The notes beneath the pieces were generated by a model that saw only the letters and a list, made by a program, of their open reading frames with translations, was not told the origin of the DNA and did not search any database. From positions 1 to 30,223 of the IMG/VR virus record IMGVR_UViG_3300013099_000060: a stretch of DNA of 30,223 nt; one strand, 5' to 3'. The position numbers and the translations under genes were made by a program. The stretch comes from a virus. The first letter of the stretch is position 1. Each line of letters opens with the position of its first letter. This document shows positions 1 through 30,223 of this stretch, one piece after another.

Positions 1-228
1 GTGGGGTTCCAAACAGAGAAAGAAGCCCGGAACTTTAATAGCTATTTGCATCTCAAATTCCCTCGATTTTGCTTGGCCTGCATTAAGTTTAATCAGAATT
101 TACACGGGGGAGAGTTAAATTATGTTCCTTGGTTGGATTGGAACATAGAATGGACCGATGAAATGTTGTATAAATACTTCAATCTAACAGACCAGGAGAT
201 AGAAACAGTTGAATCAATTATTGATTAG
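1..228 (+). CDS. C-terminal end of a restriction-modification type protein (5' partial)
   Basis: The frame is open from the first base to a TAG at 226-228, so only the last 75 residues are in the window and the true start lies upstream. The piece reads FQTEKEARNFNSYL, then a basic aromatic stretch, then WTDEMLYKYFNLTDQEIETVES. From memory, the pattern 'WTDE.LY.KY.LT.EEI..IES' is the usual ending of Eco57I-like restriction/methylase and related phage adenine methylase or endonuclease proteins. The catalytic motifs would be outside the window, so the activity cannot be judged. The stop overlaps the next reading frame. The assignment comes from one recognisable C-terminal motif and is moderate at best. 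Confidence 0.5.
   Translation: MGFQTEKEARNFNSYLHLKFPRFCLACIKFNQNLHGGELNYVPWLDWNIEWTDEMLYKYFNLTDQEIETVESIID
169..176 (+). promoter_or_regulatory. TATAAATA box inside the upstream gene (possible late promoter)
   Basis: TATAAATA followed by CTT matches the T4 late promoter core and lies 33 bases before the TTG proposed as start of the next gene. It is inside coding sequence (Leu-Tyr-Lys-Tyr codons), so it could be coincidence. It lacks the RAACA extension seen at the intergenic copies. Confidence 0.25.
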
Positions 229-529
229 TATTATTGGAGAGACCATCCCCCTTTACGAATCGGGTGAATATGAGGTTATCAAGATTCAGGAGAACCAATT
301 GTTTCTATTTGATCCTCCTGGATCAGTGCCTTTAACCGATGAGGATTTTATCTTAGAGATGTTGAATATATATCTTTTATATCAGTGGCACGAGGACCAC
401 GGCAAAACACGACATAAAAAGGTTTTGAAAGAGGTTTACGTTCCCAATGGAATAAAATTTAATTTCAAGGTTATAGATTTCTATGAGATTATGACCCTGA
501 TCTCTGGTCAGACAAAAGATACGCTGTAG
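209..529 (+). CDS. hypothetical protein, 106 aa
   Basis: This is an open frame of 106 codons overlapping the end of the preceding gene by 20 bases. The proposed start is TTG at 209, chosen because an AGGAG (194-198) sits 10 bases upstream. A second TTG in frame at 221 is possible. The protein is acidic in its first two thirds, with a YEVIKIQENQLFLFDPPG segment suggestive of a small beta-rich domain, then a basic segment (HGKTRHKKVLKEVY). No motif or family is recognised. The translational overlap suggests coupling to the upstream gene. It probably belongs to the end of the non-structural region rather than to the virion module. Confidence 0.5.
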   Translation: MNQLLISIIGETIPLYESGEYEVIKIQENQLFLFDPPGSVPLTDEDFILEMLNIYLLYQWHEDHGKTRHKKVLKEVYVPNGIKFNFKVIDFYEIMTLISGQTKDTL

Positions 530-568
530 AAGCTTTGTGGGCTGTGTGAAACTCTGTCCCACTTAGGG

Positions 569-576
569 GATAAATA
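569..576 (+). promoter_or_regulatory. late-promoter-like box GATAAATA
   Basis: GATAAATA followed by GAATATG differs from TATAAATA at one base. It lies 45 bases before the ATG at 622. A short hairpin (587-592 with 599-604, AGAGAC/GTCTCT) lies between the box and the ribosome binding site. It belongs to the series of boxes described in the findings. Confidence 0.4.
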
Positions 577-621
577 GAATATGAAAAGAGACCGACAAGT
601 CTCTCTTCAAAGGAGATCCAA

Positions 622-897
622 ATGAAACATGAATTAGAAACCAATTTAATAGCAAAGATGACTCCCAAAGATCATCTCGTGGAACGAGATACTAAAAAGA
701 GTAAAGTTGCCTTAGCTCTCTGGAAGAAGAAAGAGGACCACGAGAAACATCAGATGTCGATGTATAGGTCTAAACAATCAACCGAACTATTAAGCGACGT
801 CACCATCACCAAATATAGTGATGGGGTCCAGATTAGTAAGGAGATATTACTAAAGGATAGTGTCTATATTAGGAAAACTAAGGAACGGGTGATCTAA
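622..897 (+). CDS. small basic hypothetical protein, 91 aa
   Basis: The ATG at 622 follows a strong ribosome binding site, AAGGAG at 610-615, with good spacing. The 91-residue product is rich in lysine and glutamate (for example KKSKVALALWKKKEDHEKH), with no membrane segment or signal peptide. No family is recognised. It stands alone: 90 bases separate it from the gene before and more than 1.3 kb separate it from the next convincing gene. A late-promoter-like box and a small hairpin precede it, so it may be expressed late as its own transcript, perhaps ending at the weak hairpin at 915-940. A nucleic-acid-associated role would fit the charge but is only a guess. Confidence 0.6.
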   Translation: MKHELETNLIAKMTPKDHLVERDTKKSKVALALWKKKEDHEKHQMSMYRSKQSTELLSDVTITKYSDGVQISKEILLKDSVYIRKTKERVI

Positions 898-914
898 ATC
901 CCCAGTTTATTGGT

Positions 915-940
915 AAAAGGTCTCTTAAAGGGGATCTTTT
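915..940 (+). terminator. weak candidate terminator after the 622-897 gene
   Basis: AAAAGGTC (915-922) can pair with GATCTTTT (933-940) through a 10-base loop, with one G-U pair. The T run is part of the stem and only four long, so termination would be inefficient at best. Confidence 0.25.
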
Positions 941-962
941 GCTGATAAACTTAGTAAAATGT

Positions 963-970
963 TATAAATA
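963..970 (+). promoter_or_regulatory. T4-late-type promoter box TATAAATA (upstream copy)
   Basis: A perfect TATAAATA is followed by CAAATATT. It stands 31 bases before a second perfect copy. By analogy with T4 late promoters, transcription would start around 976. No gene with a ribosome binding site follows, only the inverted-repeat region. Confidence 0.5.
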
Positions 971-993
971 CAAATATTAAAAATCACCACCTA

Positions 994-1001
994 TATAAAT
1001 A
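994..1001 (+). promoter_or_regulatory. T4-late-type promoter box TATAAATA (downstream copy)
   Basis: A perfect TATAAATA is followed by AAAACATAA, matching the extended form seen before the portal and other virion genes. The expected start of RNA is around 1007, leading directly into the structured non-coding region. Confidence 0.55.
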
Positions 1002-1317
1002 AAAACATAAAAAAAGAACAAAACTTGATTATGTCGATGATTCGGGATTGGAAACAATTACTGTAAACAAGCTATAATTGAGCCTATTACTGCTTTGATG
1101 CCTGAGTGCGAACTAATCTCAGGCTAGTACAGATAGGGACGGCAAAAGAACCCGTGAACGAATAAAGACCCAGACCACAAGTTACACCGGCTGACTATAT
1201 TCAAACAGACATACTTTGGGACAATAACTTTAGTATGTTAGGTAGGACGTTATATGTTTAGTTCTTATCCAATCCTACTGAGAGATTCGCTGATAGATCT
1301 CTTCTAAACAAACTGAT

Positions 1318-1377
1318 GGTATATCAATATTATCTGAAATATATTTCAACTATTTCACCAGATTATATTGATATACC
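1318..1377. repeat. 19-bp imperfect inverted repeat with palindromic AT-rich core
   Basis: GGTATATCAATATTATCTG (1318-1336) and CAGATTATATTGATATACC (1359-1377) are reverse complements with one mismatch. The 22-base spacer starts with the palindrome GAAATATATTTC (1336-1347), and TATTTC at 1351-1356 can also pair with GAAATA. As RNA it would form a long hairpin. As DNA it could be an operator or replication-related site. Confidence 0.8.
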
Positions 1378-1442
1378 TTCTTTTATTACGGGGTTATCAG
1401 CTCCCCACTTTGCCTAGAGACTAAACACAAAAAAAAGAACTT

Positions 1443-1498
1443 CAACCAGAACGTTCACTCGTGAACGAGATGGTTGTTTTCGGTTCCCTCGAAAACAA
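1443..1498 (+). repeat. two overlapping, mutually exclusive hairpins
   Basis: Hairpin A pairs CAACCA (1443-1448) with TGGTTG (1471-1476), and inside it CGTTCA (1452-1457) with TGAACG (1462-1467) around a CTCG loop. Hairpin B pairs TTGTTTTCG (1474-1482) with CGAAAACAA (1490-1498). They share bases 1474-1476, so they either stack end to end or compete. CGTGAACGA at 1460-1468 also occurs at 1153-1161, giving another possible partner for 1452-1458. Confidence 0.7.
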
Positions 1499-1530
1499 AC
1501 GATAAGATATAACATCTGCAGCACGTCACT

Positions 1531-1657
1531 ACTGCCCCCCTCCCCTGGGAATGCGTCGATCACAAGCACACAACACGTTTCAGAGTAAGGACAGGTTTCC
1601 CCCAAGAGAGGGGGAGAGAGAAGGGGGGAAACAGTCATCCCGCCCACGAGGGGCAGT
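1531..1657 (+). repeat. nested inverted repeats (8-bp outer and 9-bp inner helix)
   Basis: ACTGCCCC (1531-1538) is complementary to GGGGCAGT (1650-1657), enclosing GTTTCCCCC (1595-1603) complementary to GGGGGAAAC (1624-1632). GCCC (1642-1645) and GGGC (1651-1654) form an alternative small hairpin. The area is strongly purine/pyrimidine biased, so some pairing may be compositional. Confidence 0.55.
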
Positions 1658-1956
1658 CTGACTAAAGACCTTTTCTGTATTAGTTTAGTTTAGGGATCAG
1701 GTCTTCTAGCAGCGTCCATATGCTAACCCTAGCCAACTACTTTGCTTGCAACCCTTCAGAGAAATTATCCTAAATCCGTCCAGCCATAACTATAAATGGG
1801 TGGCGCGGAATGTTGTGGCGTCCAGAATTAGAGCTAAATTTAGATCTTTATATAGACCCTTATTTGGTACTATATGTCGCCCTATGTTGGGGCGCGGCAC
1901 CCAATGAAGTTTCCGGTGTCCAGCGGGGCTTGAAGGCGTCCAGCGGGGCTTGGTGT

Positions 1957-1987
1957 CGGACGGTTCACCGTCCGAGTGTCCCTTTTT
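1957..1987 (+). terminator. GC-rich hairpin followed by a short T run
   Basis: CGGACGG (1957-1963) and CCGTCCG (1968-1974) form a perfect 7-bp stem with loop TTCA. TTTTT comes at 1983-1987, eight bases beyond the stem, so it is a weak terminator or simply a structural hairpin. Two direct copies of GTCCAGCGGGGCTTG (from 1918 and 1938) lie just before it. Confidence 0.35.
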
Positions 1988-1993
1988 GGAGGT

Positions 1994-2001
1994 GATAAAT
2001 A
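1994..2001 (+). promoter_or_regulatory. late-promoter-like box GATAAATA overlapping an SD-like string
   Basis: GATAAATA followed by GACGTG is one base from TATAAATA but lacks the RAACA extension. It overlaps GGAGGTGAT (1988-1996), a full complement of the 16S rRNA 3' end, although no gene follows. A transcript started here would meet the terminator at 2105-2136 before the gene at 2249. Confidence 0.2.
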
Positions 2002-2104
2002 GACGTGTACTGATACTGATGTCTTGGTCCTTTTCTTGATCGATCCTTAGCCATTATTCAGTAGGTGTCCAGTTTGGTCCCTGGCCCTGTTCTTCGGTAC
2101 ATCT

Positions 2105-2136
2105 AAAAGGTCTGGCTAATACCCAGGCTTTTTTTT
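2105..2136 (+). terminator. strong rho-independent terminator
   Basis: GTCTGG (2110-2115) pairs with CCAGGC (2123-2128, one G-U pair) around a 7-base loop, followed directly by eight T (2129-2136). AAAAG upstream (2105-2109) can extend the stem into the T run. This is the clearest transcription stop in the first 15 kb and closes the non-coding region. Confidence 0.8.
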
Positions 2137-2158
2137 ATGTGTGGAGGATAACCCTAGA

Positions 2159-2212
2159 GAGGTGTACATACATACACCTCCTAATACTTCTCCTAGAACA
2201 CTCTTTCTAGGA
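2159..2212 (+). promoter_or_regulatory. two consecutive 8-bp leader hairpins before the 2249 gene
   Basis: GAGGTGTA (2159-2166) pairs with TACACCTC (2173-2180), and TCCTAGAA (2191-2198) pairs with TTCTAGGA (2205-2212). Both stems are perfect and both loops are 6 bases. They lie between the terminator and the ribosome binding site at 2237-2240, so they probably belong to the leader of the next transcript or to a DNA site near the terminase genes. Confidence 0.65.
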
Positions 2213-2248
2213 TTGCATATATACTATCCTAATCACGGAGAACGTACA

Positions 2249-2677
2249 ATGCGACATAATAACCCTGTCCCCAAGAGACGTGGCCAGAACGAGACCTATC
2301 AGAAGAGGCACTATAGCAACCTAACCCACCATGACATTTCTGAGGTTAAGGAACTTATGGATGATATCCAGATGTACTGTTTCTTCCTTAGTGGTCTTAT
2401 TGACCGTCCAGAGAACATCAACAAGACTAGGCTTAACAAAGACAAGACCACTTACATCAGACATATTCAAGACTTATGCAACGCTGCAGAAAGCCTGAAG
2501 AAATATGTTGACCGTCAGATCCCTAACCTATCAACTAAGATGAGACACTACGGGAGACATGATCGGATCAAGACTTGTATACATGATATGATCTATGACC
2601 ATGAGCCAGCAGAGGACAGTGCGGTGATAACCCCTGAGCCCGTGATCATTCCTAAGAAGACCAAGAAGACTAAATAG
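2249..2677 (+). CDS. basic hypothetical protein, 142 aa, upstream of terminase
   Basis: The frame is open from a GTG at 2141, but I place the start at ATG 2249. The GTG directly follows the terminator T run and has no ribosome binding site, and the intervening bases form two perfect hairpins. GGAG at 2237-2240 sits 8 bases before ATG 2249. The product begins MRHNNPVPKRRGQNETYQKR and is strongly basic at both ends (tail PKKTKKTK). Between lies a helical region (HHDISEVKELMDDIQMYCFFLSG). No family is recognised. The position just before the small terminase and the charge would suit a DNA-binding packaging or regulatory role, but nothing proves it. Confidence 0.65.
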   Translation: MRHNNPVPKRRGQNETYQKRHYSNLTHHDISEVKELMDDIQMYCFFLSGLIDRPENINKTRLNKDKTTYIRHIQDLCNAAESLKKYVDRQIPNLSTKMRHYGRHDRIKTCIHDMIYDHEPAEDSAVITPEPVIIPKKTKKTK

Positions 2678-2682
2678 TTTTA

Positions 2683-2768
2683 ATACCTGGTGGTCTTTTA
2701 GCCACTACCATTAGGTATAGAGAGGACCCAGGAAGGCCTCGTTCCCTCCTTACGAGGTGGGTCCTCTC
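2683..2768 (+). repeat. two stem-loops between the 2249 gene and the small terminase
   Basis: The first pairs ATACCT (2683-2688) with AGGTAT (2713-2718), continued by GGT/ACC inside. The second is a perfect 11-bp stem, GAGAGGACCCA (2720-2730) with TGGGTCCTCTC (2758-2768), enclosing CCTCGT (2737-2742) paired with ACGAGG (2752-2757), which abuts the outer right arm. Only a weak T run follows (CCTTTATT), so it is a poor terminator. A terminase recognition site or RNA control element is possible. Confidence 0.65.
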
Positions 2769-2792
2769 GTCCTTTATTCAGAGAGATTATAA

Positions 2793-3230
2793 ATGGTTGC
2801 AACACCTCAAACACCCAAGAAAGGTACTTACACTAATAACGTTGTTAGTCGGGAAGAGATAGAGGCCAGGCCACAGGGCCGCAGAGGCAGGCCGCCTGGT
2901 GCTAAGGGTAAGAAGAACTTAGCTATTGAACTGGCTGGTGGTGTGTCGGCCTTAGAGACCTTAGCCAAGGAATATGAATCCCCATTACAATTTCTAGCAA
3001 GAATATACTCTAATAAGAAACATCCAATTCTTGTCAGAACACAGGCCGCCCAGGCTTGTCTACCCTATTGGCACTCGAAGGTAGCAACTAAGATTGAGGT
3101 TACCGGGGAGGAAGGTGGCCCAATTGAAATTGCCACAGCAGACGCTAAGACTAAACTATCCTCAGCCTTATTAGGTGTGGTGATAGATGGTCACCTAGAA
3201 CAGGACCTGCTAGAAGATGACTCCGAATAA
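2793..3230 (+). CDS. terS: terminase small subunit
   Basis: The protein has 145 aa. Small terminases bind the packaging start site on phage DNA and bring in the large subunit. The N-terminal part carries an AT-hook-like basic stretch, GRRGRPPGAKGKKN (about residues 29-42), a common opening of phage small terminases. A helical segment follows (SPLQFLARIYSNKKHPILVR), then the RTQAAQACLPYWHSK block typical of this group, and an acidic C-terminus. ATG 2793 has only a weak purine-rich ribosome binding site (GAGAGA). The gene overlaps the large terminase start by 14 bases, so translation is probably coupled. No TATAAATA box with the extension precedes it. The stem-loops at 2683-2768 do. Confidence 0.8.
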   Translation: MVATPQTPKKGTYTNNVVSREEIEARPQGRRGRPPGAKGKKNLAIELAGGVSALETLAKEYESPLQFLARIYSNKKHPILVRTQAAQACLPYWHSKVATKIEVTGEEGGPIEIATADAKTKLSSALLGVVIDGHLEQDLLEDDSE

Positions 3231-4527
3231 CCTATCCCAATTAGAACTGTTAGCACTGCAACCTGATAGTGTTAAACAGGCGTTGTTGGATAACCTTAGT
3301 GATGATGAGATCCTAGACTTGATGCACGACGTCACCGTTGTAGGCAGGCCTAAACAAATAGTACCTGATGGCGATTGGTCAACGCTGTTAGTGTTGCCTG
3401 GGCGAGGATTTGGTAAGACCTGGATGGGTAGTCATTGGGTTAACCTAATGGCTAAAGAATATCCTGGTTGTAAGATTGGTCTAATCGGAGAGACCGTGGC
3501 TGATGTCAGAGACACTATGATCCAAGGAGAATCAGGGATAGTAACTCTAGCCCATCCTAAACATATGCCTGTCTATACACCTAGCAAGCGTAGGATAGAT
3601 TGGCCTAATGGTTCCAGTGCCTTAACGTTCTCTGGAGAAGAACCTAAACAATTACGTGGCCCACAGTTTCATTTCAGCTTAGTTGATGAGCTGGCTAAGA
3701 TGAGATACCAATCAGAGGTATGGGATATGCTATCCTACTGTATGAGGTTGGGAGAACATCCCAGGGTGCTGATAACCACTACCCCACGGCCCACAACTCT
3801 GATTAAGGAACTCTATAAAGATCCTGATGTAGTGGTTATCGAGGGCAGCACGTTTGAGAACAGGGCATTGCCTAAACGATTCCTGGATCAACTAAGAAAG
3901 AAACATGATGGTACTCGATTAGGTCAGCAAGAATTATATGGTAAGATCCTGGAAGACAATCCTAATGCTATGTTCATGTATGATGACATCAATGAGAACA
4001 GGGTAGAGAAAGCTCCGACTAATATGAACCGTGTGGTTATTGCGGTTGATCCTGCTGTGACCAGCAATGAGAACAGCGATGAGACCGGGATAACTATTTG
4101 TGGTGCTATTGGAATGGATCAGGGATATGTCTTAGGAGACGTCTCTATCAAGGCCTCTCCAAACGAATGGGCCAAGGCCGCCGTCGCAGCGTACTATGAT
4201 TATGGTGCTGACTGTATGGTTGGAGAGGTTAACAATGGCGGGGACATGATTGAAGCCCTTATTAGGAACGTTGACCCTTTAGTTAACTATCACAGCGTTA
4301 GAGCAACCAGAGGGAAAGCTATTAGAGCAGAACCTATTGCTGCTCTATATGAACAAGGCCGTATACATCATGTGGGCGCGTTCGAGATCCTAGAAGATCA
4401 GATGATTAGTTTCGACCCATCCTTAGGCAACAATCAGAAAAGTCCTGATAGAATGGACTCCTTGGTCTGGGCCTTGACTGAACTGTTTGGCCAAGAACTT
4501 AACGAAGTTCGTATAACCATTTTCTGA
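3217..4527 (+). CDS. terL: terminase large subunit (packaging ATPase and nuclease)
   Basis: The protein has 436 aa, the normal length. This motor pumps DNA through the portal and cuts the concatemer. The N-terminal ATPase domain shows Walker A LPGRGFGKT (residues 60-68), Walker B FSLVDE (153-158, with catalytic E158) and the coupling motif ITTTP (186-190). The C-terminal RNase H-like nuclease shows VIAVDPA (D278), VGEVNNGGD (E337) and SPDRMDSLVWAL (D411, D414), the expected acidic residues. The ATG at 3217 lies inside the end of terS, with AGGA at 3202-3205. It ends 42 bases before the portal, with a late-type promoter box in the gap. Identification is secure, but the packaging strategy (cos or pac) cannot be read from it. 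Confidence 0.95.
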   Translation: MTPNNLSQLELLALQPDSVKQALLDNLSDDEILDLMHDVTVVGRPKQIVPDGDWSTLLVLPGRGFGKTWMGSHWVNLMAKEYPGCKIGLIGETVADVRDTMIQGESGIVTLAHPKHMPVYTPSKRRIDWPNGSSALTFSGEEPKQLRGPQFHFSLVDELAKMRYQSEVWDMLSYCMRLGEHPRVLITTTPRPTTLIKELYKDPDVVVIEGSTFENRALPKRFLDQLRKKHDGTRLGQQELYGKILEDNPNAMFMYDDINENRVEKAPTNMNRVVIAVDPAVTSNENSDETGITICGAIGMDQGYVLGDVSIKASPNEWAKAAVAAYYDYGADCMVGEVNNGGDMIEALIRNVDPLVNYHSVRATRGKAIRAEPIAALYEQGRIHHVGAFEILEDQMISFDPSLGNNQKSPDRMDSLVWALTELFGQELNEVRITIF

Positions 4528-4533
4528 TCCTAT

Positions 4534-4541
4534 TATAAATA
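4534..4541 (+). promoter_or_regulatory. T4-late-type promoter box before the portal gene
   Basis: TATAAATA followed by AAACATAT is the clearest example of the extended box. It sits between terL and the portal start at 4570, followed by GAGAGGAG as ribosome binding site. The expected leader is only about 23 bases. Confidence 0.7.
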
Positions 4542-4569
4542 AAACATATATTAATTTAGAGAGGAGCCC

Positions 4570-6039
4570 ATGGCAAATATTATATCCCGATACATCTTTG
4601 GCAAACCTGAGACAAAAGAGGCAGGTGCGGCCACCACCATTTATGAGCTGATGGACTTACTTCCAGCCTCGTGGGGTGAACGGAACTATGACCAGTTTGC
4701 TAAAGAAGGCTATCAGAAGAACGTCATAGTGTTCCGGTGCATCAACGAGATCGCTGGAGCAATCGCCTCTCTAGACTGGCGGGTGGTTGACCCTGATGGC
4801 GAGATCATTGATAACCATCCATTGATTGAGCTATTGAAGAGACCCAACCCAATGAATGGCGGCGCGTCATTCTTCCAACAATTGGAAACGTTCAAACAGT
4901 TAGCAGGGAACGCTTACATCCATCGGGTCGGACCTGATGGTAGACCACCACAAGAACTATACCTCCTGGCCCCGTCATCTATGACCGTTGTCCCAGGCTC
5001 CTCCAGGATACCTAAAGAATATGTTTACAAACCTAAGAGCACCTTAAATGGTGCCACTATATTTCAGGTTGATCCTGTTAATGGTTCCAGCGAGATCCTA
5101 CACCTACGCACAGCTAACCCTCTTAATGAATGGATAGGCCTGAGTCCAATGGAAGCAGCTGCTTGGTCAGTTGATCTCCACAATCAATCCAATGAATGGA
5201 ACAACCGTCTCCTAACGAATGGGGCGAGACCTTCTGGTGCATTGTTTGTGAAAGATTACTTAAGAGAAGACCAACGGTCTCATGTTAAAGAAGCCTTGAA
5301 AACAGATTCAATGGGGTCATATAACGCTGGCAAGCCTATGCTATTCGAGGGAGACATGCACTGGCAAGAGATGAGCCTATCTCCTAAAGACTTAGATTTT
5401 CTAAACGCTAAGGCCACTGCTGCTAAAGATATTGCCATGGCATTCCGCGTGCCGCCTATCCTATTGAACATTGGATCGGACACCACCTTTGCTAATATGA
5501 AAGAGGCCCGTCTATCCTTATGGGAAGATACCATTCTACCTGAAGCAGACTACTTGAAAGACGAATTCAACAATTGGTTAACCCCGCTCTTTGGGGATAA
5601 CATTACATTAGAATATGATATTGAGAACGTTCCAGCGTTAGCACCTAAACGGGAGATACGTTGGAAGATGATTGAAGAGGCAACTTTCTTAACAGTTGAT
5701 GAGAAGAGAGCCGCTGTTGGTTATGAACCGCTTGGGGCCGGCGAGTCTATCGGGAACCCAGAGCCTACAAATGATGAGCCTGGCTCCGACGACGATGAGC
5801 AGGATGATGAGGCGCAACAGAAGTCCGAGCTAGACTCCACTCAAGCGGTTCAACTAGTTGAAGCATATACCAGAGAGATGGTTAAGACTGATCTCTCCTA
5901 TGACCACTATCATAATATTGATAATGAATTTAGTACTGGGATGACTGAGAGCAACCAGGACCATGAGCATTCCTATATTAAAGGTGCTAAGAAGACTGGG
6001 ATAACCCTTTACCACACCCACCCAATCATAGAGGAATAA
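4570..6039 (+). CDS. HK97-family portal protein with histidine-rich C-terminal tail
   Basis: The protein has 489 aa. Portal rings sit at one capsid vertex, nucleate head assembly and pass DNA. The body matches the HK97 portal group: VIVFRCINEIAGAIASLDW near the N-terminus, HPLIELLKRPNP, the ILHLRTANPLNEWIGLSPMEAA region, and the AKDIAMAFRVPPILLNIG segment with downstream FANMKEA. After about residue 395 comes an acidic linker (EPGSDDDEQDDEAQQ), then a tail with three HxH motifs: H446-Y-H448, H465-E-H467 and H482-T-H484. Such HxH pairs often bind metal ions in phage structural proteins. The tail is not part of the portal core. The start is ATG 4570 after GAGAGGAG. The next gene begins 3 bases after the stop. 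Confidence 0.92.
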   Translation: MANIISRYIFGKPETKEAGAATTIYELMDLLPASWGERNYDQFAKEGYQKNVIVFRCINEIAGAIASLDWRVVDPDGEIIDNHPLIELLKRPNPMNGGASFFQQLETFKQLAGNAYIHRVGPDGRPPQELYLLAPSSMTVVPGSSRIPKEYVYKPKSTLNGATIFQVDPVNGSSEILHLRTANPLNEWIGLSPMEAAAWSVDLHNQSNEWNNRLLTNGARPSGALFVKDYLREDQRSHVKEALKTDSMGSYNAGKPMLFEGDMHWQEMSLSPKDLDFLNAKATAAKDIAMAFRVPPILLNIGSDTTFANMKEARLSLWEDTILPEADYLKDEFNNWLTPLFGDNITLEYDIENVPALAPKREIRWKMIEEATFLTVDEKRAAVGYEPLGAGESIGNPEPTNDEPGSDDDEQDDEAQQKSELDSTQAVQLVEAYTREMVKTDLSYDHYHNIDNEFSTGMTESNQDHEHSYIKGAKKTGITLYHTHPIIEE

Positions 6040-6042
6040 CCT

Positions 6043-6831
6043 ATGCCATTCTTAAGAGATCGTCGAAACGTTTCCATACAGCACTTAGGAATCAACGCTG
6101 GTGCTGGGATGCTAAGAGGGATTGGATCAGAATTTAAATTTGGCACCAACCCTGATGTTGGCTCAGCTGATGAGACTATCTGGGCATACGGTGGATTATA
6201 TTCCTATCCTTTGATAGCAGCTATCATGACCCTATCCAGCAGCAACACCAATGATTATGCTACCGGAACAGGCGCTCAGTCAGTTAGAATATATGGTTTG
6301 GACGCTAATTATAATGAGGTCACAGAAGACCTTACCCTGCACGCCACTGATGGTCTATTAGGGGTTAATACTATCCTAAGCTATCTTAGAGTGTTCAGGA
6401 TATACGTCTTGACTGCCGGATCAGCTGACACTGCTGCTGGCAATCTCTATATGGGTACTGGAGCTATTGTTGCTGGAGAACCAACCAACGTCTATGGTAT
6501 GGCACCACTAGGACATAATCAAACCTTACAAACGGTATATACTATCCCTGCTGGTAAGACTGGATATATCTTACGTTGGAATATGTCAGTGAACAGCGGT
6601 AAGATTGCTGACGTTGACTTGAAGATTAGAGCACCCGGAGAGGTGTTCGCCACTAAGATGTCCGTGAACATCTACCAAACAGCGTACACACAAGAATTTA
6701 GCTTACCCTTTCCATTACCGGAGAAGGTTGATCTAGAGATGAGGGCAAGCGTTGCCTCTAGTGGTGGAGACGTCTCCGCGTCGTATGAAATATTATTGGT
6801 CGACAATGACCTGATATTAAAGAATCTATAA
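6043..6831 (+). CDS. virion structural protein, 262 aa
   Basis: The start is ATG 6043, with GAGGA at 6031-6035 lying in the last portal codons, so it is translationally linked to the portal. The product is rich in Gly, Thr, Ser and Ala with short beta-strand patterns. It has the pattern GGLYSYP, then LSSSNTNDYATGTGAQSVRIYGLD, then NEVTEDLTLH, then LRVFRIYVLTAGS and NLYMGTGAI. I recognise this order from unnamed virion proteins of marine podo- and siphoviruses, where it is annotated only as structural. No enzyme motif, signal peptide or membrane segment is seen. A capsid-associated or neck role is likely from its place next to the portal, but the exact location is unknown. Confidence 0.7.
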   Translation: MPFLRDRRNVSIQHLGINAGAGMLRGIGSEFKFGTNPDVGSADETIWAYGGLYSYPLIAAIMTLSSSNTNDYATGTGAQSVRIYGLDANYNEVTEDLTLHATDGLLGVNTILSYLRVFRIYVLTAGSADTAAGNLYMGTGAIVAGEPTNVYGMAPLGHNQTLQTVYTIPAGKTGYILRWNMSVNSGKIADVDLKIRAPGEVFATKMSVNIYQTAYTQEFSLPFPLPEKVDLEMRASVASSGGDVSASYEILLVDNDLILKNL

Positions 6832-6834
6832 ATA
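6827..6834 (+). promoter_or_regulatory. T4-late-type promoter box before the 6872 gene
   Basis: CTATAAATAAAACAC overlaps the stop codon of the preceding gene. The TATAAATA is perfect and has the AAACA extension. The expected leader of about 30 bases contains AGAGGAAG as ribosome binding site for ATG 6872. Confidence 0.7.
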
Positions 6835-6871
6835 AAACACAACTTAAACTTTAACAGAGGAAGAATATAAA

Positions 6872-8551
6872 ATGGCAATTGCTGACGATTTTTCAGTAGC
6901 AGTTAATGGAGACATCCGTTATACTGGTTCTACTGCTAACCACACAGTTATCGACTTTCACAGATGGCTGGGTGATCTCATGGATGATGCAGAAGCTTCT
7001 GGCGATGACTTAGCTGACATCACGAGCGCAACATCAACCGAACGATCAACCGATAACTTTATCACCCTTATCAATGGTTATAACATTGATGACGCTGCAG
7101 CACAACATCTCTATGATGGCTCAGTCGTTCAATCAGCTGGAGCCGAGATCTATGATGGAATCCTCGTGTTCGCAGCCCAAGGTATGTACTTGGAGTTAGT
7201 ACAGGACGGCGCACTAGTTACTAACTTTTGGACCACCGCACTGAACGCAGACGCAGCTAATGGTATCTCCCATAGGTTCATGGTTAAGACCAGGACCGCT
7301 GGAGCAGATATTGATGGCCGTCGACTCTTAGGACAGACCCGAGAGTTTGGGTTTACTTATTCTGAATTCCCAATCAATGGTACATCCCGTGGCAATAACG
7401 TTCTTGCGTTAACCTATGCGGATGATTTGAATAACGCCACTGCTGAAGGTACAGTTTCTGGTTGGACCACTATTACTAACACTGAAGGGTATCGTTTGAT
7501 TGATGTTGATAATGACACCGTTGACGAACCTTACTACAGCGAATGGAACAGAGACACCTATACTATTAACCAACTATACGAGAGAATGAAATGGCTCACC
7601 CGTCGTGGTACTATTTCAACAATCTATGGTGTTAATGGTGAGCTGTTCCGTGGCGTGACCACTGAGATCGTGGTTGATACTATTACTAGTGGACCATTAA
7701 GCGCAGTTGAAGAACTTACCTGGACTGAGGCTACCGTCGTTAGTGCTGGTACTATGGTTGCCGTTGACTCAGTGTCAGCTCCAACTAAACTATGGTTACA
7801 GCTTACTAAGGGCATCAAGCCTACTGATGGTACTACCCTAACGGGTACAACCTCTGGTGCGACCGTTGATGTTAACACAACCGTTACAGATCGTACAATC
7901 TCTGTGCCTTTCTGTGGACAATCAACTGGTACTGCTCTAATCGGAGCATATGGTTTCGGTGTTGAAGCAGCTGATCTATCATCCATTGATAAGATTACTG
8001 ACTTAGACGCTCAATTGAACACTCCACCTAATAACGTCACCTTTACAATCTCTGGGGTGGTTAGTGGACAGGATAGAATCTTGATCGGTCCAGAAAACGC
8101 TGGTGATCTAGACGAGGGTCAGTTCGCCTTGTCAACCGCTGTCACTGGAGCAAGCACTGATGTTATTCTGAAGGTTGGTACTGAAATCCCTGGTACCGGA
8201 ACTGATAGTGCCGTGGACACACCCTCAACAGGTACTATTCGATTGCAGGGTGATGATGGTATTTACTATCGGGTTACCTATACCGGTTATACCGTCCAGG
8301 CGTCTACCATGACCTTTACTGGGTGTGCTAACGTCCCAATAGCGTCTATTGATCAGAATGGTTATATTAGCTATATTGATTTGATAGCAACATCAACCTC
8401 TGAAAACTTTACCGTTGTTTACGCAGCAGATAGAGGCTTGTTCATCAGAGTACGTGATGGTGGTGCGTCGCCAATCAAAACCTTTGAAACTACTGGTACA
8501 TTAGGTTCTTCTGGTGGTTCTTCAACCGCTATCAGAACACCTGATGCATAA
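6872..8551 (+). CDS. large virion structural protein, 559 aa
   Basis: The protein starts DDFSVAVNGDIRYTG with FHRWLGDLMDDAEASGDD following. Further blocks are STDNFITLINGYNIDD, HLYDGSV, SHRFMVKTRTAGADIDGRRL, GQTREFGFTYSEF, RGNNVLALTYADDLN and the ending IKTFETTGTLGSSGGS. I know this string of blocks from a family of uncharacterised virion proteins in marine phages, including cyanophages. Its function has not been established as far as I know. Its own late-type promoter, good ribosome binding site (AGAGGAAG) and relatively frequent CGT arginine codons (about 9 of 23 by eye, against about 5 in terL) suggest high output. It may coat the head or form an appendage. The stop overlaps the next start (TAATG). 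Confidence 0.75.
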   Translation: MAIADDFSVAVNGDIRYTGSTANHTVIDFHRWLGDLMDDAEASGDDLADITSATSTERSTDNFITLINGYNIDDAAAQHLYDGSVVQSAGAEIYDGILVFAAQGMYLELVQDGALVTNFWTTALNADAANGISHRFMVKTRTAGADIDGRRLLGQTREFGFTYSEFPINGTSRGNNVLALTYADDLNNATAEGTVSGWTTITNTEGYRLIDVDNDTVDEPYYSEWNRDTYTINQLYERMKWLTRRGTISTIYGVNGELFRGVTTEIVVDTITSGPLSAVEELTWTEATVVSAGTMVAVDSVSAPTKLWLQLTKGIKPTDGTTLTGTTSGATVDVNTTVTDRTISVPFCGQSTGTALIGAYGFGVEAADLSSIDKITDLDAQLNTPPNNVTFTISGVVSGQDRILIGPENAGDLDEGQFALSTAVTGASTDVILKVGTEIPGTGTDSAVDTPSTGTIRLQGDDGIYYRVTYTGYTVQASTMTFTGCANVPIASIDQNGYISYIDLIATSTSENFTVVYAADRGLFIRVRDGGASPIKTFETTGTLGSSGGSSTAIRTPDA

Positions 8552-8937
8552 TGATAACCCTGGTTGGTCTTTGGGAGAAAGATTGGCTGGAGCCTAAATT
8601 AGAGTGGGCTATCTGGAGGCAATTGAAACATGCCTTCCAGATAGACCGTCTAGTGATGGTTCCTAAGCTATTGCCCCGAGTTCAATCGATAGACCAGTAC
8701 GACACTATGGAAGAGGCTCTGCAATCTTGTGAAGGTGATCTAATATTCTTAGAACCCTCAGGTGACCATAGCCTCTCCTTTTTCAGCCATCCGGAGAAAG
8801 CCGTTTATGTCTTTGGGAACGCAATGATGGACAACAAGAGGTTTCAGGGTCTCAATCTAAGAATTCCCACACCTCAAGATACCGATCTATTTGCTGTTAG
8901 TGCAGCATCAATTATATTAATGGACCGACTAAAATGA
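8551..8937 (+). CDS. small SpoU/SPOUT-like protein, 128 aa
   Basis: No close family is recognised, but the layout follows a shortened SpoU-type RNA 2'-O-methyltransferase fold. An opening strand ITLVGLW is followed by a helix with Arg23 and then AFQIDRLVMVP, matching SpoU motif 1 (N..G.i.Rta..fgv..lvlv). YVFGN (86-90) matches motif 2 (lvFGnE). RIPTPQDTDLFAVSAASIIL (104-123) matches motif 3 (IPm...SLNvsvAaail), though the SLN triplet is replaced. At 128 residues it is shorter than the smallest SpoU enzymes (about 155). It is coupled to both neighbours by overlaps (TAATG and ATGA), so it is made together with two virion proteins. It may be an inactive structural relative rather than an enzyme. 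Confidence 0.55.
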   Translation: MITLVGLWEKDWLEPKLEWAIWRQLKHAFQIDRLVMVPKLLPRVQSIDQYDTMEEALQSCEGDLIFLEPSGDHSLSFFSHPEKAVYVFGNAMMDNKRFQGLNLRIPTPQDTDLFAVSAASIILMDRLK

Positions 8938-10727
8938 GCACAGATAACAGAACAACCTTAAACGATTGCTCAGCCTCCTTTACCGGTGGAGATGACACCG
9001 GGTCCACGACAACCCTGAATGGTTTAGTATATGAGGGATCCCAAGCCTTAGCCGTCCAGTTTACCAACTCAGACGAACGGACCTATACCACAAACATTGG
9101 AGGTACCAGAGATCTTTCTGATGCCACCTGCTACCTATTAGTGAAGGACAATCTGATTGAGAGTCAGGCTAATGGTGGGGTCAAGTATATTTTATATGAT
9201 GGATCAGACGAGATTGGATATGAGGTTGGTGGATATGATAACATTGGATTACCGTTGGCCACCTTTTTTAATAGTTATAAGTTAGACGTCAGCAACTCGG
9301 GAGCGTTTACCGCCCACGCGTTCTCAGGAAGTGAGGGAAACTTAAACAAGGCCTCTATCACTGGGGTTGGGTTTGGCACCCTCCACTTAGCCAAGGCGCA
9401 GGGTTCTATTGATAACTGTTTTGTGGATAGATTATCCTTTGTTGTTAATGGTAACCCAGCCCTAACAATTAACGGTGGTTCCTCAGGCACCCCGATTACC
9501 TTAGCAGACACCTCAGCAGATGACATCTCAAATGGTTGGGGATTAGTTAGTAACCCACAGGGGGAACAATATAATATATTCGGTCCAACTGAATGGGGCG
9601 ACAGTGGCACGGCGTCCACATATTTTGATGAGAGTGGGTCACAGATTACTCTGATCGGAACTGGAGTTGGTACTGGCAACTTTGATATGAGTCTGGTTGG
9701 GAACAGTACTGGCACTAACCTTTTCAAACTTAACAATAGCGTCGTGGTTGGATTAGGAGCAGTGGCCAATTGGGATTTCTCTGATGTTAACTTTGACACC
9801 ATGGAGGTTGACACAACCCAATTTGTAGATGCAGGAACTATAACTCTCCCTGTGACTGGTGGCACCTCCAGAAAGTTCAATGATAACACCATGGTTAATT
9901 GTGGTCAGGTTGACCCATCCACCGTGGAGTTCCTTAGGAACACCTTTGTGGGAACAACTGACGCTAATGGTGCTCTATTAGGTAATAAATCATTAGATAG
10001 CATGGCATTTACCTCTGATGGTACAGGCCACGCCATTTATATCACCACACCTGGGTCATACACATATACTCTGAACTCTTTCACTGGTTATGGAGCAACC
10101 ACCTCGACTGACGCCGTTATCTATAATAATAGTGGTGGTGCTGTAACAATTAACGTGAATAGTGGTGATACCCCAACATATAGGAACGGTACATCAGCAA
10201 CTACCTCAATTGTAGCAGGCGCTGTCTCAGCCACCGTGCATGTGGTGAACAGTTCTGGCACAGATATTCAGAACGCTCGGGTGTTCTTACCAGTATCAGA
10301 CGGCACTGGGCCATTCCCATATCAAGAATCGGTCACCATCACATCGTCTGGAACGGTCGCCACCTGTACACATACAGGACATGGATTAGAAACTAATGAT
10401 AAGGTGTCCATCAGAGGAGCTGCTCAACATGAGTATAACGGGGTCAGAACTATTACGGTCACCGATGCTAACACATATACTTTTACTATTGTCTCCACAA
10501 CCTCCCCAGCAACAGGAACTATCACGTCAACCTTTATAGTTCTGGAAGGTTTGACCGATGTTAATGGAGAGATCACCATGAGCAGAACATTTGCCAGTAA
10601 TCAACCAATTGCTGGGCACGCTAGAAAGAGTTCAGCGTCTCCTTTCTATAAGACGGCTGGAATAAGCGGATCAGTTGATAGTGGGGCTGGATTTAACGCC
10701 ACAATTCAATTAATCTCAGATGAATAA
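8934..10727 (+). CDS. large virion structural protein with FCCH-like module, 597 aa
   Basis: The start ATG overlaps the preceding stop (ATGA). The first 400 residues are a Gly/Thr/Ser/Asn-rich repeat-like region with many short strands (for example LTINGGSSGTPITLADTSADD), as in beta-helix or appendage proteins. Residues about 465-533 hold a compact module, SSGTVATCTHTGHGLETNDK with RGAAQHEYNG and TVTDANTYTFTI. It is common in marine phage virion proteins and usually annotated as similar to the ubiquitin-activating enzyme FCCH domain. The last 60 residues include a DVNGEI turn typical of carbohydrate-binding or Ig-like folds. A head fibre or other exposed appendage is the best guess. It ends just before a late-promoter-like box. 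Confidence 0.65.
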   Translation: MSTDNRTTLNDCSASFTGGDDTGSTTTLNGLVYEGSQALAVQFTNSDERTYTTNIGGTRDLSDATCYLLVKDNLIESQANGGVKYILYDGSDEIGYEVGGYDNIGLPLATFFNSYKLDVSNSGAFTAHAFSGSEGNLNKASITGVGFGTLHLAKAQGSIDNCFVDRLSFVVNGNPALTINGGSSGTPITLADTSADDISNGWGLVSNPQGEQYNIFGPTEWGDSGTASTYFDESGSQITLIGTGVGTGNFDMSLVGNSTGTNLFKLNNSVVVGLGAVANWDFSDVNFDTMEVDTTQFVDAGTITLPVTGGTSRKFNDNTMVNCGQVDPSTVEFLRNTFVGTTDANGALLGNKSLDSMAFTSDGTGHAIYITTPGSYTYTLNSFTGYGATTSTDAVIYNNSGGAVTINVNSGDTPTYRNGTSATTSIVAGAVSATVHVVNSSGTDIQNARVFLPVSDGTGPFPYQESVTITSSGTVATCTHTGHGLETNDKVSIRGAAQHEYNGVRTITVTDANTYTFTIVSTTSPATGTITSTFIVLEGLTDVNGEITMSRTFASNQPIAGHARKSSASPFYKTAGISGSVDSGAGFNATIQLISDE

Positions 10728-10730
10728 ATA
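10723..10730 (+). promoter_or_regulatory. late-promoter-like box AATAAATA
   Basis: AATAAATA overlaps the stop of the preceding gene and lies 32 bases before ATG 10763. It differs from TATAAATA at the first base and lacks the AAACA extension (AGGTTTTT follows), so it is a weaker member of the series. Confidence 0.4.
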
Positions 10731-10762
10731 AGGTTTTTAACTATACAAGGATAACAGACAAC

Positions 10763-10990
10763 ATGGCCACTGAAAAAGAAGTATTACAAAGGGAAGTTAC
10801 TGCTAGAAACGTTAAGTCTCTAAATGACCATATTACATTTCTACAAGATCAACTTATAAACGATCAGAAAACTATTGCGGGTCAGCAATCTAGCATATCT
10901 CAGCTCATGGAACGGATGAACCAATTAGAACAACGTTTAAACGTTCAGATGGTCCAGGTCACTGGACTAGGCCCCTCAGTACAGTCCTAA
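10763..10990 (+). CDS. small coiled-coil protein, 75 aa
   Basis: The start is ATG 10763 with AAGGAT upstream. Nearly the whole product is a predicted helix with heptad-like spacing of Leu, Ile and Met (KSLNDHITFLQDQLI, then SISQLMERMNQLEQRLNVQM), ending in a short Gly/Pro tail. It has no catalytic motif, signal or membrane segment. Such small coiled coils in head modules may be oligomerisation or scaffold-associated proteins, but they could equally join an appendage to the head. It lies 3 bases before the next gene, so the two are probably translated together. No named family is recognised. Confidence 0.65.
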   Translation: MATEKEVLQREVTARNVKSLNDHITFLQDQLINDQKTIAGQQSSISQLMERMNQLEQRLNVQMVQVTGLGPSVQS

Positions 10991-10993
10991 GAC

Positions 10994-12292
10994 ATGGCAT
11001 TATTAGTCGACTGGCTCACTAACATCATCACAGTTCCCAAGACGGATCTGATCCTGGATAGTGGAACAAGATATACCATCACGGTGGACGCCCTATTAGC
11101 ACTATTACAGGACCGTGGAGATGATGAGGACGCGATGTCATTTAGTACATTGCACACAAACATTCCTCCAACCGCCTCCACGCCCAGAACTGTAGAGGTT
11201 AATGACCCATATACCTGGGCGTTTGAAGATGGTTTATATTCAGTTTCTATCCTTAATGGGAACACTAACTATCGAGATGTAGAGGTTAGGAACCAAACAT
11301 CGGTCCAAACCAACAACACCACTGGGTTTATTGATCCTCAGTTCCTAGAAGCTGGGCTATTCCCAGGTGGAATCGTGATAGACGTGGCTAATGGGTATGC
11401 TGGGACAGATAAGACCGCTCAAGGTGGGGTTATCGGTACTCGAGAGACTCCTTCTAATAACTTGGCAGATGCTAAGGTGATTGCCCAAGATAGAGGCTAT
11501 AAAGAGCTATTAATCAGGGGAAACATCACAATTGGGGCTACTGACGTCCTAGATGACTATATTATGGAGGGTGAAAACTCTTCACAATCAGTTATTACCT
11601 TTATAACTGGGTCAGATACTGATCAATCATCATTCCATAAGGCCTGTTTGACTGGCGATTTAAGCGGAGCATTGTTCGTAAGCGATTGTGCTCTCATTAA
11701 TCTAACCGGCGTTGGGTCGCCTAGTTCTGTTAGTCGGTTTAATGACTGTTCATTTGATGGCGGGTATGTTAGGATTAGAACCAGTAACACTAAGGAAGTT
11801 CATTTTGTGAGCTGTGAAAGTGGTAATCTGAACAACCCAGTGTCAATAGACGTGAATCATAGCTTGGCTGACATAACATTTCGTCAATTTAGTGGACCAT
11901 TAAGTGTTCTGAACATAACTAAAGATATTATCTTCTGTTATGACTCCACTGGAGCAGAACTGATAATTGAGTCAAGTTGTACAGCAGGAACTGTCATAGT
12001 TAGAGGTACTGCTAAGATTATTGATAATAGTGGCGTTGATTGTACTATTATAGACGAGACAACTGCCCAATTAGTATGGGATGTTGATATAAATCTGGGT
12101 AAGATTGACTCGTACGGTGAGCTATTGGACGCCTTAATTAAATATGATAAGAATAAAACTAAGATCGATCCAACCGCTAAGACCTTGACGGTCTATGATG
12201 ATGATAACTCGACCCCAATTGCTATATTCGACCTTAAGGATAGCACAGGAGCGCCATCTGTCACGGAGGTGTTCGAAAGGGTACCACAATAA
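10994..12292 (+). CDS. virion structural protein, 432 aa, probable appendage
   Basis: The N-terminal 60 residues (MALLVDWLTNIITVPKTDL) look like an anchoring domain. The middle (about 150-350) is a long series of short strands, such as LLIRGNITIGA, ALFVSDCALINLTGV and FNDCSFDGGYVRI. This resembles a right-handed beta-helix as in fibres and tailspikes. The C-terminus has IDPTAKTLTVYDDDNSTPI followed by FDLKDSTGAPSVTEVFERVP, a closing segment I recognise from phage structural proteins. No polysaccharide-degrading active site can be identified. It is linked to the next gene by a TAATG overlap. An exposed head fibre or similar is likely, but its placement on the virion is unknown. Confidence 0.65.
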   Translation: MALLVDWLTNIITVPKTDLILDSGTRYTITVDALLALLQDRGDDEDAMSFSTLHTNIPPTASTPRTVEVNDPYTWAFEDGLYSVSILNGNTNYRDVEVRNQTSVQTNNTTGFIDPQFLEAGLFPGGIVIDVANGYAGTDKTAQGGVIGTRETPSNNLADAKVIAQDRGYKELLIRGNITIGATDVLDDYIMEGENSSQSVITFITGSDTDQSSFHKACLTGDLSGALFVSDCALINLTGVGSPSSVSRFNDCSFDGGYVRIRTSNTKEVHFVSCESGNLNNPVSIDVNHSLADITFRQFSGPLSVLNITKDIIFCYDSTGAELIIESSCTAGTVIVRGTAKIIDNSGVDCTIIDETTAQLVWDVDINLGKIDSYGELLDALIKYDKNKTKIDPTAKTLTVYDDDNSTPIAIFDLKDSTGAPSVTEVFERVPQ

Positions 12293-12642
12293 TGACGGTC
12301 GTTAAGGGTTTACTAACCCGAGGGTTGGGTGGTGACGCCACTAACGTTATCCTAAGCAAGTTTAGCTTAGGTTTCATTACCGTCACGGTTGAACCAGTTC
12401 CACCTGATTATACTGGTGGGTTTGGGTCAGTTTACATCCCTGATCCAGAAGAAGCCTTTAAATTAGTCACAATAACGGTTAGATATAAGAGCCAAACCTG
12501 GAAGAAAACGTATTTGGTACGAATCTTTCAGTCTACAGTGATCATCAAAGTGATAGATGTTATAAATAAAATAACAACAAACATATCAATTGCTGTACGT
12601 AATATGAGGAAAATGATAAACAAACTTAGGATTAAAAGATAA
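12292..12642 (+). CDS. hypothetical protein, 116 aa
   Basis: The opening MTVVKGLLTRGLGGDATNVI is a pattern I know from small uncharacterised phage proteins that follow appendage genes. A Pro/Gly segment (VEPVPPDYTGGFGSVYIPD) is followed by strands and then a basic helix at the C-terminus (NMRKMINKLRIKR). It shares a TAATG with both neighbours. The late-type promoter box at 12561-12568 lies inside its last quarter (codons for Val-Ile-Asn-Lys-Ile), so the C-terminal codons also serve as regulatory DNA for protease and capsid. The function is unknown. An adaptor for the preceding protein is possible. Confidence 0.6.
   Translation: MTVVKGLLTRGLGGDATNVILSKFSLGFITVTVEPVPPDYTGGFGSVYIPDPEEAFKLVTITVRYKSQTWKKTYLVRIFQSTVIIKVIDVINKITTNISIAVRNMRKMINKLRIKR
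12561..12568 (+). promoter_or_regulatory. T4-late-type promoter box serving protease and capsid genes
   Basis: TATAAATA followed by AAATAACAACA is a perfect core inside the end of the 12292-12642 gene, 73 bases before the protease ATG at 12642. The expected leader is about 68 bases. It would drive protease, major capsid and decoration genes up to the terminator at 15465-15501. Confidence 0.6.
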
Positions 12643-13784
12643 TGAGCGAAATTGAAATACTACTTGACGAAGAGAACACATTATCGTTCGACGTCGAAAT
12701 CCAAGGAATCTCAACTAAGAACATTAAAAGCAGATTTGTGGTTGAAACAGGCGAACAGATTGATCTCTCTTTCGACGGCAAATTAGAAGGTGGTACTGTT
12801 GAGGTTGTTATCCCTATCCTAGCAGACTTGGTTGAACCTGGATATAAACAATGTAGGTTAGAGATCATTGCCGAAGGAGAACGTTTCTTCATTCCTCTAG
12901 TTACAGACGTTGAATTAGTTATGCCTATGAAGGTCCGTGCAGGTCTTCAGGGTAACAGACAGGCCAGAAAGATACCTGTAGAGGGTAAAATTTCAATAGA
13001 CGCTGGCAAGGTTTCAGTGACCCATACCCTTAAAGAAGAGGAATTAGAAGAAGAAAAAGAAAAAGAAGTTGCTACATTTCAAGCACCACCTGGTGTTGAA
13101 ACTAAGAACATGGCTATGTCCATTAAGGCGGTCGGTTCGGATGGCACCTTCGAAGGGTATGGGTCCGTCTTCGGTAATAAGGATAGCTACGGTGACATTG
13201 TTCAGCCTGGAGCATTCAAGAAGACTCTTCAAGAACGATCTGGTGTTAAGTTGCTATGGCAACATGATACTAGAGAACCTATTGGGGTATTTGAAGAAAT
13301 ATATGAGGATGACCATGGATTGGTTGTCAAAGGTAAGCTATCTCTGGACGTTCAACGAGGTCGAGAGGCTTACAGCTTAATTAAGATGGGCGCAATTGAA
13401 GGTCTGTCTATTGGATATAGTACTGTCAAAGAGAAGTTTGATAAGGGTGCTCGTTTACTAACCGAACTTAAATTGTTTGAGGTAAGTGTGGTAACATTCC
13501 CTGCTAACGAAATCTCTACGATTAGTTCTGTAAAGAAAGACTCTTTTGATGGTCTTGATCAACTATCAAAGGACTTAATATATGATTTTGCAAAGGGAAT
13601 TGGAATAGACGACGAGCCGCGAGAGCACTCCGACACTATAGAAGATTCAGAGAGCATTATCTATGATTTTATGAAGTCACTTCAGGACGAGCCGCGGAAG
13701 CACTCTCCGGACGGAGCCGACAATAACCTAAACTCTAGTGCATTAGCATTAGAAGACTTTTTAAACAAAATCCAAAGGAAATAA
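12642..13784 (+). CDS. prohead maturation protease with extra N-terminal domain
   Basis: The protein has 380 aa, about twice the usual size. Residues about 165-300 are the HK97-type (S78) protease, which cleaves the capsid protein's delta domain during maturation. Visible are FEGYGSVFGNKDSYGDIVQPG (167-190 region), catalytic His208 in LLWQHD, Ser256 in IEGLSIGYS, and Glu280 in LKLFEVSVVTFPAN as the likely third residue. Residues 1-100 form a separate beta-rich domain (NTLSFDVEIQGIS, then RFVVETG, then VIPILADLVEPGY) resembling prohead-core proteins of T4-like cyanophages as I remember them. A Glu/Lys linker follows (131-143). The C-terminus holds a duplicated motif (313-358). It runs directly into the capsid gene. 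Confidence 0.88.
   Translation: MSEIEILLDEENTLSFDVEIQGISTKNIKSRFVVETGEQIDLSFDGKLEGGTVEVVIPILADLVEPGYKQCRLEIIAEGERFFIPLVTDVELVMPMKVRAGLQGNRQARKIPVEGKISIDAGKVSVTHTLKEEELEEEKEKEVATFQAPPGVETKNMAMSIKAVGSDGTFEGYGSVFGNKDSYGDIVQPGAFKKTLQERSGVKLLWQHDTREPIGVFEEIYEDDHGLVVKGKLSLDVQRGREAYSLIKMGAIEGLSIGYSTVKEKFDKGARLLTELKLFEVSVVTFPANEISTISSVKKDSFDGLDQLSKDLIYDFAKGIGIDDEPREHSDTIEDSESIIYDFMKSLQDEPRKHSPDGADNNLNSSALALEDFLNKIQRK
13573..13710 (+). repeat. imperfect duplication encoding a repeated peptide in the protease tail
   Basis: Two copies about 75 bases apart encode LIYDFAKGIGIDDEPREHSD and IIYDFMKSLQDEPRKHSPD. The GC-rich core GACGAGCCGCG is identical at 13611-13621 and 13686-13696. This may be a short binding motif present twice, for example for capsid or scaffold. 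Confidence 0.7.
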
Positions 13785-13788
13785 TAAA

Positions 13789-14967
13789 ATGAGTGATTTA
13801 CAGAATACCTTGAATGGTATGGAAAAATTGATCAAGGGCGAGCTTGAAGAAGTTCGGTCTGATATTCAAGAAGTTAAAGCCGGGTCTGCCCGTCATGACG
13901 AACTGTCTGAAAAGCATGATCGTGTATTAGCTGATTTTGATGCTCTTCAGGTTAAACTGGATGGTATTGAAACTGCAATGAACCGTGTTGCTGCAGCTGG
14001 TGAAGCTGAAGGTGATAGCCCAGAAGTTGCTGAGCATAAGAACGCATTTGATAACTATCTGCGTACTGCTCATGAAGGTGACCTAAGAGAATTAGAGCGT
14101 AAGACCCTTTCTGTTGGATCTGATCCAGATGGTGGCTATGTTGCACCTGAAGAAATGTCCAATCGCGTTCTTAGTATTGTATATGAAACCTCCCCAATGC
14201 GTACTATTGCTACCGTTCAAACAACCGATAAGAAAGAAGTTGAGTTCTTGGTTGATAAAGACGAAGCTGGTGCAGAATGGGTTGCTGAGTCTGGTGTAAC
14301 CACCAACAACACAACCCCTCAGTTCGGTAAGTTGAAAATCGGTATTCACAAAATGGCAACTGAGCCAATGATGACCGAAGAAATGCTTCAGGATTCTGGT
14401 ATCAATATTGAATCTTGGCTGGGTCAGAAAGTTGGTGAGAAGTTTGGTCGATCACAAAACTCTGCTTTCGTAAATGGCGACGGCGTTGGTAAGCCACAGG
14501 GTATTCTCGGATATGCCTCTGGTACTGCTTGGGGTAAGATCCAACAGGTAACTTCTGCTGCCTCTGGTGTAATTGATGAGCTTGATCTTATCGATCTCAT
14601 GGGTACTGTTAAGACTGATTATATGCAGGGCGCAAGCTTTGTTATGAATCGTCAAACCAATACTCTCTTGCGTAAACTCCAAGACTCCAATGGTCTTTTC
14701 TTGTTCACCGGACAGGACCTAATCGAACGTACTCTATTCGGTTATAAAGTTGTTGATATGGATGATATGCCAGGCGTTTCAGCAGGTAATCTTGCTATTG
14801 GTTTCGGTAACTTTGGTGTTGGGTATACTATTATTGATCGTTTAGGTCTTAATATTATCCGTGACCCGCTTACCAGCAAGGGATTCATCAAGTACTACAC
14901 AACCTCCCGGGTTGGTGGTGCTGTGACTAACTTCGAAGCGATCAAACTACTTAAGGTTAAAGCGTAA
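13789..14967 (+). CDS. major capsid protein, HK97 fold, with delta-like domain
   Basis: The protein has 392 aa. Residues 1-70 are a Glu/Lys-rich coiled coil (MEKLIKGELEEVRSDIQEVK), the counterpart of the HK97 delta domain that acts as internal scaffold and is removed by the protease. Cleavage is likely near 104-106 (ELERK then TLSVG), just before SDPDGGYVAPEE, the usual start of mature HK97-type capsid proteins. Other hallmarks are SPMRTIATVQT, EAGAEWVAESG, MATEPMMTEEML and DPLTSKGFIKYYTTSRVGG. Arginine codons are mostly CGT/CGC (about 12 of 16 by eye), unlike the AGA/AGG-rich neighbours, as expected for the most abundant protein. AAGGAAAT precedes the ATG. A stable UUCG hairpin follows the stop. 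Confidence 0.93.
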   Translation: MSDLQNTLNGMEKLIKGELEEVRSDIQEVKAGSARHDELSEKHDRVLADFDALQVKLDGIETAMNRVAAAGEAEGDSPEVAEHKNAFDNYLRTAHEGDLRELERKTLSVGSDPDGGYVAPEEMSNRVLSIVYETSPMRTIATVQTTDKKEVEFLVDKDEAGAEWVAESGVTTNNTTPQFGKLKIGIHKMATEPMMTEEMLQDSGINIESWLGQKVGEKFGRSQNSAFVNGDGVGKPQGILGYASGTAWGKIQQVTSAASGVIDELDLIDLMGTVKTDYMQGASFVMNRQTNTLLRKLQDSNGLFLFTGQDLIERTLFGYKVVDMDDMPGVSAGNLAIGFGNFGVGYTIIDRLGLNIIRDPLTSKGFIKYYTTSRVGGAVTNFEAIKLLKVKA

Positions 14968-14981
14968 GGCTTATTGATCTT

Positions 14982-15007
14982 ATGGCTGGGCCTTCGGGTC
15001 CGGCCAT
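14982..15007 (+). terminator. very stable UUCG-loop hairpin after the capsid gene
   Basis: ATGGCTGGGCC (14982-14992) pairs with GGTCCGGCCAT (14997-15007) over 11 bp with two G-U pairs and a C(TTCG)G loop, among the most stable tetraloops. No T run follows (TCTAACTTAA), so full termination is unlikely. It more probably protects the capsid message's 3' end or lowers read-through to the next gene. Confidence 0.6.
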
Positions 15008-15034
15008 TCTAACTTAACATAAGGAATTATTAAA

Positions 15035-15436
15035 ATGAGAGATATTCATAATAACATTGCGGTTGAAGTTGCCTTGTCCCCACAGACAATTGCCACTAAT
15101 ACCACCACCGTTGGAGCTATCATCGACGCTGCTGCACAAGGCGGTATTGAGTTTGTGATCGCGTCCGGTACCTTGGTTGATGGGGCTTATGCCGTATTGA
15201 TTGAGTCTGGAAACGAGTCTAACCTGTCTGACGCAGCCGCTGTTGACGACAAATTTCTTTTAGGCACAGAAGCTGACGCTAGTTTCGCACTGGCTGATGA
15301 TGACCTGGCTAAAAAGATTGGTGTAAAAGCACACAACAAACGTTATGTTCGTTTGTCTATTGTTTCAACCGCTACCACAAGTGGTGGTGAATTGAGTGCT
15401 GTTGCAGTCAAAGGACCATATATCCTTCCTGCATAA
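15035..15436 (+). CDS. probable head decoration / capsid-associated protein, 133 aa
   Basis: The start is ATG 15035 after TAAGGAATT. The product has the form MRDIHNNIAVEVALSPQTI, then GAIIDAAAQGGIEFVIASGT, then VLIESGNESNLSDAAAVDD, then FLLGTEADAS and finally KRYVRLSIVSTATTSGG. I recognise this as a small structural family found right after the capsid gene in many phages. It is probably a decoration or head-stabilising protein, though I know of no experimental proof for this family. It is predicted beta-rich, without Cys or membrane segments. It lies between the capsid hairpin (14982) and a strong terminator (15465), so it is the last gene of the capsid transcript. Its relatively frequent CGT codons also suggest high expression. 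Confidence 0.7.
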   Translation: MRDIHNNIAVEVALSPQTIATNTTTVGAIIDAAAQGGIEFVIASGTLVDGAYAVLIESGNESNLSDAAAVDDKFLLGTEADASFALADDDLAKKIGVKAHNKRYVRLSIVSTATTSGGELSAVAVKGPYILPA

Positions 15437-15501
15437 ATATCTAATATAGATATGTAACCAGACGAAAGGGCGATGGTGAGAAATCTCCATTGCCCTTTTT
15501 T
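15437..15501 (+). terminator. rho-independent terminator closing the capsid transcript
   Basis: AAAGGGCGATGG (15465-15476) pairs with CCATTGCCCTTT (15487-15498; one G-T/U pair) around a 10-base loop, and six T end at 15501. A separate small palindrome, ATATCTA (15437-15443) with TAGATAT (15447-15453), precedes it. Confidence 0.8.
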
Positions 15502-15518
15502 AATAGGATGATATTAAT

Positions 15519-15731
15519 ATGAAAACAGTACTGATCATTAAACAATGTAAAGCTAGCGTTAAAGGCGTTCCACAAACCCTCTTGGTCGGCAAGGAATATG
15601 AGGTTGATAACTTTCTATCCAATCAATTGGTAATCAGAGGTAACGCTAAGATAGTCGAGGCTGGGTCAACCAAACAGATGGTTCCTTTCGAGGACAAGGC
15701 CCTTAGTGAATATGAGAACAAGGAGATTTAA
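15519..15731 (+). CDS. hypothetical small protein, 70 aa, head module
   Basis: The start is ATG 15519, preceded by ATAGGATGAT. The 70 residues read as a compact beta-rich domain: MKTVLIIKQCKASVKG, then LLVGKEYEVDNFLSNQLVIRG, then NAKIVEAG, with an acidic tail. No family can be named. Small proteins of this size and shape are common between capsid/decoration genes and the first connector in HK97-type modules. The gene directly abuts the connector gene, whose ribosome binding site (AAGGAG) is in its last codons, so the two are probably co-translated. A head-assembly or head-tail junction role is inferred from position only. Confidence 0.65.
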   Translation: MKTVLIIKQCKASVKGVPQTLLVGKEYEVDNFLSNQLVIRGNAKIVEAGSTKQMVPFEDKALSEYENKEI

Positions 15732-16295
15732 ATGAGACTCAACCTCCAACAGGTAGTTGCCCCGGCCAAGCCTGCTCTAGATATTATTGATACTAAGGAT
15801 TTCTTACGGGTTGATACTCAGGACGAAAACGATCTGATCTCCTCTCTTATCCTGGTAGCAGAAAGCAGGTGTGAAGATTACCTGAATAGAGCATTGATTA
15901 CCCAAACCTGGACCACCACTATGGACAGGTTTCCGATGGGAGATTACATTGAACTATATAACACTCCAGTCCAATCTATTACATCAGTTAACTATTTTCT
16001 AACTGACCACACAGAGACGACCTTTCCAGGCACTGAATATTATCTAGCCACTGATCTATTGAAACTCAATTATTCCAAGGTCTGGCCAACGGCCACCTTA
16101 AGACCTGCCGATGCAGTTGTTGTTGAATATATTACTGGGTATGGCTTAACCCACACAGACCTTCCAGCAGGAATTAAGCAGGGATTGCTCCACTTAGTAG
16201 CTCATTTGTACGAGAATAGAGAGGAAGACACCCCTATGCCTGCTATGATTAAGTCTCTCTGGGACCCATATGTTGTATATTCTAGGAGGTTCTAA
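15732..16295 (+). CDS. head-tail connector (HK97 gp6-like adaptor)
   Basis: The protein has 187 aa. These proteins form a ring below the portal that receives the tail. The N-terminal part shows the typical helical arrangement: DTKDFLRVDTQDENDLISSLILVAESRCEDYLNRAL. A beta region follows with the conserved YNTPVQSITSVNYF and VEYITGYG strands. A C-terminal helix (GIKQGLLHLVAHLYENRE) is also typical. AAGGAG just before ATG 15732 supports the start. The stop overlaps the next ATG (TAATG). The order connector, closure, neck, tail terminator matches HK97 and related siphoviruses. Identification is by recognisable pattern. Confidence 0.85.
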   Translation: MRLNLQQVVAPAKPALDIIDTKDFLRVDTQDENDLISSLILVAESRCEDYLNRALITQTWTTTMDRFPMGDYIELYNTPVQSITSVNYFLTDHTETTFPGTEYYLATDLLKLNYSKVWPTATLRPADAVVVEYITGYGLTHTDLPAGIKQGLLHLVAHLYENREEDTPMPAMIKSLWDPYVVYSRRF

Positions 16296-16642
16296 TGGCT
16301 GATAAGTACCCAACTATTGGAGAACTTAGGAACAGGGTTGGCTTTCTGGTGTCCACTAAGACTGAGAATGATCAGTATAGAATGGAGACAACCTGGAACG
16401 AGGCCTTTCCGGCCTGGGCTAAAATAGAGGCGTCGTCTGGATTACGGTTTAGCAGGGATGACGCGGCCAGAGCTGATGTCACCCATAAGATTACAATGAG
16501 GTATAGAGACGACGTCACCCGTGACATGGTCATTAAGACCTCTGATGACATCTGTTTCAAGATACATAAGATTGTTATTGGCTTACAAGGGAATAAGAGA
16601 TTTCTGATTATCCATTCCGAACAAATAGACTTGGTGTTATAA
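16295..16642 (+). CDS. head closure / head-tail joining protein
   Basis: The protein has 115 aa. The sequence shows the pattern of the phage head-tail joining group: GELRNRVGFLVSTKTENDQY, then TWNEAFPAWAKIEASSG, then DVTHKITMRYRDDVTRDM and FKIHKIVIGLQGNKRF. These small beta-barrel proteins plug the connector after packaging and provide the tail-docking surface. The start overlaps the connector stop (TAATG), and the stop directly abuts the next ATG, so the four neck genes form a tight translational unit. No unusual features are seen. Confidence 0.8.
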   Translation: MADKYPTIGELRNRVGFLVSTKTENDQYRMETTWNEAFPAWAKIEASSGLRFSRDDAARADVTHKITMRYRDDVTRDMVIKTSDDICFKIHKIVIGLQGNKRFLIIHSEQIDLVL

Positions 16643-16945
16643 ATGGCTAAGAGAATAAGAGCAATTGACGCCGCTGATTTCCTAGATGACCATTTAGACC
16701 ACGTCATCAAGGACGTCCAGAAAGAACAATTAAAAAGAATCAAAAAGAAAACTCCAGTCGCGTCCGGCCGAGCAAGGAGAGGCTGGAGGATTAAAGGCCA
16801 TGACATAATTAACAAGGTTAGTTATGTCAAATTTCTAGAATTTGGTACTCGGTATATGAGGCCAATTGCTATGGTTAAGACCACCGCACTAGAGACAGAG
16901 GCCATTGTCAAAAAGGTCGTCGCTAAGATAGGAGATAATAAATGA
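16643..16945 (+). CDS. neck/tail completion protein (HK97 gp10-like)
   Basis: The protein has 100 aa. After a basic helix (VQKEQLKRIKKKTPVASGRARRGW) come VSYVKFLEFGTRYMRP and a C-terminal helix (AMVKTTALETEAIVKKVVAKI). This combination, with the 'TP..SGR.R..W' and 'Y...lEFGT..m.p' motifs, is the hallmark of the HK97 gp10-like family, placed at the head-tail junction. The ATG follows the preceding stop directly. The gene ends with ATGA shared with the tail terminator gene. It is shorter than many relatives (about 130-150 aa) but contains the recognisable core. Confidence 0.78.
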   Translation: MAKRIRAIDAADFLDDHLDHVIKDVQKEQLKRIKKKTPVASGRARRGWRIKGHDIINKVSYVKFLEFGTRYMRPIAMVKTTALETEAIVKKVVAKIGDNK

Positions 16946-17361
16946 GCTATCGTGTTATAAATGAGGTGCTGGATAGTGTCGTGGCTGGAATAGAATTTAT
17001 TCCTACTATTATCCAAGAGAACACCACCATCAGCACTAACAAGGAAGAAATCAGTGACCCTTACACTAGGACGTCATTATTGCCGGCTGAAACAAACACA
17101 CTAACCATTGGGCCGTCCGGGTGGGATGAATTTCAAGGGTTATATCAAATTGATCTATTTTTCCCATCCACTGATGGTGTAAAAGGGTCTAATTTTATGG
17201 TTGATGAGATTATCAAGGCCTTTCCAAAAGGGTCACTAATCACCCAAGAAGGGATTAACGTTAGGATAGTTAACTATTGGAGAGAACCGTCTATTGAATC
17301 AGACAATCTTTACCAAACACCTGTGATCATTAGGTGGGACAGTTTCATTCAACGACCATAA
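16942..17361 (+). CDS. tail terminator protein
   Basis: The protein has 139 aa. Its position (last gene before the tail tube), ATGA overlap with the gp10-like gene and architecture fit a tail terminator, which caps the growing tube and joins it to the head. The visible core is YTRTSLLPAETNTLTIGPSG, then FQGLYQIDLFFPSTDG, then FMVDEIIKAFPKGS and the end YQTPVIIRWDSFIQ. The 'G.YQid.f.p...G' strand pattern is typical of this group (lambda gpU-like fold). The stop overlaps a CATAAATA box, so transcription of tail genes seems to restart right after it. Confidence 0.75.
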   Translation: MSYRVINEVLDSVVAGIEFIPTIIQENTTISTNKEEISDPYTRTSLLPAETNTLTIGPSGWDEFQGLYQIDLFFPSTDGVKGSNFMVDEIIKAFPKGSLITQEGINVRIVNYWREPSIESDNLYQTPVIIRWDSFIQRP

Positions 17362-17364
17362 ATA
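17357..17364 (+). promoter_or_regulatory. late-promoter-like box before the tail tube gene
   Basis: CATAAATA followed by GAACACTAAT differs from TATAAATA only in the first base and keeps the RAACA extension. It overlaps the stop of the tail terminator gene and lies 41 bases before ATG 17406, which has ACAGGAG as ribosome binding site. Confidence 0.5.
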
Positions 17365-17405
17365 GAACACTAATTAATTAATTATATTTTACAGGAGCTT
17401 TACAC

Positions 17406-18308
17406 ATGGCATTCGCAACAAGCAGCAGGGTTGAATTTAGTTTCAGAGAGGAAGCGGTTTACGGCGTTGCCGAAACAACCGATTTCCAACAGATCCCATT
17501 CATCAGCAATAATTTAAATCTAACTAAGGCGGTGTTTGAGGACCCGTCTGTTCAGAGCAACAGGCAATCTAGTTATTCTAAACAGGGCAACCGCGAGGTT
17601 GCTGGTGACGTGGCGTTTGCTTACGCCCACGCGGCCTATGACACCCTTTTGGAATCGTTATTTTTTGACTCCTTTACCGCTAACGTACTGGATATTGGGG
17701 TTGTTGAGAAGAGCCTTACTATTAAGGTTGCCCATCCAGATATTACCCAGTTCAGAACATATACTGGAATCGTTTGCAATAGTTTGGCCCTAGAGGTTAA
17801 TCTAGATGGCGTCGTTCAATCAACCTTTGGTCTGGTTGGTAAAGATATTATCGTGGCCCAGACAATTGGGGCGTCCTCGGTTGCCTCGGTACTGGATAAG
17901 GAACCAATGGTACATTTTGATGGGACCTTTAAGGAAGGTGGAACAACTATTGCTGTTCTGACCGGAATTTCCTTGAATATGGATAATGGAATTACCTCTA
18001 ATTTTGTACTAGGTGATGATACCTTGGCGTGTGTCACTAGCCCAATGGTCGCTATTACTGGTACGGTCACCGCCTATTTTGCTGACGTGGCCTTATTAGA
18101 GAAATTCCTGGATGACACTGAAACCAGCATTGAATTTGTTCTGGATGATGGAAATGGCAATACCCATACATACCTGTTACCCAAGGTCCAGTTCAATGGG
18201 GCTGATATTGATAGTTCGGATGGTGGGGTTATTCCAATCTCTATTCCTTTCACCGCACTATACGACAGCACGACTGGAACTAGTGTAAGAATTACTAGGT
18301 CTGTATAA
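17406..18308 (+). CDS. major tail tube protein
   Basis: The protein has 300 aa. Copies of this protein stack into the tail tube around the tape measure. The start MAFATSSRVEFSFREEAVYG, followed by TTDFQQIPFISNNLNLTKA and QGNREVAGDVAFAYAH, is characteristic of the phage tube protein group. The C-terminal half repeats the beta-sandwich layout (GITSNFVLGDDTLACV, then VAITGTVTAYFADVALLEKFL). ACAGGAG precedes the ATG. A 7-bp GC-rich hairpin with short T run follows the stop, as expected for a highly expressed gene needing more product than its downstream neighbours. Confidence 0.85.
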   Translation: MAFATSSRVEFSFREEAVYGVAETTDFQQIPFISNNLNLTKAVFEDPSVQSNRQSSYSKQGNREVAGDVAFAYAHAAYDTLLESLFFDSFTANVLDIGVVEKSLTIKVAHPDITQFRTYTGIVCNSLALEVNLDGVVQSTFGLVGKDIIVAQTIGASSVASVLDKEPMVHFDGTFKEGGTTIAVLTGISLNMDNGITSNFVLGDDTLACVTSPMVAITGTVTAYFADVALLEKFLDDTETSIEFVLDDGNGNTHTYLLPKVQFNGADIDSSDGGVIPISIPFTALYDSTTGTSVRITRSV

Positions 18309-18316
18309 TCAACACG

Positions 18317-18347
18317 GAGGACTGGAATAATCTGGTCCTCCCTTTTC
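18317..18347 (+). terminator. partial terminator after the tail tube gene
   Basis: GGAGGAC (18317-18323) pairs perfectly with GTCCTCC (18336-18342) around a 12-base loop, followed by CTTTTC. The T run is only four long, so some read-through into the chaperone and tape measure genes is expected. Confidence 0.6.
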
Positions 18348-18364
18348 TCGAGGGAGACTAAGAA

Positions 18365-18769
18365 ATGGCAATGATTAATATTGGGGATTTGAACCCCCAG
18401 CTAATGAAAATGAAGGTGGAACACCCATTCACTGGAGACACCACGTTTCAGAATAGTAAGGGTGAGGACATAGAAGGGATTATACACATCAAGGGGGTAT
18501 ACTCTAAGGAATATACCGACGTGTTTGATGCCATCATTGGGAACAAGAACGTTATCGATCCCACTATTACAGAAGCTAGAGAGAACGATATTACTCTCCT
18601 AATTGCTTGTGTGGTTGGCTGGGATGATAATGGGTTTATCGATAAACCTTATTCCCCAGAGGAGGCAGACGCCTTGTTAAGGAACCCTGAATATAAATGG
18701 TTGGCAGAACAAATCTCCAATTATATTAAGGAATCATCCAATTTTTTCGGACGGCCGTCGACCAACTAG
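18365..18769 (+). CDS. G: tail assembly chaperone G (short, unshifted product)
   Basis: The product is 134 aa. It is the lambda gpG counterpart: it coats the tape measure protein and keeps it soluble until tube polymerisation. Identity rests on position between tube and tape measure, size, a gpG-like outline (N-terminal strand region, helical second half with EADALLRNPEYKWLAEQISNYI) and a slippery heptamer near its end. GAGGGAG precedes ATG 18365. Most ribosomes should read to the TAG at 18767-18769. The shifted product is listed separately. Confidence 0.8.
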   Translation: MAMINIGDLNPQLMKMKVEHPFTGDTTFQNSKGEDIEGIIHIKGVYSKEYTDVFDAIIGNKNVIDPTITEARENDITLLIACVVGWDDNGFIDKPYSPEEADALLRNPEYKWLAEQISNYIKESSNFFGRPSTN

Positions 18770-19107
18770 TCGATTATGTTAAGGTTGCCGTCAAACTAGA
18801 CACTATTGGTTCAGACGGCCAGACGGCACGTAAAGGATTAGAGATGGCTAGGTCGAAAGGCCTGTCCACCCCTTTTCTCGACTCTATTCCTCCTTTCCCT
18901 ATTATATTCATAGACCTCTATCGGCAATATATGGTTCTTAGTATGACTAAGGATAGCTATTCGGAATCTCTAAAATTTACTGAGATTAAATCATATTGCG
19001 ATCTATATAAAATATATTTTAGTCAAGCAGAGCTGGACGTTCTGTTGAGATTGGATAACGTCTATAGTTCCAGTCTGGCTGAATTCTATAAAAAGGATGA
19101 AAAATAA
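18365..19107 (+). CDS. GT: tail assembly chaperone GT, made by -1 ribosomal frameshift
   Basis: The frameshifted product is about 247 aa. In the G frame the codons TTT TTC lie in T TTT TTC (18742-18748), a canonical X XXY YYZ slippery heptamer. Slipping back one base continues as CGG ACG GCC GTC and on without a stop to TAA at 19105-19107, reading FRTAVDQLVDYVKVAVKLDT. The -1 frame has a stop at 18727-18729 and no ATG until 18844, so the T part has no good start of its own and the shift must occur between 18730 and 18766, exactly where the heptamer lies. The T domain recruits the tube protein in lambda. The gene ends with TAATG into the tape measure. Confidence 0.85.
18742..18773 (+). promoter_or_regulatory. 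programmed -1 frameshift site with downstream stem
   Basis: The slippery heptamer TTTTTTC (18742-18748) is followed, after a 9-base spacer, by a short stem TCGAC (18758-18762) with GTCGA (18769-18773). A palindrome GACGGCCGTC (18750-18759) overlaps it and offers an alternative structure. Confidence 0.8.
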
Positions 19108-21104
19108 TGGCAACGATCCTCGCGGATTTAAAATATAAGGTTGACTCTAGTCAGATAAGGCGTGCTAAAGGCGACATCGGGGACCTAGGAACAGCCAGCA
19201 AGAAAGGTGGTAAGGGAATTGCGAGCCTAAGTACTATGATGAAAGGTCTAGGGGTTGCTGCGATAGCCGTTACTGGGGTCCTAAAACTTACCGACGTGAT
19301 GGCAAAGATGGGGGAACAAGGTTTAAAAACTGCGGATAATATTGGTAAGACCGCCGATAAGCTAGGGATTACCACCACTGAAATACAAGAATTCCAGATT
19401 GTGGCTGAGGCCGCTGGTGTTTCTATGGAGACCTTTAATATGGGTTTCCAGAGATTTACTAGACGTTTGGGTGAGACCCGTCGTGGAACTGGCGCCCTAG
19501 CCAAGGCCTTTGATCAGTTAGGAATTGAAACCGATGACTCCTCTGGTAAGGCTAAATCAGCGACCCAGATATTCAAGGAATATGGAGAGGCCGTTGCTGG
19601 TATAAAAGATCCAGCCCTCCAATTATCATTTGCCATGTCAGCGGTTGACTCCGAAGGTGTGAAGATGGTCAATATGTGGCGGATGAATAAGGAAGAGCAA
19701 GAGAAGGTTATTGCCACCGCCAGGAAATATGGTGCCGTCATAGATGAAAGTGTAATTAGAAAATCTGAGGAATGGAACACCGAGCTGGGGTTAATTCAGA
19801 AAGGTACAGCGGCCCTGGAGACACAGACCCAATTGGCGATGGTTCCCGTCACCATCATGTGGGCCAAGTTTAAAAATGAGATTGCCCAAACCACTATCGC
19901 ATTAATGGACTTTTTTGGTCGATTAGATGATTTCAAAGCTACCGATGTAAGGATTTCTCTTTTATCCGCCGAATATGAGGAACTTAATAGAAAGGTCGTG
20001 GCGTATAACCAAACCGTTGATAAAGGCAATGGTATTTCCAGGGGAATGAGCGAATTCCAAATGTTCCTACATAAAAGGCGTATGAAGGAAATTGAGGAAG
20101 AGATGGTTGGGTTGCAGGCCTTATACGCTAAAGAAAAGAAACATAAGAGAGAACAAGAAGAGAGGATGGCTGGTGGTGGCCTTGGCCTTAATCTTAATCT
20201 TAAACCTGAGAAGATTGAGGAACCAACTGAGGACCCAGTTATTGATGACTATAAACGTCGGACCTCTGTCCTGCAGCAAGAGATTGACAAAGGTCGACAA
20301 ATCAGAATAAGCAATATGGAAGATGAGAGAGAACAGATTATTGCCCAGACTGAATTTGAAATAGAACAAATCAACCGCAGAACTGCCGCCCTTATGCAAT
20401 CATATGAATTTTCAGGGGCAGAAAGGAATAGATTAGAAGACGCCACTAATGAACAGATTGTTCAGAAAAGGGTTGAGATGGAGGCCAAGATCCAAGGCCT
20501 ATCTGAAGAAACCAATAATATACTGAAAAATGGAACAGATAGTTGGATTAGTGGTGCGTCACAATCTATGGTGGATTTTGCCCAGACTGGAGAGAATTCT
20601 TTCGCCCAGATGACCGCTAGCATTTTGTCCAATATTGCTAAAATGATATTACAACAACAAATCTTTATTGCCTTACAAACCGTCTCCATGGCGATGGGTG
20701 GAGGCGGCGGCGACAGCGGGAACGTCGTTAATAGTGCGTCACAAGCCGCAGCATTGGGATTTGCTAAAGGTGGGGTCGTTAGTAAACAACAACGATTTGC
20801 AATGGGTGATGGGGTTACTGGTCTAATGGGAGAAGCTGGCCCTGAAGGAATCTTACCACTGAAGAGAACCAAGAACGGAGATCTTGGCGTCGTTGCCGTT
20901 GGCGGTGGCGGTGAAGGTGGCGGAAGTGGAGGTGGAGGCAATGAGATTAATTATTATACCACCGTAAACGTTCAAGGTGGGGATAACCCCGCTGACACCG
21001 GACAGAAGATCGCTGAGGCGTTTGTGACCGCTATTGTGAAGAAAGAGATGGCGTCAGAGAAACGTCCAGGTGGAATATTCAACAGTACAACTAAATTAGG
21101 ATAA
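19107..21104 (+). CDS. tail tape measure protein
   Basis: The protein has 665 aa. The tape measure sets tail length and is ejected with the DNA. The N-terminus has a helical region with a hydrophobic stretch (GLGVAAIAVTGVLKL, about 48-62) after a Gly/Lys-rich segment. The middle contains charged coiled coil (for example about 325-350 and 390-480). A second hydrophobic stretch is near 505-535. Residues 552-587 (FAKGGVVSKQQRFAMG, then GEAGPEGILPLKR) are the C-terminal tape measure signature of lambda-type phages. A Gly-rich linker (598-612) and short tail follow. With roughly 1.5 angstrom per residue the tail would be about 100 nm, shorter if the protein is trimmed. It starts inside the GT stop (TAATG). 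Confidence 0.92.
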   Translation: MATILADLKYKVDSSQIRRAKGDIGDLGTASKKGGKGIASLSTMMKGLGVAAIAVTGVLKLTDVMAKMGEQGLKTADNIGKTADKLGITTTEIQEFQIVAEAAGVSMETFNMGFQRFTRRLGETRRGTGALAKAFDQLGIETDDSSGKAKSATQIFKEYGEAVAGIKDPALQLSFAMSAVDSEGVKMVNMWRMNKEEQEKVIATARKYGAVIDESVIRKSEEWNTELGLIQKGTAALETQTQLAMVPVTIMWAKFKNEIAQTTIALMDFFGRLDDFKATDVRISLLSAEYEELNRKVVAYNQTVDKGNGISRGMSEFQMFLHKRRMKEIEEEMVGLQALYAKEKKHKREQEERMAGGGLGLNLNLKPEKIEEPTEDPVIDDYKRRTSVLQQEIDKGRQIRISNMEDEREQIIAQTEFEIEQINRRTAALMQSYEFSGAERNRLEDATNEQIVQKRVEMEAKIQGLSEETNNILKNGTDSWISGASQSMVDFAQTGENSFAQMTASILSNIAKMILQQQIFIALQTVSMAMGGGGGDSGNVVNSASQAAALGFAKGGVVSKQQRFAMGDGVTGLMGEAGPEGILPLKRTKNGDLGVVAVGGGGEGGGSGGGGNEINYYTTVNVQGGDNPADTGQKIAEAFVTAIVKKEMASEKRPGGIFNSTTKLG

Positions 21105-21108
21105 TAAT

Positions 21109-21456
21109 ATGGCGGCGTTACCTTTACCTGGATTAATTTCACAGGAATCATCCAAGAACACTAAGTTTAGAACTATCATGACCCAGTTTGGTGATGGCTA
21201 TTCCCAGAGAGCCCCAGACGGGATTAACTCCTCTGTTGATGAATGGTCTATCGTCTGGGCCTCCTTAGACGCCACTGATAAAAACACTATCGTGTCAGCC
21301 CTAGAGGCGGTCGGGGGTTGGGACATTCTAACCTGGACCCCTAATGGAGAAGCTGTTGAGAAGAAGTTTATAGTTAACGAGGGTTTCTCGATGGACATAT
21401 TAAGCGGTGGCGTGTTCAATATTCAGACCAAACTGGTCCAGGTGTTCGATCTATAA
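21109..21456 (+). CDS. M: minor tail protein M homologue
   Basis: The protein has 115 aa, similar to lambda gpM in size. It shows the family pattern PLPGLISQESSKNTKFRTIMTQFGDGYSQRAPDG (split here), then WSIVWASLDATD, then ALEAVGGWDILTWTPNGE and KKFIVNEGFSM. M contributes to the hub between the tape measure and the tip. It starts 4 bases after the tape measure stop. A late-type promoter box overlaps its end, separating it from the following tip genes. This is a confident family match by motif. Confidence 0.87.
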   Translation: MAALPLPGLISQESSKNTKFRTIMTQFGDGYSQRAPDGINSSVDEWSIVWASLDATDKNTIVSALEAVGGWDILTWTPNGEAVEKKFIVNEGFSMDILSGGVFNIQTKLVQVFDL

Positions 21457-21459
21457 ATA
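21452..21459 (+). promoter_or_regulatory. T4-late-type promoter box before the tip genes
   Basis: CTATAAATAGAAACATAA has a perfect TATAAATA with the extended RAACA-like tail, overlapping the stop of the M gene. ATG 21486 is 26 bases downstream with GAGGAT as ribosome binding site. It would drive L, K, I, J and small followers. Confidence 0.68.
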
Positions 21460-21485
21460 GAAACATAATTTAACGTGAGGATATT

Positions 21486-21998
21486 ATGACTCTTGCACAA
21501 GACCTGAAACAACCGGTTCTAGCAGCATACATTGAACTTTTTGAGATTGACCTAGTTGGAATAGGTGGGTCTCTCTATAGATTTACCAATACCACTGATG
21601 GCGCTGGGGCTGGTATAGTTTGGAACGGGGATGAATATACCCCATTCCCTATCCAGATGACTGGAATCTCCCATACCACTGATGGTCCAGAACAGCGCCC
21701 AACCCTAACTATCTCCTCGATAGATAGAATATTTACCGCCGTCTTGTCAACCCTAGACGATTGTGTTGGTGGAACCGTTGAATATAGACGAACGTTTGCT
21801 AATTACCTAGGCACTAGTATATCCAGTGCCCCACAGCATTTTATTATCTCTAGAAAATCACAGCATAACAAAAACCAGATTGCCTGGGAATTGAAAAACC
21901 TATTGGATTTGGACGGCAGACATTTACCAGCAGCCCAGATGTTGCGAGAAGGTGACAGGGCCTTTCCAGGTCTGGGCATCAACAAGTCATCAACCTAA
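21486..21998 (+). CDS. L: minor tail protein L homologue, lacking the Cys-rich domain
   Basis: The protein has 170 aa. The N-terminal portion matches lambda gpL: LKQPVLAAYIELFEIDL, then YRFTNTTDG, then IVWNGDEYTPFPIQMTGI, then EQRPTLTISSIDRIF and the WELKNLLDLDGRHLPA end. Lambda gpL is about 230 residues and has a C-terminal domain whose cysteines hold an iron-sulfur cluster. Here the protein stops 60 residues earlier and contains one cysteine only (LDDCVGG), so that domain is absent. The stop overlaps the next ATG (TAATG), and no frameshifted remnant is apparent downstream, so this seems a genuinely short form. Confidence 0.85.
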   Translation: MTLAQDLKQPVLAAYIELFEIDLVGIGGSLYRFTNTTDGAGAGIVWNGDEYTPFPIQMTGISHTTDGPEQRPTLTISSIDRIFTAVLSTLDDCVGGTVEYRRTFANYLGTSISSAPQHFIISRKSQHNKNQIAWELKNLLDLDGRHLPAAQMLREGDRAFPGLGINKSST

Positions 21999-22723
21999 TG
22001 GATATTTCAATCGAGGCGTTCGACGCTATCACTAAGGCCACTCTTAGGTGCTATCCTAATGAAATGGTTGGGATTATCTCCGATGGTAAATTTGTTGAAC
22101 TAACTAACGTCAGCCCATCCCCAGAAACCCATTTCAGTGTGGACCCATTAGAATATGAGAAAATGGTTGATGTGGAATTCATCGTCCATAGTCATACCAC
22201 CAACACATCAGAGAGCAGCCGTTGGGACCTGAGAACACCTAGCAACGCAGACTTAATTAACCAGAGAGCTGGCTCAGTTCCCTGGTTAATCGTTGGAACT
22301 GAAGGAGAGAACGTGATGAAACCCATCAGGTTACCCCATGTTCCTAATAATGAATATTTGGATAGAAGGTTTATTTGGTATGTCAGTGATTGTTATACCC
22401 TAGTGAAAGATTACTATCAGTTTGAATATGGGATATTCCTCCGAGACCATCCAGTGGAATTTGACTGGGGTGTGGACTGTTTTGATAATATCATCGAGCG
22501 TCATTTCGGGCCAGCAGGATTTATCCATGATGTTCTAGAATTGGAGAATATTCAAAATGGGGACCTTTTGTTATTGGGCGTTATGGATACTATAAAAAAC
22601 CACTTAGGAATATATGAGGATGGGTACGTCATTGAACAAATGGGAATAAGCAGACGTCGTCCCATCAGAAACTATAGAAGTAGGATTGTGAGGATAGTAA
22701 GACATGAAAATAAATTTAGTTAA
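21998..22723 (+). CDS. K: tail tip assembly protein K homologue (JAMM plus NlpC/P60 domains)
   Basis: The protein has 241 aa. Residues 1-115 form a Mov34/JAMM-type metalloprotease-like domain: YPNEMVG (E22), FIVHSH (H64, H66) and TPSNAD (S82, D85) give the expected metal-site pattern. Residues 120-235 form an NlpC/P60 domain: WYVSDCYTLVKDYY with Cys132 and KNHLGIY with His202. The combination is that of lambda gpK, required for tail tip assembly, whose NlpC/P60 domain could act on peptide bonds such as those in peptidoglycan. Both catalytic pairs are intact here. It starts in the L stop (TAATG) and overlaps the I gene by 20 bases. Confidence 0.9.
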   Translation: MDISIEAFDAITKATLRCYPNEMVGIISDGKFVELTNVSPSPETHFSVDPLEYEKMVDVEFIVHSHTTNTSESSRWDLRTPSNADLINQRAGSVPWLIVGTEGENVMKPIRLPHVPNNEYLDRRFIWYVSDCYTLVKDYYQFEYGIFLRDHPVEFDWGVDCFDNIIERHFGPAGFIHDVLELENIQNGDLLLLGVMDTIKNHLGIYEDGYVIEQMGISRRRPIRNYRSRIVRIVRHENKFS

Positions 22724-23261
22724 TATGCAGGATGACTATAATCAAGGGTTTGACCTTGAGGCGTCTAATATTTCCCAGGTCCTAGCTGGACTGAAAGGTA
22801 TGATCGGACTAGATAGACATAGTGATATTATGACCTCTCCATATGGTTATTTGTTGAGGTCTGGTGAGGATATTATCTGTATGGATGGTCGGCTGATGGA
22901 CATGGATTTATCAGAATATGATGAACTTATAATCGTTAGAGAAACCGAAGGAGAGGCCGTCGCACTGGGAGGTTATCTTATTAGCACCTTTGCTATCACT
23001 GGAGCAGTGGCGGTCGCAGCGACATACGCTATTAGCTTTATTGTGGTTGGGGTGGCTATTGGTGCCTTGATGAGCGCCTTGTCTCCAACCCCCCAGTTCA
23101 ATAGTGACCCTAGTGCGGCCCAAGCAGAACACCTATCTAGTTCACTATTCAACGGCCCGCCTAACATCAGAGAACAAGGTGGGTCAGTTCCCCTAATATA
23201 TGGCACAGCATACGCAGGTGGCGTACTAATTGCTGGCAGCGTTAAAACGGAAGATGTATAA
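22704..23261 (+). CDS. I: tail assembly protein I homologue
   Basis: The protein has 185 aa. The gene order K, I, J and the outline match lambda gpI: an N-terminal domain (KINLVNMQDDYNQGFDLEAS, then FDLEASNISQVLAGLKGM), then a long hydrophobic stretch of about 40 residues (GGYLISTFAITGAVAVAATY onward to IGALMSALSP), and a C-terminal conserved piece with FNGPPNIREQGGSVPLIYG. The hydrophobic part could be a membrane-inserting helical hairpin used early in DNA entry, but this is inference. The start ATG lies 20 bases inside the K gene, with AGGAT as ribosome binding site. The stop overlaps the J start (TAATG). Confidence 0.87.
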   Translation: MKINLVNMQDDYNQGFDLEASNISQVLAGLKGMIGLDRHSDIMTSPYGYLLRSGEDIICMDGRLMDMDLSEYDELIIVRETEGEAVALGGYLISTFAITGAVAVAATYAISFIVVGVAIGALMSALSPTPQFNSDPSAAQAEHLSSSLFNGPPNIREQGGSVPLIYGTAYAGGVLIAGSVKTEDV

Positions 23262-26200
23262 TGAGCAAACTAATTAAAATTCAAGGTAAGAAAGGTGGTG
23301 GTAAGAAGCAGCACGTTCCAGTAGAATCTGATGACACCTTAAAATCTAAACAGAAATTACGTCTCCTCTGGGCGGTGTCTGAAGGAGAGATTGAGGGTGT
23401 TAATAACGTATATGTGAACGGCACTAACATAGACCAATTTGACGCCACATGGGAATACCGTTCCGGTACTATTGATCAAACACATATTCCAGGATTTGCT
23501 AAACTAGAAACCTCCCATCCCAGTTTCAACTCAGTGGAACTTAAATTTAACATTTATCAGAGCATGGTGGTGTCATCTGTTAGCGTGGACGCGGTAAGCC
23601 TAACCTTTACATTAAGCTCATTACAAGAACGTCTATCTAATGGAGACACTGTTGGGTATAAGGTCCAATTTGAAGTCCAACGCCGTCCAAACTCTGGTGC
23701 GGTTTGGGAGACGGTTAAGCAGGTTATCAAGAAAGGTAAGGCTAGCCGAAGCTATGCCTGGGACTATCGGGTCGAGGCCCCAATCGACGCGGACGTCTGG
23801 GAGGTCCGTGTCCTGAGACATACCGCTGATGACCCCGACTCTAAAAAGAATAGTGTGTCATATTGGACTGCCGTCACCGAAATTCAAGACGACAAGAACA
23901 CCTATCCCGAGACAGCTATTGTTGGATTGATATTCAATGACGCTGATGAACTGGGTGGCCAGATCCCATCTATTAGTTTCGACATTGCTGGCAGAAAGAT
24001 TAAGATCCCATCGGCCTCTTACTATGACCCGGAATCCAAGATTTACACTGGGGTGTGGTCTGGAGCATTTGCCTTATCTAATTACAACACTGATAACCCA
24101 GCCTGGATTTTATATGACGTTCTAACTAATGATCGGGTTGGTCTGGGAATCAGCGAGGCCAAGATTGATAGGTATAGTTTCTATGATCTAGCGGTTTACT
24201 GTGACGAATTTATTGATGATGGGAACGATCCAGGAGGAATGGAATCTCGGTTTACCATGGCTAATCAGTTTATTAGAAGGGAGAACGCCAGCCAGTTCTT
24301 GACATATATCATGACGGTATGTGACGCTAGTTTATCTATGCAGAATGGGTTAATCACGGTTATCTCCGATAGACCAACAATTACTAGTAAGATGGTCACT
24401 AACTCCAACGTTCTGGATGGTACGTTTAATTATAGTTCATCAGACCTATCCACTAGATATTCTAGCGTTAACGTCACATATAACAATAAACTAGACAGAC
24501 ATAACACAACCACTGTTACTGAAAACTATCCTGATCTATTAAGCAGGTATGGTCTTATCAGTACAGACATTCCACTAATCGGGTGTACTAGTGAAGGCCA
24601 GGCCAGACGGAAAGCTAGATGGGCCTTGGAATCTAGTGGGAACACATATGAGATTATCAATTTTGCCGTTGGTTTAGAAGGTTTAAACTATACGGTTGGA
24701 GAGGTGGTTGATGTGATGGATGATATGTTCAGTCTGACTGAACAACAATTTAAGGTTAAGTCTATCTCCACTAGTGCACTGAATACCTCTATCGTCCTGG
24801 ATAGGGGCATGGACCTGGCTGATGAGGTCTATACTATGATGGTATATGGCGCAGATGGAATCACCATCAACACTAGTTTAATCAACCAAACTAACGAGAC
24901 GACTGATACAATTACCTCTATTGCCCCCCTCCCTAGTGATCCTGCCGTTAATACAATTATCATTATTCGAGGGGATACCATCCCTAAACCATTCCGGATT
25001 AGTTCTATCACTGAAGATGAGAGATCATTTCAGGTCACCGGAACAGAATATGACGCTAATAAATGGGCTAGAATAGAGGGCAGTATTAGTAACATAGTTT
25101 ATGACAACCCATTTACTAACCTAGACGAATATACAACTGAACCAATAGAGAACATTTCATTCGAGGAGATTTTCACTAACACTGGCGTTCAACAGAAAAC
25201 TGAACTGCGGGTTGCTTGGGACTGGGACGTCAATGGGTCTGAAGATTATAAACCCACCTTTATGATGCACTATCGTAGAGATAACACAGATTTTATCACC
25301 ATCGAGGACATTCCCAATAATGAGGTTGATATTCCCAACGTGGTCCCGGGTGTCTATGAGGTATTTGTATACGCGTTCAATTTCAGAGGGGTTAGGAGCA
25401 CTGGTGTTACTAGTGTCCATAACTATAAGACCTCTCCAGCCGACTCCACCCTAATTCCACCAGAAAATCTAAGGATTGCTGGCATAGGTGGGTCAGCGTT
25501 TAACACCCCTGATGTTCAGATAGAATGGTCTTACCCCATCTCCAATGACGATAAGACAGACGTTCTCCTAGATTATGTGGTAGAGATTTGGACTGATGAT
25601 GGGGTTACCCTGAAGAGAACTATTGATGTTAAACCAGACGCTGACAAGCACGGGACATACACATATACCTTTGCTGATAACAGATCGGATTTTAACCCAG
25701 CAGCCAGAGAGATCCAGGTTAAGGTATATTCCCGTGACGTTGGCGGTGACATTAGTGTTCCTATAGTTGAGAATTTCAGCAATGACGTTCCTGGGGTAAC
25801 CTCTTTTAATATAAATTCTGGTATTGGAATTGCTTATATTGATCTAACCCCACCTGTTGGGGATGATGATATTGCTGGGTATGTTATCCATAGATCTGAG
25901 ACTGGATCATTTACTGCCAGCGCTGGGAACTTAGTTTACGATGGCCCAGACACATATACTGGATTGGGGTCTAATGAGGGCACAACTTATTATTATCAAG
26001 TGGCGGCCTATGACACCTTTGGTAAGACTGGATTAAACTATAGTGGGGAACAATCATCCACAACCCTATCCACCTCAGCAATTGACTATGCGTTTGATGG
26101 CATGGTATACACCCCTGATGATGCTATTAACAAGGTAAGTTGGACTGCTGGGTCTGCTCATGTTACAGAAGGAGAGAACACCACTACTTATAGTATCACA

Positions 26201-27271
26201 GCAGGAACATCCCCAACATGGACTAGTGGAACATTCTATCTATATTATCAAATAGGAACAACCATCATCAACGTCGTCACAGATATTACCTCTGCGATGG
26301 GCGCTGATAGAATAGTGGTGGCCACATACAAAGGTGGCACTAGTTTAATAGTTGGCAATGGTGCTCCCATTATTGACGGTAATCAGATCTTAGCTGGAAC
26401 AGTTGGGGCTAATCAATTATATGCTGGTGGGGCAATCATCACTGGCACGGCCCAAATAGCAAACACTATAATTGACACAGCACATATTATTGATGGTGCT
26501 ATCGAGAACGCTAAGATAGGTAACACCATCCGATCAACCAATTGGAATAATAGTACCAAGACCGGTTGGAATCTGGCTAAAGATGGAACTTTTCAAGGCC
26601 AAGCCATTAGAATTTATGATGACCAAGGAGATTTGGTACTTGGGTCTGGTGGTGGTCTGGATTGGGGTAGGATATTCGGTACCGGAAGACCCGATGACGA
26701 TGCTACTATTGGGGCGACCTTTGGGTCTAACATTACAGGCCAGATAACCTGGTCGACCGCGTCAACATATATTGCTAACGGTGCTATCCAAACAGCACAG
26801 ATTGGCAATGCCCAAATTGGCAATGCCCAAATTGCCACCGCGGCGGTGAGCACAGCTAAAATTGGTACAGCACAGGTTGATACTCTAAGGATAGGGAATA
26901 ACGCCGTGACCGTTCCTACTGGGAGCATACACGGCGGAATTATCTATATTCATAATGCCGCCTGGACGGCACTGAACTCTGTCACCTCCAATATGTCAGG
27001 GTCTCTTGTGTTGGTCACCGCCACGGTCCTCCTCACAATATCCATATACAGCCAACAAATTGGATTTAGATTGAAACATAACGGGGTGGTTAAATATACA
27101 GCTGACCCATGGGTGACAGCAGCGCCGAATGGTTCTGGGTCATTTCCTATTACAATTCATTATGTGGTGGCGTCATATGGAGGGTCTAACACCTTTGCCG
27201 TAGAAGGTTGGGCTGGAACTGGAGCCAACGCCCACAGCATTTCAATTTCATCAATAGAGGCTAAACGATAA
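23261..27271 (+). CDS. J: central tail tip / host specificity protein J
   Basis: The protein has 1336 aa, slightly larger than lambda gpJ (1132). It forms the tip hub, and its C-terminus usually binds the receptor. The N-terminus after a Lys/Gly-rich start shows KLRLLWAVSEGEIEG and VYVNGTNI, then EVRVLRHTADDP, PAWILYDVLTNDRVGLG and the RKARWALES region, all typical of J. Fibronectin-type domains occupy about 730-945 (LIPPENLRIAG; EIQVKVYSRDVGG; YYYQVAAYDTFG). About 1020-1230 is a repetitive region (ILAGTVGANQLYAGGAIITG; QIGNAQIGNAQI) preceding the last 110 residues (from SIHGGIIYIH), a probable receptor-binding domain without similarity that I can name. The start overlaps the I stop and the end overlaps the next gene. 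Confidence 0.93.
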   Translation: MSKLIKIQGKKGGGKKQHVPVESDDTLKSKQKLRLLWAVSEGEIEGVNNVYVNGTNIDQFDATWEYRSGTIDQTHIPGFAKLETSHPSFNSVELKFNIYQSMVVSSVSVDAVSLTFTLSSLQERLSNGDTVGYKVQFEVQRRPNSGAVWETVKQVIKKGKASRSYAWDYRVEAPIDADVWEVRVLRHTADDPDSKKNSVSYWTAVTEIQDDKNTYPETAIVGLIFNDADELGGQIPSISFDIAGRKIKIPSASYYDPESKIYTGVWSGAFALSNYNTDNPAWILYDVLTNDRVGLGISEAKIDRYSFYDLAVYCDEFIDDGNDPGGMESRFTMANQFIRRENASQFLTYIMTVCDASLSMQNGLITVISDRPTITSKMVTNSNVLDGTFNYSSSDLSTRYSSVNVTYNNKLDRHNTTTVTENYPDLLSRYGLISTDIPLIGCTSEGQARRKARWALESSGNTYEIINFAVGLEGLNYTVGEVVDVMDDMFSLTEQQFKVKSISTSALNTSIVLDRGMDLADEVYTMMVYGADGITINTSLINQTNETTDTITSIAPLPSDPAVNTIIIIRGDTIPKPFRISSITEDERSFQVTGTEYDANKWARIEGSISNIVYDNPFTNLDEYTTEPIENISFEEIFTNTGVQQKTELRVAWDWDVNGSEDYKPTFMMHYRRDNTDFITIEDIPNNEVDIPNVVPGVYEVFVYAFNFRGVRSTGVTSVHNYKTSPADSTLIPPENLRIAGIGGSAFNTPDVQIEWSYPISNDDKTDVLLDYVVEIWTDDGVTLKRTIDVKPDADKHGTYTYTFADNRSDFNPAAREIQVKVYSRDVGGDISVPIVENFSNDVPGVTSFNINSGIGIAYIDLTPPVGDDDIAGYVIHRSETGSFTASAGNLVYDGPDTYTGLGSNEGTTYYYQVAAYDTFGKTGLNYSGEQSSTTLSTSAIDYAFDGMVYTPDDAINKVSWTAGSAHVTEGENTTTYSITAGTSPTWTSGTFYLYYQIGTTIINVVTDITSAMGADRIVVATYKGGTSLIVGNGAPIIDGNQILAGTVGANQLYAGGAIITGTAQIANTIIDTAHIIDGAIENAKIGNTIRSTNWNNSTKTGWNLAKDGTFQGQAIRIYDDQGDLVLGSGGGLDWGRIFGTGRPDDDATIGATFGSNITGQITWSTASTYIANGAIQTAQIGNAQIGNAQIATAAVSTAKIGTAQVDTLRIGNNAVTVPTGSIHGGIIYIHNAAWTALNSVTSNMSGSLVLVTATVLLTISIYSQQIGFRLKHNGVVKYTADPWVTAAPNGSGSFPITIHYVVASYGGSNTFAVEGWAGTGANAHSISISSIEAKR
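26801..26830 (+). repeat. 15-bp tandem repeat in the J gene
   Basis: ATTGGCAATGCCCAA occurs twice in tandem (26801-26815, 26816-26830), followed by a partial ATTGCCACC. It encodes IGNAQIGNAQIAT, a run of Ile-Gly-Asn-Ala-Gln units just before the receptor-binding end. Copy number changes here would lengthen or shorten the shaft in frame. Confidence 0.85.
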
Positions 27272-27708
27272 TGACACAATATTTGACATATGATTTTGAT
27301 ACAGGTAAGATTGATAATATGCTAACCTGTTCCTATAGTGATTTATTACTAAATATAAAGGATGGCCAGGGCTATCTTGAAAGCGATAAATCTGGTCTGG
27401 ATTACTATGTTATCAATGGGGAGCTATCCCCTAGGCTAGAGATAAATGACACTGTGCCTATTCCTGGTTTAATAGATGATAAGGTGACCCTGATTGCTGG
27501 GACAGATATGTTCTCCTGGGGACCTGGTATACCAGAGGGGTCTAGAATCATGATAACCTCTACCTCTCCAGAGGGAGAGATCGACTCCAATTTTGTTGCA
27601 ATAGCTGATGGCATGATTGAGGTTGAGTGTGAGGTGAAAACTAACGTGAGACTTATTTTGGATATATGGCCATACAAAGATAGAGAATTAATATTGGAGT
27701 TTATATAA
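27271..27708 (+). CDS. hypothetical tail-tip-associated protein, 145 aa
   Basis: The start ATG lies in the J stop (TAATG), so translation is coupled to J. The product is acidic and beta-rich. The first half reads MTQYLTYDFDTGKIDNMLTC, then LESDKSGLDYYVINGELSPR. The second half is an Ig-like or carbohydrate-module pattern: DKVTLIAGTDMFSWGPGIPEGS, then FVAIADGMIEVECEVKTNVRLI. No family can be named. Small proteins directly behind J in related phages are often tip accessory or fibre-assembly factors, so a role at the tail tip is likely from position. It ends in a TAATG-like overlap with the next gene. Confidence 0.65.
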   Translation: MTQYLTYDFDTGKIDNMLTCSYSDLLLNIKDGQGYLESDKSGLDYYVINGELSPRLEINDTVPIPGLIDDKVTLIAGTDMFSWGPGIPEGSRIMITSTSPEGEIDSNFVAIADGMIEVECEVKTNVRLILDIWPYKDRELILEFI

Positions 27709-28064
27709 TGGCTAGAATAGGAATCACTAAGAAGAAAGCAGAAACTCTTTCCAATCTAACGGTTCAGTCCACCCCGGCCGGATCTATATTGGACTGGGAC
27801 GTCCCATTGGATAGTGATTATAGACAGACTGAAATTTGGATTAGTCCAGACGAGAACTTAGATAACGCTGAGTTCCTGACCCAAGTTAGGGGTAGTAGCT
27901 ACTACCATCCTCTAGAGATAGGAGATACTTTTTACTATTTTATCAGAACGGTTAATAAGTTTGGGGCAGCTAATGGAGCATGGACTATTGGAGATGAACC
28001 CGGAACGTCTAAACCTTATGTAAGGAAACAGTTACCGGGTCAAAGAGAAACCAGAAGAAGATAA
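27708..28064 (+). CDS. small fibronectin-III-like tail protein, 118 aa
   Basis: The product consists mostly of one FN3-like domain: NLTVQSTPAGSILDWDVPLD, then TEIWISPDENLDNAEFL, then SYYHPLEIGDTFYYFIRTVN and KFGAANGAW. The pattern 'I.W.s...n...a......t.y.......t.yyfwvRavn..G..s.w' is that of the FN3-type modules found in J proteins, here freestanding. A basic tail (RKQLPGQRETRRR) follows. It starts at the end of the preceding gene and ends where a late-promoter-like box begins. It may add to the tip or result from splitting of a longer J protein. A specific role is not known. Confidence 0.68.
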   Translation: MARIGITKKKAETLSNLTVQSTPAGSILDWDVPLDSDYRQTEIWISPDENLDNAEFLTQVRGSSYYHPLEIGDTFYYFIRTVNKFGAANGAWTIGDEPGTSKPYVRKQLPGQRETRRR

Positions 28065-28067
28065 ATA
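28060..28067 (+). promoter_or_regulatory. late-promoter-like box before the 28102 gene
   Basis: GATAAATA followed by AAACATCC has one mismatch in the core and a perfect extension. It overlaps the stop of the preceding gene and lies 34 bases before ATG 28102. Confidence 0.5.
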
Positions 28068-28101
28068 AAACATCCAACAATCATAACAGGAACGAAATAT
28101 A

Positions 28102-28473
28102 ATGGCGAATAGAAAAGACTTAGAGATTGATCAGGGTTCCAATTACGTTTTACACGTCCTGATTAAGGATTCCCAGGGTACACCCATCGACCTGGTTGCT
28201 GGAATATACACCTCCCGGTTAATGATGAAAGCCTCTTTGAAAGATGGAGAGGTTGCCCTATTAGATCTAACCACTGAGAACGGTGGTTTGATTTTACATG
28301 ATGGAGGGGTTGTTGGAAGGCTTAGTATTAATATTGTTCCTACTGACACCGACTCAATTGAGATCCTAACCCGAACTCTTCAGGGGGTTTATGACTGGGA
28401 ACTAGTTCAAGGAGCCGTCGTGCTGAGAATATATGAAGGTGACATGACAATTATCAAGAACACGACGACCTAA
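28102..28473 (+). CDS. tail-associated Ig-like protein, 123 aa
   Basis: The start is ATG 28102 with CAGGAACG upstream. The product matches a small beta-sandwich pattern common in phage baseplate or fibre regions: LEIDQGSNYVLHVLIKDSQG, then PIDLVAGIYTSRLMMKAS, then GGVVGRLSINIVPTDTDSI and GVYDWELVQGAVVLRIYEGD. The order 'qG.d....i.ikD..G.pidltg' with 'y.ydwel..G.v.rl.eG.v.v' is shared with N-terminal domains of upper baseplate proteins, as I recall. No further domain is present. It has its own late-type box, suggesting a distinct expression level. The role is inferred as a tip or fibre connector. Confidence 0.68.
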   Translation: MANRKDLEIDQGSNYVLHVLIKDSQGTPIDLVAGIYTSRLMMKASLKDGEVALLDLTTENGGLILHDGGVVGRLSINIVPTDTDSIEILTRTLQGVYDWELVQGAVVLRIYEGDMTIIKNTTT

Positions 28474-28486
28474 TAAAGCAAGATGG

Positions 28487-28494
28487 TATAAATA
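28487..28494 (+). promoter_or_regulatory. T4-late-type promoter box before the 28546 gene
   Basis: A perfect TATAAATA is followed by AAACATGTTAATTAAC. ATG 28546 is 51 bases downstream, with CTAGGAGAAAAAG as ribosome binding site. The expected leader is about 46 bases. Confidence 0.68.
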
Positions 28495-28545
28495 AAACAT
28501 GTTAATTAACTAATAACTTAATCAATTCTCTAGGAGAAAAAGAAA

Positions 28546-28980
28546 ATGGCAACAATCACTAAGTACAACCTTTGGCAGTTAAATCAGTTGAACGGGTCAG
28601 CCGTAATTGACTGGGACACCGATACTATTAAGGTTTCTTTGTCTAGTAGCATATATACCCCTAACGCAGCAACCCATAACTTTTTCGATGATATTACGAA
28701 TGAGGTTACCGGTACTAACTATACCGCTGGTGGCGAAACTATCGGTTCCGTAGCTGTTACCGAATCTGCTGGTGTCACCACTGTTGATGGTGCTGACGTA
28801 ACCTGGACCCAGAGCGGTGCTGGTTTCACTAATGCTCGCTATGCTATTCTGTATAAGGATACTGGCGCAGCAGCGACCTCTCCATTGGTTGGGTATATTG
28901 ATTTCACGACTGATAAAGGTAACGTTAATGGTGACTTGACCGTACAGTGGAACGCGGCTGGTATTTTCACACAGACCTAA
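28546..28980 (+). CDS. virion structural protein, 144 aa, likely abundant
   Basis: The opening MATITKYNLWQLNQLNGSAV, followed by DWDTDTIKVSLSSSIYTPNA, ATHNFFDDITNEVTGTNYTA and GGETIGSVAVTES, is a pattern I recognise from a widespread small virion protein of aquatic phages with no assigned function. It is beta-rich, without Cys. Its own perfect late-type promoter, strong ribosome binding site (AGGAG) and strong terminator at 29017 make it a single-gene transcript, which suggests high copy number. A tail-surface or decoration protein is possible. The family is recognised, the role is not. Confidence 0.72.
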   Translation: MATITKYNLWQLNQLNGSAVIDWDTDTIKVSLSSSIYTPNAATHNFFDDITNEVTGTNYTAGGETIGSVAVTESAGVTTVDGADVTWTQSGAGFTNARYAILYKDTGAAATSPLVGYIDFTTDKGNVNGDLTVQWNAAGIFTQT

Positions 28981-29016
28981 TATTCCCTATAGTAAGAAAA
29001 GCAATATAGTACTACC

Positions 29017-29045
29017 AGAAGGGGACGCAATGTCCCCTTCTTTTT
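29017..29045 (+). terminator. strong rho-independent terminator closing the tail module
   Basis: AGAAGGGGAC (29017-29026) pairs perfectly with GTCCCCTTCT (29032-29041) around a GCAAT loop, followed by T to 29045. The A run at the 5' side is short, so it acts mainly on the + strand. Confidence 0.85.
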
Positions 29046-29070
29046 AATTAATAACTTTAGGGATGATATT

Positions 29071-29655
29071 ATGGAATTAAAGACTTATTTTGTTAGTGGT
29101 TATATGAGATCTGGCACCTCCATGATGATGAAAGCCCTAGAATCCGGTGGGTTAACCGCAGCCCATAACACCATCAGAAATGAAATGAACACTGAGTTTG
29201 GTGATGAACACTATCAACCTAATGAAGGTGGTTTCTATGAACTTCACAAGTCCCAATATAGAGACGACAACTTTCCTTATGCATATGAGGGTATGTTGAT
29301 CAAATTACTTATGGGTGGGATAACCTCAATTGGGGCTGGGAATTATAACATAGTCTTTATGGTTAGAGATTTCGAAGAGATCACCCAATCTCATAACGCC
29401 TTCTTTGATCATCCACCTAAGATGAATGCTGATCGGTATGAGTTTATGAAGAATAAAAATATCGGGATTCTAGAACAGAGAAGAGATATTAACCTAACCG
29501 TACTAAACTATCGAGACGTGGTGGATGACCCAACTAGGGAATTTACTAAGTTGAAAAATGCTGGATGGGAGATAGATGTTGAGAAATGCACAGGTATTGT
29601 TGATGTGTCAAAATGCAGATTTAGATTGGAAGATCTGCAGGTTGGGGTTGTTTAG
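29071..29655 (+). CDS. sulfotransferase-like P-loop protein, 194 aa
   Basis: The start is ATG 29071 with TAGGGATGAT upstream. The N-terminus VSGYMRSGTSMMMKALESGG (residues 8-27) fits the 5'-phosphosulfate-binding loop of sulfotransferases (G..RSGTs.l). NIVFMVRDFEEITQSHNAFF contains Arg99 and Ser107 with eight-residue spacing, the 3'-phosphate-binding pair. YRDVVDDP (147-154) matches the later conserved 'Y.dl..dp' position. These proteins transfer sulfate from PAPS to sugars, lipids or proteins. At 194 residues it is short, and the acceptor cannot be inferred. It lies after the tail-module terminator, overlapping the next structural gene by one base (TAGTG). Sulfation of a virion or host surface glycan is a possible use. 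Confidence 0.7.
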   Translation: MELKTYFVSGYMRSGTSMMMKALESGGLTAAHNTIRNEMNTEFGDEHYQPNEGGFYELHKSQYRDDNFPYAYEGMLIKLLMGGITSIGAGNYNIVFMVRDFEEITQSHNAFFDHPPKMNADRYEFMKNKNIGILEQRRDINLTVLNYRDVVDDPTREFTKLKNAGWEIDVEKCTGIVDVSKCRFRLEDLQVGVV

Positions 29656-30223
29656 TGGATAATGAAATTGTATCTTTAAGAACAGAGGTATCCAAGACTT
29701 TTGATCTAGGTGATGGCCAACGGAAGCTAGTTAAACACCAAGGACCTATCCATTATAAGGGACCGGGCTCATCTGAGTTTGTTGAGATAGACCTTACCCC
29801 TGTTGATCAGGGAGATCACTGGTTAGTTGACTCTGGACCTTACCTCCTTAAGATATTTAAACACAATTGTGAGATAGAATATACCAGTGCCCAGGGTGGT
29901 ACCTATAAGGTTAAACTTACTAAACTGGGACATATTCCAGTAAGAGATCTAGATACTGTTCCAGTTATTATTGATGGCAATATTCATTTCAATAACATTA
30001 GTCATGGGGTAGATATTTACCTGGACATTAGACCCAATAAGATTGAGTGGTTTAAGGTTCTCCACCACGAGAACACCATTACTGATTTCGAATGGGAGGT
30101 TGAGGAAGAAGATAATGGCCAGGCCACCGTTAATAACGTCACCAAGGGTTGGGATAATGCTAAGGCAAATCTAAGGTGTTCTAATACTATTGGCCCTAAG
30201 ATAAGTTCTAATGGGTTTAGTAA
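29655..30223 (+). CDS. virion structural protein (3' partial)
   Basis: The frame is open from GTG 29655, which overlaps the TAG stop of the sulfotransferase-like gene, to the window end (189 codons, no stop). It begins MDNEIVSLRTEVSKTFDLGD, then GQRKLVKHQGPIHYKGPGSS, and later HIPVRDLDTVPVIIDGNIHF. It is beta-rich. This opening is one I know from uncharacterised structural proteins of marine phages, often large. A GGGG at 29643-29646 is the only ribosome-binding-like sequence, so translation may depend on coupling. The late-type box is absent upstream. The full length and function are outside the window. Confidence 0.65.
   Translation, partial: MDNEIVSLRTEVSKTFDLGDGQRKLVKHQGPIHYKGPGSSEFVEIDLTPVDQGDHWLVDSGPYLLKIFKHNCEIEYTSAQGGTYKVKLTKLGHIPVRDLDTVPVIIDGNIHFNNISHGVDIYLDIRPNKIEWFKVLHHENTITDFEWEVEEEDNGQATVNNVTKGWDNAKANLRCSNTIGPKISSNGFS

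Follow-up and report, generated by a model that had tools for sequence, protein, structure and literature searches.

Introduction

The most abundant transcript of phage ICP1 is a non-coding RNA of about 800 nt, encoded in an orf-less space of about 1 kb ahead of the lysis cluster (PMC7567579), and phage K produces two large non-coding RNAs, lnc001 and lnc002 (PMC9241854). GOLLD and ROOL were found to assemble cages that consist of RNA only (PMC12286853). GOLLD, ROOL and the dominant ICP1 transcript are abundant and elaborate RNAs whose function is not known. We analysed an entire IMG/VR virus record, linear, 30,223 bases long and without end repeats, hereafter the window, for which an initial annotation had proposed a giant structured RNA near one end. 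The record holds an ORF-less space on the scale of those that house the ICP1 and phage K RNAs (about 0.6-1.2 kb). Our main reading, to which we give a probability of about one half, is that this gap encodes a large non-coding RNA of about 1.1 kb, made late and akin in kind to the ICP1 and phage K RNAs.

Results

A non-coding gap ahead of the terminase genes

Judged by its proteins, the phage is a lambda/HK97-like siphovirus. The 30-kb record is probably partial and covers mainly the structural module, with small and large terminase, portal, protease, major head protein, tape measure and a J-type tail fibre. All genes lie on the + strand and are tightly packed, leaving one conspicuous gap.

622-897, + strand: ORF upstream of the gap (ORF list)
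898-2248, + strand: ORF-less gap of 1,351 nt between the ORFs at 622-897 and 2249-2677, 5' of terS and terL (ORF list, codon-usage scan, PHROG matches)
2249-2677, + strand: ORFan of 142 aa that follows the gap and precedes terS, ATG start at 2249
2793-3230, + strand: terS (PHROG match)
3217-4527, + strand: terL (PHROG match)

The absence of a plausible gene, as first annotated, was borne out when all six frames of 898-2248 were scored on the phage's own codon usage. The best frame scored no more than about 0, whereas real genes had a mean of +0.32 and a 5th percentile of +0.09, which speaks against a hidden or broken gene. No credible match to a group I or group II intron was obtained within the gap with Rfam, and a search for tRNA (over the whole window) and tmRNA returned none.

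The ORFan that follows the gap has a basic N-terminus and a helical structure predicted at low confidence (AlphaFold pLDDT 53, uninformative). A longer frame, 2141-2677, had no match in PHROGs, and none was found among the phages searched. Elsewhere in the record, a fragment at 1-228 weakly matched PHROG 314, a family of homing endonucleases (E 6.5e-4), and matched PHROG 11371 better. A 262-aa protein encoded after the portal gene (6043-6831) was closest to a virion protein family of T4-like Synechococcus and Prochlorococcus phages and of a Manatee Spring phage (44%), a likeness that suggests gene exchange with cyanophages or with a cyanobacterial host. At the end of the tail module, 29071-29655 gave a weak sulfotransferase match (PF13469) below the cut-off.

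Tandem late-type promoters and an intrinsic terminator bracket non-coding DNA

The predicted transcript and the elements around its ends are listed here.

904-951, + strand: hairpin of 22 bp with a 4-nt loop, separating the promoters from the gene upstream (fold against shuffles)
963-970, + strand: late-type promoter box 1, exact TATAAATA (motif enrichment)
994-1001, + strand: late-type promoter box 2, exact TATAAATA followed by AAAACA (motif enrichment)
1007-2136, + strand: predicted non-coding RNA of about 1.13 kb (promoter/terminator bracket, six non-coding frames)
2105-2136, + strand: intrinsic terminator, 11-bp stem and U-run (terminator call, fold)
2159-2180, + strand: 8-bp hairpin 3' of the terminator and ahead of the next gene (z -4.5)

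Both boxes described at the outset are perfect copies, and they stand in tandem within duplicated surroundings of 21 nt; box 2 carries two mismatches to the extended consensus of this phage, TATAAATAAAACA. The octamer TATAAATA occurs eight times in the window, on the + strand only, where 2.5 copies were expected and zero shuffles reached eight. For ATAAATA, 14 copies were counted on the + strand and none on the - strand; 12 of them are intergenic although intergenic DNA amounts to only 2,327 nt. The extended consensus is common to several copies, ahead of structural genes, and in the nearest relative the same motif lies near gene starts. Because it is enriched, intergenic and one-stranded, has an extended consensus and recurs in a relative, the motif is very likely a real regulatory motif of the T4 late-promoter type. 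With T4 geometry, transcription would start at about 976 from box 1 and about 1007 from box 2. Further copies, with the extended form, are found across the structural module (at 4534, 6827, 17358, 21452, 28061, 28487 and others), and several of the boxes run into the stop codon of the gene before them.

At the other end, the terminator that had been annotated is present as a hairpin at 2105-2133 followed by a U-run, with a folding energy of -11.2 kcal/mol (z -2.8). Since tandem late promoters and a terminator bracket non-coding DNA, the simplest meaning of this arrangement is a late non-coding RNA of about 1.13 kb. The part of the initial annotation that proposed a discrete, late and protein-free transcript is in this respect well supported by the promoter motif, the terminator and the non-coding composition. 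Upstream of the promoters, and outside the interval annotated at first, the hairpin at 904-951 (-25.6 kcal/mol, z -6.0, 0 of 200 shuffles as good) is an even better stem than the long arm pair at 1315-1380 described below; it could possibly be an insulator or an RNase III site.

The same elements could belong to a long 5' leader or attenuator of the packaging operon, with the tandem promoters serving ORF 2249, terS and terL and the terminator limiting or timing their expression through partial read-through. Between 2002 and 4534, we found no ATAAATA box in a position to drive 2249-4527, and an ATAAATG at 2789 overlaps the start codon of terS. The terminase genes thus lack a dedicated late box and may be served by the gap promoters, which counts against the non-coding RNA reading. 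A similar layout is present at 15430-15525, where a strong terminator-like hairpin comes after the box at 15433 and gene 15519 then follows with no other box in between, so that read-through may be usual in this phage. The hairpin at 2159-2180, beyond the terminator, also fits a leader. However, a length of 1.1 kb goes far beyond what an attenuator needs, since the last 30 nt or so would suffice, and the excess of sense-strand folding is located at the far 5' end. We consider a leader unlikely.

Predicted folding is concentrated in the 5' half

The main elements of the fold predicted for the non-coding RNA are listed here.

1014-1020/2088-2094, + strand: predicted closing helix of 7 Watson-Crick pairs (pairing probability 0.91)
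1044-1276, + strand: predicted multibranch domain of the 5' half; a 9-bp helix (1044-1052/1268-1276) closes it
1315-1380, + strand: long hairpin with 22-nt arms (1315-1336/1359-1380), 20/22 paired (91% complementary)
1443-1476, + strand: two-tier hairpin, CAACCA/TGGTTG with inner CGTTCAC/GTGAACG (z -3.1)
1525-1662, + strand: domain rich in C and G, in which alternative hairpins overlap; ACTGCCCC/GGGGCAGT closes it (z -1.8 only)
1956-1975, + strand: 8-bp hairpin TCGGACGG-TTCA-CCGTCCGA (z -3.5)

Nine or more inverted repeats had been regarded as a sign of unusual structure. We counted 13 stems above threshold, which is near chance: shuffled sequences gave 10.3 +- 2.2, and 51 of 300 shuffles reached at least this count. 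The fold of the whole region has a z of -2.5 to -3.5, and coding stretches of the same phage range from -0.7 to -8.9. The inverted-repeat count and the whole-region fold are within the range of the phage's coding stretches, and they count against the non-coding RNA reading.

The fold excess lies in the 5' half. Segment 1020-1560 reached z -5.0 in the sense orientation (0 of 200 shuffles) and -2.7 in the antisense orientation, and it surpassed all coding windows of the same length that we tested (best -3.35). For 1020-1310, the values were -2.7 sense versus +0.1 antisense. A sense RNA would be expected to fold better, relative to shuffles, in the sense than in the antisense orientation. Nothing stands out in the 3' half, which has a z of about -0.7 to -1.4 against shuffles. 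Among single elements, the long arm pair that had been noticed by eye holds: the hairpin at 1315-1380 has z -6.2 alone and is better than 300 of 300 shuffles of the region, and it is clearly not a chance feature. The hairpins at 1956-1975 and 1443-1476 are weaker and were chosen after the fact. The 3' arm of the closing helix, 2088-2094, is immediately 5' of the terminator, and a helix of equal length was found in 3.3% of shuffled end pairs. Thermodynamics and strand asymmetry support the giant structured RNA first proposed in the 5' half and in a small number of hairpins only.

As yardsticks, known RNAs were passed through the same fold method. The ROOL of pMP118 gave z -1.3 sense versus +0.2 antisense, the ICP1 non-coding RNA gap -2.4 and phage K lnc002 -5.5. 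As a real ROOL scores just -1.3, a functional RNA can be neither demonstrated nor dismissed on the strength of fold energy.

These results also bear on whether the gap could be decayed or horizontally acquired cargo, that is, dead genes or inserted DNA devoid of function. The near-chance number of inverted repeats would fit this origin, as would the lack of any homologue found (see below) and the endonuclease-like ORF fragment at 1-228. But the tandem promoters and the terminator are intact, the 5' half is much more stable than its shuffles, and coding composition has left no trace in the gap. We consider functionless cargo very unlikely.

Searches for known RNA families and for relatives

Rfam 15 gave no credible match, either at the gathering score or at E<5. 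For GOLLD (RF02032), the window was searched at the gathering score, the gap was scanned at E<5 and a direct search was made at E<=10, and none of these returned a match. The ROOL model (RF03087) likewise found nothing in the window; it was the one model with a positive control, in which it detected the pMP118 ROOL at E 1e-29. A nearby tRNA, which is a frequent though not obligatory companion of GOLLD, is absent from the window. The initial annotation had suspected that neither family would fit, and these searches speak against membership of the gap RNA in GOLLD or ROOL.

A short repeat of the gap entered both the search for relatives and the weighing of alternatives.

1817-2072, + strand: four copies of GGYGTCCAG (at 1817, 1915, 1935 and 2064; sequence scan)

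The motif has no further copies in the window on either strand. The copies at 1915 and 1935 sit within an 18-nt tandem repeat. To find relatives by synteny, TerL, portal, MCP, TerS and a 15-mer taken from the 18-nt repeat were used as queries in one scan of genomes and eight of viruses; in one scan, a synthetic second alignment row was used solely for choosing the TerL stretches searched and played no part in any other analysis. INPHARED, PLSDB and the IMG/VR and GTDB loci compared yielded no homologue of the gap, and INPHARED and PLSDB no DNA match. Without a homologue there is no covariation, which counts against the non-coding RNA reading. The 15-mer GTCCAGCGGGGCTTG was present in 66 contigs, with one copy each and no extended nhmmer similarity, and these matches were put down to chance.

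The viral scans and the genome scan all converged on one closest relative, a pair identical over the stretch compared (L091/L092), with 54% identity in TerL, 48% in portal and 56% in MCP between L092 and the window phage. In L092, an ORF-less gap of 946 nt (4376-5321) lies immediately before terS. It contains three copies of an element of about 83 nt at a spacing of about 70 nt, and one perfect 16-bp hairpin. Its sequence has no similarity to the window, and it shows no promoter/terminator bracket and no terminator call on the + strand. The two phages have the place of the gap in common and differ in its content, judging by these sequences. Most other relatives, with TerL at or below 50%, have no large gap before terS. 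An exception is L186, which has an ORF-poor stretch of about 1.28 kb (1-1276) before terS at the contig start. This phage-like contig is filed in a Flavobacteriaceae MAG, and the stretch contains short tandem repeats (GACGTAGGGTAAACT). An apparent gap in another locus (L202) was a filter artefact, with smaller ORFs inside.

Packaging sites often adjoin terS. The gap might accordingly be a DNA element, such as a pac or cos site for packaging initiation or a replication site, whose repeats and palindromes are bound by TerS or another phage protein and whose transcription is incidental. The position of the L092 gap, with repeats inside, and of the L186 stretch fits this explanation, as does the restriction of GGYGTCCAG to the gap. 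Since the L092 gap shares place and not content, a conserved RNA family is weakened and a DNA element beside the terminase genes is strengthened. On the other hand, ORF 2249 and the terminator stand between the gap and terS, the spacing of the GGYGTCCAG copies is irregular, a DNA element needs neither two dedicated promoters nor a terminator, and the fold differs between sense and antisense orientations. We consider a DNA element unlikely, as we do a leader.

Discussion

Altogether, what had first been observed at this locus was partly confirmed, and its interpretation was partly supported. We propose the following scenario for a late non-coding RNA. Transcription from about 976 or 1007 to 2136 would depend on a sigma factor similar to T4 gp55 and specified by the phage. 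The transcript would then fold, its ends being joined by the 7-bp helix just 5' of the terminator. The multibranch domain and the long hairpin would make up a well-ordered 5' half, and the repeated GGYGUCCAG elements would lie in a 3' half of lower order. Such a transcript may build up late in infection as a stable RNA. By analogy with what has been proposed for GOLLD and ROOL, it would most likely act as a scaffold, a decoy or an RNA-only assembly. Start sites, late timing, abundance and function are in this scenario what we infer, and the promoter motif, the terminator, the hairpins and the lack of coding are what the sequence shows. A more specific proposal, which we find doubtful, is that the gap represents a new family of late, highly structured phage RNAs of about 1.1 kb, unrelated to GOLLD and ROOL, with tandem T4-type promoters and packaging genes of a siphovirus as neighbours, and possibly involved in packaging or RNA-only assembly. 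If the non-coding RNA reading is true, this further unrelated case, clearly delimited by promoter and terminator and situated beside packaging genes, would suggest a repeated origin of large RNAs among phages and provide another setting in which their role could be studied.

Compared with known systems, the locus is like that of the lytic phage ICP1 in its ORF-less gap of about 1 kb, in the lack of tRNAs, in the similar length and in a similar fold excess (z -2.4 in ICP1, -2.5 here). The two differ in sequence, with no similarity, and in genome place, and expression has been shown in ICP1 whereas it is inferred here. The phage K RNAs lnc001 and lnc002 are also non-coding RNAs of 0.6-1.2 kb in an ORF-less gap, and lnc002 has a pronounced fold (z -5.5), but they are AT-rich, lie beside tRNA genes and show no sequence match. 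GOLLD shares with the predicted RNA a phage-borne location, a length of over 800 nt and an expected late expression; its covariance model has no match here, however, and no tRNA is near the gap. ROOL is likewise a large phage-borne RNA of unknown function, but its model, which has 574 positions compared with about 1,130 nt for the predicted RNA, finds no match, and there is no tRNA island here. As for the promoters, the octamer TATAAATA is identical to that of T4-type late promoters and is likewise intergenic, one-stranded and ahead of structural genes, yet the genome that carries it is lambda/HK97-like by its proteins. The gap RNA would probably join the large phage non-coding RNAs, an already-known kind that has no common family.
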